64,000 nucleotides of DNA, taken from Elusimicrobiota bacterium (GTDB lineage Bacteria; Elusimicrobiota; Elusimicrobia; Elusimicrobiales; UBA9959). Every line of letters begins with the position of its first letter. The stretch's first letter is position 1. The position numbers and the translations under genes are program-made. Positions 1 to 64,000 of the stretch are shown piece after piece. A model generated the notes under the pieces. It was not told the DNA's origin. It saw only the letters and a list, made by a program, of their open reading frames with translations, and did no database searches. The stretch is from positions 1 through 64,000 of the forward strand of contig JACQYT010000109.1 in assembly GCA_016208085.1 (NCBI GenBank), in the 5' to 3' direction.

Positions 1-350
1 AGGTTTATCTAAGGGACTCCAGGGGAATTTTTAAAATGTCTCGTGTTGTCACTCTCACGAAAAAGCAAGAACTGATTTTGAGGGCCATAGATAAGAAACT
101 CATCAAGTTGTAATGAGTAAAAATCGCCCGGAATTCAGGTAACTATTACCACGTCTTGCGCACATTAAGAAGACCAGGTTGTTATGGTTGGCGGCTGCGT
201 GGTGCAGACGAATATTTTGACTTTTGAAGTCGATCCCTCCGGCGCCAGAAGAATTTCGCGATCCGATGAGGCGAAGAAGTAATTTTCAGGAGATTTATGA
301 ATTGAATTAAATTATAACATCTACCCCCTAAATTTTATGGCGGGGTTTTT

Positions 351-1454
351 TCAGGAATTATTGATCCGCTTCTGCGTTTTTTTGTCAAAGACATGCATAT
401 TCCGGTAATTGAAGCCGACGGACACCTTGCTGCCCGGGCTCTGGTTAAAGAACGCCTCCACGGCGGCCAGGATCCGGTTTTCGCCCGCTTTGATGTAGAG
501 GTTTTCTCTGTGGCCCAGCAACTCGCTGACTTCCAGGATGCCCTCTATCTTTTCGGAGCAGTCCTCCCTGACGCCGGGGCCGATGACCACATCGTCGGGC
601 CTGATCCCAAGCGCCGCCTCCCGCCCGGCGTTCCTGGCGGCGTCGGCCAGCAGGAACGGGGGGAGATACAGAGTAAGGGAATCGTTTTTAAAGAACAGCT
701 TTTCGCCTTCCGCCTGCAGCCTGCCGTACAGAAAATTCATGGTCGGGCTGCCGATAAAGCCCGCGACGAAAAGATTAGCGGGCTTGCGGTAGACTTCTAT
801 GGGAGTGCCCACCTGCTGGATGATGCCGTGGTTCATTATAACTATCCTGCCGGCCAGCGTCATGGCCTCCACCTGGTCATGGGTGACATAGATGATAGTG
901 GCGTTCAGCCTTTGATAGAGCTTGGCTATTTCAACGCGCATCTCTTCGCGCAGCTTGGCGTCAAGATTTGAGAGCGGCTCGTCGAAAAGGAAAACCTTCG
1001 GATGCCTGACTATCGCGCGGCCTATGGCCACGCGCTGGCGCTGGCCGCCGGAAAGCTGTTTGGGCATCCGTTTGAGGAGCTTCGTCAGCTGTAGTATGGC
1101 CGCCGCCTCATGCACCCTGGCGGAGATCGCGCCGGATTTGAGCTTCATCAGGCGCAGCGCGAAGCTCATGTTCTCTTCGACGGTCATATGGGGGTAAAGG
1201 GCGTAATCCTGGAAAACCATGGCTATCTGCCGTTTGCTCGGGTGCATGTTGTTGACGAGGACGTTATCTATATAAATCTCGCCGGCCGTTATTTCTTCAA
1301 GGCCGGCAAGCATCCGCAGCAGAGTCGTCTTGCCGCAACCCGAAGGCCCGACTATCACCACGAATTCATGGTCTTTTATCTCCGCGCTCACGCCGTTCAG
1401 GATCATGTTTTCGTTGAATTTTTTCGTGACATGCGAAAATCTGACTTCAGCCAT
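351..1454 (-). CDS. Sugar ABC transporter ATP-binding protein (MalK/UgpC/MsmK family)
   Basis: Walker A GPSGCGKTT, LSGGQRQRVAIGRAIVR signature, FLFDEPLSNLDAKLR Walker B, TOBE-like C-terminus. The track ORF begins at 1478, but the likely start is MAEVRFSHVTKKF at 1454. Confidence 0.93.
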   Translation of the reverse strand: MAEVRFSHVTKKFNENMILNGVSAEIKDHEFVVIVGPSGCGKTTLLRMLAGLEEITAGEIYIDNVLVNNMHPSKRQIAMVFQDYALYPHMTVEENMSFALRLMKLKSGAISARVHEAAAILQLTKLLKRMPKQLSGGQRQRVAIGRAIVRHPKVFLFDEPLSNLDAKLREEMRVEIAKLYQRLNATIIYVTHDQVEAMTLAGRIVIMNHGIIQQVGTPIEVYRKPANLFVAGFIGSPTMNFLYGRLQAEGEKLFFKNDSLTLYLPPFLLADAARNAGREAALGIRPDDVVIGPGVREDCSEKIEGILEVSELLGHRENLYIKAGENRILAAVEAFFNQSPGSKVSVGFNYRNMHVFDKKTQKRINNS

Positions 1455-1557
1455 ATTATATCTCCCGGAGCAATGCAAAGTGTAAATTGAAAAGTGAAAA
1501 ATCCGGAATTTTGAGATTTATATTTTGCATTTTGCAATTTGACTTTCCCCTAATATC

Positions 1558-2412
1558 CTATCCCTTCACGCTTCCCAGCGTAAGCCCCGAAATAAGCCAT
1601 TTGGACGAATACAGGAACACGATCAGCACCGGCACGGTCACCAGCATGGAGCCGGCGGCGAACATGCCCCATTGCGTTATATACTGGCCCTGCAGCTCAA
1701 AAAGCCCCAGGGTCCAGGTATACTGCCTGGAACTGAAAAGTACGACTCTGGCCACCAGGTATTCGTTCCAGGCCGTGGTGAAATTAAAAAGAAAAGCTAT
1801 GCTCAAAGCGGGGGTGGAAAGCGGGAGGATTATCCGGTAAAAGGCTCCCAGCTGGCTGGTGCCGTCCACCAGGGCCGCCTCTTCAAGCGAGCGGGGGATC
1901 GTGTCGTAATAACCCTTGAGTATCCAGATGCTGAATGGAAGTGAGGACACCGAATAGGCGATTATCATGCCGAGGTAGGTGTTCATCAGGCCGAGCTTCA
2001 TTATCATCAGGAACAGCGGCAGTATCAGCATTCCGGCAGGTATCATTTGCGTGGAGAGGAGAAGTATCAGGCCGGTCTTCTTGCCGGGAAACTTAAACCG
2101 CGAGAACGCGTAGGCGGCGGTGGAGGCGAGGCTTACCCCTATGAAGGAAGTGGCTATTGTAATTATCAGCGAATTCCAGAGCCAGCGCAGGAACAGCGTG
2201 TCTTGTAACAGCCTCAGGTACGCGGCGATTCCGGCCCCTGATGGGATAAGCGACAGGTCGGCGGAGATCACCCTGTCTCCCGGCCTGATAGAGATCGAAA
2301 AAATGCGTAAAAGCGGATAAACGCAGATGACCACGACGGCGATAATGACCGCGTGGATGAGCAGGTATTTAACAAGTTTTTTTCTTCTGTGCCGGATGGT
2401 TTTTTTGTCCAT
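1558..2412 (-). CDS. Carbohydrate ABC transporter permease, MalG family
   Basis: Multi-TM protein with EAA motif (EEAALVDGTSQLGAFYRIILPLSTPAL); adjacent to the MalK-like ATPase. Confidence 0.9.
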   Translation of the reverse strand: MDKKTIRHRRKKLVKYLLIHAVIIAVVVICVYPLLRIFSISIRPGDRVISADLSLIPSGAGIAAYLRLLQDTLFLRWLWNSLIITIATSFIGVSLASTAAYAFSRFKFPGKKTGLILLLSTQMIPAGMLILPLFLMIMKLGLMNTYLGMIIAYSVSSLPFSIWILKGYYDTIPRSLEEAALVDGTSQLGAFYRIILPLSTPALSIAFLFNFTTAWNEYLVARVVLFSSRQYTWTLGLFELQGQYITQWGMFAAGSMLVTVPVLIVFLYSSKWLISGLTLGSVKG

Positions 2413-2537
2413 AATTGCAGCAAGTTGATAAGTGGGGAACGGCAGTTGATAAGTAAGAAAGTTTCGGCACTTATCAACTTGTCAACCAATAAAATGTTGT
2501 CCGACAACATTTTATCGTACCCGGCACGGGGTTTTCT

Positions 2538-3788
2538 TCATCCCCGTGCCGGAGATGAGGGGGAAATTACTTTCCCCCTCAAACTCCCCCTTATCCCAAG
2601 GTTTCCCCGACCAAAGGTCGGGGCATAGTAGAACACTGAAATAAAGAACAACATCGCGAATATCACTATGGCAAAAGCCGCCGAATAACTGTAGCGGTTG
2701 TAAGTGAAAGCCGCCTTATACAGCGCCGAGACCAGGATATCGGCCTGCTCGGTGCCGCCGGACTGCCCGGTCACCAGGTAGATAACGTTGATGTTGTTGA
2801 ACGTCCAGACCGTGCCCAGCGTCACCGCCGGCATCAGCACCGGCCTGATAAGCGGTAAGGTTATATAGCGCAGTTTTTGGAAATAGGAGGCGCCGTCTAT
2901 ATCGGCGGCGTCGTAATAGGAAGAGGAAATGGATTGTAGGCCGCCGAGTATAACCACCATCATAAAAGGAATACCCAGCCAGATGTTTATCAGCGTGCAG
3001 GTGGCAAGCGGATGATCGCTGAGCCACTGAACGGGACCGAACCCCAGCGCGGCCAGGGCGGGAAAAGCCGCGGCGAGTTTGCCCAGCATGATATTTATGA
3101 AGCCGTACTGCGAGTGGAATTCTCCGCGCATGGCCAGCACGGCTACGACCTGCGGCATAGCCCACGGGATCACCAGAAGCGTGCGGTAAAAGCCTTTGAA
3201 CCTTATTTCGTTATTCAGGAGCAGCGCCAGCGCAAAGCCCCCGGCCACGTGGAAGAACACGTTTGTAAAAGTCCAGAGAAGAGTCCTTAAAAGCAGGGTC
3301 CAGAAAGTTATTTCCGAGAGCGGGGAAGTGGTGAAGACGTTTATATACTGCTGGATGCCGGCGAAAGGCAGCCGGCCGGTATTCTTCCAGGCCATGATGG
3401 TGGTCAGTTTCAGGTCGTGGAAGGAAAGATAGATCTGAAAAACGAACGGATAAACCAGAAGCAGCGCCAGGCCCGTGAAGGCGGGGGCAAGCAGCATATA
3501 CGGGAGGGAGAACCGGCCCTTCACGATATGCTTGAAAAACAGGTTTATAAGGACCTGCGCTATAAAGAACCAGGCCCAGACCCGGCCGAGACCGCCGCCT
3601 TCGACAAGGCCGAGATAGCGGCACAAAAGGACCGCGGCAAGCGGGAAAAAAACCGCCGAGACGGCCATGAACCATTTTTTGCCGTATAATTTGAAGTGAT
3701 AATAGAAATAACCCTCCAGGGCCGCAATGCCGGCAGCCACTATCAGGACGAACCATGCCACTTCGTATATGGAGTAAAGGATATCCAT
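2538..3788 (-). CDS. Carbohydrate ABC transporter permease, MalF family (C-terminus runs into a repeat element)
   Basis: EAA-type loop (YYDAADIDGASYFQKLRYITLPLIRP), multi-TM, operon context. The last ~25 aa (GRGNLGIRGSLRGKVISPSSPARG) are encoded by a dispersed repeat. Confidence 0.88.
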   Translation of the reverse strand: MDILYSIYEVAWFVLIVAAGIAALEGYFYYHFKLYGKKWFMAVSAVFFPLAAVLLCRYLGLVEGGGLGRVWAWFFIAQVLINLFFKHIVKGRFSLPYMLLAPAFTGLALLLVYPFVFQIYLSFHDLKLTTIMAWKNTGRLPFAGIQQYINVFTTSPLSEITFWTLLLRTLLWTFTNVFFHVAGGFALALLLNNEIRFKGFYRTLLVIPWAMPQVVAVLAMRGEFHSQYGFINIMLGKLAAAFPALAALGFGPVQWLSDHPLATCTLINIWLGIPFMMVVILGGLQSISSSYYDAADIDGASYFQKLRYITLPLIRPVLMPAVTLGTVWTFNNINVIYLVTGQSGGTEQADILVSALYKAAFTYNRYSYSAAFAIVIFAMLFFISVFYYAPTFGRGNLGIRGSLRGKVISPSSPARG

Positions 3789-3905
3789 AAAAATTAATAT
3801 CGTTTGGTTGCCATACGCTTTAAGCCATATGCCATATGCATTTTAGGAGTTTCCTTATAGCTTATGGCATACGGCCTATGGCGAACATAGCGCAAAGCGC
3901 TATGT

Positions 3906-5237
3906 TCATCGGTTCATCTCCGCTATTTTGGAGTCGGCGTTCTGCTGCATCTTGCGCGTGGCGTCTTCTACGCTCAGTTTCTTCGACATGGCCAGGCCCA
4001 GGTAATTACGGGCTGAATCCCAGACCGCGCGCATCTCGGTGGCCATGGACATGGGTTTGCCTTTGGAAATCTCTTCCATGGACACCCGTGAGATTTCCGT
4101 CCCGGTTATTTCCGGGGCTTCTGATGCCTCCCTCAGGGCCGGCAGGCGCTGAAGCTCCTTGAACTGCCGTATCTGGTTTTCCCGGCTGGTATAAAATCGG
4201 AGAAGCCGCTTTATCAGCTCAAGTTTCTCCGGTTTCACGCCGGAGCTGACCATAAAATACTTTCCGCTTACCATCGGCGTTGGATAGAGGCCGGTCTTTG
4301 AGAGTTTCGGTATCAGGGCCAGCCCGAAGTTCTTTTTAAAATGGCTCTGGTAGCCGGACAGCGCCCAGTCGCCGTTTATTATAAAAGCGGTCTTGCCTTC
4401 CTTAAAGAGCGAATCCATGCAGTTATAATCGCATTCCGGCGGCACGTATTTTTTTACGTATTTAAGGTCCAGGTAAAAATTTATGGCTGAGCGCATGGCC
4501 GGGGTGTCCAGGGCGGGGGTTTTGTTGTCAATGGGCCAGCCGCCGAAAGCGCCCAGCCAGGGCGCCAGCCAGAAAGGCTCGCCCAGGTCAAAGGCCAGGC
4601 AGAAATCAAGTTTCTGCCTGGGCGCTTCCCCGGCGCAGAAATTAAAAAGCTCGTCGGTGTCTTTCGGCGGGGATTTGACGAACTTTTTATTATAGAAGAA
4701 CATCAGGTGGTTGCCGTTGGAAACCGGCAGGCCCCAGACCTTGCCGTCCAGGCTGATGGCCTGGATGACGGCCTTATTGTACCTGGAAACGTCTATTAAC
4801 CCGTCCACGGGCCTGATGAAGCCGGAAACGGCGTAAAGCCCGGCCGTATCTGAAGGCCCCAGCAGCAGGTCCGGCGGCACGCCGGCCAGCGACGCCGCCT
4901 GGAACTGCGAGCGCAGATCCTCGGTCTGGTAATGGGTCCTGGTTATCTCCACGCCTGCGTTTTCCGGGAGTTTTTTGAAGGCATCAAGAACGAAATCTAT
5001 ATACGGGGCGACCTGGGCGTCTTCCTGCTCCCACAGAACTATGGAAGCGGCGTCTGACGGAGGCTTCGGCTTTGAGCAGGCGGCAAAACAGAGGCATAGA
5101 GGCACAAAGGCACAAAGGCACAAAGGAAAGGAACTCCTTATAACTTTGCGCCTTAACCTGAAAGTTTTAGTTGGAAATGATTTTTTTCGGCTTCTTTCCT
5201 GACCGGCGATGCGAATTTTATAGGCGTTCATTGGCAA
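3906..5237 (-). CDS. Extracellular solute-binding lipoprotein (sugar ABC transporter)
   Basis: Lipobox-like LCFAAC followed by an SBP family 1-like sequence (DAASIVLWEQEDAQVAPYIDFVLDAF); first gene of the transporter operon. The start is uncertain because the N-terminal part of the track ORF overlaps a repeat. Confidence 0.85.
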   Translation of the reverse strand: MPMNAYKIRIAGQERSRKKSFPTKTFRLRRKVIRSSFPLCLCAFVPLCLCFAACSKPKPPSDAASIVLWEQEDAQVAPYIDFVLDAFKKLPENAGVEITRTHYQTEDLRSQFQAASLAGVPPDLLLGPSDTAGLYAVSGFIRPVDGLIDVSRYNKAVIQAISLDGKVWGLPVSNGNHLMFFYNKKFVKSPPKDTDELFNFCAGEAPRQKLDFCLAFDLGEPFWLAPWLGAFGGWPIDNKTPALDTPAMRSAINFYLDLKYVKKYVPPECDYNCMDSLFKEGKTAFIINGDWALSGYQSHFKKNFGLALIPKLSKTGLYPTPMVSGKYFMVSSGVKPEKLELIKRLLRFYTSRENQIRQFKELQRLPALREASEAPEITGTEISRVSMEEISKGKPMSMATEMRAVWDSARNYLGLAMSKKLSVEDATRKMQQNADSKIAEMNR

Positions 5238-5345
5238 AATACCTGGCTATAGTTGTTTGACAGGCGAACGAACACCCGAAAAATGCCTGGATATTTTTAT
5301 TCGTCAAGTTGTCGTTACGAATCGACATTAATTACAATTTTCGGG

Positions 5346-5582
5346 TTAATCTTTAGAAATATTCGTTATTGCCGCGAGCAGCGCGACAAGCACGGAAAGC
5401 TTCAGCGCCGTCCACCAGGAGATCTTGGCGGCCACATCTCCGGCGGCCACCGCTCCCGGAAATAATTCCGGGATAGTCCACATCCAGAACAGTTTTATAA
5501 GGAAAATACCCAGAACGAAGATCCCCATCACCCAAATCACGATCGCGGGGATGCCCAGCAGCAGTATCTTGCGCAGTTTCAT
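5346..5582 (-). CDS. Small predicted membrane protein
   Basis: 78 aa, two hydrophobic segments. Confidence 0.45.
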   Translation of the reverse strand: MKLRKILLLGIPAIVIWVMGIFVLGIFLIKLFWMWTIPELFPGAVAAGDVAAKISWWTALKLSVLVALLAAITNISKD

Positions 5583-5674
5583 TACAAAAATTCTAACAAA
5601 TTAAACTGGCGCGAATAAAGATATTTTAAGTATAATAGTTACAGCGGGAACAGATTGAGGAGGGAAAGAATCGT

Positions 5675-6136
5675 ATGAAAAAACTGTTTATCGCAACGCT
5701 GCTCGCGGCGGTTTCGGGTTATCTCTACGCCCAGACCCCGGCCGCTGAAACCAAGGCGGCCCCGGCTCCGCTCTCCGGAATTAAAGTGGAAAAGATAGTC
5801 ACCGCCTACGGAGTGGAGAAAAAAGAGCCGGTCAACGAAACATCCGCCTTTGATAAAGACACGGCAAAGGTCTACACCTGGACAAAGATCACCGCCGCGA
5901 CCACGCCGGCCAGGATAAAACATGTCTATTATCTTAACGAAAAAAAAGCGGCCGAAGTTGAGCTTCAGATCGGCGGCAGCCCCTGGAGGGTATGGAGCGC
6001 CAAGATCGTCCGCCCCGGCAGCTGGAAAGTGGAAGTCACCGATGAGAACGACGCGGTCCTGTCCACCATAGTATTCACCGTCGCCGATACCGCAAAGGCC
6101 GAAACGCCCACGCAAGCCCCTGCGCCGGGCAAATAA
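5675..6136 (+). CDS. Secreted DUF2914-like protein
   Basis: Signal peptide MKKLFIATLLAAVSGYLYAQ; pattern ARIKHVYYLNEKKAAEVELQIGGSPWRVWSAK..GSWKVEVTDENDAVLSTIVFTV. Confidence 0.65.
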   Translation: MKKLFIATLLAAVSGYLYAQTPAAETKAAPAPLSGIKVEKIVTAYGVEKKEPVNETSAFDKDTAKVYTWTKITAATTPARIKHVYYLNEKKAAEVELQIGGSPWRVWSAKIVRPGSWKVEVTDENDAVLSTIVFTVADTAKAETPTQAPAPGK

Positions 6137-6137
6137 C

Positions 6138-6166
6138 CCGTCCGCGCCTTGAGGCGGACGGGTTAA
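6138..6166. terminator. Hairpin at the convergent gene end
   Basis: acccgtccgcgccttgaggcggacgggtt inverted repeat directly after the stop at 6136. Confidence 0.55.
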
Positions 6167-7167
6167 CTCAGCCGGCCGCGCAGTTCGGCCACCTGCTCCG
6201 GGGTGCCGAGTACTACGAACACATCGTCTTTTGTAAGTTCCGCGTCGTGAGGGGGGTTTATCTGATAGGAATCGTTTATTGTGTTTTTTAACGCCACCAC
6301 CAGCGCGCCGCCGCTGGCCGCGCGCATCCATTTGCCAAGTTTCCCGCCGGCGGCTTTCTCGCCCGCCGGCACGTCCTCAAACCGGTAATTTTCACCTGTC
6401 GAGCCGCGCATCATCCGGTCAAGGAACTGGGCCGTGCTTGGGCGGATCATCTCGGAAGCCATCCTGAGTCCCCCGATATGGAAAGGGCTGATGACTATAT
6501 CGGCGCCGCTTCTTAAAAGTTTTTCGCGCATAGCGGGCTCGCTCTCCCGCTGCAGGGTGATGATCCTTAAGGCGGGATTGAGGCCCCTGGCCGAGATCGC
6601 GATGAAAGCGTTATCCTTGTCGTTCTTAAGGGTGCAGAAAACGCCTCTGGCGCTCTTTATATTGCATTTAAGCAGCGTCTCGTCTACGGAGGCGTCTCCG
6701 GTCACGACGCAATATCCCGTCTCCAGGTATTTTTTTAGCTCCTCTTCTTTGAGCACTATCAGGATAAAGTCGCGCCGCGTCTTAGTGAGTTCTTCGCAGA
6801 CGCTTAAGCCCGTATGCGTCGCCCCGCAGACCAGATAATGGTCTTTCATATGTTCAATTTTATGTTCCATCTTTATTCTCCTGAAAACGTCCTTCAGTTC
6901 GCCTTCAATAAGAAGGGCGGTGATGCTTGAAAAGATATAGGTCATCGCGCCTATGCCGCCCAGGATCAGGAAGACCGTAAAAACCCGGCCCGGGTAGGTC
7001 AGGGGGTTGGTTTCGCCGTAGCCGACGGTGGCCAGCGTTATGACCGTCATATACAGGCTGTCAAAAAAATTCCAGCCCTCAATGACCATATAACCGGCCA
7101 CACCCGTCGTGAAAAGCGCCAGCAGCACGGTCAGCGTAAAAAACAGGCGATTTTTTATATCTTTCAT
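6163..7167 (-). CDS. Potassium channel protein with RCK/TrkA-N domain
   Basis: Selectivity filter TLATVGYGE, two TMs, TrkA-N (YLVCGATHTGLSVCEEL) and TrkA-C region. Confidence 0.9.
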   Translation of the reverse strand: MKDIKNRLFFTLTVLLALFTTGVAGYMVIEGWNFFDSLYMTVITLATVGYGETNPLTYPGRVFTVFLILGGIGAMTYIFSSITALLIEGELKDVFRRIKMEHKIEHMKDHYLVCGATHTGLSVCEELTKTRRDFILIVLKEEELKKYLETGYCVVTGDASVDETLLKCNIKSARGVFCTLKNDKDNAFIAISARGLNPALRIITLQRESEPAMREKLLRSGADIVISPFHIGGLRMASEMIRPSTAQFLDRMMRGSTGENYRFEDVPAGEKAAGGKLGKWMRAASGGALVVALKNTINDSYQINPPHDAELTKDDVFVVLGTPEQVAELRGRLS

Positions 7168-7258
7168 AATTTTACAACCGCCTTTATTTTACAAAAATTC
7201 AGCCGCCTTGTGGATTTTTGATTAAAAATTTTAACCGCAGAAATTGTATTATATCCTT

Positions 7259-7423
7259 TAGGGCTCGTTAGGAAATAAATGAACGAATTTTGGGCGCTGA
7301 GGCGCCCGACTGGCAAGGCGCGAGGAGCGAGCATACTCGTAGAGTATGTAAGCGACGAGCAACGCAGACAGACGGGATGCATCAGCGTCCAAAAACGGTC
7401 AGTTATTTTTTAACGAGCCCTTA
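7259..7423. repeat. MITE-like element with terminal inverted repeats
   Basis: Left end TAGGGCTCGTTAGGAAATAAATGAACG; reverse complement of right end TAAGGGCTCGTTAAAAAATAACTGACCG. The interior GCAAGGCGCGA...GCAACGCAG is shared with the copies at 32053 and 45003. Confidence 0.75.
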
Positions 7424-7458
7424 ACGCGCGTATCCGGCAAAAACAGGAGGAATAAAAT

Positions 7459-7986
7459 ATGCTGCAAGGCCGCTGGGAAGAGGAGATACAGCACGCGGTT
7501 CTGAGCGATTATTTTGCTGGGGCGGAAAAAATCCCCCGGAACAAAATCCATCGCGAGTTTTTAATTGAAGTAAAAGAATTAGACCAAGGCAAGATAAAGG
7601 TGAAAATTTCCGCCGATTTTATCATAGACCGCGGGGACTATTATGAACTGATAGAGCGTAAGGGTTGGAATCATCCTGCTGTTAACATCGGCCCTGCGCT
7701 GGGGCAGGCCCTGGTTTACAGACAGCTGATGGAAATGAACAAAAATTATCCGGCCGGCGGGGAAAAACCCGTAAAATTGGGGTTATGTTTTGTTGATGGA
7801 TTCAAAAACGAATATGGCCGGTGGATGAATGCGCATGATGAGTTATTGGCCGCTCTGGCAAAATCAATCAAACAGGAGCTCAGGGTCTATCTGGTAAAAC
7901 CCAGGGAGGCGGAATTTGCCGAGGAAAAATACTGGTTTAACAGCGCGAATTATTGCGTGGACCCGCAAGTGAAAGTTTTTAAATAA
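7459..7986 (+). CDS. Hypothetical protein, possible PD-(D/E)XK nuclease-like fold
   Basis: Intact 175 aa ORF; DFIIDRGDYYELIERKGW...GQALVYRQL is reminiscent of D..ExK + GQ..Y nuclease cores (weak). Confidence 0.45.
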   Translation: MLQGRWEEEIQHAVLSDYFAGAEKIPRNKIHREFLIEVKELDQGKIKVKISADFIIDRGDYYELIERKGWNHPAVNIGPALGQALVYRQLMEMNKNYPAGGEKPVKLGLCFVDGFKNEYGRWMNAHDELLAALAKSIKQELRVYLVKPREAEFAEEKYWFNSANYCVDPQVKVFK

Positions 7987-8152
7987 GAGCCTATCCGTAA
8001 TTAGGCTTTCATGGCGAAACTGACGATTTTGAAGCCGAGCCGAAGCGACGCGAAACGAGCAGGCTCGACGAGGGCCTGTAAGTTAAGCGGCGCAAAGGCG
8101 CAGGCCAAAAGCGGCAGTTGCAGCCGAAATCGCTAATTGCGGATAGGCTCTA
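7985..8152. repeat. MITE-like element with terminal inverted repeats
   Basis: AAGAGCCTATCCGTAATTAG at the left end; reverse complement of the right end is TAGAGCCTATCCGCAATTAG. Confidence 0.72.
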
Positions 8153-8181
8153 AGCCGCCCGGCGGTCTTTTCTCAAAGTCC

Positions 8182-8568
8182 ATGAAGAAAATACCTCTCA
8201 TTATCTCCGCGGCGCTGGTCCTTGCGGCCCTGGGCGTTTTGCGTTACTATTTGTATTCCATGGACGCGGCCGAGGTTGTCCGCAGGCTTGCCGGCATGCG
8301 CGTGGCGACGGCGCTTTTCAGGCTTTCAAAGGGCTCCGCGCCCGCGAATTTTAACGACCTCGTCACAAGCGGTAACCTTGAGGCGCCGCCGAAACTGAAA
8401 CTCAAATGGCACAGGGCCTCGTTAAAGGTCAGGCCTACCCCGGTCCTTCAGGCTAAGGACACCGGCGGCTGGGGCTATGTCAACGACCCCAAAAGCCGGG
8501 ACTTCGGAACCATTTTCATTGATTGCGCCCACAGGGACGAAAAAGGCCGTTCTTGGAGCGAATTTTAA
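8182..8568 (+). CDS. Hypothetical membrane-anchored protein
   Basis: N-terminal TM (MKKIPLIISAALVLAALGVLRYYLY); the track ORF starts at 8137 inside the repeat. Confidence 0.5.
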   Translation: MKKIPLIISAALVLAALGVLRYYLYSMDAAEVVRRLAGMRVATALFRLSKGSAPANFNDLVTSGNLEAPPKLKLKWHRASLKVRPTPVLQAKDTGGWGYVNDPKSRDFGTIFIDCAHRDEKGRSWSEF

Positions 8569-9626
8569 TCTTTCGGTTTTAGAAGCGGGGCGCTCAGCGC
8601 GTCTTCATAGAGGCGTTCCAGCAGATTGGCGACGGCCGGCACCGACATATTGAAATTTACCTGGTCGTACGCCATTTTGGAGATGGTATGGCACAACTGG
8701 GGGTTCTCGATAAGATGGATTATTGATTGGACGTACGCCTCGTGGTTGCCGGGTTCCACCAGCAGCCCGTTGCGCTCATGCACGGTGTAATCGCTGAGGC
8801 CCCGCAGGCGCGGAATGACGCAGGCCACGCCCGAGGCCTGGGCTTCGACAAGAGCCATAGACAATCCGTCGCGAACGGTAGTCTTCACGAATATATGCAT
8901 CATGGCCATGACTTCCGGGATGTCGTTGCGCTCCCAGAGCACGTCCACTTTGTGACTGATGTTAAGCCCCCGGGCCATCTCCCGTATTTTCTCGTCCCGC
9001 AAGCCCACCACCATAAAATTGGTTTCCGGCAGCGTCGTCAGGACGGATTTGGCCACTTTAAGAAAGAAGTCTTGTTCTTTAAGCGTGCGGTCCATGCTTA
9101 TCACGCCGACTTTATACGGCCTTTTCAGGAACATGGCGGGCTTGATCAGCATGGCGCTTTCCCAGCGGCCTATATTTATGCCGGGCGGCACGACAAAAGT
9201 CCTGCCCGGGGCTATGATGGCCCGGCAAAAGTCATCCTGGACCGAGGGGCACGAGGCGATAAACCTCGTGACATAGGGCTCAAAACTCTTAAGCCGCTCA
9301 AGGGTCTTACGGCCGCCCAGTTTTATCTGGCTCATGAACACTCTCGCGCCGGCCGATACTTTCTTTAAAAACATGACATTGGCCGAAGCGGAATCGTAGA
9401 TATGGACTATATCGTAAAGCGACTCTTCAAAGAAGCCAAGCCTCGCCCGGATGTTTAAAGCTCTGACGGCGAGCCTGGCTTTCTGCGCTTCGGCGTAGAG
9501 TTTCGTGTCATCAGGGCACATCAGGATGACATTGTGGCCTATCTTCTGCAGCTGGACGGACATGTGCAGGACCTGATAAGCCACTATGTCCCAGTCGCGG
9601 GAATCCAGGATGTTGAGGATGTTCAT
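8565..9626 (-). CDS. Glycosyltransferase, GT4/GT1 family
   Basis: C-terminal motif KTTVRDGLSMALVEAQASGVACVIPRLRGLSDYTVHERNGLLVEPGN. Confidence 0.85.
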   Translation of the reverse strand: MNILNILDSRDWDIVAYQVLHMSVQLQKIGHNVILMCPDDTKLYAEAQKARLAVRALNIRARLGFFEESLYDIVHIYDSASANVMFLKKVSAGARVFMSQIKLGGRKTLERLKSFEPYVTRFIASCPSVQDDFCRAIIAPGRTFVVPPGINIGRWESAMLIKPAMFLKRPYKVGVISMDRTLKEQDFFLKVAKSVLTTLPETNFMVVGLRDEKIREMARGLNISHKVDVLWERNDIPEVMAMMHIFVKTTVRDGLSMALVEAQASGVACVIPRLRGLSDYTVHERNGLLVEPGNHEAYVQSIIHLIENPQLCHTISKMAYDQVNFNMSVPAVANLLERLYEDALSAPLLKPKD

Positions 9627-9698
9627 AATTGGAGTCTAAAGTCTAAAGTCGAAAGTGTGGAGTATTAAAACATTTCGTTATTACTTTAGACTTCTGTT

Positions 9699-10466
9699 CT
9701 ATTTACTCTCCACTTTAGACTTCTGTTCCATTTTCGCCATCTCTTTTTTAGCGTTTTCAATATAAAGCCGGTCCCGCGTCGAGCCGAGGATGCTCCTGTA
9801 TATTGCATAGGCGGCCGCGTGATTGCCGGCTTTTTTATTGAGGAAAGCGGCAAGCTGGCGTATCATGACGGGGCAATCCGGCTCTTCAAGGAGCGGCGCT
9901 ATCAGCTGCGCCACCTTAGCCGGGTTTTTCGCCTTGCTGTAGCCGATCGCGGCCAGCAGGCGCACATATTTCCATTCCTTTGGCGCGTAAATAAGGGCCC
10001 AGTTCACAAGGCTTACCGCTTCCTCGGGCCTTGACAGATTAAAGGCGAGCGAGGCGGCCGCGTAAAGCCCCGCGTTCAGAAAATACGGGTCGAGCGCCAA
10101 GATATGCCTTGCGTAGCCCAGGAACTCAGGATACCTGCCCTCGCCGAAATGTACGCCTTCGCAGCGGACGCCGCCATGGTAATGAGGGCCCGCTTTATGC
10201 CCGCGCGCGCCTTCGGCGGAATCAAATTCCATTTCAAGCTCGGACGTGCCGTAATACTGCATCAGCCGCACGAACCAGACATCGGCCGCCAGCCTTCTTA
10301 AGCCAAGCGTTAGCGCCAGGGCGTCTTCGGCGGCGCCGGCCCTGACCTCCTTTATCAGATTGGCCGGCGGGAACGGCGCACTGTAGCTTTTGAACGCCCA
10401 GGGACCGGCGAAAAGCAGCGCGCAGGCCCCAAGCGCCGTCAGTACGGGGTAAAGGTACTTTTTCAT
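9699..10466 (-). CDS. Membrane-anchored TPR-like protein
   Basis: N-terminal TM from MKKYLYPVLTALGACALLFAG, then TPR-like helices (ILALDPYFLNAGLYAAASLAFNL..). Confidence 0.6.
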   Translation of the reverse strand: MKKYLYPVLTALGACALLFAGPWAFKSYSAPFPPANLIKEVRAGAAEDALALTLGLRRLAADVWFVRLMQYYGTSELEMEFDSAEGARGHKAGPHYHGGVRCEGVHFGEGRYPEFLGYARHILALDPYFLNAGLYAAASLAFNLSRPEEAVSLVNWALIYAPKEWKYVRLLAAIGYSKAKNPAKVAQLIAPLLEEPDCPVMIRQLAAFLNKKAGNHAAAYAIYRSILGSTRDRLYIENAKKEMAKMEQKSKVESK

Positions 10467-10585
10467 TTTTGACCTCTTTCCTGACCGGCGATACGAAATT
10501 TTACAGGCGTTTATTGGTAAACCTATCGGCCCGGAGCCAGGCGATAAGCGAACGAGCATCCGAAAATTGTCCGGCAATTTTCGGA

Positions 10586-11401
10586 TTAGAATTCCTTCTT
10601 CCTGAACAACAGCAGGGAAAACAGGTACGGAACGATAAACCAGAGAAAAATATAAATAAAAAGGAAAACCGGGCCCGGCCCGCCGGCGGCGCGCGCGCCC
10701 AGGTCCCTGGCGTTGAAAAGGCCGAAATTGGGGATAAAATAAGCGGTCGCTTTCAGGGCCCAGGACGCGGCTCCGGAAGACTTTTCAATAAGAAACTTCG
10801 CTTCCTGCGTGAAATGGCCCAGGGTCCAGAGTATTGCCGTTATGGTCACGGTGGAGATGACGGAGGTTGAAAAAAGAGAGATAAAAACCGCCGTGGATGT
10901 GATAATCAGCAATTTAAACCAGATAAAGACGACGGCCTTGAAGTAAAAAACCGGAAGCGCGAAGCCCCTCAAAGCCATAAGGCTCAGGTGTATAAGGCTC
11001 ATGACGGCAAGCATAAGCGCGCAAGACAGGTAAAGGCCGGCGGTTTTGCCCAGCAGATAAGCGGGCTTTGGGACCGGCCTTGAGAACACCAGGTATATGG
11101 TTTTGGTCTCTATTTCCCTCGTTATGGTCCCGGCCGCCGCCATCAGCGCGTAGGCGAGCGCTATAAGTTCCATCAGGGCAAGCCCCGAGTCTACGAGGAC
11201 CCTCGCCTCTTCATCCACCGCCATGACGCCGACCAAAAGCGAGGCGTATATGAGCACGGCCGCGAAAACTATAAAAATGGCAAAAAACCTGTTCTTATAG
11301 TTTTCCCCAAGCGTTTGCGAGGCTATTATTCCTGCGATAAGAAAGAAATTCACCAAACGCCTCCTTGCAGGGGAAGTTGACCAAGCTGGGGAAGTTGACA
11401 A
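10586..11401 (-). CDS. ABC-2 type transporter permease
   Basis: Multi-TM protein, pairs with the adjacent ABC ATPase; the true start is probably near 11353 (VNFFLIAGIIASQTL). Confidence 0.75.
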   Translation of the reverse strand: MSTSPAWSTSPARRRLVNFFLIAGIIASQTLGENYKNRFFAIFIVFAAVLIYASLLVGVMAVDEEARVLVDSGLALMELIALAYALMAAAGTITREIETKTIYLVFSRPVPKPAYLLGKTAGLYLSCALMLAVMSLIHLSLMALRGFALPVFYFKAVVFIWFKLLIITSTAVFISLFSTSVISTVTITAILWTLGHFTQEAKFLIEKSSGAASWALKATAYFIPNFGLFNARDLGARAAGGPGPVFLFIYIFLWFIVPYLFSLLLFRKKEF

Positions 11402-11462
11402 GTTTATAAGTTGACTAGTTGATAAGTTGAGTAGTTGATAAGTGCCGCAACTTTCTTACTTA

Positions 11463-12221
11463 TCAACTGCCGTCGCTTTTTACGGTCTGTACGAATATTT
11501 CTTCCAGCCCGCCGCGCGCGCGCTCCCAGTCCTGCCGCGATACGGTTTTTGCCAGCCGCCCCTCGACCATTATCAGGACCCGGTCCGTTATCTTCTCAAG
11601 CTCCGAGATGCTGTGAGAAGACAGAAACACGGTATGCCGCTGCGCGTTCAACCCGGAGATCAGGGTCCTGATCTCGTGTATGGCCAGCGGGTCAAGTCCG
11701 CTGACCGGTTCGTCCAGGATAAGCAGTTCGGGATCATGGATGACGGCCTGCGCTATGCCCAGGCGCTGCATCATGCCTTTTGAAAATTCGGACACTTTTT
11801 TGCCGGCGTGCTTTTTAAGGCCGACTTTTTCTATCACCGCTTCAAGGCGCTTTTCGGCGGCGGGCCGCTCAAGGCCGGAGAGCCCGGCGTAGTAAAGCAG
11901 GGCCGAAGCGGCGGTGGAGTAGGGATAGAAATAGGGGAGTTCCGGCAGGAAGCCTATGCGCTTTTTTGAAGCTATGTCGGCGGGCGGCAGGCCGAAAACG
12001 GAAACGGAGCCGGCGGTCGGGAACAGCAGGCCGGTCAGGAGCTTCATGATGGTGGTCTTGCCGGCGCCGTTCAGGCCCAAAAGGCCGGTTATCTCGCCCG
12101 CTCGAAGCTCAAAAGAAAGGCCGTTCAGGGCCGTGGTCTCAAGCGTGGAGACAAACCCGCGCCTTCGGTAAATCTTTGTCACTCCGGAGAAAACGGCGAT
12201 GTTTTCGCCAGTAGCATTCAT
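11463..12221 (-). CDS. ABC transporter ATP-binding protein (ABC-2 exporter)
   Basis: GLNGAGKTT Walker A, FSKGMMQRLGIAQAVIHDPELLILDEP. The track ORF start at 12287 lies in repeat sequence. Confidence 0.9.
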   Translation of the reverse strand: MNATGENIAVFSGVTKIYRRRGFVSTLETTALNGLSFELRAGEITGLLGLNGAGKTTIMKLLTGLLFPTAGSVSVFGLPPADIASKKRIGFLPELPYFYPYSTAASALLYYAGLSGLERPAAEKRLEAVIEKVGLKKHAGKKVSEFSKGMMQRLGIAQAVIHDPELLILDEPVSGLDPLAIHEIRTLISGLNAQRHTVFLSSHSISELEKITDRVLIMVEGRLAKTVSRQDWERARGGLEEIFVQTVKSDGS

Positions 12222-12226
12222 ACTTC

Positions 12227-12296
12227 CTCTTGCCCCAAGGTTTCCCCGCGACTTGGGGGCGGGGAATGGTAAAAATTTTTGCCGCAAAAATTTTTA
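12227..12296. repeat. Partial mosaic palindromic repeat
   Basis: CTTGCCCCAAGGTTTCCCCGC..GGGGCGGGG + GGTAAAAATTTTTGCCGCAAAAATTTTTA; modules shared with 2491-2625, 31842-32003 and 40881-41155. Confidence 0.7.
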
Positions 12297-14084
12297 TTTC
12301 ACCATCTTCCCCGTTTCCTTATTCTGCCTTTTCAGTTCGGACTCTATGGCGGCCATCGGTATCTTGCCCATCTTCAGGAAGGAAGCGTGGAATTTGCGCA
12401 GGTCAAAATATTTCTCTTCGGTGCGCTGGTAATATTTGCGCATTTCAAGTATGCGGTCCATTCCCAGGATAAAACTGACGCTTTCGGTAGGCGCAAGGGA
12501 AATCCTGAGCGCCTCGGTTTTGGCCTGCGCCTCTGAAAAATAAAAATTCTCCATGAAAAACCCGACCGCCTCGTCATAAGTCATCTTTTTCGTATGCAGC
12601 TCCACGTCGACGCACGCCCTGGCGGCCCTTAAGGCTCGCACATAAATCCTTAAAAATCTGGACCAGTAAGAGGAATAATAGCCCATCTCTTCGGCCAGGA
12701 GTTCCGCGTACGCGGCCCAGCCGTTAGTGACCAGCGGCTGGTTTGAGATCTTCCGCAGCCGCGACCGGTTAAAACCGGCCGCGTAGCTCCGCAGATGCAT
12801 GCCGGGCATCACGGCATAAGCGGTTAAAAGCTCTATCTGGGCGTAATTGAAGAGGGAAGCAAGCGCCTTCTCCTGCGCGGCGGCGGGCATTTTCTCGGAC
12901 GGCAGCGAGATGTACAGCTCCGAGACCTTCAGGTTGTCCAGGGCGAAAGGCTCTATAAAATGCGCGTAAGGCAGGATCGCCGCCATAAAGCTCGGCATTT
13001 TCATCATCAGGAGGCGCTGCTTCGGGAATTCCACCACTTTATATTCGTCAAAATGCTGATAGGCGCGGTCCGCCTCGTCCTGAAAGACCTTCAGCGCGTC
13101 GCTTAAGGGAGGATGCTCTTTGGGGAGTTTGTCCAGCACCCCTTTCCAGCCTTTCTCCCTGGACAGCAAAGGGTCAATATTCAACGCCTCTTTTTGGAGG
13201 TCTTTCATCGCCTCTTTAAAAGTTTGTTTTGCGCGTTTATAAACCGAACCCGGGGTCAGGTCCAGGCCGTGCCAGCGCTCCAGGTAAAACCCGTAGGTGT
13301 AGGCGCCGGCCGTGAACTCGCCGTCGGCGTTGGGAATGATGTCGGCCTTAAGAAAATCCCGGTAGCGCGCCAGCCCCGCTTTCACTTTGTCGAAAGTTTC
13401 GTCCATCTGGGTCTTCAAAACGGGGTCATAGCGGGTATACCCCCTGAAAAGGGGGATGAAATCGGAAATATAGTTAAGGGCGTCTTCAGTCTGCTTTAAG
13501 GCCAGCTCAGCCCAGATCGCGGGCGGATGGGCCAGATTCCTTTCGGCCTGCTCCAGTATCCAGGGAAGCTCCTTAAGGCGCGACATGGCGTTAGCCGCCC
13601 TGACATTATAATCCTCGCCTTCCTTGCTGAGCAGCTGATAGACCGAGAAGAGCGGCTCCAAATAATACTGCGGCCTTTTATTAAGGATGCCCAGGTTCTC
13701 CATTTCGTAGACATCCACTTCAAGCATCTGGTCAAGCAGATCGTAATCCACCTGCAAAGAGGGATACATAGACTCTTTTTTTATCTCCCGGAGCTTGACG
13801 CGAAGCTTTTTTACCGCGTCCAGCTGCTTATTGGCTCTTTCCTGGCTGCGCGGCGTAAGCAGGGAGTCCGAGCCGTGGAGGCCCAGACGGGTAGCGCGCT
13901 CCGGGTCGTACATCTGGATGGTGGCCAGATATTGCTCAAAGACTTCGCTTAATCTGGTATTTTCAAGCGTGCCCTGCACCTCTTCCGTAGTCAGCGTGTC
14001 CTCATAGGCAAAAACGGAAAGGGTAGAGGGTATAGGATACAGGGTATAGGCAGCGAAACACAACCCGATAAAAATCCTTTTCAT
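12294..14084 (-). CDS. DUF885 family protein (predicted secreted)
   Basis: N-terminal signal peptide; DPERATRLGLHGSDSLLTPRSQ...LGMDRILEMRKYYQ resembles DUF885 proteins. Confidence 0.7.
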   Translation of the reverse strand: MKRIFIGLCFAAYTLYPIPSTLSVFAYEDTLTTEEVQGTLENTRLSEVFEQYLATIQMYDPERATRLGLHGSDSLLTPRSQERANKQLDAVKKLRVKLREIKKESMYPSLQVDYDLLDQMLEVDVYEMENLGILNKRPQYYLEPLFSVYQLLSKEGEDYNVRAANAMSRLKELPWILEQAERNLAHPPAIWAELALKQTEDALNYISDFIPLFRGYTRYDPVLKTQMDETFDKVKAGLARYRDFLKADIIPNADGEFTAGAYTYGFYLERWHGLDLTPGSVYKRAKQTFKEAMKDLQKEALNIDPLLSREKGWKGVLDKLPKEHPPLSDALKVFQDEADRAYQHFDEYKVVEFPKQRLLMMKMPSFMAAILPYAHFIEPFALDNLKVSELYISLPSEKMPAAAQEKALASLFNYAQIELLTAYAVMPGMHLRSYAAGFNRSRLRKISNQPLVTNGWAAYAELLAEEMGYYSSYWSRFLRIYVRALRAARACVDVELHTKKMTYDEAVGFFMENFYFSEAQAKTEALRISLAPTESVSFILGMDRILEMRKYYQRTEEKYFDLRKFHASFLKMGKIPMAAIESELKRQNKETGKMVK

Positions 14085-14116
14085 ATCTTTACCCTCCCTT
14101 TACCAAGGAAGGTTGC

Positions 14117-16498
14117 TTACCCTCTGCCCATCGCCTTTTTTCGCGGGGCGGCCTTGGCGCTTTTAGGCGATTTCTTTTCAAGCGCCAGTTCCAGCACTTC
14201 ATCCATTGAGGATACCGGCAGAAGGCTCATTTTGTCTTTTATTTCAGCGGGAATCTCTTCCAGTTCCTTCAAGTTGGCTTTGGGGAATAAGACGGTATAG
14301 ACTTCCTCCCTGAAAGAGGCTATGACCTTTTCTTTCAAGCCCCCTATGGAAAGAACCCGGCCGGCCAGCGTCACTTCGCCCGTCATGGAGAAGGCCTTTT
14401 TGACGGGCCTGCGGCTCAAGAGGCTTGCCAGCGCGGTGGCGATGGTTATGCCGGCCGACGGCCCGTCTTTCGGAATAGCGCCTTCGGGAATATGCACATG
14501 AAAATTATGCGCCTGTATATAGGAATCGGGCGCGAGTTCCCTGGACTTTATATAGGAGAAAGCGGCCTGCGCCGATTCTTTCATGACGTCGCCCAGTTTA
14601 CCGGTCAGCAGCAGGTCGCCCTTGCCGGGCACCGCCACGGCTTCCACGGAAAGCGCTTCGCCGCCGTTCTCTGTCCAGGCAAGGCCCGTGGCCCGCCCCG
14701 GGCCGTTGACGGCGGCGAGGTCGCGGACAAACTTGGGTATGCCCAGGTAATCGCCAAGGTTGTCCGCGGTGACTTTTATCTCCTTTACGCCGGTTTCCAC
14801 CACCGTTCTCGCGGCTCTCCGGCACATAGCCGCTATCTCGCGTTCAAGGTTGCGCACGCCCGCTTCCCTGGTATAGCCGCGTATTATGGCGTCTATGCCC
14901 GGGTCGTTTATCCTCAGCGCGTTTTCCCCGAGTCCGTGCTCTTTTAACTGCTTCGGCATCAGGAATTTTTTGGTTATCGCCGTCTTTTCATTATGGGTGT
15001 AGCCGTTGAATTCTATCACTTCCATCCTGTCCCGCAGGCTCACCGGGATGCCCCACAGCGTATTGGCCGTGGTAATGAACATGACCTTTGAGACGTCAAA
15101 GGGAACGTCCAGGAAGTGGTCCGTGAATTCGTGGTTCTGCTCGGGGTCAAGGACTTCCAGCAGCGCGGCCGCCGGGTCGCCCCGCCAATCCGAACCCATC
15201 TTGTCGATCTCGTCCATCAAAAAAACAGGGTTCCTGCTTTTGGCTTTCTTGATGCTCTGTATAATGCGGCCCGGCATGGACGCGACATAAGTTCTTCTGT
15301 GTCCGCGTATTTCGGCCTCGTCGCGCACGCCGCCCAGCGAGATCCGGACAAAATTCCTGCCCATGGCCCTGGCTATGGAGCGGGCGATGGAGGTCTTGCC
15401 CACGCCGGGGGGGCCCATAAAACAGAGTATCGGCCCTTTGAGTTTTTGCGTGAGTTTGCAGACGGCCAGGTACTCAAGCACGCGCTCCTTGGGCTTCTTA
15501 AGGCCGTAGTGGTCCTCTTCAAGCAGTTTCCTGGCAAGCGCCAGGTCTATCGCGTCCGCCGTCTCCACGGCCCACGGCAGATGGACAAGCCAGTCCAGAT
15601 AAGTCCTGGAAACGGTGGACTCCGGCGAAAAAGGCATCATCTTGGCCAGGCGCGCCAGTTCCTTCTCCGCCGCGGCTTCCGCTTCCCCGGACATCCTGGC
15701 CGCTTTTATCTTCTTTTTAAGCTCGTCCACTTCCTTGGCAAAATCGTCCTTCTGATGGAGTTCCTTCTGTATCGCCTTCATCTGCTCATTCAGGTAATAT
15801 TCTTTCTGCGATTTTTCTATCTGCCCCCTGACCCGGAAATGGATCTTCTGCTCTATATCCAGGATCTCTATCTCTTTGGCAAGGAGCTTTATTATCTTTT
15901 CAAGCCGCTCCCGCAAATCCACGGTTTCAAGGATTTCCTGGCGGTCGGGGATGTTGAAGATTGAATTGGCCGCGACGGTGTCGGCCAGTTTCGAGGGATC
16001 TTCCATGTGCGAGAGCAGCGCCACGGAATCAAGCGTTATGCGGGCGCCGAGCCTCACATAGGCCTCAAACATTTCCGCGGCGTGGCGCATAAGCGCTATC
16101 ACTTCCGGGGTCTTCTCCGCCTGTTCCTGGACATACTCCACTTCGGCCATCAGGCAGCTCTTTTGGGCGTCCAGCGCGAGTTTTTTAACCCGGACCCTTT
16201 TTTTGCCGTCCAGGAACACCCGCATGGTTGCGTCGGGCATCTTAAGGGACTGTGAAACTTCGCTGACGACCCCGAAAGGGTAAAGGTCCTCCGGCGCGGG
16301 GTCGTTGACGGCGGGCTTTTTCTGCGTCAGCGCCAGCAGATATTTGCCGGCCTTCAGCGCGCATTCTATCCCTGCGATGGATTTGGGCCTGTCCACCGAA
16401 AGCGGCAGGGCCATGTGCGGGAAAAGCACCACGTCCCTGATGGCTATCGCGGGAAGCGTTACCGGGTAATTATTTGAAGCGGCGTCGGCGGCATCCAT
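14117..16498 (-). CDS. lon: ATP-dependent Lon protease
   Basis: [47 protein letters not shown], catalytic [12 protein letters not shown] and K at [12 protein letters not shown]. Confidence 0.98.
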
Positions 16499-16507
16499 GT
16501 TGTTATC

Positions 16508-16655
16508 CTGAAAGTTTCAGTTGAAACTAATTTTTTTCGGGCTCTTTACCTGACCGGCGATGCAAAATTTCACCGGCGTTTATTGGCAAACCTATTGGCC
16601 CAAAGCTGGTAAACAAGCGAACAAGCGCCCGAAAATTGCGGCAATTTTCGGGTTA
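16508..16655. repeat. Dispersed intergenic repeat ending in a CCGAAAATTGCGGCAATTTTCGG hairpin
   Basis: Shares CTGACCGGCGATGC..TTT..GGCGTTTATTGGCAAACCTAT..CGAAC.AGC.CCCGAAAATT with 5157-5345 and 10478-10585. Confidence 0.7.
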
Positions 16656-17258
16656 TTTCTTTTTAAAATCCAGCACTCCGTCTATCAGGCCGTAGGCCCT
16701 GGCTTGTTCACCCGACATATAATAGTTTCTCTCCATGTCGGCCCGGACCTTTTCCGGCGTTTTCTCGCAGTGTCTGGCCAGGATATTGATGAGCCGGGTC
16801 TTATTCTCCTGCATCTCTTTGCTCTCTATCTCTATATCGGTGGCCTGGCCCGAGATGCCGCCGCCCCAGATAAGGGGCTGATGGATCATGATCCGGGCGT
16901 TGGGGAGCGCATAGCGCTTGCCCTTTGAGCCGGCCGCGAGCAGCACGGCGCCGAAGCTCATGGCCATGCCCATGCAGATGGTGGAGATGGGGGCCTTTAT
17001 AAACTGCATCGTGTCGTAAACCGCCAGGCCCGCGGTCACCATGCCGCCGGGCGAGTTGATGTAAAGATTGATGTCCTTGTCGCTGGCCTCGGCGTCAAGA
17101 TACAAAAGCTGCGCGATAACGGTGTTGGCCGAAGCGGTAGACACGGCGCCTTCCGGATCTCCGATGAAAATAATCCTGTCCTTCAGGAGCCGGGAGTAGA
17201 TATCATAACCCACCATCGCTCCCTGGTTCCATTTTTCTATAATCGTAGGTATCAGCAT
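16653..17258 (-). CDS. clpP: ATP-dependent Clp protease proteolytic subunit
   Basis: [29 protein letters not shown] with catalytic Ser/His. Confidence 0.97.
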
Positions 17259-17277
17259 AAGAAACCTCCAAACAGCA

Positions 17278-17382
17278 GGGTAGAGGGTAGAGGGTAGAGG
17301 GTAGAGGGTAGAGGGTAGAGGGTAGAGGGTAAGGAACTTCTTTCCCTACACCCCACACCCTATACCCTATACCCTTTCTTCC
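17278..17382. repeat. Heptanucleotide tandem repeat with inverted partner
   Basis: (GGGTAGA)n on the left, CCCTACACCCCACACCCTATACCCTATACCC on the right. Confidence 0.9.
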
Positions 17383-18632
17383 CTTATTACGGCCTTTGAC
17401 TTTACAAAATCCATGGTTTTGTTTTCAACGAGAGAGGCCAAGATATACTCTTTTCTCTTGGCGAAAAGTTCCTTCGCCCCGGCTTTCTCCTCTTCGGTGC
17501 CGAACCGGGCAATCACCTTATCAAGCTCAAAGGCCAGCTCCGCTTCCGAAGCTTGGATGTTCTCCTTTTTGGCTATATTGTGCAAAAGATATGTAAGGCT
17601 CAGGTTCCTTTCCGCCACGGGCTTGAGCCTGGCGAGATACGCGTCTTCGTTGATCTCTTCGCCGGCGGGAACTTTTTTCTTCAGGATATCAAAAAGTTCG
17701 CGCGTCTCATCCCTGACCAGCGTGGGGGGGAGTTTGATGGGGTTGCTTTTTATAAGCGAATCCTCTATCTGGGCCAGCAGGTCTTTCTCGGTCTTCTCGG
17801 TCTCGCTTCTTTCAAGGAGTTTGGCGACATCGGCGCGCAGTTGCGCGGCGTCTTTGACGCCGGCTTCTTTAAGGAAATTCTCGTCTATTTCCGGCACCAC
17901 TTTCCGCTTGATCCCGACCACGGTCACCTTAAAAGACATCTTTTTTTCCCCGAAGACCGAGGCAAATTCCCTGGTCTCGCCAATCCTTGCGCCCAGGATA
18001 TTGTCGGCAAGGCCCGCTATAGTCTGGGGGCTGGACATATCCACCAGCTCGCCTTTCACGTCGCCGTCGGGCATCCTGGCCCCGTTCTCCCAGGACTCGT
18101 AGTCAACTATGACGAAATGAGTCTTGTCTACGGGCGCATCGGCCTCCACAGGCTTTAAATAAGCGTTGTATTCCCGCACCTGGGCGATGTATTTTGTCAC
18201 ATCTTCTTCGCTCACTTTGCGGACCCTGCGGACGGCAGGTATTTTCTCGTAATTCCTGGGTTCGATCCGGGGATTGCATTCAAGCTGCAGTTCAAAATAA
18301 AGCGTCTGTTCCGGCGCGTAATTCACGTTTTTCATCAGCGGGGCGGCCACCGGCGCCGTCTTCTCGGCTTTAAGTATCTCCGGCATCGCGGCTTTGGCGG
18401 CAATATTGAGCACCTCGTCTTTGACCATGGAAGGGAATTGTCCTTTTATCATCGCCAGCGGCACTTTGCCGGTCCTGAAACCCGGCAGGGACACCACGGA
18501 CTGAAGCCTGACCAGCGCAGTCTGGGTGACTTCCTTCAGCTCGCCGGGGGAAATGTTGACGGCAAAAACATGCACGCAGCCGTCCTGTTGTATTTTTTTG
18601 ATCTTATCGCCCAAACTGAACGTCAGGTTCAT
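17367..18632 (-). CDS. tig: Trigger factor
   Basis: MNLTFSLGDKIKKIQQDGCVHVFAVNISPGELKEVTQTALVRLQSVVSLPGFRTGKVPLAMIKGQF; position next to clpP. Confidence 0.88.
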   Translation of the reverse strand: MNLTFSLGDKIKKIQQDGCVHVFAVNISPGELKEVTQTALVRLQSVVSLPGFRTGKVPLAMIKGQFPSMVKDEVLNIAAKAAMPEILKAEKTAPVAAPLMKNVNYAPEQTLYFELQLECNPRIEPRNYEKIPAVRRVRKVSEEDVTKYIAQVREYNAYLKPVEADAPVDKTHFVIVDYESWENGARMPDGDVKGELVDMSSPQTIAGLADNILGARIGETREFASVFGEKKMSFKVTVVGIKRKVVPEIDENFLKEAGVKDAAQLRADVAKLLERSETEKTEKDLLAQIEDSLIKSNPIKLPPTLVRDETRELFDILKKKVPAGEEINEDAYLARLKPVAERNLSLTYLLHNIAKKENIQASEAELAFELDKVIARFGTEEEKAGAKELFAKRKEYILASLVENKTMDFVKSKAVIREERV

Positions 18633-18674
18633 CGGTCCTCCGGTAAAATTCTTTGCGGCAAAAATTTTTATAGC

Positions 18675-18756
18675 TGGACGGGAAGGGACTCGAACCCTTA
18701 AGCCTCGCGGCATACGGTCCTAAGCCGTACGCGTCTGCCAGTTCCGCCACCCGTCC
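18675..18756 (-). tRNA. tRNA-Leu (anticodon UAG)
   Basis: GGACGGGTGGCGGAACTGGCAGACGCGTACGGCTTAGGACCGTATGCC...GGTTCGAGTCCCTTCCCGTCC-A; anticodon loop CTTAGGA. Confidence 0.93.
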
Positions 18757-18758
18757 GT

Positions 18759-18784
18759 AAAAATTTTTGCGGCAAAAATTTTTA
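18759..18784. repeat. AAAAATTTTTGCGGCAAAAATTTTTA palindrome between two tRNAs
   Basis: Same motif at 12271-12296, 18644-18670 (degenerate) and 31842-31867. Confidence 0.85.
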
Positions 18785-18791
18785 ATTACTC

Positions 18792-18863
18792 TGGGCCGTA
18801 CTGGACTCGAACCAGTAGCCTTGCGCTTAAGAGGCGCCTGCTCCACCATTGAGCTAACGGCCC
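18792..18863 (-). tRNA. tRNA-Lys (anticodon CUU)
   Basis: GGGCCGTTAGCTCAATGGTGGAGCAGGCGCCTCTTAAGCGCAAGGCTACTGGTTCGAGTCCAGTACGGCCC-A; loop CTCTTAA. Confidence 0.9.
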
Positions 18864-19227
18864 GCCTGAGCCTATTTTACATAAATAAACATAAAAACTC
18901 AAAGAAACAGCGGCCGCGCGACAGCAATTCCGCGGTCGTTTGCGGAATTGCTGAATTGCTGCGCCGTAATTTGTAAACCGGCGTAAGAATTGCTACATTG
19001 ATTATTATCTCAAGTAGACAGGATTCAGGAGTCAGAATTCACAATGGCCTGTGAATAGGCATTCGACAGTTGCTGACCTCTTTCCGCCGGAAGCGGACCT
19101 GAGTTGTTTGGTGGGCAGCAACTGGCTTGGCCGTTTGAGGGCCATAGTTGCTGATGCGGCACTGCCGTAGCCTTGACCCGGAAACATCGTCATTCTGAAT
19201 TCTGACTTCTGGCTACCTGAGCAGTTA

Positions 19228-19438
19228 CCTATAAAAATTTATACAATTTCAGGCAGGCCGGCGCATGAGCATACTATCACCGGCGCGCCCGCCGCCCTTG
19301 ACGACGGCAACGGGTTAAGCTACGCTTATGAATACGCCTGGCGCGGGCGCATCCCGAGCGGCGTCTACTACTATTACATTGAGGCCGAAAAAGCCGGGAA
19401 GGACCTAAAGAAGACGGAGAAGTTTGCGGTAGTCAGAT
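19228..19438 (+). pseudogene. Remnant of the C-terminal module of a FlgD/gliding-type surface protein
   Basis: Frame reads PIKIYTISGRPAHEHTITGAPAALDDGNGLSYAYEYAWRGRIPSGVYYYYIEAEKAGKDLKKTEKFAVVR*, with no plausible long upstream ORF. Confidence 0.6.
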
Positions 19439-19521
19439 GAGGAGATCGCAGGCGGGATGTACACCCCTACTTTAATAAGGAGGGAGCGGGGGAGATTTAT
19501 AAAATCCCCGTTACTACTGTC

Positions 19522-21561
19522 ATGATAATTATCCGGCTGATACTTTTTCTTGCCGTTTCGGCCCTTGCCCCGGTTAACTGCCGGGCCGAGGACTTAAATA
19601 AAATATACGGCGACGCGCTCGGCGCCTGGATGGACGGCAGGCCCCAAGACGCCGCCGGCTCGCTCAAATATGTCGTGTTCCGCTCTTCCGACACCCGCCT
19701 TGCCGGCACGGCCATAAAAGACCTTTCCGTCCTGCTGGCCGAACTCGGCAAGCACGAAGAGGCGCTGGCCTACCTGGCCAAGGCCGAGATAATGACGCCC
19801 GAAGATCCCTGCATCTATTTTGAAAAAGGCTGGAACCTCTTAAGTCTTGAAAATCACATGGACGCCCGCACGGCGCTGGAGCACGCGCTGACGCTGACAG
19901 CCGACGCCGACCTAAGGAACCAGGCGCGTTTCGCGCTGGCTTTGGCGGAGCCGCACCTGGCCGGGCCGGCCGAGGCGATAACGCACCTGCAGGCCGTTTA
20001 CCAGCATTACCCCTATCTCCTTTCTCCCGCCGCCGCCAGGATAAGCGCGAATTATGAAACGCTTAAAAAAAGAGCGCATGCCGTCACCTTCCTTAAAGAG
20101 GCGCTTTCCTACGACCCGCGCGAGATCCAGGCCGAGATAGACCTGGCCCGGCTTTATGAGGAGGCGGATTATCATGTGCCGGCCTGGCAGACTTACTATA
20201 CCCTGTCGGAACTGGACCCCGGGGAGCCCTTTTTTGAGGAAAAGGCGAAAAAGCTCGCAAAATACGTCAAGGGAAAACTTGACAACCTGCTTTACTGGAC
20301 CCGCCTTTCCTGGCCGGCGCATAACCGGCCGGTGAATTACGACGACAGGAACCTTATCCGCATCGGGCTCTTTTCCGGCCCGGACGCCCAACCGGCCGTG
20401 CTTACAGAATTCAGCTTCATCTGTAACACGGATTTTTCCGTCACCGACGCGCGGCTCGGCCCGGTCAGCGGCGGAAAAGCCAATATGCAGTGGAACGTCA
20501 GATACAGCCCGATGAACAGGATCTATGAGCTCAGGGACAACTCCGGCGTCGCGGTCTATTCCACCAGGAACTCTTTGCGCCTCGCGCCCAGGGTCAAAGG
20601 CGGAATTATCCTTATAAAGAATCCGGAGCCGCTGCTTCGCAGAGGTGTCAACCGGAGCGACCGTGAAGTGACCGGCGAACTCAATATCCAGGCCAAGGAA
20701 AACGGCTTCCGCCTTGTAAACAGCGTGGGGCTTGAAAATTGCGTGCCCGCCATTGTATCGGTTTTGGCGGGCAGCTCCAGGCAGATTGAAGAGCTCAAAG
20801 CCCTGAGCATCGTCGTGCGGACCCGGCTGATAACCCTGAAGAACTCAAAACCGCATGAAGACGCGGAGTTCGACCTCTGCGACGGCGACCACTGCATCGT
20901 TTTTCCGGGCCTCCAGGCCGAAAGCGAAGCCGCAGGCATTGCGGCGGCCCTCGCCAAAGACGAGATACTCTCTAAAGACGGCGCGCCGGCCGGCGGGTAT
21001 TTTCACACGGCTTGCGGCGGCTTCACGGAGGAAGAAATAAACGACGGCGGCCGCCGCCCGGCCCCGCTCACGCCGTTCGGCCTGAACCTCCTTCTGCTCA
21101 AATCTCCGCCGGACGACCTGCTCTGCCTGGCCCAGGACAAGACCACAAGCTCGGACGTCTACTGGACTCTGCTGCTTGAGCCCAGATGGATAGAGAACAG
21201 GGCCAACCGGGCGTCAAAAATAGGCTATATAAAAGCGATAACCGCGCTGAAACGGTCGCAGAGCGGCAAGGTGCAAAGCATTCGTATTGAAGGCACCGCC
21301 GGGTCCATGACCGTGGAAGGCTTTGAAAACATCTCCCGGATCCTGACCGCGGGCGCGCTCCGCTCCGCGTTATTCACCATCAGGCCGCTCTACGAAGGCA
21401 AATATCCTAAATTCTTTGTCCTGCGCGGGCTCGGCACCGGCAGCGGGAAAGGCTACTGCATACTGGGCGGCCGCGGCATGGTCAAAAACGCGGGCGCTAA
21501 ATCGGCAAACATTCTTAACCACTATTTTCCTTACTATAAGGTAAAGAAACTGTTAAAATAA
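19522..21561 (+). CDS. TPR + SpoIID/LytB-domain protein
   Basis: N-terminal signal and TPRs; GLENCVPAIVSVLAGSSRQIEELKALSIVVRTRLI...GGYFHTACGGFTEE is SpoIID-like. Confidence 0.8.
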   Translation: MIIIRLILFLAVSALAPVNCRAEDLNKIYGDALGAWMDGRPQDAAGSLKYVVFRSSDTRLAGTAIKDLSVLLAELGKHEEALAYLAKAEIMTPEDPCIYFEKGWNLLSLENHMDARTALEHALTLTADADLRNQARFALALAEPHLAGPAEAITHLQAVYQHYPYLLSPAAARISANYETLKKRAHAVTFLKEALSYDPREIQAEIDLARLYEEADYHVPAWQTYYTLSELDPGEPFFEEKAKKLAKYVKGKLDNLLYWTRLSWPAHNRPVNYDDRNLIRIGLFSGPDAQPAVLTEFSFICNTDFSVTDARLGPVSGGKANMQWNVRYSPMNRIYELRDNSGVAVYSTRNSLRLAPRVKGGIILIKNPEPLLRRGVNRSDREVTGELNIQAKENGFRLVNSVGLENCVPAIVSVLAGSSRQIEELKALSIVVRTRLITLKNSKPHEDAEFDLCDGDHCIVFPGLQAESEAAGIAAALAKDEILSKDGAPAGGYFHTACGGFTEEEINDGGRRPAPLTPFGLNLLLLKSPPDDLLCLAQDKTTSSDVYWTLLLEPRWIENRANRASKIGYIKAITALKRSQSGKVQSIRIEGTAGSMTVEGFENISRILTAGALRSALFTIRPLYEGKYPKFFVLRGLGTGSGKGYCILGGRGMVKNAGAKSANILNHYFPYYKVKKLLK

Positions 21562-21564
21562 ATT

Positions 21565-21614
21565 GTAGCGGGCGACGTAAGTCGCCCATTTGGCGGACTA
21601 ACGTCCGCCGCTAC
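21565..21614. repeat. REP/BIME-like element
   Basis: GTAG-CGGGCGACGTAAGTCGCCC-ATTT-GGCGGACTAACGTCCGCC-GCTAC: two hairpins flanked by GTAG/CTAC. Confidence 0.8.
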
Positions 21615-21670
21615 AGTTTTGTACCAAAAACCGGCTTTTTACGGAAGGAGCAGCCTTCGCCTGATTTTTT

Positions 21671-22822
21671 ATGCCCTGCAAAGTCCTGCATATCATTACC
21701 AAGCTTGAATTCGGCGGCGCGCAGGCCAACACCCTTTACACCGCGGCCAACCTGGACAAGAGCCGCTTTGAGGCGAAGGTCGTGTCCGGCCCCGGCGGCA
21801 TACTGCTTAACGAGGTCCCGCGGGACTTTATGATCTGCGCCGGCCGCCTGGGCAGGGAGATAAACCCGCTCAAGGACCTCGCGGCCCTGGCCGAACTTTT
21901 CCGGATAATCAAAAAGGAAAAGCCCGAGATAGTTCACACCCACTCGTCAAAAGCCGGCATTCTGGGGCGGCTGGCCGCCCGGCTTGCCGGGGCGCCGGTC
22001 ATCGTCCATACCTTCCACGGTTTCGGATTCCACGAACGGCAGAACTTTTTTAAAAAAGCCCTGTTCATTTTTCTTGAACGGCTCTGCGCCGGTTTTTGCG
22101 ACGCGCTGATCTTCGTCTCAAGGGCCAATATGGAATACGCCCGGTCCCGCGCCCTAGGCGGAGAAAAAAAATACCGCCTTATCCGCAGCGGCATCGCGCT
22201 TAAGAATTATCCCGCCGCGATAGACCGCGCGGCCAAAAGAAAAGAACTGGGCGTGAGCGCAAACGCGGTCCTGGTGGCAAGCCTCGGCAATCTTAAACCC
22301 CAGAAAAATCCGGCCCATTTCATCACGGCGGCGCAAAGGATCCTGGCCGAATTCAAGGATACGGTCTTTATCTTCGTGGGCGGGGGGGACAAGCTTGAAG
22401 AAACCAGGGCGGAAATTAAACTCCTGGGCCTTGAGAAGCTCTGTCTCTTCCCCGGCTGGCGGCGGGACTGCGCGGAAATACTCGCCGCGGCCGACATCTT
22501 CATGCTGACTTCGCTCTGGGAGGGGCTGCCCAGAAGCCTGGTGGAGGCCATGAAAACAGGCCTGCCCCCGGTCTGCTACAGGACCGACGGCGTAGCCGAC
22601 CTTATCTCTGACGGCGAGAACGGCTTCGCGGTGGAACCCGGCGACATCCAAACGCTTATCGCCCGGCTGCGTCTCCTGATTTCGGACCCGGCCCTGCGCT
22701 CAAAAATAGCCGCCCGGGCCGCCGGCTGGCCGTCCCTGGGCGAATTTGACATAGACCGCATGGTGCGGGACCAGGAAGAGCTCTATCTGGAACTTTTAAA
22801 GGAAAAAGGGGTGCCTATATGA
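21671..22822 (+). CDS. Glycosyltransferase, GT4 family
   Basis: ITKLEFGGAQANTLYTAANLDKSRF..., LTSLWEGLPRSLVEAMKTGLPPVCY. Confidence 0.9.
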   Translation: MPCKVLHIITKLEFGGAQANTLYTAANLDKSRFEAKVVSGPGGILLNEVPRDFMICAGRLGREINPLKDLAALAELFRIIKKEKPEIVHTHSSKAGILGRLAARLAGAPVIVHTFHGFGFHERQNFFKKALFIFLERLCAGFCDALIFVSRANMEYARSRALGGEKKYRLIRSGIALKNYPAAIDRAAKRKELGVSANAVLVASLGNLKPQKNPAHFITAAQRILAEFKDTVFIFVGGGDKLEETRAEIKLLGLEKLCLFPGWRRDCAEILAAADIFMLTSLWEGLPRSLVEAMKTGLPPVCYRTDGVADLISDGENGFAVEPGDIQTLIARLRLLISDPALRSKIAARAAGWPSLGEFDIDRMVRDQEELYLELLKEKGVPI

Positions 22823-23769
22823 CGCCGAAGATCTCAGTGGTGATACCGGTCTATAACGAAAAGGAAAATCTTAAAGAGCTCGCCCGCGAGCTTGCCGCCG
22901 CTTTCGCGGGCCCGGAGGCGGGCATTTGGGAAAGCGTCTGGGTGGACGACGGGTCCTCCGACGGCTCTTACGAGGAGCTGCTCACCGTCCTGAAAGGCCT
23001 GCCGGGGGCGAAGCTGATACGGTTCGCCAGGAATTTCGGCCAGACCGCGGCCTTAAGCGCCGGGATAGCGGCCGCCTCGGGCGAATACATAGCGACCATG
23101 GACGCCGACCTCCAGAACGATCCCGCCGATATCGGCGCCCTTTTTAAAAAGGCTCTTGAAGGCTGCGATGTGGTGAGCGGCTGGCGCAAAGACCGCCGCG
23201 ACCCTTTTTTCACAAGGCGCCTTCCTTCCTTCATCGCCAACGCCATAATTTCAAAAGTGACCGGCGTGGCTCTTCACGATTACGGATGCACACTGAAGAT
23301 CTATAAAGCCTCCCTGCTGAAATCGGCCGAACTCTACGGCGAGATGCACCGGTTCCTGCCCGCGCTGCTCGGCTACATGGGCGCGCGCATCGCGGAACTT
23401 GCGGTCAACCACCGCTCCAGGAAGAGCGGCAGCTCCAAATACGGGCTGGGCAGGACTTTTAAAGTGGCGCTGGACCTCTTCACGGTGAAATTCATGGGGG
23501 ATTTCATAACCAAGCCCATATACCTTTTCGGGGGCTTGAGCCTGAGCCTTCTTTTCGCCTCGGGCGTTATGGCCGCCTTCACTCTTTATAGGAAATTTTT
23601 CGGGCAGGTATTCGTAAAAGACCAGCCGCTTTTCCTGGTGGCGATCTTCTTCGCGCTTGTGGGCGTGCAGTTCGCATTCCTGGGACTCCTGGCCGAGATC
23701 CTGGTGCGCACCTATTACCGAGCCACCCGCAAGCCGGCCTACCACATAAAAGAAACCAGGCAATTTTAG
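22819..23769 (+). CDS. Glycosyltransferase GT2 family (polyprenyl-phosphate sugar transferase-like) with two C-terminal TMs
   Basis: ISVVIPVYNEKENLKEL, VDDGSSDGSYEEL, MDADLQNDPADI. Confidence 0.92.
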   Translation: MTPKISVVIPVYNEKENLKELARELAAAFAGPEAGIWESVWVDDGSSDGSYEELLTVLKGLPGAKLIRFARNFGQTAALSAGIAAASGEYIATMDADLQNDPADIGALFKKALEGCDVVSGWRKDRRDPFFTRRLPSFIANAIISKVTGVALHDYGCTLKIYKASLLKSAELYGEMHRFLPALLGYMGARIAELAVNHRSRKSGSSKYGLGRTFKVALDLFTVKFMGDFITKPIYLFGGLSLSLLFASGVMAAFTLYRKFFGQVFVKDQPLFLVAIFFALVGVQFAFLGLLAEILVRTYYRATRKPAYHIKETRQF

Positions 23770-23822
23770 AAAGGCTAAAGGATAAAGGCTGAAGGCTAAA
23801 GGAAAAGATACAGAGAATACAA

Positions 23823-25697
23823 ATGGATTTTTCCGCCTTTAATCCTTTATCCTTAATCCTTTATCCTTCCCGGAAAATTCAACTAAATTTTCCGGGTTGG
23901 CGGCGGGCTTCGGCGGTATTCCTTGCGGCATTCGCGCTGCGGGCCGTTTTCCTGGCGCAATGGGCGGACCTTCCGTATATAGATTCCCTGGCTGCCGACG
24001 CCTGGGCCTGCGACAGATGGGCGCTGGATATCCTGGACGGACGCCTGATAAGGCATACCGCCTTCTACCAGTCGCCTTTTTATCCCTACTTCCTGGCGGC
24101 GTTCTACAAACTTTTCGGCCACCAGCCGCAGGGCGTCCTGTGGCTCCAGGCCTTTATAGACTCCTTGAGCTGCGTCGCTATCATGCGCATAGCCAAACTC
24201 TGCTTCGGCGCGCGCGCCGGCCTGGCTGCCGGCCTGCTCGCCGCATTCTACAGGCCGTTCATTTTCAATACGGCCCTGCTGACGAAGGAAACTTTCGTCC
24301 TATTTGCCCTGGCGCTTTTCCTTATCGCGCTGCTGCGCGCCGACGCGGCGGGTCTGTTCCGCCGGCATTTCCTGTGCGGGCTGGCGGCGGGCTGGTGCCT
24401 CCTTTTGCGTCCGAACGCCTTATTGCTCGTCCCGGCGGCTTTGCTTTGGCTTTGGCTGCGCGCGGGGAGCGCCCGGCCGCCGGGGACCGTCCGCGGCTTC
24501 CTGAAGGGAACGGCTTTCCCGCTGCTCCTGGGGACCCTGCTCCCGGTCCTCCCGGCAACGCTCCATAATTTCGCCGCGAGCCGCGACCTGGTGCTCCTCA
24601 ATTATACAAGCGGCTTCGCATTCTTCATCGGCAACAATCCGGAGGCGACCGGCCTCGTGACCTATCCGTCAGGCGTAAGCTCGGACCCGCTGCTTGAAGA
24701 GAGCCAGTCCTTGCGGCTGGCGGAAAAGTCCTCCGGCAGGGCCTTGAAGCCCTCCGAGGTCTCTTCTTTCTGGTTCAGGAAAGGCCTGGCGTTCATCTCC
24801 GCCGAGCCCTGCGCCTGGCTTACGCTGACCTGCCTGAAATTCTGGTTTTTCTGGAACTGGCATGAAATTTCGGATAATTACGATCTGCATTTCATCCAGA
24901 AGCATTTTAATACGGCGCTGAAATTACCGCTCGCATCGTTCGCCCTTGCCGGCTGCCTCGGCGCCGTCGGGCTTTTCCTGTGCCGGCTCAGAGAACCCTC
25001 CGGCGCGCCGCTCTTCCTTTTCCTCGCCTACCTGCTTTCCGTGCTGCCGTTCTGGATAAGCGACCGGTACCGCCTGCCGGCGCTGGTCTTTCTGCTCCCG
25101 CTCGCGGCCGCCGCGCTGGAGCGGCTGGCCGCCGCGGCGGCGCGCCTAGAGCTGAAAAATATCTGGAAGCCGTGCCTGGCCGCCTCCCCGCTCGTCTTCC
25201 TGTGCCTGGCCCCTCCCCCGTTCAGCCTGAAACTCTCGGAAGCCGCCGCCTGGGGCCAGTTGACCTCCATTTATTCGGAGCTCGGCGAGCACGGGAAAGC
25301 GCTGGAGGCGTTCCGGAGCGCCGTAGAGGCCGCGCCGCAAAACGTCGGCGCGCCAGTCATTTCCGACGCGGCGTTCTCTATGCGGCGCCTTGGCCGCGTT
25401 AACGACGCCCTTGAACTTTATAAGCTGGGAAGCGACATCTATCCGGGAGACGCGGCGCTTTATAATAACCGCGGCAAACTGCTGTTCGAGCTGGGAAAGA
25501 CGAAAGAGGCCGCCGCGCTGCTGGAAAAAGCCGCCGCAACGGATCCGGACCCGGGCAAGGAGTATCGCAATTTATTCTACGCATACCGCAAACTGGGCAG
25601 AAAAGCCCAGGCCGTCCGGTACGGCGGGCTGGCCGCGGCGCGCTTTCCTGACGATAAGAAACTCAAGGCGGAACTGCAGGCGCTGAAAAATAAATAA
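23823..25697 (+). CDS. GT39-like integral membrane glycosyltransferase with C-terminal TPRs
   Basis: Polytopic; Asp in first loop (QWADLPYIDSLAADAWACDRWA); C-terminal TPR (AALYNNRGKLLFELGKTKEAAALLEKA). Confidence 0.75.
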   Translation: MDFSAFNPLSLILYPSRKIQLNFPGWRRASAVFLAAFALRAVFLAQWADLPYIDSLAADAWACDRWALDILDGRLIRHTAFYQSPFYPYFLAAFYKLFGHQPQGVLWLQAFIDSLSCVAIMRIAKLCFGARAGLAAGLLAAFYRPFIFNTALLTKETFVLFALALFLIALLRADAAGLFRRHFLCGLAAGWCLLLRPNALLLVPAALLWLWLRAGSARPPGTVRGFLKGTAFPLLLGTLLPVLPATLHNFAASRDLVLLNYTSGFAFFIGNNPEATGLVTYPSGVSSDPLLEESQSLRLAEKSSGRALKPSEVSSFWFRKGLAFISAEPCAWLTLTCLKFWFFWNWHEISDNYDLHFIQKHFNTALKLPLASFALAGCLGAVGLFLCRLREPSGAPLFLFLAYLLSVLPFWISDRYRLPALVFLLPLAAAALERLAAAAARLELKNIWKPCLAASPLVFLCLAPPPFSLKLSEAAAWGQLTSIYSELGEHGKALEAFRSAVEAAPQNVGAPVISDAAFSMRRLGRVNDALELYKLGSDIYPGDAALYNNRGKLLFELGKTKEAAALLEKAAATDPDPGKEYRNLFYAYRKLGRKAQAVRYGGLAAARFPDDKKLKAELQALKNK

Positions 25698-25705
25698 TAA
25701 GACGA

Positions 25706-27007
25706 TTACTCCGAAACGGCTGACAGGACCTCGTCGAGCGTGGTTAAGCCGGCGCGAGCCTTGGTGATGCCGTCCATCATCATGGTCCTCATCCCGGACT
25801 TGATGGCCGCCTTGCGCAGGTCGGCCGTGCTGGCTTTGGCGTCGATCAGGGCCTTGCTCTCATTGTTCGGCAGCAGGAGCTCGAAAACTCCGATCCGCCC
25901 CCGGTAGCCGGAGCCGTTGCAGGCCGGACAACCCGTCGCCCTGACGAATTTCTTTTCGGAGGACGTGAGGACGGCTTTTACGGCGGAACCGCTGCGCGCC
26001 ACTATTCTGCTGATAGTCTGGGAATCCGGGTCGGCAGGCTGCGCGCATTCCTGACAGACCCGTCTGATCAGGCGCTGGGCCACGACTCCGACGGTGGAAC
26101 TGGAAATCAGGAAAGGCTCTATTCCTATATTGACTAGCCGCGTGATCACGCCTACGGAGCTGGTGGCGTGGATCGTAGTGAAGATCAGATGGCCCGTCAA
26201 GGCCGCCCGTATCGCGATCTCGGCGGTTTCCCGGTCCCGGATCTCCCCCACCATGATGATATTGGGATCCTGCCTGAGGATGGATCTCAGGCCGTCCGCG
26301 AAATTAAACCCCGCCTGGGGGCTGATCTTTGACTGGGTAACCCCGGGCAGCATGTATTCAACCGGGTCTTCCAGCGTCATAATGCTGATCTCCGGCCTGG
26401 TCAGGGCTTTTAAGATGCTGCACAACGTCGTACTCTTTCCGCCGCCCGTGACTCCGCACACGAAAAAGATGCCGCTGGGGGATTTAATCGCGGACTGAAC
26501 CTGCGCCAGGACATCCGGCGCGAATCCCAGATGTTCAAGCATCAGGGTGTTGTGGCCCATGTCCAGGATCCTCAGGACAAGTTTGTCGCCGTGGATGGAG
26601 GGGAAGGCGGAGACCCGGAAACGCACGGGGCGATCCCCTACCACGACCTCAAATCCCCCGTCCTCCGGAGTATAGGCCGTGGCGGCCTGGGGCGCGAAAC
26701 CGGCCATTACCCGCAGCTGTGAGGTGACGGAAAAATCATTGTTGTAAAAGATCAGCTTGTCCTTAAGGCTGCCGTCGATACGGAACCGCAGGCGAAACAT
26801 CTCTCCCAGCGGATCAAAATGGATATCACTGGCGCCTTCGCGCAGCGCGAACTCCAGGATCGCCCTGAGAAAACCGTTCGTCAGGGTATTGGCGTCCGTT
26901 TTTCCCTTGGCGGACAGCAGGCTCTCGTATCTTTGCTCAAGCGTGTCGGGACCGGCCGGGGCGGCTGCTTGCGGCTGAGGCAGCGGGGTTGTTCCGAATA
27001 GCGCCAT
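25706..27007 (-). CDS. GspE/PilB-type secretion/pilus assembly ATPase
   Basis: EGASDIHFDP, Walker A GVTGGGKSTT, IMTLEDPVEYMLPGVTQ, GEIRDRETAEIAIRAALTGHLIFTTIHA, CxxC..CPACNGSGYRGRIGVFE. Confidence 0.95.
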   Translation of the reverse strand: MALFGTTPLPQPQAAAPAGPDTLEQRYESLLSAKGKTDANTLTNGFLRAILEFALREGASDIHFDPLGEMFRLRFRIDGSLKDKLIFYNNDFSVTSQLRVMAGFAPQAATAYTPEDGGFEVVVGDRPVRFRVSAFPSIHGDKLVLRILDMGHNTLMLEHLGFAPDVLAQVQSAIKSPSGIFFVCGVTGGGKSTTLCSILKALTRPEISIMTLEDPVEYMLPGVTQSKISPQAGFNFADGLRSILRQDPNIIMVGEIRDRETAEIAIRAALTGHLIFTTIHATSSVGVITRLVNIGIEPFLISSSTVGVVAQRLIRRVCQECAQPADPDSQTISRIVARSGSAVKAVLTSSEKKFVRATGCPACNGSGYRGRIGVFELLLPNNESKALIDAKASTADLRKAAIKSGMRTMMMDGITKARAGLTTLDEVLSAVSE

Positions 27008-27059
27008 TTTGAGCCTCCTTTAATGGTCCAAGGTTTACAGTCTACTTAACGGGACCGGC

Positions 27060-27416
27060 CTACTTCAAAAGGGAGTCCACATGGGAAAGCAGCGTGTCGA
27101 TATTTACCGGTTTCGTTAAAACAGATATCCTGCCCGCAAGCAGATCCACGTCCACTTTTTCCGGCATTCCGGTAATAAAAAGGGCGGGGATTTTTTTGCC
27201 AAGCAGCGTCCAGATCTTGTTAAGAACCGCTTTCCCGCCGCCCCCCGGCATATCCCAGTCCAGCAGGAGCATGTCGGGGTTGAAAGCCTCGCACGCCGCC
27301 ATGGCGGTTGTCGCGTCGGAGGCGGCTTCCACAGTAAAGCCCGCGCCTTCAAGAACGAACCTGTAAAATTCCAGCGTTCCGGAGTCATCGTCAACTATGA
27401 GTATTTTCGTCGCCAT
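27060..27416 (-). CDS. Response regulator receiver protein
   Basis: MATKILIVDDDSGTLEF...LLLDWDMPGGGG...TKP. Confidence 0.9.
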   Translation of the reverse strand: MATKILIVDDDSGTLEFYRFVLEGAGFTVEAASDATTAMAACEAFNPDMLLLDWDMPGGGGKAVLNKIWTLLGKKIPALFITGMPEKVDVDLLAGRISVLTKPVNIDTLLSHVDSLLK

Positions 27417-27476
27417 AGCTTTTTCGCAGCCCATTAGTTCTGCGGATAAATTAACGCCCCTTCGGGGGCAACTTTT

Positions 27477-27526
27477 GTAGCGGTGCGATTTATCGCACAA
27501 ATTCGTCGCATGAATGCGACTGCTAC
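27477..27526. repeat. REP/BIME-like element
   Basis: GTAG-CGGTGCGATTTATCGCAC-AAATTC-GTCGCATGAATGCGAC-TGCTAC. Confidence 0.8.
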
Positions 27527-27667
27527 AGCAAACATTGAAATTCCTAAGCCTTAAGCCGCTATCAGTATATTACCAAAAAGCGGGGGCGGTTTTAAAGCCG
27601 GCGAATTCAATGGGCTAAGATTCTACCGGTTGAATAGTTCCGCCATAATTGATATCTTAGTATACTT

Positions 27668-28171
27668 ATGGAAACCGGCAGCGGACTTGTCTTCAGCGCG
27701 GCCGAGATCCGCGCAAAAGGCGCTCTTAAAGCCGCCAGGCCGCTTGACCCCGCCTCTTACGCGGGCCTCGTAGACAAGCCTTCCGCCGTGAAAAGCGCTT
27801 GCGTGGAACTGGTCTTTTCGGTTGACGGCGGCTCCATTTTTCTTGAAGCCAGGGCCTCGGCGGAACTGGACCTTGAATGCGCGCGTTGCGCGGGGATCTT
27901 CCCGGCTGGATTCACGGAGCCCTTTGACGAAGTATACGAAGATACTGTAGAATCTATAGACGTGTGCAAGCCGGCGCTTGAGGCGATAGCCGTCATGGTC
28001 CCCATGAAACCGCTCTGCGGCGCCGGCTGCAAAGGGCTCTGTCCGGTATGCGGCTGCGATCTGAACCGCAGAACCTGCGGCTGCAAAATGCCCGAAGCGC
28101 CGGACGAAACCAAAAAGACAGGCCCTTTCAGGGCGCTGAAACGCTTTAAGGGGAAAAAGGACGCGAAATAA
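27668..28171 (+). CDS. DUF177/YceD family protein
   Basis: LDLECARCAGIFPAGFTEPFDE..., C-terminal CGAGCKGLCPVCGCDLN; immediately upstream of rpmF. Confidence 0.85.
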   Translation: METGSGLVFSAAEIRAKGALKAARPLDPASYAGLVDKPSAVKSACVELVFSVDGGSIFLEARASAELDLECARCAGIFPAGFTEPFDEVYEDTVESIDVCKPALEAIAVMVPMKPLCGAGCKGLCPVCGCDLNRRTCGCKMPEAPDETKKTGPFRALKRFKGKKDAK

Positions 28172-28207
28172 AAACCGATTTAACGCGCAAATTACCGAGG
28201 AGCAGCC

Positions 28208-28420
28208 ATGCCTAACCCAAAACGAAAACATTCCCCGTCCAGAAGAGATTCCCGAAGGGCGGCAAACTGGAAACTGGAAGTAAAATCCCTTTCTTCGTGC
28301 CCCCAGTGCGGAGCGCTGCGCCTGCCGCACAGAGTCTGCCCGGCCTGCGGCGCCTATAACGGCAAGATAGAAGTGCCGAAAAAAGAAAGCAAAAAAGAGG
28401 AAGGACAGAATCCGAAATAA
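28208..28420 (+). CDS. rpmF: 50S ribosomal protein L32
   Basis: MPNPKRKHSPSRRDSRRAANWKL..CPQCGALRLPHRVCPACGAYNG. Confidence 0.96.
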   Translation: MPNPKRKHSPSRRDSRRAANWKLEVKSLSSCPQCGALRLPHRVCPACGAYNGKIEVPKKESKKEEGQNPK

Positions 28421-28443
28421 TTGTCCCTGAAAAAACCGTTAAT

Positions 28444-29499
28444 ATGAAAATAGCGCTTGACGCTCACGGCGGCGATTTGGGCCTGAAACCCAATGTTGAA
28501 GGAGCGGTTCTGGCCGCCGCCCAGCTTGACCACGAGATAATACTTGTGGGCAGGGATCCGGAAATACGGGAAGAACTGCGCAGGCTCGGCGCGATACAGA
28601 ACGCGAAGATCAGGGTGGTGCACGCCCCGCAGCTGGTGGAAATGGCCAAAGAGCCGGTGGAGGAATGCCGCTCAAAGCCCAATTCCTCGCTGATGGTCGG
28701 CATTGACTTGGTGCGCGACGGCGCCTCCGACGCCTTCATCTCTGCCGGCAATTCCGGCGCCGTCATGGTGGCGGCCCTTTTAAAGCTCAAGCGCATTGGC
28801 GGCATCATACGCCCGGCCCTGGCCGCTCCCTACCCGACACCCAAAGGCATAACGCTTCTGATAGACGCCGGCGCCAATACGGATTCAAAGCCCTGGCACC
28901 TGGCCCAGTTCGCCATTATGGGGTCCATCTATATGCGCGCAAGGTTCGCCGTTGAAAACCCGAAGGTGGGGATCATGTCCGTCGGCGAAGAGGAGACAAA
29001 GGGCGGCTTTCTCGTCACCGAGAGCATACCGCTGCTGAAAAACATGGACATAAATTTTTACGGCCCCGTGGAAGGCCGCGATCTTCCCGAAGGCGTCACC
29101 GACGTGGTTGTGACCGACGGGTTCACGGGCAACGTGGCGCTCAAGCTCTCCGAGGGGCTGGCGAAGGTCATCTTCAAAATGCTTAAAGACCGGATCATGG
29201 GAAAGTTCACCTATAAGATAGGCGCCATGCTGATGAAAAAAGTTTTCACCGATTTAAGGAAGAAGATGAATCCCGATGAATACGGAGGCGCGCCGCTGCT
29301 GGGCGTAAACGGCGTGGTGCTCATCTGTCACGGCAAGTCCACGCCTAAAGCCATTTCAAGCGCGATAGCGGCCGCGGGCGACCTTGCAAGATCCGGGCTG
29401 GTGGAACAGATCAAAAAGCACATGGCCAAGGTGAGCGGCCGGATAACCGAGGCCAAAACGGCCCATGTAAACGTTAAAGGGCTCAAGGAGTGGAAGTGA
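28444..29499 (+). CDS. plsX: Phosphate acyltransferase PlsX
   Basis: MKIALDAHGGDLGLKPNVEGAV...ISAGNSGAVM...VVVTDGFTGNVALK. Confidence 0.96.
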   Translation: MKIALDAHGGDLGLKPNVEGAVLAAAQLDHEIILVGRDPEIREELRRLGAIQNAKIRVVHAPQLVEMAKEPVEECRSKPNSSLMVGIDLVRDGASDAFISAGNSGAVMVAALLKLKRIGGIIRPALAAPYPTPKGITLLIDAGANTDSKPWHLAQFAIMGSIYMRARFAVENPKVGIMSVGEEETKGGFLVTESIPLLKNMDINFYGPVEGRDLPEGVTDVVVTDGFTGNVALKLSEGLAKVIFKMLKDRIMGKFTYKIGAMLMKKVFTDLRKKMNPDEYGGAPLLGVNGVVLICHGKSTPKAISSAIAAAGDLARSGLVEQIKKHMAKVSGRITEAKTAHVNVKGLKEWK

Positions 29500-30242
29500 A
29501 ACTGTTTGTTGGGAAGACCGCGCTTGTGACAGGCGCCCAGCGCGGCATAGGCTTTGAGACAGCCAGGGCCTTCGCGCTCCAGGGCGCCTCGGTCGTTATG
29601 ACGGACGTAAACGGCGAAGGCGTGAAACAGGCCGCCGAAATCATCGAAAAAGAGACAGGCGCCAAAACCCTGGCGCTCGCCTCCGACGTTTCAAAGTCCG
29701 CCGACTGCGAGCGGGCCGTTGAAGAAACCCTCAAGACCTTCAAAAAGCTGGACGTCCTGGTCAATAACGCCGGCATAACCAGCGACAACCTGGCGCTCAG
29801 GATGAAAGAAGAAGATTTTCAAGTCATGCTTGACGTGAACCTTAAAGGCGCGTTCCTGATGGCCAAAGCGGCGTCAAGAAGCATGCTCCGCGCTCGGGGC
29901 GGCCGCATCATCAATATCGCGTCCGTGGTCGGTCAGATGGGCAACGCCGGCCAGGCCGGTTATGCGGCCTCAAAAGCCGGCCTGATCGGCCTGACCAAGT
30001 CGCTGGCGCGGGAGTTCGCCTCCCGGCAGATTCTGGTCAACGCCGTGGCGCCGGGTTTCATACAGACCCGGATGACGGACGCTCTCAAGGATGAAGCGAA
30101 AGCCAGGCTCCTTGAGCTGATACCGCTCCGACGTTTCGGCGCCGCCGGGGACGTGGCCCGCGCCGTCCTGTTCCTTGCCGGCGAAGATTCCGCCTATATT
30201 ACCGGGCAGGTCCTGGCGGTCAACGGCGGGATATACATGTGA
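29490..30242 (+). CDS. fabG: 3-oxoacyl-ACP reductase
   Basis: TGAQRGIGFETARA, NNAGIT, YAASKAG; between plsX and acpP. Confidence 0.93.
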   Translation: MEVKLFVGKTALVTGAQRGIGFETARAFALQGASVVMTDVNGEGVKQAAEIIEKETGAKTLALASDVSKSADCERAVEETLKTFKKLDVLVNNAGITSDNLALRMKEEDFQVMLDVNLKGAFLMAKAASRSMLRARGGRIINIASVVGQMGNAGQAGYAASKAGLIGLTKSLAREFASRQILVNAVAPGFIQTRMTDALKDEAKARLLELIPLRRFGAAGDVARAVLFLAGEDSAYITGQVLAVNGGIYM

Positions 30243-30346
30243 AACGCAGATAGGCGCCGATGAAAAAATACGGATTATCGCAGGTGAAAACGCGCAGATC
30301 GCCGAAGCCGATCTTCGTTAGATCCGCGTAATTCAGGAGGACTATA

Positions 30347-30601
30347 ATGGCGGTAGCAGAAAATCTGGAAGAACGAGTAAAAAAAATAATTGTGTCGCAG
30401 CTCGCGGTTGACGCCTCGGAGATCAACCTGTCCGCGCAGTTCGTGCAGGACCTGGGGGCGGATTCCCTGGACACCGTGGAACTGGTGATGGCGCTGGAAG
30501 AGGAATTCGACATTGAAATCCCCGACGAAGACGCCGAAAAGATAAAGACCGTCGGTGAAGCCGTGAACTATATCAAGGAAAAGCTGCCCAAAAAAGACTG
30601 A
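30347..30601 (+). CDS. acpP: Acyl carrier protein
   Basis: [31 protein letters not shown]. Confidence 0.97.
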
Positions 30602-30695
30602 GAAGGCCGGCGGCGCGGCAAGCCGGCACGGAGGCGCGGCCCCGGCGGACAGCCGGAAACTTACCGGCCGCCAGAGTGCCGGCGACCGATAAATA

Positions 30696-31382
30696 ATGGC
30701 TTCCATCGAAGAAGCAATAGAATACAGTTTCAAGGACAAAGAACTGCTCGCTCAGGCCTTGACCCATAAGTCGTATTCCACCGAACGGGGTCAGGCCGGC
30801 TTTAATGAACGGCTGGAATTTCTGGGCGACAGCGTTCTCGGCCTGATCGTAGCCTATTATCTTTTTACGAAATATCCCTGCGAGGACGAAGGCTACCTGT
30901 CCAAGGTAAAATCGGTGCTGGTCTCCAGGACGAACCTGGCGCGCTGGGCTAAAGACCTGAACCTCGGCGAGCATGTCTTTCTGGGCGTCGGGGAGTCCCA
31001 GACCGGCGGGATGAAGCGCTCCAGCATACTGGCCAATTCTCTTGAAGCTCTTATAGGGGCTGTCTACCTGGACGGGGGACTTGAGAAAGCTTTCGTGTTA
31101 GTTTCACGCTGGCTGGACCGCCCGGGCGCGTCTTCCGTAGAGACGGACTATAAAAGCACTCTGCAGGAGCTGATACAGAAGCGGCATAAGAAGCCGCCGG
31201 AATACGAGATAATGCACACCGAGGGGCCCGAACACGAGAAAGTGTTTACCGTAAGGGTGAAGATAGGCCGGAAAGTCCTGGGCGTCGGCGCCGGCAAAAA
31301 CAAGAAAGAGGCCCAGCAGGCGGCCGCCAGGAACGCCTTTGATTACCTTGAGAGCCACGAGCTCCACACCCACGAACTGTGA
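30696..31382 (+). CDS. rnc: Ribonuclease III
   Basis: NERLEFLGDSVLGLIVAYYLF signature, C-terminal dsRBD. Confidence 0.96.
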   Translation: MASIEEAIEYSFKDKELLAQALTHKSYSTERGQAGFNERLEFLGDSVLGLIVAYYLFTKYPCEDEGYLSKVKSVLVSRTNLARWAKDLNLGEHVFLGVGESQTGGMKRSSILANSLEALIGAVYLDGGLEKAFVLVSRWLDRPGASSVETDYKSTLQELIQKRHKKPPEYEIMHTEGPEHEKVFTVRVKIGRKVLGVGAGKNKKEAQQAAARNAFDYLESHELHTHEL

Positions 31383-31479
31383 ACCCGTCCGCCTAACCTG
31401 CCTACCGGCAGGCAGGTTAGGCGGACGGAGGGATGAGGTATGAGGGATGAAAAAATAATTCTTGTTTATGCTGGAAATA

Positions 31480-31508
31480 AAAAACCCGCAGTTAAGCGGG
31501 TTTTTTAT
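31480..31508. terminator. Bidirectional rho-independent terminator
   Basis: AAAAAACCCGCAGTTAAGCGGGTTTTTTATT between convergent rnc and csp. Confidence 0.85.
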
Positions 31509-31524
31509 TTACTAAAACCGGACT

Positions 31525-31728
31525 TTACAGTTTAACGACTTTAACGGCTTTAGGACCCTTTTCCCCCTGCGCCACTTCAAACTCCACCGCCTGTCCTTCG
31601 GCAAGCGTTTTGAAACCATCGCCCTGTATTTCCTGATGGTGCACAAAAAGCTCCGCCCCGCCTTCGTCCGGGGTGATGAATCCGTAACCTTTTTTATCGT
31701 TAAACCACTTCACTTTTCCTTTCGTCAT
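31525..31728 (-). CDS. Cold shock protein (CSD family)
   Basis: [32 protein letters not shown]. Confidence 0.96.
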
Positions 31729-31841
31729 TTGTTTACATTTCCTTTTGTTTGCATTTTAACTTCAACGCGGCGCTTTGCCGCGTTATTTATATCATACATG
31801 ATTATGAGCGCAAATGTAAATGCTTTCCTAAGAAGTTTATT

Positions 31842-32003
31842 AAAAATTTTTGCGGCAAAAATTTTTAATATACCCCGCCCTTTAGGGCGGGGTAACCTTG
31901 GGGCAAGAGGGGGTTTGAGGGAGAAAGAAATTTCTCCCTCATCTCCGGCACGGGGATGTAAAAACCCGCCGGGTAGGATAAAATGTTGCTTCAACATTTT
32001 ATT
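31842..32003. repeat. Mosaic palindromic repeat (nearly full set of modules)
   Basis: AAAAATTTTTGCGGCAAAAATTTTTA / CCCCGCCCTTTAGGGCGGGG / GAGGGAGAAAGAAATTTCTCCCTC / CCGGCACGGGG / AAAATGTTGCTTCAACATTTT palindromes in series. Confidence 0.8.
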
Positions 32004-32052
32004 AGGTATAATGAGAAAGACCGGCGCACGCCCAAGAAGGGCTCCCGGGCTT

Positions 32053-32184
32053 AGGAGCCGTTAAGAAATAACTGACGCATTTGGAGGCACAGATTTGAGC
32101 CGGATGCAAGGCGCGACGACGATGGTGTAGCAGGGCTACATTGAGGAGGAGCAACGCAGCAGCCGGCCAAAGATGTGCCTCCCC
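32053..32184. repeat. MITE-like element
   Basis: Nearly identical to 45003-45134 (GGAGCCGTTAAGAAATAACTGAC.CATTTGGAGGCACAG...GATGTGCCTCCCCC). Confidence 0.85.
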
Positions 32185-32222
32185 CGCGCCGTCCGGCCCG
32201 GGTCTGACGGAGCGGGAGGCCT

Positions 32223-33422
32223 TTGATGCAGGCTGAAAAAGTGGACTATCTTATAATCGGGGCCGGCATAATAGGCATGCAGCTTGCCGGCCAACTCCGG
32301 GAAAAAATGCCGGGCAAAAAAATCCTGCTGCTTGAAAAGGAAGCCGATGCCGCCTGCCATTCGAGCGGCAGGAACTCGGGCGTCCTGCATGCGGGGTTTT
32401 ATTACACGGCTGATTCGCTGAAGGCCCGTTTTACCAGGGACGGAAATCTTGCGCTCAAAAAATACTGCCGGGACAACGGCCTGGCCCTGAACGAGTGCGG
32501 CAAAGTGGTCGTAGCCTGCGACGAGACGGAGCTTGGGGCGCTTTTTGAACTTGAAAAGCGCGGCAAGGCCAACGGCGTAGATGTCAGGTTTATTGACGAG
32601 CGCGAGCTCGCGGAGATAGAACCCAATGCGAGGACCTTTAAAAAGGCCCTTTATTCTCCGACGACCGCGACAGTCGATCCTGTTGAAATTTGCGCCTCCC
32701 TTAAAGGCCGGCTTTTGGCTTCAGGGGTGCGGATTCTGTTCTCGGAAGGCTACAGGGAGCGGGTCGGGGAGAATATCGTCAAAACCACGAAAGGCCGTCT
32801 TATAGAGGCCGCCCGGCTGATCAATTCCGCCGGGCTTTACGCGGACAGGATAGCCCGGGATTTCGGTTTCTCAAAGAAGTACGTCATAATCCCGTTCAAA
32901 GGCGTCTATCTGAAATATTCCGGCGCGGCCGCGCCGGTGAAAGTCAACGTGTATCCGGTCCCCAACCTTAAAAATCCGTTCCTGGGCGTCCATTACACGG
33001 TGACCGTAGACGGGCAGGTCAAGCTCGGCCCGACGGCGATCCCGGCTTTCTGGCGCGAGAATTACGCCGGCTTCGACAATTTCAGCCCCGGCGAGCTGCT
33101 TGAGACCGCCGGATACGCGAGCCTGCTTTTTCTCAAGAATTCCTTCGGCTTCCGGAGCCTGGCTTTTGAAGAGATCCGGAAATACTATAAACCGTTTTTT
33201 GTGGGTCTGGGACTGAGGCTGGTGAAAAAGCTGGACGGCGCGGGCTTCAATCAGTGGACCAGGCCCGGCATACGGGCGCAGCTCCTGAACACCGAAACTT
33301 TTGAATTGGTCCAGGATTTCGTCGTGGAGGGGGACAAGTTCAGCACGCACATCCTCAATGCCGTCAGCCCGGCTTTTACCGGAAGCTTCCCGTTTACGGA
33401 ATGGATAATGTATAATCTTTAG
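32223..33422 (+). CDS. lhgO: FAD-dependent L-2-hydroxyglutarate oxidase-like oxidoreductase
   Basis: DYLIIGAGIIGMQLAGQL, EKEADAACHSSGRNSGVLHAGFYY, GVHYTVTVDGQVKLGPTAIPA. Confidence 0.85.
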   Translation: MMQAEKVDYLIIGAGIIGMQLAGQLREKMPGKKILLLEKEADAACHSSGRNSGVLHAGFYYTADSLKARFTRDGNLALKKYCRDNGLALNECGKVVVACDETELGALFELEKRGKANGVDVRFIDERELAEIEPNARTFKKALYSPTTATVDPVEICASLKGRLLASGVRILFSEGYRERVGENIVKTTKGRLIEAARLINSAGLYADRIARDFGFSKKYVIIPFKGVYLKYSGAAAPVKVNVYPVPNLKNPFLGVHYTVTVDGQVKLGPTAIPAFWRENYAGFDNFSPGELLETAGYASLLFLKNSFGFRSLAFEEIRKYYKPFFVGLGLRLVKKLDGAGFNQWTRPGIRAQLLNTETFELVQDFVVEGDKFSTHILNAVSPAFTGSFPFTEWIMYNL

Positions 33423-33463
33423 AACAGGATACCCGCTGCGGCAAGCGGGAACCCGGAGGCAGC

Positions 33464-34225
33464 ATGTCCGCTCCATTGAAGCCGGTCTTCGTCTGTCTGC
33501 TCCTCAGCGTTTCTTTCTCCGCAGCTTACGCCCAGGCGCCTTCAACAGACCCCGTCGCCGAACAGCGCAAAGACGCCGGCCCGCCCGTTAAAAGCACGGG
33601 CGCTTTCGCGACGGAATTGAACGGTTATAAACTGGCCGTCTGGGGAATGTCAAAAGAGGAAGTTAAGGCCGGCCTGCGCGGCGATTTTACGCGCGCCGAC
33701 CCGAACAATTACACGGCGGAACTGCCGTGGGAAATTTTACGCCTCGCCGGCATTGCCGAGTCCGATCCCGACGATCTGCTGGGCCCGGACCTGGAATGGT
33801 TTTACAGCGGGCCTCAGGACGCGACGCTCGGATTTTATAAAAAACGTTTTTTCTTCTACACCCGCAACCTGGATAAAATCCTGCCGGTTTCGGAGTATGC
33901 GCAAAAGATAACGGCCAACCACGGCAGGAACTCGCGCGCCGTCGCCTTCCAGAACACCGATCCCGCTGAGAACGCGGTAATAGGCTCTTATAACATGGAG
34001 ATCTGGGATAAAAAGAAAACCACGATCATTCTCGGCGTCGAAAAGCTGTTTCCCGGAGCGGAACCGGAAACCAACTACGAAGTCACCTACCTGAGCCCGG
34101 ATATTTTCGGGGAATTTAAAAACGATTTTGCGCGCGCCCTAAAGCAAAAGAACGAAGCGGAAAGGAACCAAAGCGAAACTCTGCTAGAGGAGCAGAAAAA
34201 AAACGCCCTTGAAGTGATCCAATAA
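33464..34225 (+). CDS. Hypothetical secreted protein
   Basis: Signal peptide VCLLLSVSFSAAYAQ; no family recognised. Confidence 0.55.
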   Translation: MSAPLKPVFVCLLLSVSFSAAYAQAPSTDPVAEQRKDAGPPVKSTGAFATELNGYKLAVWGMSKEEVKAGLRGDFTRADPNNYTAELPWEILRLAGIAESDPDDLLGPDLEWFYSGPQDATLGFYKKRFFFYTRNLDKILPVSEYAQKITANHGRNSRAVAFQNTDPAENAVIGSYNMEIWDKKKTTIILGVEKLFPGAEPETNYEVTYLSPDIFGEFKNDFARALKQKNEAERNQSETLLEEQKKNALEVIQ

Positions 34226-34235
34226 AAACGGCTTT

Positions 34236-35657
34236 TCAGGGTTTGGCCGGCGCTGCTTTTTTTAAAAAGAGCCGTCCGCAGCCGCCGTAACGGTAGTTCC
34301 GGCGCGCGTAGTCCAGCGCTCCGGCCGGGAGAGTATTGAAATAACCGCCCCAGACAAGCCCTTTGCAGCGTGGATCCGCCAGCGCCAGCACGATCTCCTT
34401 TTCAAGACGGACCGGCTCGAGCATGGCGCGCACTTCGTCATGCAGGAACCAGAAGTAATAGGCATGGGGGCGGTAAAACGACTCGCCCGTCCATACATCG
34501 AACACCCTGTCCTGCGGAGCGGTCCGGCTCATCACGCACGCAATGCCTTCCACCTGGACCGCGTTGGTATCCCGCAGCGAACCGAGCTGGGTCCGCAGCG
34601 GCGGGACCAGGGAAATGCAAAAACCAAGGGCCAGCGCCAAACGCGCGGCGCGGCTGCGGATCCTGCCTGACAGCCATCCCAGCGCCCCCGCCGCGAAAAA
34701 GCAAAGGAGCGGGGCCATCAGCAGGTAGTACTGCGCGTAAACAACGGGTAGCAGTACTGCGCCGGCGGCGGCCGCGCCGAGCGCGCAGACTTTCACGGTT
34801 TCCTTCCTGTATACCCACATCCCGAACAAACCCAACGACCAGACCGCGGCATTTTCCACGTAAGAGGGGAGCCAGAAAACCGTAAAAGGGAAGCCGGCGC
34901 GGAACCGGCGGTTGAAAAGATAGAAGCATTCGTAAAAGGCCCGGCCGCCATTCCTTGCCAGGAAATAAAGCGCCAGCCCGGCGAAAGGAATAGCCGCCCC
35001 GAGGAAAAAGCAGGCCCACCGCCGCAGGAAATCTTTCCAGGCAAATCCCGGCGCGACGCCCTGCCCGCCCGCATCGCTTATGAGCCAGCCGATGATAAGC
35101 CCCGCGGCCGGATATACTATTTTCGGCGTGAAGAAGAAGGCCAGCCCCAGGAGTAACCCCGCCGCTAGCCGCCTCCTCGGGGCAGAAGTGTCCCCAAGCA
35201 GGACCATGCTCAGCAGCGCCATGGCGGGAACATCGGGCCGGACTTCAAGGGATTTGTCCGCGAACGTCGTGAATGAACATAGTAAAAGAACAGGCAGCGC
35301 CCGCTCCAGGAGAGGGCGGCGTGGTTCCGTCATACCCCACAGCATCCTCATTGTCGCCGCCGTCAGCGCGAGCATAAGCAGGCGCGCGGACCATACGGCG
35401 CGGATAGGATCGTCAATGAACGCCGCCAGGGGGGCGAGCAGATAAGGGAAAAGGGGGCCGTGATGCTCAAAGAAATCCCGGAAAGGGACCTGCCCGCGCG
35501 CCACCAGCCAGGCGCCGTGGAGATGCTCCAGCTCGTCCGCGTCAAAAGTCCGGTCGCGGATCAGGTACAGGCGCAGTAGCAGGTAGGCGGCCCCGAAAAG
35601 CAGCAGCCCCGCCGCGATCCGGCGTTCTTTAGAACCGGCATAGTCAATGATTTTCAT
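34236..35657 (-). CDS. GT39-like polytopic membrane glycosyltransferase
   Basis: Polytopic, FDADELEHLHGAWLVARGQVPFRDFFEHHGPLFPYLLAP; likely start MKIIDYAG at 35657. Confidence 0.7.
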   Translation of the reverse strand: MKIIDYAGSKERRIAAGLLLFGAAYLLLRLYLIRDRTFDADELEHLHGAWLVARGQVPFRDFFEHHGPLFPYLLAPLAAFIDDPIRAVWSARLLMLALTAATMRMLWGMTEPRRPLLERALPVLLLCSFTTFADKSLEVRPDVPAMALLSMVLLGDTSAPRRRLAAGLLLGLAFFFTPKIVYPAAGLIIGWLISDAGGQGVAPGFAWKDFLRRWACFFLGAAIPFAGLALYFLARNGGRAFYECFYLFNRRFRAGFPFTVFWLPSYVENAAVWSLGLFGMWVYRKETVKVCALGAAAAGAVLLPVVYAQYYLLMAPLLCFFAAGALGWLSGRIRSRAARLALALGFCISLVPPLRTQLGSLRDTNAVQVEGIACVMSRTAPQDRVFDVWTGESFYRPHAYYFWFLHDEVRAMLEPVRLEKEIVLALADPRCKGLVWGGYFNTLPAGALDYARRNYRYGGCGRLFLKKAAPAKP

Positions 35658-35721
35658 TATTGAGATATGTTGTAACTCAGGTACTGAGCAATTACGATAT
35701 ATCGCAGAATCCAGGTAAAAA

Positions 35722-38700
35722 TTAGAAGCAATTTCCCACGCCCTTGCTTCCCGCGAGTGCCCACTGCCCCACCGCCGTACCTGTAGAAACACAAAGGTCT
35801 AAAATGACCGAATTGCCTATAACCTGCCCTATTACACCGGGAGCAAGCGCCTGTATCCCGGCTGAAGTAAGCCACCTGGGCTGCCAGTAGCCTTCGGCGG
35901 TAAAGGTGGATTTGGTAACACCGGCGCCGAACTGGGCGTTTCCGTTCACATCCAGCCTTTGAGCCGGAGAAGCCACGCCTATACCGATCTTGCCGTCGGC
36001 ACGCACCACAAGCGTGGAGCCGATCACTGAAAGTCCGGTCTGCGTGCCGCTTAAGCCCGTGCCGGTAACGACAAAAGAAGAACTTACCACCGCCCCGCCG
36101 TTTACGTCAAGCAGGTAGGCGGGCGAGGCCAGGCCGAGTCCCACTCTTCCGTCCTTTTTGACGACCAGCTTGGCGCCAGCCACATTTAGAACGTCGTCGG
36201 AATCCGTCAGCCCGTATTCTCCCGTAACGGTAAGCGACGACTTAAATACGGCGCCGCCCGCACCCATTATCCGCAGCACCTCGGTGCCGCTCGTCATATT
36301 GGTAGCGCCTGTCCGGTATTGCAAGTCCTTGCTGCTGGCGAGGAATCCTAAAACGCCTTTATCCGGAGTGGCTTGCTCATCCCACTTTATATATGTAGGG
36401 CCGCCGGACGGTTTCAGATCCAGATACGAGCCTGAACCGCCATCACCAGAACTGCCTATCCGTATACCCTTTATCGTATGGAGCATGACGTCCGTGTCCG
36501 GGATATTCACGCCTATGCCTACCCTGCCCCCGGGTGTCACCACCATGTCATAATAATTGTCGGCGGAATTATTGGTGCCTATGACGACGGTATAGTCTTC
36601 GCCGGTCTGTTCTCCGACTTTCAGCATGGCGAAGTGGTTGCCTATGCCCTGGTTGCCGGTCATGGTAATGGAGGAGGTGTAGATTTTGCCATACAGGTTC
36701 CCATTCATGTCCCCGTAAAATCCGCCCTGGGCTGTGACGCTTGAAACAGCCAGGACTCCGCCGGCGACGACCAGTTTATGGGAAGTAGTAGTAGTGGAAA
36801 TGCCGACCCCTGATGAAGTCGTGCTGACATAAAGCGCCGGCGCGGCCAAATTCTGGCCGATGAGCATATTCGCGTTAATATGCAGGCTCTCCTCCGGGTT
36901 AATAGTCCCGACCCCGAATTTCCAGTTGCCCAGCTCATCCGACTTTATGCGGAAAACTTCCGCCCCGTCGGTGGCGGGATCGGACGCGGCCGCCCTATAG
37001 ATAAAATCCCTCGTACCGGCCCCGAAACCCAGCGCGCCCTGGCGGCCGCCGGAAGCAAGGGAATCGTCGGACCACCTTATATAACCGAAGTCTCCGAACG
37101 TGTTAATACGGATATCGGCCGGGCCGGCCTGGTTTATGATCCGCATCTCCTTATAGACGTCCAGATAGTAAGTCGGATTTGGGATATGAATCCCCACCTT
37201 ACCCTGGTCGGTAACGACCAGCGAGTCGGAACCGGGGTTTGCCGTTGTGGAAACGACAAGCGCATAGACGCCGGCGGAAGTATTGATCACGGTGACGCTT
37301 GAATCCCTTACGGTAAGGGCGGCGTTGAGGGTAAGCGGCCCGGTCATCGTATCCCCGGTTTTAGCGACTTTGGCGGTATCGGTGCCGATTACATTTGTGA
37401 GCTGCGAGCCGTCGCCCTTAAAATACGGGGCCGACACGACGCCGGTGAGCACCTTTATGCCTGAAGTGGTCTCAATGCTGTACTTATCCGCCCCCCAACC
37501 CCCGAAAAAAGTGCCGGTTGACGCGGTGATATCGTTAACCAGGCTTATGGAATTCGCGCTTAACGGTCCCTGAGTATAAAAACCGTCCTGGGCGGTTACG
37601 CTTGAAACAGCCAGTATCCCGCCCTCCACCCTTAATTTATGGGTCATGTTGTTCGTTCCCACGCCTACGCCGCCGGCCGTGGAAACATAAAGATGCCAGC
37701 CCAGCATGGCGGCGTCGGTGGTGACGGCAAGGGAATAGGGCGCAACGGCGGTGTTGCTGGTTATTATGGTCACGCTTGAACCCGCAATTATCAAATGTCC
37801 GCTCATCGTATCGCCGGACTTTAAGACTTTAGAGGTGTCCTCGGAGATCACGCCGGTCAACTGCGAGCCGTTGCCGATAATTTTGGCCCCGCCGGCCAAA
37901 TAAACATGGGTGCTGACATATAAGCCGCCGTAATAGGCGCTTGTGGTGGAGGATATTTCCACATTGGTCGTAAACTGCAGCCGCCTCCCTACAATGCCGG
38001 CCGCGTCGTTCACGATCAGGCTCGCGCCGGCGACAGAGCTGTAGATCGGGCTGGAAATGAAAAGCGTGCCGGTTATAGTATCGCCTATCTTGCGCACCTT
38101 GGTAGAATCATTGACCGCGCTGAGATTCGCGCCGTCGCCGTAGAAATAACTGCCGTAAACTTTGCCCTGGCCCGTCACTCTGAAGACATTGGTGGAGCCG
38201 GTGGAGACTATAAGGATATTCCCGGTTTCGCCGGGCCCGGTTGAAATATGGAGCTTTGCCTGGGGAGTGTTCGTGGAAATGCCTACATTGCCCGGGTTGA
38301 CATTGTAGAGGTCTTGGTCGCCGTTTGCCGGGCGCCACAACGTGTCGCCTGCGGCTATGGTCTGCACAGAACCGTCCGGGAACCTGAATCCACAGGTATA
38401 GTTTAAGGGGTCGTAGGCGCAGATCGGCCAGTCCCCTTTACTTTCCACCATGCCGCTTACGCTTAACTGCGTCCCGGGGGAGATGCTGCCTACCGAAATG
38501 CCGCCCATCACGAAAAGGTTGGAGGAAATAGTCACAGCCCCGTTTGTGGTTTCGTCATGCGTTCCTATCAGATCCACTTTGAAAGGGGGTGTCCCCGCCG
38601 GAGAAAAAACGGGTCCAGCCGAGGCCGTGGAAGCGTAAAGCGAGTTAAAAGCGTACGGAGAAGCCTGCAGCCTGACGCGCGGCGACATCGCTTCGTAAAC

Positions 38701-39090
38701 GCCCGTGCAGTCGCCGTCGCTGTCCACCTGTATCTCAAGCCAGAGCCCGTTGTAGCCGGTAAAAAGGGCGCCCGGAATGCCGCCGGAAACGGCGGAGCCG
38801 ATCTCCACATCATAGCGTCCTCTTAAGACCGACACATTACAGCGGCTCTCGGTAAATAACGCCGAACCGCCGTTTGGAACGTCATAGATCGCAAACTTCA
38901 TGTCCTGCGGAGAATCCACGGCCAGATTCGTGATTTTGCTGACCAGGAAGCCCTGGTAATTTATGCTCTGCGTTATGGCGGCGAAGGCAGGGGAGAGGGT
39001 GTAGGGTATAGGGTATAGGGTAAAAACAGCCGAAACAACCAACAGAAATTTTTTCCACCGATGCGATTTAAATTCCGTTGAAAATTTCAT
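35722..39090 (-). CDS. Large secreted fibre-like repeat protein (1122 aa)
   Basis: Signal peptide; repeated STKVRKIGDTITGTL / TSKVLKSGDTMSGHL / TAKVAKTGDTMTGPLTL motifs, resembling phage tail-fibre TMTGxL repeats. Confidence 0.75.
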   Translation of the reverse strand: MKFSTEFKSHRWKKFLLVVSAVFTLYPIPYTLSPAFAAITQSINYQGFLVSKITNLAVDSPQDMKFAIYDVPNGGSALFTESRCNVSVLRGRYDVEIGSAVSGGIPGALFTGYNGLWLEIQVDSDGDCTGVYEAMSPRVRLQASPYAFNSLYASTASAGPVFSPAGTPPFKVDLIGTHDETTNGAVTISSNLFVMGGISVGSISPGTQLSVSGMVESKGDWPICAYDPLNYTCGFRFPDGSVQTIAAGDTLWRPANGDQDLYNVNPGNVGISTNTPQAKLHISTGPGETGNILIVSTGSTNVFRVTGQGKVYGSYFYGDGANLSAVNDSTKVRKIGDTITGTLFISSPIYSSVAGASLIVNDAAGIVGRRLQFTTNVEISSTTSAYYGGLYVSTHVYLAGGAKIIGNGSQLTGVISEDTSKVLKSGDTMSGHLIIAGSSVTIITSNTAVAPYSLAVTTDAAMLGWHLYVSTAGGVGVGTNNMTHKLRVEGGILAVSSVTAQDGFYTQGPLSANSISLVNDITASTGTFFGGWGADKYSIETTSGIKVLTGVVSAPYFKGDGSQLTNVIGTDTAKVAKTGDTMTGPLTLNAALTVRDSSVTVINTSAGVYALVVSTTANPGSDSLVVTDQGKVGIHIPNPTYYLDVYKEMRIINQAGPADIRINTFGDFGYIRWSDDSLASGGRQGALGFGAGTRDFIYRAAASDPATDGAEVFRIKSDELGNWKFGVGTINPEESLHINANMLIGQNLAAPALYVSTTSSGVGISTTTTSHKLVVAGGVLAVSSVTAQGGFYGDMNGNLYGKIYTSSITMTGNQGIGNHFAMLKVGEQTGEDYTVVIGTNNSADNYYDMVVTPGGRVGIGVNIPDTDVMLHTIKGIRIGSSGDGGSGSYLDLKPSGGPTYIKWDEQATPDKGVLGFLASSKDLQYRTGATNMTSGTEVLRIMGAGGAVFKSSLTVTGEYGLTDSDDVLNVAGAKLVVKKDGRVGLGLASPAYLLDVNGGAVVSSSFVVTGTGLSGTQTGLSVIGSTLVVRADGKIGIGVASPAQRLDVNGNAQFGAGVTKSTFTAEGYWQPRWLTSAGIQALAPGVIGQVIGNSVILDLCVSTGTAVGQWALAGSKGVGNCF

Positions 39091-39134
39091 AAAATCCTCC
39101 GTCTGCCTCGCCTCTCTACCCTAACCCCTAGACC

Positions 39135-40796
39135 CTATCTTATCACTGCGACCGTGCCGTTATACACCTTCCCACCGGACTCAATCTGGTAAATATAGAC
39201 TCCGCCCGGCACGATCTGTCCGCCGCGTTTGGCGTCCCAGACCAGGGAATTAGTTATCGGGCCGGCGGTCATCTTCGCGACATAAGCCCCTTTCATGTCA
39301 TAGATCCGCCCTTTGACCCCGGACAGCAGCGATTTGTCGAAAACGAATACCATGTTATCATTTTTGCCGTCGCTGTTAGGAGTGATCAGCCTGTTGGAAA
39401 GGCCCGCCGCGTCCGCTGAGAAAGACACGGAGCGCACGACGGAACGGAGCTGGTATTTCCCAAGCATTGTGGTCTGGAGTTCCACGTTTTTATCCGTTTC
39501 ATTCACCTTGCCGTAAAACTGAAGCCATTTGGCGCCGTTGTAATAATAAAGGCTCAAGGCCGCGGCATCTTCGCCGGAGGGGACGACGACGCCGCCGGAT
39601 TTGCGGTAATAGACCTTCAGGGTCGCCGGGCTGGAGAGCTTGAACTGCCCGTCCTTTTCTATCCCGCCCCTGTAGGCGGAAAGTTCGACGGATCTCAGCA
39701 CCCGGCCGCCCAGGTCTTCGGGGTGAGGGATTATCTCCACGGTATAAAGGTTCATCGGGTCCGGGTTCGGGGTGTCGGAGACAAAATCGCCAAGTCCGTC
39801 GCCGGGGATCTCAAGGAGGGTGGTATTATCGGCCGCTATAAAATAAAGCGCGGCGCCGGTATTGCCCTGGGTATATGACGGAGCGGAAAATCCGGCCTTA
39901 TTAAGGGCCTTGACGTGGTAGTAATACTGCCGGCCCGCATCCACAGTGTTGTCGGTCCAATGGAAAGTATCCGTTGATAATCCCGATTCCGGACCAAGCG
40001 GGAGCCAGTCCGCGTTGGCCGGCGCCGTGGCCCGGAAAACCTGATAGCCGCTTATCTCATAAGGGTAGACCGGGTTGAAGCGGTCGTTAAACGGCATCAG
40101 GTTGGCGAAGCCGATCGGAGGTATCCAGGACATGGTAACAGAGGTCGGGTTGGCGGTTACCCTGAAATTCATGGGAACCAGGGGAACCACAGCGAACACG
40201 CAGGCCATATTGGACAGCTCGGATTGCAGGAGGTGGTCGTTTACGCTCTCAATAGCGAAGTAATAAGTGGTGCCGGCGTCGAATCCTTCTATGATGCGCG
40301 TATCCCGCACGCCGATGGCCAGCGGGGTCCAGCCCTGGGGCACGTCCCGGGCCGAGGAAAAAGCCGCGTCCGTGGATATGTACGCGGCGCTGGTGTAGTG
40401 CAGGATATACTTTTCAACCGCGCCGGTATTGCGGTACCAGTTGGCCACCGGCGCCGTCCAGGTGATGCGCAGGCTGTAGCTGGAAATGGTGACCAGGGCC
40501 AGGTCGTTTATCGGCGAAGGCTGGGGATAAAACGCCAGCAGGCCGCTTCTGGCTGAAAAAGCGCCCGCAGCCGCCGTTGAAACGGCCGTTTCCTGTGCGT
40601 TGCCGTTATGCTCGAAACTGGAAGAATAGCTGTATTTCGCGCCATAGGAAAGACCGCCGTTCACGTCCGAGAAATACACGCTCTCTACCCTGGCGCCGAA
40701 GACAGGGGTTAGGGTATAGGGGCTCGGGGTTAGGGTAACGGCGAACAGAGCCGCCAAAACCGCTATCGCTTTCCTGTTATGCGCCGGAATATTCAT
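39135..40796 (-). CDS. Secreted fibronectin-III-like protein with gliding/FlgD-type C-terminal module
   Basis: Fn3-like segments (PLVPMNFRVTANPTSVTMSWIPP); C-terminus RLITPNSDGKNDNMVFVF...VPGGVYIYQIESGGKVYNGTVAVIR. Confidence 0.75.
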   Translation of the reverse strand: MNIPAHNRKAIAVLAALFAVTLTPSPYTLTPVFGARVESVYFSDVNGGLSYGAKYSYSSSFEHNGNAQETAVSTAAAGAFSARSGLLAFYPQPSPINDLALVTISSYSLRITWTAPVANWYRNTGAVEKYILHYTSAAYISTDAAFSSARDVPQGWTPLAIGVRDTRIIEGFDAGTTYYFAIESVNDHLLQSELSNMACVFAVVPLVPMNFRVTANPTSVTMSWIPPIGFANLMPFNDRFNPVYPYEISGYQVFRATAPANADWLPLGPESGLSTDTFHWTDNTVDAGRQYYYHVKALNKAGFSAPSYTQGNTGAALYFIAADNTTLLEIPGDGLGDFVSDTPNPDPMNLYTVEIIPHPEDLGGRVLRSVELSAYRGGIEKDGQFKLSSPATLKVYYRKSGGVVVPSGEDAAALSLYYYNGAKWLQFYGKVNETDKNVELQTTMLGKYQLRSVVRSVSFSADAAGLSNRLITPNSDGKNDNMVFVFDKSLLSGVKGRIYDMKGAYVAKMTAGPITNSLVWDAKRGGQIVPGGVYIYQIESGGKVYNGTVAVIR

Positions 40797-40880
40797 AATA
40801 TTCTTCAGTATAACCCTTAATTGCGACTGAATTATTGCGGATTCGTGACAATCCGGTATAAAATCTGAGACGAAAGAAAT

Positions 40881-41155
40881 AAAATGTTGTCCGACAACAT
40901 TTTATCCTACCCGGCACGGGGTTTTCTTCAACACCTTGCCGGGGTGGAGCGAAGCGACACAATTCAACTGTATCCAACAGGATGAGGGGGAAATTTCTTT
41001 CCCCCTCAAACTCCCCTTTGCCCCAAGGTTACCCCGCCCGAAGAAAGGCTAAAGGATAAAGGCTGAAGGATGAAGGAAAAACAAAGAGATTATTCCGGCC
41101 TTTAGCCTTTATCCCTGATCCTTTATCCTTTCTTTAGGGCGGGGTATGGTAAAAA
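40881..41155. repeat. Mosaic palindromic repeat carrying a nested heptamer hairpin
   Basis: AAAATGTTGTCCGACAACATTTTATC..CCGGCACGGGG..GAGGGGGAAATTTCTTTCCCCCTC..CCCCAAGGTTACCCCGCCC[heptamer hairpin]AGGGCGGGGTATGGTAAAAATT. Confidence 0.8.
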
Positions 41156-41503
41156 TTGGCGTTTTTGTTTGCTTTTGCCCTCTACCCTATCTTCGCGGCC
41201 GGGGCCCCGGGAAATTCAGCCGCTCTGCTCATGACCGTGACTCCCAACCGCGACGGCAAAAACGACACTTTCATTTTCAGGTGTTATAATCCCTGGGATT
41301 TCCGCATAACCGCGACAATTTACGGGCTGCGCGGCGAGAGGTTGGCTTCCATGCGGATTAAGTCCGATAAATCCATAACGTATCCGTACGATTACCTTGA
41401 ATGGGATCCCGACTCCGGCGCCAGAGCGCCGGGCGGGCTCTACCTGTATGAAGTAATCGTCAACAATAAAGCCTATAAAGGCACAGTGGCGGTAATAAGA
41501 TAG
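41156..41503 (+). CDS. Short secreted stand-alone gliding/FlgD-type C-terminal module
   Basis: TTG start, signal-like N-terminus, LMTVTPNRDGKNDTFIFRCYN...APGGLYLYEVIVNNKAYKGTVAVIR. Confidence 0.55.
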   Translation: MAFLFAFALYPIFAAGAPGNSAALLMTVTPNRDGKNDTFIFRCYNPWDFRITATIYGLRGERLASMRIKSDKSITYPYDYLEWDPDSGARAPGGLYLYEVIVNNKAYKGTVAVIR

Positions 41504-41550
41504 TATAGGGGAAAGGGGAGAGGGAAAAGGCAATTAATGAGATTGAGTTT

Positions 41551-43557
41551 ATGAATATTGCAACGCATAATAAGCAGAGGGTAAGAGTTTTGGGACTTCT
41601 TTTGGTTTTTACCCTATACCCTATACCCTATACCCTACACCCTGCATTTGCCGCTTTTGAAGATCTGGGCGTAGGCGCCAGAGTGCCCGGCATGGGTAAC
41701 GCCTTTGTGGCCATCGCCGACGACGCCAGCTCGGCCTATTACAATCCCGCGGGCCTCGCCTTTGTGGAACGGCCGAAAGCGACGGCCTCGCATTCCATGC
41801 TCTATTCAGGCCTGGACGACGGCTCAAACCTGGGGCTCACAAATCTGGTCATAGCCGCCCCCATCTGGGGCGGACGCCTGGGCACGGCGGGCTTTTTGTG
41901 GAACCAGTTCTCGCTGTCCGGCGTATACGCCGAAAGGACCATCCAGGCCGCCTACGGTTTCAGATTGCCGAAAAACACCATATTTGAAAAATTCGCGGTC
42001 GGCGCCTCCGTCAAATATCTGAGCCATTCCTTTTCAAGGCTGGACGAATCCTATAATGCCATGAATGACCTGATTGCCAACGCCGGGCCGGATCCCGTGC
42101 TTATGGGAAAAAACTCAAGGTCCGTGATCGACGCGGACGCGGGTCTCATATTTCAGCTCACAAAAAAGTACGCCATCGGCGCGGCGGTGCTGAACCTGAG
42201 GCAAGCCGACGTCGGGTTTGCTTCCGCGGACCAGGTCCCCATGAAAACGCGGGTGGGCGGCTCCTATAAAAGCCTGTGGATGATTATGACGGCCGAGGCA
42301 AGGATGCAAAAAGGCCCGGACGGCAAGCTGGACAAAGACTTCATTTTCGCGGCTGAAAAGGTTTTCCCGAGCCTTGACAGGGGAGACGTGGGAATCAGGG
42401 CCTCGCTTGGAGCCGGCGACAGGGATTTCAGGCAGGTGACGGCCGGGCTGTCCTACAAAATAAACAGGATCCAGTTTGATTACGGATTTTCAATACCGCT
42501 CGGCACGGTCCGCAGCACCGTCGGCAACCACAGGCTGGCCCTGGCTTACCATTTCGGTTCGCTTACCTCCGGCGAGCAGTATGCCGCGCAGCTTCTGGAC
42601 GAGTATAAACAGCTGAGAGAAAGCCCGGATTACTCCGACTCAAGGAACACTTTAAGCCTGAACGACCCGCGCCTCAAGGAGGTTAAGGCCCTGGTGAATC
42701 AGGAGGATTTTTACGCGGCAAACAGGACGCTGATGGACAAGGCAAACGACCTGCTGCCCAACGCCTCCGTGATAAACCTGGCAAAGCGCCTGGGACTGAC
42801 GGCGGCCTTCTATCCCTCGCGGCCCAAAGAGGCGCGCCGCACCCCCGCAGACGAGATGCTGTCGGCCGGAATACAGAATTACTTAAGGGGCTACGACGCG
42901 AAAGCCATCAAGCTGTTAACCTACGCCCAGGCTGAAAACCAGCGCGACACGGCGTTATCCAATTTTCTGGACAAGGTGGAGGAAACCACCCATCTGAAAG
43001 CCGACAGGGTCCCGGCGAGCTTTAACCGCGGGTATGTGGAATATCAATTCCAGGAATCGGACGCGCTCTACGCCGCTAAAAAATACAACGACGCGTTGGC
43101 GAAGCTCCAGGATATCCTGGATTTCGACCCCGAGAATATTCTTGCAATTAAAAAAATGGGGTCATGCAACTACCTGCTCGGCAACTACGCCCTGGCCCGC
43201 AGGAACTGGGAAAACGCCGTTAAAAAGGAAACCGACCCGGCGGAAAAGGAAAAGCTTCTCAAGATGGTAAGCGACGCCGGCAAAAAAGCGCCGGGCCAGG
43301 AATCCTGGGAACCCCCGGGCGCAGAAACCCCGGCCGCGCCGCCCGGGGCCGGGACGCCGGCCGCCGCGGCTAAAAAAACAACCGGGGGCGCGGGCAACGC
43401 CAGGGAAATAGAAAAGCTCTACCAGATAGGGGCAGATTACTACACTAAGGGCGATTACGGCAAAGCGGCCGATAATTTCAGAAAGATACTGACACTGGAC
43501 CCGGAAAATTCGCAGGCAAAAAAAGCCCTGGAACGTATCATAAGGCTGTCGCAGTGA
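41551..43557 (+). CDS. PorV/UPF0164-like outer membrane beta-barrel protein with C-terminal TPRs
   Basis: FEDLGVGARVPGMGNAFVAIADDASSAYYNPAGLAF; C-terminal TPR (YYTKGDYGKAADNFRKILTLDPENSQAKKALERI). Confidence 0.8.
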   Translation: MNIATHNKQRVRVLGLLLVFTLYPIPYTLHPAFAAFEDLGVGARVPGMGNAFVAIADDASSAYYNPAGLAFVERPKATASHSMLYSGLDDGSNLGLTNLVIAAPIWGGRLGTAGFLWNQFSLSGVYAERTIQAAYGFRLPKNTIFEKFAVGASVKYLSHSFSRLDESYNAMNDLIANAGPDPVLMGKNSRSVIDADAGLIFQLTKKYAIGAAVLNLRQADVGFASADQVPMKTRVGGSYKSLWMIMTAEARMQKGPDGKLDKDFIFAAEKVFPSLDRGDVGIRASLGAGDRDFRQVTAGLSYKINRIQFDYGFSIPLGTVRSTVGNHRLALAYHFGSLTSGEQYAAQLLDEYKQLRESPDYSDSRNTLSLNDPRLKEVKALVNQEDFYAANRTLMDKANDLLPNASVINLAKRLGLTAAFYPSRPKEARRTPADEMLSAGIQNYLRGYDAKAIKLLTYAQAENQRDTALSNFLDKVEETTHLKADRVPASFNRGYVEYQFQESDALYAAKKYNDALAKLQDILDFDPENILAIKKMGSCNYLLGNYALARRNWENAVKKETDPAEKEKLLKMVSDAGKKAPGQESWEPPGAETPAAPPGAGTPAAAAKKTTGGAGNAREIEKLYQIGADYYTKGDYGKAADNFRKILTLDPENSQAKKALERIIRLSQ

Positions 43558-43662
43558 AACAGCAGGCAGAGGTAAAGATGGAGGTATAGGGTAGAGTAAG
43601 AAAATTTACTTTACTTATACCTGTTCCTTTGCCTATACCTTTACCTAAATAGTTCTTAAATA

Positions 43663-45024
43663 ATGAAGCTCTATCACAAGCTGAACGCGGCGCTGGTCAT
43701 TACGGCCCTCTTCTCGGCAGGCCTGTTGTCCGTCATATTTTTCCGTTTCCAGCGCAGCGGTATCATTGCCAATGAACGCCAAAAACTGAATCTTATCTCC
43801 CAGGGGGTGAAAAATATCCTGGCTGAGGCCAGTCTCGCCCGCGATCCGCTGATGCTGGTGGATTATCTTTCAAACCTTTACGCTTATCATCCCGAGATCG
43901 CGGCCATTGAGACCTTTAACGGAAAGTCCTGGCAACCGGTCAGGCCGCGTGGTGCAAGCTTCAAGGGGACAGTCCCTATAAATAGGGACAGTCCCCAATT
44001 CCTGAAAGACGGGCCCCCGGAAGAATTTAAAGCCGGAGCTTACGGGGCAAGGCTTTATCTTTCCCGCAAATACCTGCTTGGGGAACGCTCCAGACTTCTG
44101 GCTGAACTTTCAAAACGCCTGTATTACTCGCTCGCCGGCGCGGTATGCGTTTCCGCGCTGCTGGCCCTCGTCCTAAACTTTCACCTTACCAGACGGCTCA
44201 GAGCCCTCTCCGCCGAGACAAAAGTTCTGGGCGAGGGCCGTTTCGGGCATCAAGTGGAGATTTCAGGTTCGGACGAGATAGCCCGGCTTGCCGCGAATTT
44301 CAACGCGATGTCCCAGAAACTGCTGGAGCTTGAGACCATAAAAAAAGATTTCAGCGCTTGCGTGACCCATGAACTGCGCTCCCCGCTGGGGGCCATAGAA
44401 AGCCACGTCTCGCTTCTGCTCCGGACGCGCAGGCCTAAAGCGGAAAAGGAAAGTCTTGAACGCATAAAGGCCAACGCCGCCCGGCTGGCCAATTTCGTCA
44501 CCAGCCTGCTTGACCTGGCGAAAATAGAGCGGGGGAAGATGGATCTGCACCTGACCGAAGCGGATCCCTGCGCTCTGGCGCGCGACGTAACGGCTTTTTT
44601 AAAGCCGAAAGCCCTGGAAAACGGGGTTACCCTTGAGATATCGGCTGAACCCGGCCGGCTCATAAGCCTGGACAGGGAATTGATCGCGCATGTATTCACG
44701 AACCTGATCTCGAACGCCATAAAATTCACGCCGGCAGGCGGCAGGATAGCGGTCGGCGCGGCTTTTTCCGGGGACGGGAAAATTTTCCGGGCCCGCATAA
44801 AAGACTCCGGGCGGGGCATAGCCGCAGAGGACCGCGGGAAGCTGTTCTCGGTATTCGGCCAGGCCTCCTCCGGCGACGCCGCCACAGGGACGGGGCTCGG
44901 CCTGGCGCTGGCCAAAGGCATCATAGACCTGCACAAAGGGCGCATCGGCTTTGATTCGCAGCCGGGTGCGGGCGCCGCTTTCTGGTTTGAGATACCGGCT
45001 AAGGAGCCGTTAAGAAATAACTGA
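43663..45024 (+). CDS. Sensor histidine kinase (HAMP, HisKA, HATPase)
   Basis: HAMP region, FSACVTHELRSPLGAIESH (H-box), N/G boxes NLISNAIKFTPAGG, DSGRGIAAEDRGKLF. Confidence 0.93.
   Translation: MKLYHKLNAALVITALFSAGLLSVIFFRFQRSGIIANERQKLNLISQGVKNILAEASLARDPLMLVDYLSNLYAYHPEIAAIETFNGKSWQPVRPRGASFKGTVPINRDSPQFLKDGPPEEFKAGAYGARLYLSRKYLLGERSRLLAELSKRLYYSLAGAVCVSALLALVLNFHLTRRLRALSAETKVLGEGRFGHQVEISGSDEIARLAANFNAMSQKLLELETIKKDFSACVTHELRSPLGAIESHVSLLLRTRRPKAEKESLERIKANAARLANFVTSLLDLAKIERGKMDLHLTEADPCALARDVTAFLKPKALENGVTLEISAEPGRLISLDRELIAHVFTNLISNAIKFTPAGGRIAVGAAFSGDGKIFRARIKDSGRGIAAEDRGKLFSVFGQASSGDAATGTGLGLALAKGIIDLHKGRIGFDSQPGAGAAFWFEIPAKEPLRNN
43965..43996. repeat. 32-bp palindrome inside a histidine kinase gene
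   Basis: GGGGACAGTCCCTATAAATAGGGACAGTCCCC; related inverted repeat at 54476-54535. Confidence 0.85.
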
Positions 45025-45134
45025 CACATTTGGAGGCACAGCTTTGAGTCGGATGCAAGGCGCGACGACGATGGTGTAGCTGGGCTACATTGAGGAGGAG
45101 CAACGCAGCAGCCGGCCAAAGATGTGCCTCCCCC
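45003..45134. repeat. MITE-like element (second copy of 32053-32184)
   Basis: Near-identical sequence by eye; followed at 45138-45236 by another element with GGCTGACC/GGTCAGCC ends. Confidence 0.85.
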
Positions 45135-45343
45135 AGGGGGCTGACCGCTTTTGGGCTGCAACTGCGTCTCTCGTCGCTTGCGTAGCGCTGCTACGCCGCG
45201 TTCCTCGTTCCTTGTTTCGCTGCAAAATCGGTCAGCCATCCGGGAACGGATAATTCTCATTCCTGTAATAACTTTGTAATCTGTATCAGTTAGAATTAGG
45301 TGACTATTCAGGCAGCATCCTGTCTACCTGGGTAGTAATCGCT

Positions 45344-46786
45344 ATGGGCAGAAAAATCTTATTATTATTGGTTCTTGCAGCCGCCTCTCCGGGCGCGCTC
45401 GGCGCCCAGCAGATACCGGCCGCGCCGGGCGCCGAAGAAGCCGAGATCTCGGCGCGCATGCAGGAAGACCTTTCCCGGCTTCTTGCCCAGCTGGTCGGCA
45501 AAGAGAAAAGCCGGGCGTTCGTCAATGTGGAAGGGGAATCGGTCCTGAAAAGCAAAACAGAATCCGGCACCCCGCCGGAAGCCGTGCTGGCGCTCCCCGG
45601 CTACGCCCAGGTCTCCATCCTTGAAAAGACCGGAGAGTACATAAAGCAGCAGAAAGCGGAAACGCAGCACACCACGGAATTCAGGATAAAGAAGATAAGC
45701 GTTTCCATCATCTTTGACAGGAGCGTGCCCGACGCCCAGGCCAACGCCGTAAAACTCCTGGTTTCCGACGTCCTCCGGTTAAACAATGCCAGGGGAGACA
45801 GCCTGATCATGGCCAGGGCCGATATGCTTCCCTGGTGGAAAAATCTTTTAGACTCGCCCGACAGCCGCAGGGTTCTCCTTATCGCCGCAATGGCGGCGGT
45901 AGTAATTTTGATCGTTCTGCTGTTCGCCTACACCCTGGGAGGGAAACTTCTGTCGGATTTCTTTGATTACGCGCGCATAAACGCCATCGCAAGCCAGCCC
46001 CTGGCCGGGGGGCCCGGCACGGGCGGCGGCGTCGGGGCCGCCGGCGGGGAAGGCCCGCAAGGAGAATATTCCGATATAATCGACGTAGAAGCCGGGGCCG
46101 CCGGCGCGGGGCTCCTGACGATCCAGTCGGCCTTCGATTTTATAGAAAAGCTCCCGCCGAAGGAAACGGCCGAGCTGCTGGGCGAGGAAAGCGACGAGGA
46201 CGCAGCGGTGGTTATCGCCAATATGGCCGATAAGAAGCCTCACATTTCGTCCAGAATACTTCTTGCCCTTGATCCCGTAAAAAGACAACTGGTTACCTCC
46301 AGAATGGTCGCCCTTAAAGCCGTGGAACCGGAAAAGCTGATGGAAATAGAAAATAATTTGCGCTTAAAACTTGAGAAATCGCTTAAGGGGGCGGAGAAAC
46401 TCGGCCGGCTCCTGAGCCTGGTGGACGAAGCGGACCGCTCCGAGATCATGGACAACCTGGCCCGCGTCGACGCGGCCGGCGCGGGGAAGCTCAGGGACTC
46501 GCTGGTTACGTTCGACGATATCTGCAGGCTGGACGATAAAAATCTGCGGCCCGTAGTGGTCTCCATGCCCTATAAGGACTGGGCGACGGCGCTCCAAGGC
46601 GCCCCTGACGCCTCCGTCATGAACGTGCTTAAACTGTTCCCCGACGATATAAAGCTTATCGTAAAAGATATGCTTACGACCGTCCAGGAAAAAGACGCCG
46701 TCATTAATTCACGGGCCAGAGTGCTCTCAACCGCCCTTGAGCTGAGCGGCAAAGGCAAAATAGAAGTCAAAGCGCAGACGGGATAG
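45344..46786 (+). CDS. FliF C-terminal region / FliG-like fusion protein
   Basis: FliF-like ISVSIIFDRS..LRLNNARGDSLIMARADMLPWWKNLL + TM; FliG-like SRILLALDPVKRQLVTSRMVALKAVEPEKLMEIENNLRLKL and RLLSLVDEADRSEIMDNLARVDAAGAGKLRDSLVTFDDICRLDDKNLRPVVVSMPYKDWATALQGAP. Confidence 0.75.
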   Translation: MGRKILLLLVLAAASPGALGAQQIPAAPGAEEAEISARMQEDLSRLLAQLVGKEKSRAFVNVEGESVLKSKTESGTPPEAVLALPGYAQVSILEKTGEYIKQQKAETQHTTEFRIKKISVSIIFDRSVPDAQANAVKLLVSDVLRLNNARGDSLIMARADMLPWWKNLLDSPDSRRVLLIAAMAAVVILIVLLFAYTLGGKLLSDFFDYARINAIASQPLAGGPGTGGGVGAAGGEGPQGEYSDIIDVEAGAAGAGLLTIQSAFDFIEKLPPKETAELLGEESDEDAAVVIANMADKKPHISSRILLALDPVKRQLVTSRMVALKAVEPEKLMEIENNLRLKLEKSLKGAEKLGRLLSLVDEADRSEIMDNLARVDAAGAGKLRDSLVTFDDICRLDDKNLRPVVVSMPYKDWATALQGAPDASVMNVLKLFPDDIKLIVKDMLTTVQEKDAVINSRARVLSTALELSGKGKIEVKAQTG

Positions 46787-46827
46787 CGAGAAAGCCGGTT
46801 CTTGCTCTCTTGCTCTCTTGCTAATTT

Positions 46828-48855
46828 ATGGATGCTCAAAACAGCAAGTCGCCGGATATTTACGCGGAGATAGACTATCTCTGGACGGCCATGAAGACCG
46901 CGCAGGAGGAGTCCGCTAAGCTGACCGACGCTTACGCCGTGAGCAAGTCCGACGCCGACGCCCTGAAAAGCAGGCTGGCGCACCTTGAAACCGGCCTCCG
47001 GGAAGGCGCTAAGAGGGAACAGGCCTTAAAAGCGGAAATAGCTTATTTAAAAGAAACCATCAAGCATGACGCCGCGACCCTTAAGGGAGCCATGGTTTCG
47101 GCGAACGAGGCCCGGCGGCTCCAGGAAGAGTTGAACGCTTTGGGAACGCGGACGGCCGAAACCGAAAACATTCTCGCCCTGAAGGAAAGCCGCCTGGAAG
47201 CGCTCCGCGAAAAGCTGAAAGGCGCCGAGGAGCGCGGCGCGGAAAAAGAAAAACTTATCGGGGAGCTGGCTTTTAAATTAGACGGGCTCCGGGCGCTGCC
47301 GGAGATAAGCGCGGCCTTATTGCGCGACAGCGCCGCGGCCGGCAGGGAACCCGCGGTGCTTGAAGGGCTGCTGGCCAGGCTGGGAAGCGAAGCCGCGCAA
47401 AACGCCGGGCTCTCCGGCGAACTGGCGAAAATGCATACCGAAGCCGAAAGCGCCGGCGTGCATAACCGCGGGCTCAAAAAAGCCAAAGACAGCCTTGAGG
47501 CGGAACTGAAATTTCAAAAGCGCAAAATCCAGGCCCTGTCCGTCGAGCTTGCGGAAGGCGCCGGCAGGCTGGAAATATCCGCCCGTGAGAGACATAAACT
47601 TGAACAGGACCTGGGCGCCCTGACGTCGGCGCGCGCGGAGCTGAAAGAAGAGCTCTCGGCAATAACTCTTGAGCGCGAGAAATCCCGGAAAGAACTGCTG
47701 GACAAAGACGCCAGGATAACCGATCTTGGGCTGGCTTTGCAGGACGCCGCTTTAAAGACGAGCGAGCAGAAACAGAATTTCGCCGGCGCGGTAAAAAAAG
47801 TTTTTGAACTGCAGTCTACAGCCGCGACCTTGCGGGAAACCCTGAAAGAAAGCCGCCGGAGCGCCGAAGAGCTGGCCGGAACGCTTGAAGCCAAAAAAGT
47901 CGAAGCGGAAAAGCTTAACGCCCTTCTCCGCGAAGGCAGCGCGGACGTGAGGCAGGAGCGCGAGCTCAATAAGCGTTCGCTTGTTAAAATAAAAACGCTT
48001 GAAAACGAGTTGGAGTCCTTTAAGGCCAGAGTCGCCAGGTCCGAAGAATACGCGGGCTCCATCCTGAGAAAACTTGAAGAACGCGAAAAATACGCGGACG
48101 GTCTGAGAAAAGAGCTGAGCAGGATACCGGCCCTTGAACTGGAAACGGATAGGCTCAAAAAACATAATCTCACGCTCGCCGGCTTTATAAGGACCGAGCA
48201 GGCCGAGTTCACCGGAAAAATACTGAAAAGCCTGTCAAAAACAGCCGGCGATCTCAAACTTTTCAATGTCTGCCTTTCCGCCGACCAGGCGAAGCGCCTG
48301 TCCCCGGCCCTTAAGAACCTCTACGCCGCGGTGAACCTGCTGAAAGCCTGGCAGGCCTATATGGATGAGGGGGAGTTTGAAAAAGAAACCGCCGATCTCA
48401 AGGCGCTCGTCGCCGACCTCGCCGCCGCCTGGGAAAAAGCTTTTAAAGCCAGGAAGCTGGGGTTCTCCGCCCACCTCGGCGCAAACCTCGCGCGCTCGAG
48501 CATAAACCCGGAAAAGATCAAAATGGCATTGTACCAACTGGTCAAGAACGCCTACGAAAATCTAACCGCCGGTTCTTCCCTTAAAATAATCTTTGAGGTG
48601 AGCGGGGACGGAAAATGCGCGGCGATAAAATTCGATGATACCGGTCCCGGCCTGTCCCAAAGCGTGCTGGACCGGCTTTTTGCGCCCTTTAACACCTCTA
48701 AAAAGGACCGGGTCGGCCTGGGCCTGGCCCTGGTGAACCGCATAGCCCGCCTGCACGGCGGAGAGTTCACGGCCGCCAATAAAAAGGGCCGGGGCCTGCT
48801 TGCCGAGTTGAAGCTTCCCCTGTCCGACGAACACGGCGAACCGCCGCCGCAATAG
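46828..48855 (+). CDS. Long coiled-coil protein with C-terminal HATPase_c (atypical histidine kinase)
   Basis: ~470 aa coiled coil; ALYQLVKNAYENLTAG (N box), FDDTGPGLSQSVLDRLFAPFNTSKKDRVGLGLALVNRIARLHGG (G boxes). Confidence 0.82.
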   Translation: MDAQNSKSPDIYAEIDYLWTAMKTAQEESAKLTDAYAVSKSDADALKSRLAHLETGLREGAKREQALKAEIAYLKETIKHDAATLKGAMVSANEARRLQEELNALGTRTAETENILALKESRLEALREKLKGAEERGAEKEKLIGELAFKLDGLRALPEISAALLRDSAAAGREPAVLEGLLARLGSEAAQNAGLSGELAKMHTEAESAGVHNRGLKKAKDSLEAELKFQKRKIQALSVELAEGAGRLEISARERHKLEQDLGALTSARAELKEELSAITLEREKSRKELLDKDARITDLGLALQDAALKTSEQKQNFAGAVKKVFELQSTAATLRETLKESRRSAEELAGTLEAKKVEAEKLNALLREGSADVRQERELNKRSLVKIKTLENELESFKARVARSEEYAGSILRKLEEREKYADGLRKELSRIPALELETDRLKKHNLTLAGFIRTEQAEFTGKILKSLSKTAGDLKLFNVCLSADQAKRLSPALKNLYAAVNLLKAWQAYMDEGEFEKETADLKALVADLAAAWEKAFKARKLGFSAHLGANLARSSINPEKIKMALYQLVKNAYENLTAGSSLKIIFEVSGDGKCAAIKFDDTGPGLSQSVLDRLFAPFNTSKKDRVGLGLALVNRIARLHGGEFTAANKKGRGLLAELKLPLSDEHGEPPPQ

Positions 48856-48910
48856 GGAAAAAATCGTAACTACTCAGCTGACAGTCGCTACATCTGCATC
48901 TCCTACTTTC

Positions 48911-48962
48911 GTAGTTGCAATGCTTGCTTTGCCTTTTTGAGCAGAGTAAACTCTGCCACTAC
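48911..48962. repeat. REP/BIME-like element
   Basis: GTAG-TTGCAATGCTTGCTTTGCC-TTTTTGA-GCAGAGTAAACTCTGC-CACTAC. Confidence 0.65.
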
Positions 48963-48993
48963 AATTACAGGCAGAACTGAGTAGTTACCAAAA

Positions 48994-49692
48994 TCAAGCC
49001 TTGAAGATGTAGCCTATGCCGAAGACGGTGGAGATCGTCACCCCCGAGCCCTTAAGCTTCTTGCGCAAAACCTCGATGCGCTTGTCCACCGAGCGCAGAT
49101 TCACGCCGAGATCCGTCTTCCAGACCTGCTGGATCAAAGTGCCCCTTCCCATCACCCTGCCCGCATTGCCCGCAAAATAAAGCAGCATATCAAACTCAAG
49201 CGAAGTTAAGGGGAGTTCGCGCCCTTTCAGCGCGGCCGTCCGTGAAACAACGGAAACCTCCAAAGCCCCTATTTTAACCGGGGCCTCCCCGCCCGCGGCG
49301 GGGGGGGCGGAGCGCGCCCGGCGGTTCACGAGCAGATTGACGAGCCGCGGCCCCAGCAGAGCGGCGTCCCCGGGCAGGACAAAATATTCATCGGCGCCGG
49401 TTTCAAAACCGGAGGCGATCTCGCGGGAAGTCCTTGGCGCGGCGGAAACAGCGGCTATCAGCATAGCGGCCGCGCCCGGGTTTCGCCGCAGGACCAGTAT
49501 AAGGTCCGCCCCGCTTATCTCAGGACACTCCATGTCTATGACCGCCAGTTCGGGCGCGCGCCGCAGGACAGCCGCGATAAAACTTGACGCAGTCTTATAT
49601 AAGACCGCGTCCGGCAGGGCCGCGGCGATGAGCCGGCTCAGCTCAAGGCCCGGGGAAAGCGCCGCAACTTGTGTTTTTTTACGCGGAGGCAT
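48994..49692 (-). CDS. Response regulator-like protein with OmpR/PhoB winged-helix domain (degenerate receiver)
   Basis: LPLTSLEFDMLLYFAGNAGRVMGRGTLIQQVWKTDLGVNLRSVDKRIEVLRKKL; receiver lacks the N-terminal acidic pair. Confidence 0.85.
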   Translation of the reverse strand: MPPRKKTQVAALSPGLELSRLIAAALPDAVLYKTASSFIAAVLRRAPELAVIDMECPEISGADLILVLRRNPGAAAMLIAAVSAAPRTSREIASGFETGADEYFVLPGDAALLGPRLVNLLVNRRARSAPPAAGGEAPVKIGALEVSVVSRTAALKGRELPLTSLEFDMLLYFAGNAGRVMGRGTLIQQVWKTDLGVNLRSVDKRIEVLRKKLKGSGVTISTVFGIGYIFKA

Positions 49693-50061
49693 TTATCGTT
49701 TAAGATGTTTTTTTACCGTCCGTATGAACCGGTCGGGGTCGAAAGGCTTGATGATGTATTCCGCCGCGCCCTCCTGGAGCGCTTTTTTCACAAGGTCAAG
49801 TTCCGACCTGACGGTAAAAAGCAGCACCGGTATTCCGGCCGTGGAGGGTTCTTTTTTAAGGCGGCGGTTCACGTCCAGGCCGCTGATATCCGGCAGGCCT
49901 ATATCCAGAACTATCAGCGCGGGTTTATCCGCGACGGCTTTGCGAAGCCCCTCGGCGCCGGTAGCGGCCTTCAGCACGCAGTAGCCTTCGGACCCTAAAA
50001 TAGCGGCGGCGATATTAAGGTAATCGTACTCGTCGTCAACCACAAGGATTTTATGAGGCAT
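49693..50061 (-). CDS. Response regulator receiver protein
   Basis: KILVVDDEYDYLNIAA...LIVLDIGLPDISG...KPFD. Confidence 0.93.
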   Translation of the reverse strand: MPHKILVVDDEYDYLNIAAAILGSEGYCVLKAATGAEGLRKAVADKPALIVLDIGLPDISGLDVNRRLKKEPSTAGIPVLLFTVRSELDLVKKALQEGAAEYIIKPFDPDRFIRTVKKHLKR

Positions 50062-50126
50062 ATTAAGGGAAGTGTAAAGGTGGAGAGATAAGCTGTTTAC
50101 TTTCGACTTTAGACTTTCGACTTTTG

Positions 50127-50507
50127 TTACGTGGGCTTTTTCAGCAGGGGCGCTATTTTAGCCTGTATCACGGAAAGCTCGGTGGTCTTGCTTAAAAACT
50201 CCCGGCAATTGGATTCCTGCCTGAAAAGGTCTTGCATGTTCTTGTCAAAATAAGTGCCGGTGATCACTACGACTGGAATTTTCCTTGTCTCGTCTGAGAT
50301 CTGAAGTTCCCTCAAGACCTCTATGCCGCCGGTGTCGGGCATCATTACGTCCAGCAGTATTATATCCGGATTTACGGTTTTTGCCTTTGCCAGGCCTTCC
50401 CGGCCGTTTTCGGCCTGTTCCACCGTGTAACCGAGGTCCGTGAAATAATAAGACACCATGGTCTTAAATTCAACATTGTCGTCTATTACAAGCATCTTGG
50501 ACATCAA
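50127..50507 (-). CDS. Response regulator receiver protein
   Basis: MLVIDDNVEFKTMV...IILLDVMMPDTGG...SKTTE. Confidence 0.92.
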   Translation of the reverse strand: MMSKMLVIDDNVEFKTMVSYYFTDLGYTVEQAENGREGLAKAKTVNPDIILLDVMMPDTGGIEVLRELQISDETRKIPVVVITGTYFDKNMQDLFRQESNCREFLSKTTELSVIQAKIAPLLKKPT

Positions 50508-50586
50508 GCCCTCCAGGTCTTATAGTATTAAACAAAAATACAATATTGTCGCACAACAGCCGCAAACGGCCGGACTCCCTCCCGCC

Positions 50587-52887
50587 TCAGACTTTTTCAG
50601 CCCCGGCTCCTTTTACGGCGGCGTCTCCGGCTCCGGGCCTGCCCTCCTCCGGGGGGGCAAGCTTCTTTGACACGGTAAATATGAATTTACTGCCTTTGCC
50701 TACTTCGGATTCCACCCAGATCCTGCCCTGGTGGAGCTCCACGGTCATCTTGCACATGGTAAGGCCCAGCCCGAAGCCCTGACTCTTATGCTCCTCCATC
50801 TGGGAATATTTTTCAAAGATCATCTCCTTTTTATCGGCCGGAATGCCGACGCCAGTGTCTTCCACCCAGAAACACGCTTTCTCCGCGTCCTGGGCGGTCC
50901 CCAGCGTGATGCTGCCGCCGCTAGGGGTAAATTTCAAGGAATTTCCGACCAGGTTGGTTATGACCCTTTCAAGGAGCGTCGGATCGCCGTAAAATTCGAA
51001 ATTATCGGCCGCCGGCGCCGTAGTCATCTTTATGTTTTTGGGAGTAGCCACCGGCTCGTGATTGTCTCTGACGCGGGTTATAAGGTCGTTGGCCGCGATC
51101 CTGTCCAGCTGCAGCGCCATGGTGCCGCGCTGAAGCTTGGTGGTATTAAGGATGTCGTCTATCATGCCGCGGAGCCTGCGCGAGGAATAAAGCATGCTCT
51201 TGAAATATTTATCGGTATTAGGCGAAGCGGGTATTTTTCTCATCAGCATTTCCACGTAGCCCTGTATGGTCGCCAGCGGCGCCCGCATGTCGTGGGTTAT
51301 CATGTGGAAGAAGTCCTCTTTGGCTTTTTCAAGCTCTTTCTCGTTGGTTATATCGCGCATTATTATGACGCGGCCCGGGCGCTTAAGGGTGGCCAGCAGA
51401 AACTGGTTGGTGATGATCCGGTAACTTTTCGCGATCGGGGGGCTGGAGCCGGGAACCGGGGCGTCTATTTCAGTCTTGATGAATTTTTCCCTGGATGCCA
51501 GCAGGGCGGAGAACTGCGCAAAGAACGCCTCGTTCTTTATGGAACGCGGCAGCACGACGTCGGCGGAGATCCTGGCGATGCCCAGCAGTTTCAGCGCGGT
51601 CTGGTTGGAATAGATCAGAGCGCCCCTGTCGTCCACGAGTATAACGCCGTCGGTTATCGTGTCTATAAGGGCCTGCGCCTTGTTTTTCTCTTCCACGATC
51701 TGGTTCAGCTGGAAGGCGCGGTAGGCCTGCAGTTCAAGCATAAGCCGGTTCAGGATGCCCACCAGGGTTTTTATTTCCGGCCAGCCTTCCTGCGGGATGA
51801 CCGCGTCGAGATGCTTCTCTTTAAGGAATTTTTTGACGCCGTTGACCATATTGTTTATCGGCAGGATAATGCGGTTTGATATCAGCATCACCACCACGAT
51901 GGTCGTGACGAAAGTGCCCAGGGCGAACAGGGCGAAAACATAAATGGATTTCTTCTGCTTGCCGAAAAGCTCGTCCTCGCTCTGGATGGAAAGGGCCGCC
52001 CATTTGATGTTTTCCACCGCGCAGTAAGCGCCGGCGTAAGACTCGCCGTTCACGATAAAGCCGTTGATAGTCCCTCTCCGGCCGCCGTCCCTGAAGAAAA
52101 GGCGCAAAGCCTCGGAGTCGAACTTCTGGCGGTCCAGCCGCTGGCCCGGCAAGGGCTGCCCGCGCCTGTCGGTAATGATGACTTCCCCGGTCCTGCCGGC
52201 CTTCTGCGAGTTGAGCTTGGAAAAAAGCTTGTCAAGGGAAAAATGGAAGACCACCACCCGGCCGTCCACCATGGGATAGGCCAGCGGAAAATACGCGCGG
52301 GGGTTATTATGCTCTTTCAGGCACTTGATAGCGCCGCTGCTGGATTTTATATCTTTGCAGAACTTGGCTTTATCAGCTCCGCAGGCATTATTAAATGCTT
52401 GCTTTTTTTCACCCGTTTCCAGGAGTTGCTTGCAGGAATCCGAAAGGTCGTTGAGGCACAGCACGTCGCCGGGCGCGATTATCCCGGACTCGCGCACCTG
52501 TTTGACAAGCGCGTTCTGATAAGAGGCCAGCGGCCTGTCGGCTTTGACCTTCTCGCTCTGCAGATAGTAGAGCTCCTTATTGTCCGGCGCCAGCACGCTC
52601 AGCGACATTATTTCCGAGTTGATCCGGGTCGCCTGGTGGATGATTTTTATATCGTCCACTTTTTTCGCCAGCGGGTGCTCCACCTCGTAGAGGAAAGCGA
52701 GGTTTCTGTTGGTGCTGGCCAGCCACTCGTCTATATTGGCCGCCGTCAGGCCGGCGATGCCTTTGTGAAGGTCGTAGTAGCTGGTAACGCTGGAATTATA
52801 CTGGTAAATATTCCACGCCACCGACAGGAGCAGCGGGACGACCGCTATCATCAGCAGTATAATGAAAAAGCGCGTGGTAAGCTTCAT
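50587..52887 (-). CDS. Membrane sensor histidine kinase (extracellular sensor, HAMP, PAS, HisKA, HATPase)
   Basis: Two TMs flanking a large sensor region; FFHMITHDMRAPLATIQGYVEML; NLVGNSLKFTPSGG; DTGVGIPADKKEMIFEKYSQ. Confidence 0.93.
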   Translation of the reverse strand: MKLTTRFFIILLMIAVVPLLLSVAWNIYQYNSSVTSYYDLHKGIAGLTAANIDEWLASTNRNLAFLYEVEHPLAKKVDDIKIIHQATRINSEIMSLSVLAPDNKELYYLQSEKVKADRPLASYQNALVKQVRESGIIAPGDVLCLNDLSDSCKQLLETGEKKQAFNNACGADKAKFCKDIKSSSGAIKCLKEHNNPRAYFPLAYPMVDGRVVVFHFSLDKLFSKLNSQKAGRTGEVIITDRRGQPLPGQRLDRQKFDSEALRLFFRDGGRRGTINGFIVNGESYAGAYCAVENIKWAALSIQSEDELFGKQKKSIYVFALFALGTFVTTIVVVMLISNRIILPINNMVNGVKKFLKEKHLDAVIPQEGWPEIKTLVGILNRLMLELQAYRAFQLNQIVEEKNKAQALIDTITDGVILVDDRGALIYSNQTALKLLGIARISADVVLPRSIKNEAFFAQFSALLASREKFIKTEIDAPVPGSSPPIAKSYRIITNQFLLATLKRPGRVIIMRDITNEKELEKAKEDFFHMITHDMRAPLATIQGYVEMLMRKIPASPNTDKYFKSMLYSSRRLRGMIDDILNTTKLQRGTMALQLDRIAANDLITRVRDNHEPVATPKNIKMTTAPAADNFEFYGDPTLLERVITNLVGNSLKFTPSGGSITLGTAQDAEKACFWVEDTGVGIPADKKEMIFEKYSQMEEHKSQGFGLGLTMCKMTVELHQGRIWVESEVGKGSKFIFTVSKKLAPPEEGRPGAGDAAVKGAGAEKV

Positions 52888-53513
52888 ATTTCGTGCCTGA
52901 TGATGTTCACCTCTATGCGCCGGTTGGAGGAACGGCCCTCCGGCGTGTCGTTTGATTTCACGGGCTTGAATTCCCCATACCCGACGGCTGAAAGTTTTTC
53001 AGGGGCTATCCCCTGCCCAAGAAAATACTTCAGCACCGAAAAAGCGCGCGCGGCGGAAAGTTCCCAGTTGGATTTAAACCTGGTGTGTTTGCCGAGCGGC
53101 CGGTCGTCGGTGTGCCCCTCTATCTGCACGGGATTGGGCAGATTGTTGAAAACATCAACCAGCATTTTAAGGTGCGGGAGGGACGAGGGCTTAAGACGGT
53201 CGTTGCCCGGCTCAAACAGGATAGGGTCCGCGAATTTTATGGTTATCTTATTCGCCGAGATCTCCACCGTGGCTATCTGCTGTATGCCCTTCTTGGGGTC
53301 AAAAAGCTTTTCGGTGGTTTTGGTGTCCAGGCCGAACTCATCCTCTACGGCTTTCTTTATGAACTGGGGGGCGATATCTTTGGTGCTGTACAAAGTGAAC
53401 AGCATCATGAAAAATATCATCAGATAGCTCATCATATCGCCGTAGGTTATAGCCCACAAAGCGCCGCGGTTAAGCTCGTTTTCCAGTTCGTCTTCTCTTT
53501 CGTAAAAGCGCAT
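52884..53513 (-). CDS. motB: MotB-like stator protein (TM + OmpA domain)
   Basis: GALWAITYGDMMSYLMIFFMMLFTLYS, with Asp in the N-terminal TM; OmpA IEGHTDDRPLG..NWELSAARAFSVLKYFL. The track ORF start at 53570 lies in heptamer repeat sequence. Confidence 0.85.
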   Translation of the reverse strand: MRFYEREDELENELNRGALWAITYGDMMSYLMIFFMMLFTLYSTKDIAPQFIKKAVEDEFGLDTKTTEKLFDPKKGIQQIATVEISANKITIKFADPILFEPGNDRLKPSSLPHLKMLVDVFNNLPNPVQIEGHTDDRPLGKHTRFKSNWELSAARAFSVLKYFLGQGIAPEKLSAVGYGEFKPVKSNDTPEGRSSNRRIEVNIIRHEI

Positions 53514-53582
53514 AAAATCAGGGTACGGCAGGGTATAGGGTATAGGGTTTAGGGTATAGGGTAAAAACAAATAGAAAAATAT

Positions 53583-54362
53583 TCATAATCCCTTTTTGGG
53601 GGGCGGGGCTTTGGCCGCCGCTTCAAACTGATAACCGCGCAGATGTATTTCTATCAAATGGGGGGTCTTGCCGGACATGATGTCTATGACGCCTTCAAGC
53701 AGCAATTGCAGCACCAGGGTCTCTTCCATGGCCCTGAGGCGTATTTTATTGGCCACAGGCACGAAAACCAGGTTTGAAAGGGCGATGCCGAAAAACGCCG
53801 AGCTGATGGCTGTCGCCATGGATGGACCGATCTTCGCCGGGTCGAGATTGCCTAAACTCTGGATGATGCCGAAAAGCGTGCCGATAAGGCCGAACATCGG
53901 CGACAGGACGCTCATAGTGCGGTAGAAGTTGGAATCTTCCTGTATGTCCAGGCGCCGGCGCCGTATCTCTTCTTCAAGTATGTTCCTGGTTTCCTGCGAT
54001 TGGGCGCTTACCATGGCGACGCTTACCGCCCTTTTCAGGAAACCGCCGGCAAAACGGCCGTCCACGTTGGTAAGCGCCATTATGCCGCCCTGCTTCTGGG
54101 CGGTATCGCTTAACTGGACCACGGTCCTCACGCACTCATCCACGCCGGGCATTGATGCCTTGAGGAAAATATCAACAAGAGCTCTGGCGCCCGACAGGAA
54201 CCTTTTATATGAGGTATTGATAACTGCGGCGGCGAGAGTCCCGCCCACCACGATTACGATGCCGTGCAGATTCAGCAGCTTGGCGGCTATGCCCGAGGTG
54301 CCGATACCCCAGGTCATGATAACGGCGCCCAGCGTAAAACCGACTATCGTCATTATATCCAT
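53583..54362 (-). CDS. motA: MotA-like stator protein
   Basis: MDIMTIVGFTLGAVIMTWGI.., PMFGLIGTLFGIIQSLGNLDPAKIGPSMATAISSAFFGIALSNLVFVPVANKIR. Confidence 0.88.
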   Translation of the reverse strand: MDIMTIVGFTLGAVIMTWGIGTSGIAAKLLNLHGIVIVVGGTLAAAVINTSYKRFLSGARALVDIFLKASMPGVDECVRTVVQLSDTAQKQGGIMALTNVDGRFAGGFLKRAVSVAMVSAQSQETRNILEEEIRRRRLDIQEDSNFYRTMSVLSPMFGLIGTLFGIIQSLGNLDPAKIGPSMATAISSAFFGIALSNLVFVPVANKIRLRAMEETLVLQLLLEGVIDIMSGKTPHLIEIHLRGYQFEAAAKAPPPKKGL

Positions 54363-54475
54363 AATTTTCCCTCAAAGTTCCGCGAAAATGTCCGTGTCCG
54401 CGGCGCTTTATAAAGTATATACGGCGCATGTTACATAATCTTTACGGAACTATAATATAATACAATATACGGGCG

Positions 54476-54535
54476 GGGGACTGTCCCTATTTACCGGCGA
54501 GCCGCAGGCGAGCGGTAGAATAGGGACTGTCCCCT
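54476..54535. repeat. Inverted repeat GGGGACTGTCCCTATT...AATAGGGACTGTCCCC
   Basis: Same family as the 43965-43996 palindrome; located just upstream of purB. Confidence 0.8.
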
Positions 54536-54544
54536 GGACTAATA

Positions 54545-55924
54545 ATGGATACTCTCAAAGCTATCAGTCCACTGGACGGCAGATACCGCTCTCTCTCGGC
54601 GCCGCTGGCCGCATATTTCAGCGAAAGCGCGCTCCAGCGCCACCGGCTGGAGGTGGAAATCCTGTACTTTTCCCTGTTGTGCGGTTATCCGAAGACCGGC
54701 ATCAGGCGGCTGTCAAAAAAAGAACAGGCCGTTCTCGCCGCCCTCAAAGACCTGGCCGCCGGCGGGGCGCAAAGAATAAAAACGCTTGAAGCCCGGACCA
54801 GGCATGATGTAAAAGCCGCGGAATATTTCATAAAGGAAAAGCTCTCGCGCACTACGCTGAAAGACCTCGCTGAATTCGTCCATTTCGCCCTTACCTCGGA
54901 AGATATAAATAATTTCGCCTACGCGCTTATACTGTCGCGGTCCTTAAGCGCCGTGATGCTGCCGGCCCTGGGAGAACTGCTCTCGGAACTCAAACTCAGG
55001 GCAAAGCTCTACGCCGAAGTCCCGCTGCTCGCGCGCACCCACGGCCAGCCCGCCGTCGGCACCACTTTCGGCAAGGAATTCGCCGTTTTCGCGGCCCGGC
55101 TCCAGAAACAGATAAACTCGCTGGAGAGGACGGAACTCTCCGTCAAGTTTTCGGGCGCGGCGGGCAATTACAACGCCCACCTGGCGGCTTATCCGGCGAT
55201 AGACTGGCCGGCTTTTTCGGCGAAGATGACCGCCGCGGCCAACAAGGGGCTGGCGATAAAACTGGTCTTAAATCCCGCCGCCACCCAGATAGATCCGCAC
55301 GACACTTACGCCGAACTTTTTGACGCGTTAAGAAGGACCAATACAGCGCTGCTGGATCTCGCCCAGGACATGTGGCGCTACATCAGCTCTGACCTGGTTA
55401 TCCAGAAGAACCTGGCGGGCGAAATCGGCTCGTCCACGATGCCGCAAAAAATAAACCCCATACAGTTCGAGAACGCGGAGGGCAACCTCGGCCTTGCGAA
55501 TGCCCTGTTTTCTTTCTTTTCGGCCAAACTGCCGGTCTCGCGGCTTCAGCGGGACCTCTCCGATTCCACCGTGGAACGTAATTTCGGGACGGCCTTCGCG
55601 CACAGCCTGCTCGCCTGGCGTTCGCTCGCCGAGGGCCTGCGGCGCTCGGAAATAAACGCCGGCGCAGCCGCCGAAGAGCTTGAGAACCACCCGGAAATTT
55701 ACGCCGAAGCTTTGCAGACGGTTCTGCGGCGCGAAGGTTTTAAAAATCCGTATGAAGCCCTCAAAGAACTTACGCGCGGCCGCAAGATCACGCGCGCGGA
55801 CCTCAAAGATTTTATCGGCCGGCTGGCAGTAAGGAAAAAAGTTAAAAAAGAGCTTTTGGCGCTTATCACCGGACCCTACACCGGCCTGGCGGCGGAAATA
55901 GCCCGGAAAATAGGAAGGAGTTAA
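54545..55924 (+). CDS. purB: Adenylosuccinate lyase
   Basis: SPLDGRYRSLSAPLAAYFSE, HGQPAVGTTFGKE, GSSTMPQKINPIQFENAEGN. Confidence 0.97.
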   Translation: MDTLKAISPLDGRYRSLSAPLAAYFSESALQRHRLEVEILYFSLLCGYPKTGIRRLSKKEQAVLAALKDLAAGGAQRIKTLEARTRHDVKAAEYFIKEKLSRTTLKDLAEFVHFALTSEDINNFAYALILSRSLSAVMLPALGELLSELKLRAKLYAEVPLLARTHGQPAVGTTFGKEFAVFAARLQKQINSLERTELSVKFSGAAGNYNAHLAAYPAIDWPAFSAKMTAAANKGLAIKLVLNPAATQIDPHDTYAELFDALRRTNTALLDLAQDMWRYISSDLVIQKNLAGEIGSSTMPQKINPIQFENAEGNLGLANALFSFFSAKLPVSRLQRDLSDSTVERNFGTAFAHSLLAWRSLAEGLRRSEINAGAAAEELENHPEIYAEALQTVLRREGFKNPYEALKELTRGRKITRADLKDFIGRLAVRKKVKKELLALITGPYTGLAAEIARKIGRS

Positions 55925-55993
55925 GGGTCCCGGGCGAAGGGTTTAACCCTAAAAACCTTAACGCCTAAAACCCTTTCTCCTTGCGGAGGACAC

Positions 55994-56951
55994 ATGCCCG
56001 TTGACATAATCGTGGGCGCCCAGGCCGGCGACGAAGGCAAAGGCAAGATTTGCGCCTACCTGGCCTACAAAGGCAATTACCAGTACGCCATAAAGGTGGG
56101 CGGTCCCAACGCCGGGCATACGCAAACTGGTCCTCGGCGCCGGCACCTACATAATAACCGACTGGCTTTTAAAGGAAATGGCGCAAACCCGCTCAGGCGG
56201 CCGCCTTATAATAGACCCCGGCGCCGTGGTGATCACTCCTCAGCAGATGGAAAAGGAACGGGGCGACGCCCGCATGATGAAGAGCATCGGCAGCGTGGGC
56301 ACGGGCCTGGGCGAAGCCGTAAAAGAGCGCATTGAAAGGAAGCCGATAAAGTTCGCGAAGGACGACCCCAGGCTCAAGCCCTATGTCAGGGAAGTTACCG
56401 GGCTCCTTAATAAATCCCTGCAGAGAGGCGCCGAGATACTTCTGGAGGGCACCCAGGGCATGAAACTCTCTCTGCTGCACGGGGAATACCCTTATGTCAC
56501 CTCAAGGGACACCACCGCCTCCACCTTCCTGGCCGAGGCGGGCCTGGGCCCGAAATACGTGCGCGACGTTTACGCTATATTCAAGCCTTATGTCAGCAGG
56601 GTGGGCCCGGGCCCGCTTGAGAACGAGGTCAGGGACCAGGCTGCGCTGAACGTTCATCATACCAGGGGCCGGGAAGTGGGCTCGGTCAGCGGGCGTTTAA
56701 GGCGCATAGGCGCCTTTGAGGAGCGCACGGCTTTCAGGAGCATCTCCATAAATTCCGCCACCAAACTGGCGGTAACTCATATAGACACTTTTAAAGGCAA
56801 CGCCGCCGCCAGAACAAGCGCGCAGTTCACCCCGGACGCAAAAGCCTTCATTAAAAAAATAAGAGACCTTTCAAAAATATACCCGTACCCGTCGCTCGCC
56901 CTTATCTCCTACGGCCCGGGTCTGCTGGATGTTATAGACTTAAGAATGTAG
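55994..56951 (+). pseudogene. purA: Adenylosuccinate synthetase, interrupted by internal deletion/frameshift in this sequence
   Basis: Frame 1 VDIIVGAQAGDEGKGKICAYLAYKG..VGGPNAGHT, then a jump to another frame, KLVLGAGTYIITDWLLKEMAQTRSGGRLIIDPGAVVITPQQMEKE... Confidence 0.8.
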
Positions 56952-57015
56952 CGGCGGGCGTAAGCCCGCGAGGATAGCTTAAGAATGTAGCGGCGGGCGT
57001 AAGCCCGCGAGGATA
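56939..57015. repeat. Tandem pair (39-bp period) of GTAG-headed REP hairpins
   Basis: cttaagaatGTAGCGGCGGGCGTAAGCCCGCGaggata repeated twice; the first GTAG supplies the TAG stop of purA. Confidence 0.9.
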
Positions 57016-57037
57016 ACGCTATATCAAGGAGCCAGTC

Positions 57038-58192
57038 ATGGATTATTTACTTACCGAACAGCAGACGATGATACGCGATCTCGCAAAAAAGATAGCCGAT
57101 GAGAAGATAAAGCCGGTCGCGGCTCATTATGATGAGACCGAAGAGTTCGCCTGGCCGATAATGAAAATCCTGGCCGACAGCGATCTTTTCGGCATCTATA
57201 TACCGGAACAATTCGGCGGCCTGGGCGGCGGCGTTATGGACATGTGCCTCGTAACCGAGGAGTTGTCCCGGGCCTGCGCGGGCATAGCGCTGGGCTACGC
57301 CGGCACGGGCCTGGGCGCCTTCCCGATATTGCTTTATGGTTCGGACGACCAGAAGAAAAAGTTCCTGCCCGACATAGCCAGAGGCAGGCGGCTCGCCGCG
57401 TTCTGCATAACCGAAGCCGGCGCCGGGTCGGATGCGGGCTCGATAAAGACTACCGCCAGAAAAGAGGGCGACCGCTACCTCCTGAACGGAACCAAGCAGT
57501 GGATAACCAACGCCGGAGAGGCCGAAGTATACACGGTCATAGCGCTGACCGACAAAACCAGGGGCGCCAGAGGCGCAAGCGCTTTCATCGTTGAAAAAGG
57601 CGCCGGGGGCATGGATTTCGGAAAGAAGGAAAAGAAGCTGGGAATACGCGCCTCGGCCACGCGGGAGGTTATCTTCACCGACTGTGAAGTCCCCGCCGCG
57701 AACCTGATTTCCAAAGAGGGGATGGGCTTTATCATCGCGATGAAGACGCTGGACAGCGCCAGGCCCGGGGTGGGGGCGCAGGCGGTCGGCATAGCGCAGG
57801 GCGCGCTTGACCACGCCGTGGAATACGCCAGGACGCGCGTCCAGTTCGATCAGCCCATCTCCAATTTCCAGGGCATCCAGCACCTGCTGGCCGATATGGG
57901 CACGCAGGTGGAGGCGGCGCGCGCGCTGGTCTACGCGACGGCCCGCATGATAGACTCGGGCGCGAAGTCCGTGGCGAAGGAATCCGCCATGTCAAAGCTT
58001 TTCGCCAGCGACGTCGCGATGAAGGTTGCCGTAGACGTCGTCCAGATCTTCGGTGGCTACGGCTACATGAGGGACTACCCGGTGGAAAAATACCTGCGCG
58101 ACGCCAAGATCACGCAGATCTACGAGGGCACGAACCAGATCCAGCGCAACATCATAGCGGCGAACATGATAAAGGAAGCGCTGAAGCGCTGA
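57038..58192 (+). CDS. Acyl-CoA dehydrogenase
   Basis: CITEAGAGSDAGSIKTTA, YGYMRDYPVEKYLRDAKITQIYEGTNQIQRNIIA. Confidence 0.96.
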   Translation: MDYLLTEQQTMIRDLAKKIADEKIKPVAAHYDETEEFAWPIMKILADSDLFGIYIPEQFGGLGGGVMDMCLVTEELSRACAGIALGYAGTGLGAFPILLYGSDDQKKKFLPDIARGRRLAAFCITEAGAGSDAGSIKTTARKEGDRYLLNGTKQWITNAGEAEVYTVIALTDKTRGARGASAFIVEKGAGGMDFGKKEKKLGIRASATREVIFTDCEVPAANLISKEGMGFIIAMKTLDSARPGVGAQAVGIAQGALDHAVEYARTRVQFDQPISNFQGIQHLLADMGTQVEAARALVYATARMIDSGAKSVAKESAMSKLFASDVAMKVAVDVVQIFGGYGYMRDYPVEKYLRDAKITQIYEGTNQIQRNIIAANMIKEALKR

Positions 58193-58197
58193 AGAAG

Positions 58198-58953
58198 GTG
58201 CCGAACACCACGGACGTCAGGATAGACCCGGTGACGAACACGCTTATCCGGGAAGGGGTGGAGAGCGTCATAAACCCGTTTGACGCTTACGCGATAGAGG
58301 AAGCCGTCCGCCTAAAAGAGCGCCTCGGCGGAAAGGTCACGGTCCTCACTATGGGCCCTCCGCAGGCCGAGACTGCGCTGAAAGAAGCGCTCTCCCTGGG
58401 CTGCGACGAGGCCGTCCTTTTGAGCGACAGGAAGTTCGCCGGCTCCGACACCTGGGCCACCAGCTACACGCTCGCGGCCGCGATACGCAAGCTCGGGGGT
58501 TTTGACGCCATCCTGTGCGGAAAACAGGCCTCCGACGGGGACACCGCGCAGGTCGGCCCCGGAATCTCCACGCACCTGGATATTCCGCAGGTCACTTATG
58601 TAAAAAAAATAGCGGAGATCTCCGCCGCCGGGGCCTTGGTGGAGCGCATGACCGAAGAGGGCTATGACTCTGTCGAAACTCCGTTGCCGTGCCTGTTCAC
58701 CGTGGTCAAAGAAATAAATACGCCGCGCCTGCCGTCATTAAAAGGCCTGATGAAGGCCAAGTCCGCAAAAATAACCAGATGGACCGCCGACGACCTCGGG
58801 GCGGAGCCGGAGGCGCTGGGGCTCGACGGCTCCCCCACGCGGGTGATCAATATCTTTACGCCCGAGCCGAGAAAAGGCGGCGAACTGCTTAAAGGCGCCA
58901 CAGCGGACGTTGCCGGAGAGCTGGTGGAATTATTAAAGGACATAGTGATGTAA
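58198..58953 (+). CDS. etfB: Electron transfer flavoprotein beta subunit (N-terminus lacks the usual first ~8-10 residues)
   Basis: VPNTTDVRIDPVTNTLIREGVESVINPFDAYAIEEAVRLKE; CGKQASDGDTAQVGP. Confidence 0.9.
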   Translation: MPNTTDVRIDPVTNTLIREGVESVINPFDAYAIEEAVRLKERLGGKVTVLTMGPPQAETALKEALSLGCDEAVLLSDRKFAGSDTWATSYTLAAAIRKLGGFDAILCGKQASDGDTAQVGPGISTHLDIPQVTYVKKIAEISAAGALVERMTEEGYDSVETPLPCLFTVVKEINTPRLPSLKGLMKAKSAKITRWTADDLGAEPEALGLDGSPTRVINIFTPEPRKGGELLKGATADVAGELVELLKDIVM

Positions 58954-58962
58954 CTGAATAAT

Positions 58963-60066
58963 ATGGCGGGTTCAATAACCATCTTCCTGGACAGGTGCAA
59001 CGGCTGTACGCTCTGCGTGAAAGCGTGCCCGTTCGACGCCATACACATGGCCAACAAAAAAGCCGTGATAGACATGGCAAAGTGCACGCTCTGCGGCGCG
59101 TGCGTGGAAGTCTGCGAACTCAACGCCATAGAGCTGAAGAAAGACGCAGGCGTAAAAAAAGACCTTTCCCTGTATAAAGACGTCTGGGTTTTCTGCGAGC
59201 AGAAAAAGGGCGTCATCCAGTCCATCTCCTTTGAGCTGCTCGGGGAGGGGAGAAAGCTCGCCGACAAGCTGGGCGTCAAGCTCTGCGCGGTCATGCTGGG
59301 AAGCGCCGTAGAGTCCAGGATAGCGGAGCTGGCGGAGCGCGGAGCGGATAAAATATATATCGCGGACCATCCCGCATTACAATCCTTTCAGGACGACCCG
59401 TACACGGAAGTGTTGGTGAAGCTGGCCGAAGAATATCTGCCGGAGATAATCCTTTGCGGCGCCACCGTTATCGGCAGAAGCCTGGTGTCGCGCGTCGCGG
59501 TCAGGCTAAACGCCGGGCTCACCGCCGACTGCACCGCTCTGGACATCGCCGAAAAGGAGCGGCTGCTGCTGCAGACGCGCCCGGCGTTCGGCGGCAATAT
59601 CATGGCCGTCATCATAACGCCGAACCACAGGCCGCAGATGGCCACGGTCCGGCACAAGGTCATGAAAGAAGCCGCCATAGACAAAGCCCGCAAGGCCGAA
59701 GTTATAAGGAAAAACTACCCGGATGAGGTGATGAAGTCGCGCACCAGGCTGGTGGATATAGTGGCGGAAATAGAGGAGACGGTCAACCTGGCGGAGGCCG
59801 ACATAGTCGTGTCCGGCGGCCGGGGACTGGGGGGGCCTGAGAATTTCGCGATGATACGGGAGCTGGCCAAGACGCTTAACGGGGCGGTGGGGGCGTCACG
59901 GGCGGCGGTTGACGCGGACTGGATACCGTATTCGCACCAGGTGGGGCAGACCGGCAAGACGGTGGTCCCGAAGCTTTACCTCGCCTGCGGTATTTCGGGG
60001 CAGATCCAGCATCTGATAGGTGATGAAGGCCGGAAAGTCCCTGACCCCCGATTTCAAGGAGAATAA
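58963..60066 (+). CDS. etfA: Ferredoxin-domain-containing electron transfer flavoprotein alpha subunit, C-terminally truncated
   Basis: 2x[4Fe-4S] CNGCTLCVKACP / CTLCGACVEVCE, then EtfA (VSGGRGLGGPENFAMIRELAKTLNGAVGASRAAVDADWIPYSHQVGQTGKTVVPKLYLACGISGQIQHLIG); the expected continuation is missing. Confidence 0.88.
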   Translation: MAGSITIFLDRCNGCTLCVKACPFDAIHMANKKAVIDMAKCTLCGACVEVCELNAIELKKDAGVKKDLSLYKDVWVFCEQKKGVIQSISFELLGEGRKLADKLGVKLCAVMLGSAVESRIAELAERGADKIYIADHPALQSFQDDPYTEVLVKLAEEYLPEIILCGATVIGRSLVSRVAVRLNAGLTADCTALDIAEKERLLLQTRPAFGGNIMAVIITPNHRPQMATVRHKVMKEAAIDKARKAEVIRKNYPDEVMKSRTRLVDIVAEIEETVNLAEADIVVSGGRGLGGPENFAMIRELAKTLNGAVGASRAAVDADWIPYSHQVGQTGKTVVPKLYLACGISGQIQHLIGDEGRKVPDPRFQGE

Positions 60067-60067
60067 A

Positions 60068-63000
60068 ATGGCAAATAAACAAAAAAATGAAAAACCGGCT
60101 TCTTCTGCGCCTTTTGGAACTACACAGCGGGCTTATACCATGCGCCTTGCGCCAACGAAAGATTCCCCCGGGGACTGGAAGGAAAAGTTGTGGAAAACCC
60201 ACAAGGCAGTCAATGAAGGGGCGCAATTTTTTGGTGATTGGGTTTTGACTCTCCGAGGCGGACTTGCTGCTGAAGGGGCATTGACCCCTGAAGAAAAGCG
60301 GCTTTTGGCTCTTTGTTGGTTCTGTGTGGAATCGGAGGAGAAACACACTGAAAAATTCCGCGTTCCGCATCCGGATAAAGGCGGTACAGATGGCCGACAT
60401 GTTGATGTATCCGAAATGAAAAAGGCTTTTCTTGAATGTCTTAAGAAAAAAGGTATTTCCAACGGGGAGTCTGACGGCTGGTGGAATGACTGCAAAGACG
60501 CTTTAACCGCGCGTATACGAGACGATTCAGTCTGGGTCCGGCGCTGGAAAATGTATGAGGAAATGCCGTCAAAGCCTGACCAAGGGGAGATAGAGGGAAT
60601 TTTATCTAAGTTCTTAGGCAAGGATTTTCTCAAGCCTTCAAAAGTGGATGATAGCCAAAAAAACGAGTCATCTGATAGCGCAACCAGGAATGAAGGCGAG
60701 GATAAAAAGACGGAGAAAAAACGCAAAAAAACTCATAACCCGAGCAATCAGGCGCGGCAGTTCTGCTGCAATTGGTTCGGTGAAGGGAAGGGCGCTGATT
60801 TTGACAAAATCCGCATGGTTGCCGCGCAAATAAAAGAATTTGCGGAAAGCATACAATCAAACCTTCCTGAAGATGGAAAGGCGTTGTGTGACAAAATTCG
60901 AGAGTTCAGGGACAAAAAAAAGTGGGAGGAAATTGCCGACCAGAAATCTGGGGCCAAACCCAAGCCTGCAAACGACCCTGCTTTGAACAGATGTGGGTCC
61001 GTAAAAAAAGATTGGGACAGAATGCTTACTGCTCTTAAGTTTAATTCGCAAAGTCCGGATGTGACCGGCGCGGATGTGTCAGATTTTGTAACCCTGGACT
61101 TTTGGGGAAATCTGGCTAAAAAGGCGGAAAATCTCGGTAAAAGTAAAGAGGGGAAGAAAGGTAAACCTAAAAAAACAGACTGGAGCAAAAATCTACTTAA
61201 TGATTTTATACGACACGCAGGATTTACCTACAAAACCGAACAAAAGGGTGACCGACGCTTGGAGTTTTTTTATTTCATGGCTGGCCAGGGTGCGAGGAGG
61301 GTTTCTCAAACTCATTCCTGGGTAAAAATTGCAGAAACAAGCCGGGCCAAAGCGGAAGCAACAAAAACGGAAAAAGAGGGAAAATTTAGTAAAACTAAAG
61401 ACTGGCAGAAAGCCAAGGAATGGCTTGATGAATATGTGTCTGGCAGGACTGTTTCTTCAAATGCCGCCGGCGATTACGCAATACGCAAGAATGCCATAGA
61501 CGGTTGGGATGAAGTTGTGAAGGTATGGAATTCATGCGGGGATGCCGATGAACGCAGGGAAAAAGCAAGAATACGCCAGGATGAACTGGAAAAATTCGGG
61601 GATATAAATCTTTTCCTTGATTTGACGGAAAACGATGCGGTTTGCGTGTGGAAACCGGGAACAAAAACGGAACCGGAAATATTAAAAGATTATGTGGCGC
61701 TCACAACAGCAGAGCATGACGCGAAACGTTTCAAGGTGCCGAGCTACCGTCATCCCGACCCTGTTAATCATCCCGTTTATTGCGAATTCGGGAACTCAAA
61801 GCCTAATATTGAATACTCGTGGCGGGATAATCCCAAAAGCGCAAGTAAAGATGAAATAACAAAAATTTTATTCTTTCTTCCGGATAATAAACTTGAATTG
61901 CGCTGGCAGAGTAAAAGGCTTGAGGAAGATTTTGGCTTCAAAATTTCGGCCCGTGTTAAAAAAACAGCCGATGGAAATGTTTCCAAATCTGTTTCGGAAC
62001 TTCCACGCGCAGACCGGCTAGGTAAGGCATCCTGTGATTTAGGGCTTTTCGAGCAGCCATGTGTTGTATATCCGTTCTCAACCGATGTCAAAGACTGGAA
62101 TGCCCGGCTTGAAATTTACCGCTCCGATCTGGACCAGCTTAAGAAATGGCCGCTTCATAATCAGGAGAAATTTATAAATCAGCGTTTGCGCTGGTTTTTA
62201 ACTTTCAGTCCACAGCTCCCCAAAGCCGGGCCCTGGTGGAAATATATTGCTGATAAAGGAGTTCTTGAGAAAATTATTAAAGACACCGAACTTCCGGGCA
62301 AATCTCTTTTTATCAAAGAAAATCGGCGCGCGGATGCTCCGGTGAACATCGTGCGCTTTACCGACAAAAATGAAGCCGTTACAAAATGTTTTGCCAATGT
62401 GAATGGCGATTACGGCTGGCTTGTGAGGCCGGGGTTAGGAAATCTTCCGAAAATCAGGGTAATGGGCGTGGATTTGGGCCACCGCTACGGCGCGGCGTGT
62501 TCAGTTTGGGAACAGATGAGTGAAAAGGAACTTGAAAAGACTGCCCGCGGGGCCGGGGCGGAACTTCCTGGCGCTAATACGGTAAGTTTTCGCTGTAATG
62601 ACCCCGATAGGAAACCGCAAGAAGAAAAGAAACAGCAGGAATTGATATGCCGGAAACTTGGGCCGGATTCATGGAATAAACTTGAACGGCAGTTTGTCAT
62701 ACGCCTGCCGGGAGAAAAAACGGAAGCCCGGTCTCTTTCTGAATGGGAAGTCAAATGGCTTACTGATTTTTATGCCGACTTAGGGCGCAAGTTCAACGAC
62801 GATTTACGGAAAAAAGAAAATGCATCCGAAGGCCGCTTTGAGGTTCTGGATAATGCCCGTCTTGCCCTTAAACGCCATGCAAATATAATCAAAATATACC
62901 ACGCTTTTTGCGGAAAAACCCGGCCGCAGCCGGGCGGGAGGGAAAAGTCAATAGATACTCTCAAAGACCGGGCGGATTATGTGGAAAGCGTGCTGGAACT

Positions 63001-64000
63001 CTGGTATCAGCTTGCGTCGGCCAAAAATTGGGAGGCTGAAAAATATAAAAAGTTATGGGAAACTTATGTGCAAAAGATGGAGCCGGTATTGGCTTTAAAA
63101 TCCGATGAAGATGAAAATGAACCGCGGAAACATAAAAAGGAACGTGCAGGACAGTATAGTAAAATTGCTCAAGAACTCGCCGGGAATGAAATTTTATGCC
63201 AGGAGATAGGAGAAGAATTTTTAAAACTATGGCGCGAGGAAGACGGTAAATGGCTGTTCCGCTTAAAGGAGTTAAGCGCGGTAATAGCCAAAGGCCGGAG
63301 AATTGAAAACGGCGAAATTATGCCGAAAGAAACAAAAAGCGCAAGTCGGAAAACCGGCGGACTCTCCCTTGAGCGCATAGCGACAATGGGCCTGCTTGCC
63401 AAACTGCATACGGCATATGCTCAGCGCCCCACTGACAAAAAACTTCGCAATGAATTAATCGCGGGGAAGGGATTCCCTGGAGCGAAATTCCGCGACAAAA
63501 TGGAACGGCTTAGGGAAGACCGGCTAAAAAAACTCTCCAATGCCGTAGCAATGGCGGCCATGGGCTTGGTCGGGAAAGGAAAAGACAAAGTCGCCAATCT
63601 TGAAAAAGAAAGAAACGAAGGATCGCGCTTTGCGCCCGTTCACGCTGTATGCGTTGAAAGTCTTGAACATTACCGACCAGAGCAGTCCCGTACCCGGCGG
63701 GAAAACCGGGCTTTGATGTCCTGGAGTTCGGGACAGCTTCAGAAATATCTTGGCGAAGCCTGTGATCTTAACGGCATTCTTCTCACCGAAGTAAGCGCGG
63801 CATACACCTCCCGTTTCTGTTCCCGCTGCGGCGCGCCGGGAATAAGGGGTGAAATTATAGCCGCTGAAAAACTCAACGACAAAAACGGTTCATGGCAGAG
63901 GCAGGTGAAAAAAGCTGAGAAAAAAGACAGAAGCAAAAAAACTTTGCGGGACGAGTGGCTTCTTGAAATCAACGGTTATAATCTGCCGGCAGATAGCAGA
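60068..64000 (+). CDS. cas12b: Type V CRISPR effector, Cas12b (C2c1)-like; 3' end beyond window
   Basis: Open frame of 1311 codons to the window edge after SD-like AAGGAG; N-terminus LWKTHKAVNEGAQFFGDWVLTLR; mid KVPSYRHPDPVNHPVYCEFG; RuvC-I KIRVMGVDLGHRYGAACSVWE (D802); bridge/PI-region LPGEKTEARSLSEWE; RuvC-II HAVCVESLEHYRPEQSRTRRENRALMSWSSGQLQKYL (E1197); AAYTSRFCSRCGAPGIRGEI. Confidence 0.93.
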   Translation, partial: MANKQKNEKPASSAPFGTTQRAYTMRLAPTKDSPGDWKEKLWKTHKAVNEGAQFFGDWVLTLRGGLAAEGALTPEEKRLLALCWFCVESEEKHTEKFRVPHPDKGGTDGRHVDVSEMKKAFLECLKKKGISNGESDGWWNDCKDALTARIRDDSVWVRRWKMYEEMPSKPDQGEIEGILSKFLGKDFLKPSKVDDSQKNESSDSATRNEGEDKKTEKKRKKTHNPSNQARQFCCNWFGEGKGADFDKIRMVAAQIKEFAESIQSNLPEDGKALCDKIREFRDKKKWEEIADQKSGAKPKPANDPALNRCGSVKKDWDRMLTALKFNSQSPDVTGADVSDFVTLDFWGNLAKKAENLGKSKEGKKGKPKKTDWSKNLLNDFIRHAGFTYKTEQKGDRRLEFFYFMAGQGARRVSQTHSWVKIAETSRAKAEATKTEKEGKFSKTKDWQKAKEWLDEYVSGRTVSSNAAGDYAIRKNAIDGWDEVVKVWNSCGDADERREKARIRQDELEKFGDINLFLDLTENDAVCVWKPGTKTEPEILKDYVALTTAEHDAKRFKVPSYRHPDPVNHPVYCEFGNSKPNIEYSWRDNPKSASKDEITKILFFLPDNKLELRWQSKRLEEDFGFKISARVKKTADGNVSKSVSELPRADRLGKASCDLGLFEQPCVVYPFSTDVKDWNARLEIYRSDLDQLKKWPLHNQEKFINQRLRWFLTFSPQLPKAGPWWKYIADKGVLEKIIKDTELPGKSLFIKENRRADAPVNIVRFTDKNEAVTKCFANVNGDYGWLVRPGLGNLPKIRVMGVDLGHRYGAACSVWEQMSEKELEKTARGAGAELPGANTVSFRCNDPDRKPQEEKKQQELICRKLGPDSWNKLERQFVIRLPGEKTEARSLSEWEVKWLTDFYADLGRKFNDDLRKKENASEGRFEVLDNARLALKRHANIIKIYHAFCGKTRPQPGGREKSIDTLKDRADYVESVLELWYQLASAKNWEAEKYKKLWETYVQKMEPVLALKSDEDENEPRKHKKERAGQYSKIAQELAGNEILCQEIGEEFLKLWREEDGKWLFRLKELSAVIAKGRRIENGEIMPKETKSASRKTGGLSLERIATMGLLAKLHTAYAQRPTDKKLRNELIAGKGFPGAKFRDKMERLREDRLKKLSNAVAMAAMGLVGKGKDKVANLEKERNEGSRFAPVHAVCVESLEHYRPEQSRTRRENRALMSWSSGQLQKYLGEACDLNGILLTEVSAAYTSRFCSRCGAPGIRGEIIAAEKLNDKNGSWQRQVKKAEKKDRSKKTLRDEWLLEINGYNLPADSR

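What the first reader, a model, noticed from the sequence alone, without database searches (positions are those of the whole stretch)
60068..64000. Cas12b-like type V CRISPR effector running off the window end
Seen: a 1311-codon + strand frame, absent from the ORF track because it has no stop inside the window. I walked the codons line by line from 60121 to about 61800 and around the RuvC motifs; the rest was read by eye. Established: Cas12b (C2c1) carries an N-terminal LWKLHKEVNAGVRYYTEWL-type segment, RuvC-I VMSVDLGLRTSASISV, RuvC-II LLEELSEY followed by ENNQLMQWSHR, and SRFDARTGAPGIRC. All have clear counterparts here in the right order. Inference: the window edge cuts a subtype V-B or V-B-related locus, with cas4/cas1, cas2, the array and tracrRNA expected downstream of 64000.
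Basis: partly seen in the sequence, partly recalled or inferred. Interest (0 to 1): 0.93.

Follow-up and report, generated by a model that had tools for sequence, protein, structure and literature searches.

The report
Complete type V-B CRISPR-Cas12b locus
The window edge cuts through a genuine, apparently intact Cas12b gene-cutting enzyme of a bacterial CRISPR immune system from an Elusimicrobiota bacterium. The rest of the system (memory genes, guide-RNA partner and spacer array) lies just beyond the edge, and its parts appear to have different evolutionary histories.

Summary
The open frame continues past 64000 to contig position 64507 and encodes a 1,479-aa Cas12b (NF033949, 579 bits against a cutoff of 150). 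It has all three RuvC acidic residues in place (D802, E1197, D1344). A tracrRNA covariance model built only from other loci finds this one at E = 2e-17, its only hit in the genome. This is a complete subtype V-B locus in an Elusimicrobiota MAG: a new member of a known kind, of the large ChCas12b-like effector branch. Two features are less ordinary. The effector keeps all four cysteines of the TnpB-type zinc motif, which the other Cas12b forms compared here have lost at least in part. And the modules disagree: the effector is only 24% identical to the compact Cas12b of other Elusimicrobiota (themselves closer to Alicyclobacillus Cas12b), yet Cas4-Cas1 (62%), Cas2 (about 60%) and tracrRNA (124 nt, no gaps) go with those same loci. 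The conflict is significant by AU test and points to effector exchange on a shared chassis. PAM and activity are untested.

The parts
60057..60061 (+). Shine-Dalgarno-like AGGAG upstream of the cas12b ATG
   Evidence: sequence AAGGAGAATAAAATG
60068..64000 (+). cas12b, in-window part (codons 1-1311). The gene continues on the same contig to 64507 (1,479 aa), followed, beyond the window and in the same coordinate scale, by: second zinc half FFCSNPDC and RuvC-III QADFNASAN (D1344 at 64097-64099); cas4-cas1 fusion 64508-66280 (590 aa); cas2 66307-66594 (95 aa); tracrRNA 66624-66747 with anti-repeat 66673-66689; CRISPR array 66880-67698 (12 repeats of 36 nt, 11 spacers)
   Evidence: cas12b: (NF033949 579 bits, cutoff 150). 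cas4-cas1: NF049935 662 bits, cutoff 560, 7mi4 E=3e-110. cas2: TIGR01573 and PF09827. tracrRNA: CM built without this locus, E=1.8e-17, compensatory pairs. Array:
62450..62485 (+). RuvC-I KIRVMGVDLGHR, catalytic Asp = D802
   Evidence: alignment; D802 aligned in all relatives compared
63635..63724 (+). RuvC-II CVESLEHY (Glu = E1197) and ENRALMSW
   Evidence: alignment; E1197 invariant
63809..63841 (+). first half of the four-Cys (TnpB/Cas12f TNB-type) zinc motif, SRFCSRCGAPG (C1251, C1254)
   Evidence: PF07282 27.1 bits, cutoff 26.3

Best explanation
This is a complete subtype V-B CRISPR-Cas locus, in the order cas12b, cas4-cas1, cas2, tracrRNA, array, in an Elusimicrobiota genome. The Cas4-Cas1/Cas2 complex captures short DNA pieces and adds them to the array. 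The array transcript pairs with the tracrRNA through the anti-repeat and the GUGCC/GGCAC contact, is presumably trimmed by host RNase III, and guides Cas12b to matching double-stranded DNA, which the single RuvC site cuts. Shown here: the genes, intact catalytic residues, the array, and a tracrRNA supported by covariation. Inferred from the family: RNA processing, 5' T-rich PAM recognition, staggered DNA cutting, and that the locus is expressed. The effector belongs to the large ChCas12b-like branch, whereas the adaptation genes and tracrRNA belong with loci that carry a compact, deeply different Cas12b. The locus is therefore most likely a product of effector exchange on a conserved V-B chassis; this last step is less certain than the rest, and the confidence given is for the V-B identification.
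For: Cas12b: NCBIfam equivalog 579 bits, PADLOC Cas12b best, PDB ChCas12b 9kln E=7e-161 and AacC2c1 next by fold. D/E/D triad present. cas4-cas1, cas2 and array directly downstream. tracrRNA: a CM from G221/G222/G190 alone finds 66624-66747 at E=1.8e-17, the only hit in the genome; pair columns 5-44, 7-42, 8-41, 10-39 and 23-31 change on both sides and still pair. Same gene order in Alicyclobacillus dauci V-B. Module conflict: effector identity 24% to the compact clade, but Cas4-Cas1 62% and Cas2 59-64%. AU tests: the Cas4-Cas1 data reject the effector grouping, p=0.001; the effector data reject the Cas4-Cas1 grouping, p=0.0004.
Against: No spacer matched phage or plasmid records, and exact scans with four spacers found nothing in IMG/VR, so neither function nor PAM is shown. 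Expression is untested. The exchange claim rests on nine or ten loci with long branches: the Cas4-Cas1 p-value weakens to 0.015 without the partial G178 row, the A. dauci genes are frameshifted, and only the N-terminal half of G178 Cas4-Cas1 is available.
Confidence: 0.95

Rival explanations
1. The effector and the adaptation genes share one history. The large Cas12b simply evolved much faster than Cas4-Cas1, Cas2 and the tracrRNA after both forms split from one V-B ancestor within Elusimicrobiota.
For: The tracrRNA and repeat are conserved with the compact-effector loci, and an effector must keep recognising its RNA. Branches in the effector tree are long.
Against: The compact clade's Cas12b is nearer to Bacillota Cas12b (33%) than to this one (24%), and the effector data reject a common origin apart from Alicyclobacillus (p=0.0004). 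ChCas12b (PDB 9kln) sits with this effector, and G178 pairs with this locus by effector but with the compact clade by Cas4 (p=0.03).
Confidence: 0.25
2. The protein is a TnpB-like or other type V effector (Cas12c, d, e, f or u) that only resembles Cas12b in the RuvC region.
For: TnpB, Cas12f and TNB models give weak hits around the zinc motif.
Against: Those hits score 17-43 bits, and the NCBIfam TnpB and Cas12f2 hits are well below cutoff; TNB is barely above its cutoff. Cas12b scores 579 bits over residues 41-1469, and the locus has the V-B gene order and a V-B tracrRNA.
Confidence: 0.01
3. The locus is decayed or inactive, like the reported Cas12b3 variant with a lost RuvC site.
For: A short 102-aa remnant of the same effector branch exists in G212, so this branch does decay. 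No spacer targets were found.
Against: Full-length open frames for all three genes, catalytic D/E/D intact, identical repeats across the array, covarying tracrRNA.
Confidence: 0.04

Closest known systems
ChCas12b (PDB 9kln/9klo/9klp/9klq, 1,496 aa)
   Same: Same large Cas12b branch (tree support 100/100), 38% identical, length within 17 aa, homologous N-terminus (TQRAYT) and RuvC.
   Different: 9kln has lost the zinc cysteines (SRQDSRTGAPG; VFVSADA), while this protein has all four. The 9kln locus and organism could not be examined; no paper was held.
Elusimicrobiota MAG JACQRQ010000217.1 (G178/L025)
   Same: Closest effector found, 42% identical, all four zinc Cys, followed by cas4-cas1.
   Different: Contig ends inside cas4-cas1; its Cas4 part is nearer to the compact-effector loci (71-73%) than to this one (62%).
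Compact V-B loci of Elusimicrobiota (G221, G222, G190)
   Same: Gene order, Cas4-Cas1 62%, Cas2 59-64%, repeat core and 3' GGCAC end, tracrRNA alignable over 124 nt without gaps.
   Different: Cas12b about 1,067 aa and only 24-25% identical; zinc motif lost (SRFHARSG).
Canonical V-B of Alicyclobacillus (AacC2c1 5u30; A. dauci NZ_CP104065)
   Same: Gene order cas12b, cas4-cas1, cas2, tracrRNA, array; similar tracrRNA architecture; repeat ends GGCAC (A. dauci).
   Different: Effector about 1,130 aa, 22% identical (A. dauci); zinc motif degenerate (SRFDART in Aac); Cas4-Cas1 47%.

Membership tests
Cas12b (type V-B effector) | Curated family model above cutoff over nearly the full length | tested here: met
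   NF033949 579 bits, cutoff 150, residues 41-1469
Cas12b (type V-B effector) | Split RuvC site with Asp, Glu, Asp | tested here: met
   D802, E1197, D1344 in alignment
Cas12b (type V-B effector) | Overall fold of a Cas12b RuvC-Nuc half | tested here: met
   AF2 model of residues 780-1479 (mean pLDDT only 58.5) best matches ChCas12b, then AacC2c1, E=2e-24 and 2e-9
Subtype V-B locus | cas4-cas1 fusion and cas2 next to the effector | tested here: met
   64508-66280 and 66307-66594
Subtype V-B locus | CRISPR array | tested here: met
   12 identical 36-nt repeats
Subtype V-B locus | tracrRNA with anti-repeat | tested here: met
   Model built from other loci, E=1.8e-17; duplex with the repeat -25.2 kcal/mol
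Subtype V-B locus | T-rich 5' PAM and dual-RNA-guided dsDNA cleavage | not testable with these tools
   No protospacer found; needs experiment
Cas12b3 (inactivated V-B variant, PMC12669027) | Substituted RuvC-I and RuvC-II residues | tested here: not met
   Residues intact
TnpB / Cas12f | Family model above cutoff | tested here: not met
   NF040570 33.7 bits, cutoff 100; Cas12f2 21.6, cutoff 450. Only the TNB zinc domain passes, 27.1 against 26.3

The most novel reading that the evidence does not exclude
Two Cas12b effectors only about 24% identical and about 400 aa different in size run on one shared V-B chassis (same adaptation genes, same tracrRNA design) because effectors were exchanged in place. 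The large form keeps the TnpB-type four-cysteine zinc motif. The two should then be partly interchangeable in guide RNA, which would show that V-B effectors can be swapped without changing the guide RNA.
Probability: 0.5. Interest if true: 0.55.

Novelty: new member of a known kind. Interest (0 to 1): 0.42.

Why it matters
It adds a complete, apparently intact V-B locus with a defined tracrRNA and crRNA to the little-explored large Cas12b branch, in a phylum where 8 of 341 genomes examined carry Cas12b in three deeply separate forms. The effector/adaptation conflict makes a specific question testable: can two distantly related Cas12b proteins use each other's guide RNA because they share a chassis? 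The retained four-cysteine motif bears on how Cas12b arose from TnpB.

Tried and rejected
A single-sequence scan of genome contigs found nothing; the pair alignment found one relative and one remnant, but its patterns are stringent, so rarity outside the phylum cannot be claimed. Two viral-contig scans for effector relatives found none. Spacer searches in phages, plasmids and, for four of the eleven spacers, exact in viral contigs gave nothing. Literature searches for 9kln, ChCas12b, Cas12b with Elusimicrobia and a Cas12b2 paper with detail gave nothing usable. The AF2 model is too weak (mean pLDDT 58.5) to judge the zinc site. A first tracrRNA alignment that included A. dauci was misaligned in P1 and was dropped in favour of one from three loci. 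A Cas4-Cas1 tree without the 1,360-aa clade had no resolution.

Full report
Observation. The window is positions 1-64000 of contig C67 (76,362 bp) of a 3.14-Mb, 136-contig genome. The best start is ATG 60068: it has an AGGAG ribosome-binding site, lies one base after the end of the upstream electron-transfer-flavoprotein-type gene (annotation by reading), and yields the same N-terminus (FGTTQRAYTMRL) as two relatives. The frame leaves the window after 1,311 codons and stops at 64507, giving 1,479 aa.

Identity of the protein. The in-window part alone scores 506 bits for NCBIfam Cas12b, and the full protein scores 579 (cutoff 150). PADLOC gives Cas12b as best. Among solved structures the best match is 9kln at E=7e-161, which is ChCas12b, followed by the chain 5wti and AacC2c1. 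A predicted structure of residues 780-1479 (modest confidence) matches ChCas12b and then AacC2c1 by fold.

The rest of the locus. Directly downstream on the same strand (window scale, beyond 64000) are a 590-aa Cas4-Cas1 fusion at 64508-66280 (662 bits for NF049935, cutoff 560), a 95-aa Cas2 at 66307-66594, and at 66880-67698 an array of 12 identical 36-nt repeats (GTCCCACCGAGCAGAAAAACCTTAAAGGACTGGCAC) with 11 spacers of 34-36 nt. The A. dauci plasmid V-B locus has the same order, with its tracrRNA between cas2 and the array (the tracrRNA there was found by reading).

tracrRNA. In the cas2-array gap, CTTTTAAGGGTTTTCTG is the strongest duplex partner of the repeat core in 16 kb outside the array; 4 of 500 shuffled cores did as well in that gap. 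A covariance model built only from three other Elusimicrobiota loci finds 66624-66747 at 71.8 bits, E=1.8e-17, as the only hit in this genome. The four sequences align over 124 nt without gaps, and pair columns 5-44, 7-42, 8-41, 10-39 and 23-31 change on both sides while still pairing. The GUGCC of the tracrRNA faces the GGCAC end of the repeat; in the third clade both are changed together (CCGCC with GGCGG). A CGAGCG...CGCTCG hairpin follows the anti-repeat in the six loci inspected (G190 with one G-U change).

Relatives. The record title of the nearest relative is Elusimicrobia, so the phylum is Elusimicrobiota. Eight of 341 genomes of the phylum carry Cas12b above cutoff, in three forms: large (this one, 1,479 aa, and G178, 1,452 aa), middle (about 1,360 aa: G327, G110, G112) and compact (about 1,067 aa: G221, G222, G190). 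The forms are 17-27% identical to each other. A ninth genome, G212, has only a 102-aa N-terminal remnant of the large form.

Zinc motif. This protein and G178 have SRFCSRCG and (F/V)CSNxxC, the four-cysteine pattern of TnpB/Cas12f. PF07282 just passes its cutoff (27.1 against 26.3 for this protein; 24.6, below cutoff, for G178). ChCas12b, the middle clade and the compact clade have lost some or all of the four. Zinc binding itself is not shown.

Module conflict. By effector, this protein groups with G178 and ChCas12b, while the compact Elusimicrobiota form groups with Alicyclobacillus (support 100/99; identities 24% and 33%). By Cas4-Cas1, this locus groups with the compact loci (62%), and Alicyclobacillus stands outside (47%); Cas2 agrees (59-64% against 39%). 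AU tests reject the swapped topologies: p=0.001 for Cas4-Cas1 (0.015 without the partial G178 row) and p=0.0004 for the effector. The tracrRNA goes with the compact loci. The simplest account is exchange of effectors on a fixed adaptation-plus-tracrRNA chassis. Such in-place exchange is a recognised trend (PMC6452270; PMC12669027 uses Cas1-effector co-occurrence to count it). The sample is small, branches are long, and the groups were named after the trees were seen, so this is probable, not proven.

Mechanism. Shown: genes, intact active site, array, covarying tracrRNA. Inferred from the family: adaptation by Cas4-Cas1-Cas2, RNase III processing of the tracrRNA-crRNA duplex, T-rich PAM, RuvC cleavage of both DNA strands. 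No protospacer was found. Spacer 8 reads GSSGTGKNHLA in one frame, as a P-loop ATPase would, which is only a hint of origin.

Verdict. It is a new, complete member of subtype V-B, not a new kind of system. The module conflict and the kept zinc cysteines lift it above routine.

Noticed in passing
window 55994-56951 (+): purA (adenylosuccinate synthetase) appears frameshifted: one ORF starts the protein and a second, overlapping ORF in another frame continues it. Could be a sequencing error.
   Followed up: no
L002 10104-10202 and 15160-15258 (contig C67 70104-70202 and 75160-75258): Two identical 99-bp copies that begin with the palindrome AATAAAATGTTGTCCGACAACATTTTA, MITE-like, 5 kb apart downstream of the locus.
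   Followed up: no
L023 (G000:C17) and L024 (G000:C55): The same genome carries what look like a type I-C locus (with an array) and a type I-E locus, so it has three CRISPR systems (subtypes by reading).
   Followed up: partly
L002 6699-6746 (contig 66699-66746) and the same place in L018, L019, L021, L022, L070: A CGAGCG...CGCTCG hairpin follows the anti-repeat in all three Elusimicrobiota forms and in Alicyclobacillus; it may be the tracrRNA 3' end or a regulatory site.
   Followed up: partly
upstream of the first repeat in L002, L019, L020, L021: A GCTCGRAAAYG-like motif is shared in the leader of these loci, with possible leader function.
   Followed up: no
window 56939-57015: A 38-bp unit repeated twice in tandem after purA, each with a GGCGGGC...GCCCGC hairpin.
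   Followed up: no
L071 (NC_011887.1, around 390072-390431): Methylobacterium nodulans plasmid holds an unannotated N-terminal Cas12b fragment (34% over about 130 aa) between catalase and peptidase genes: a likely remnant.
   Followed up: no
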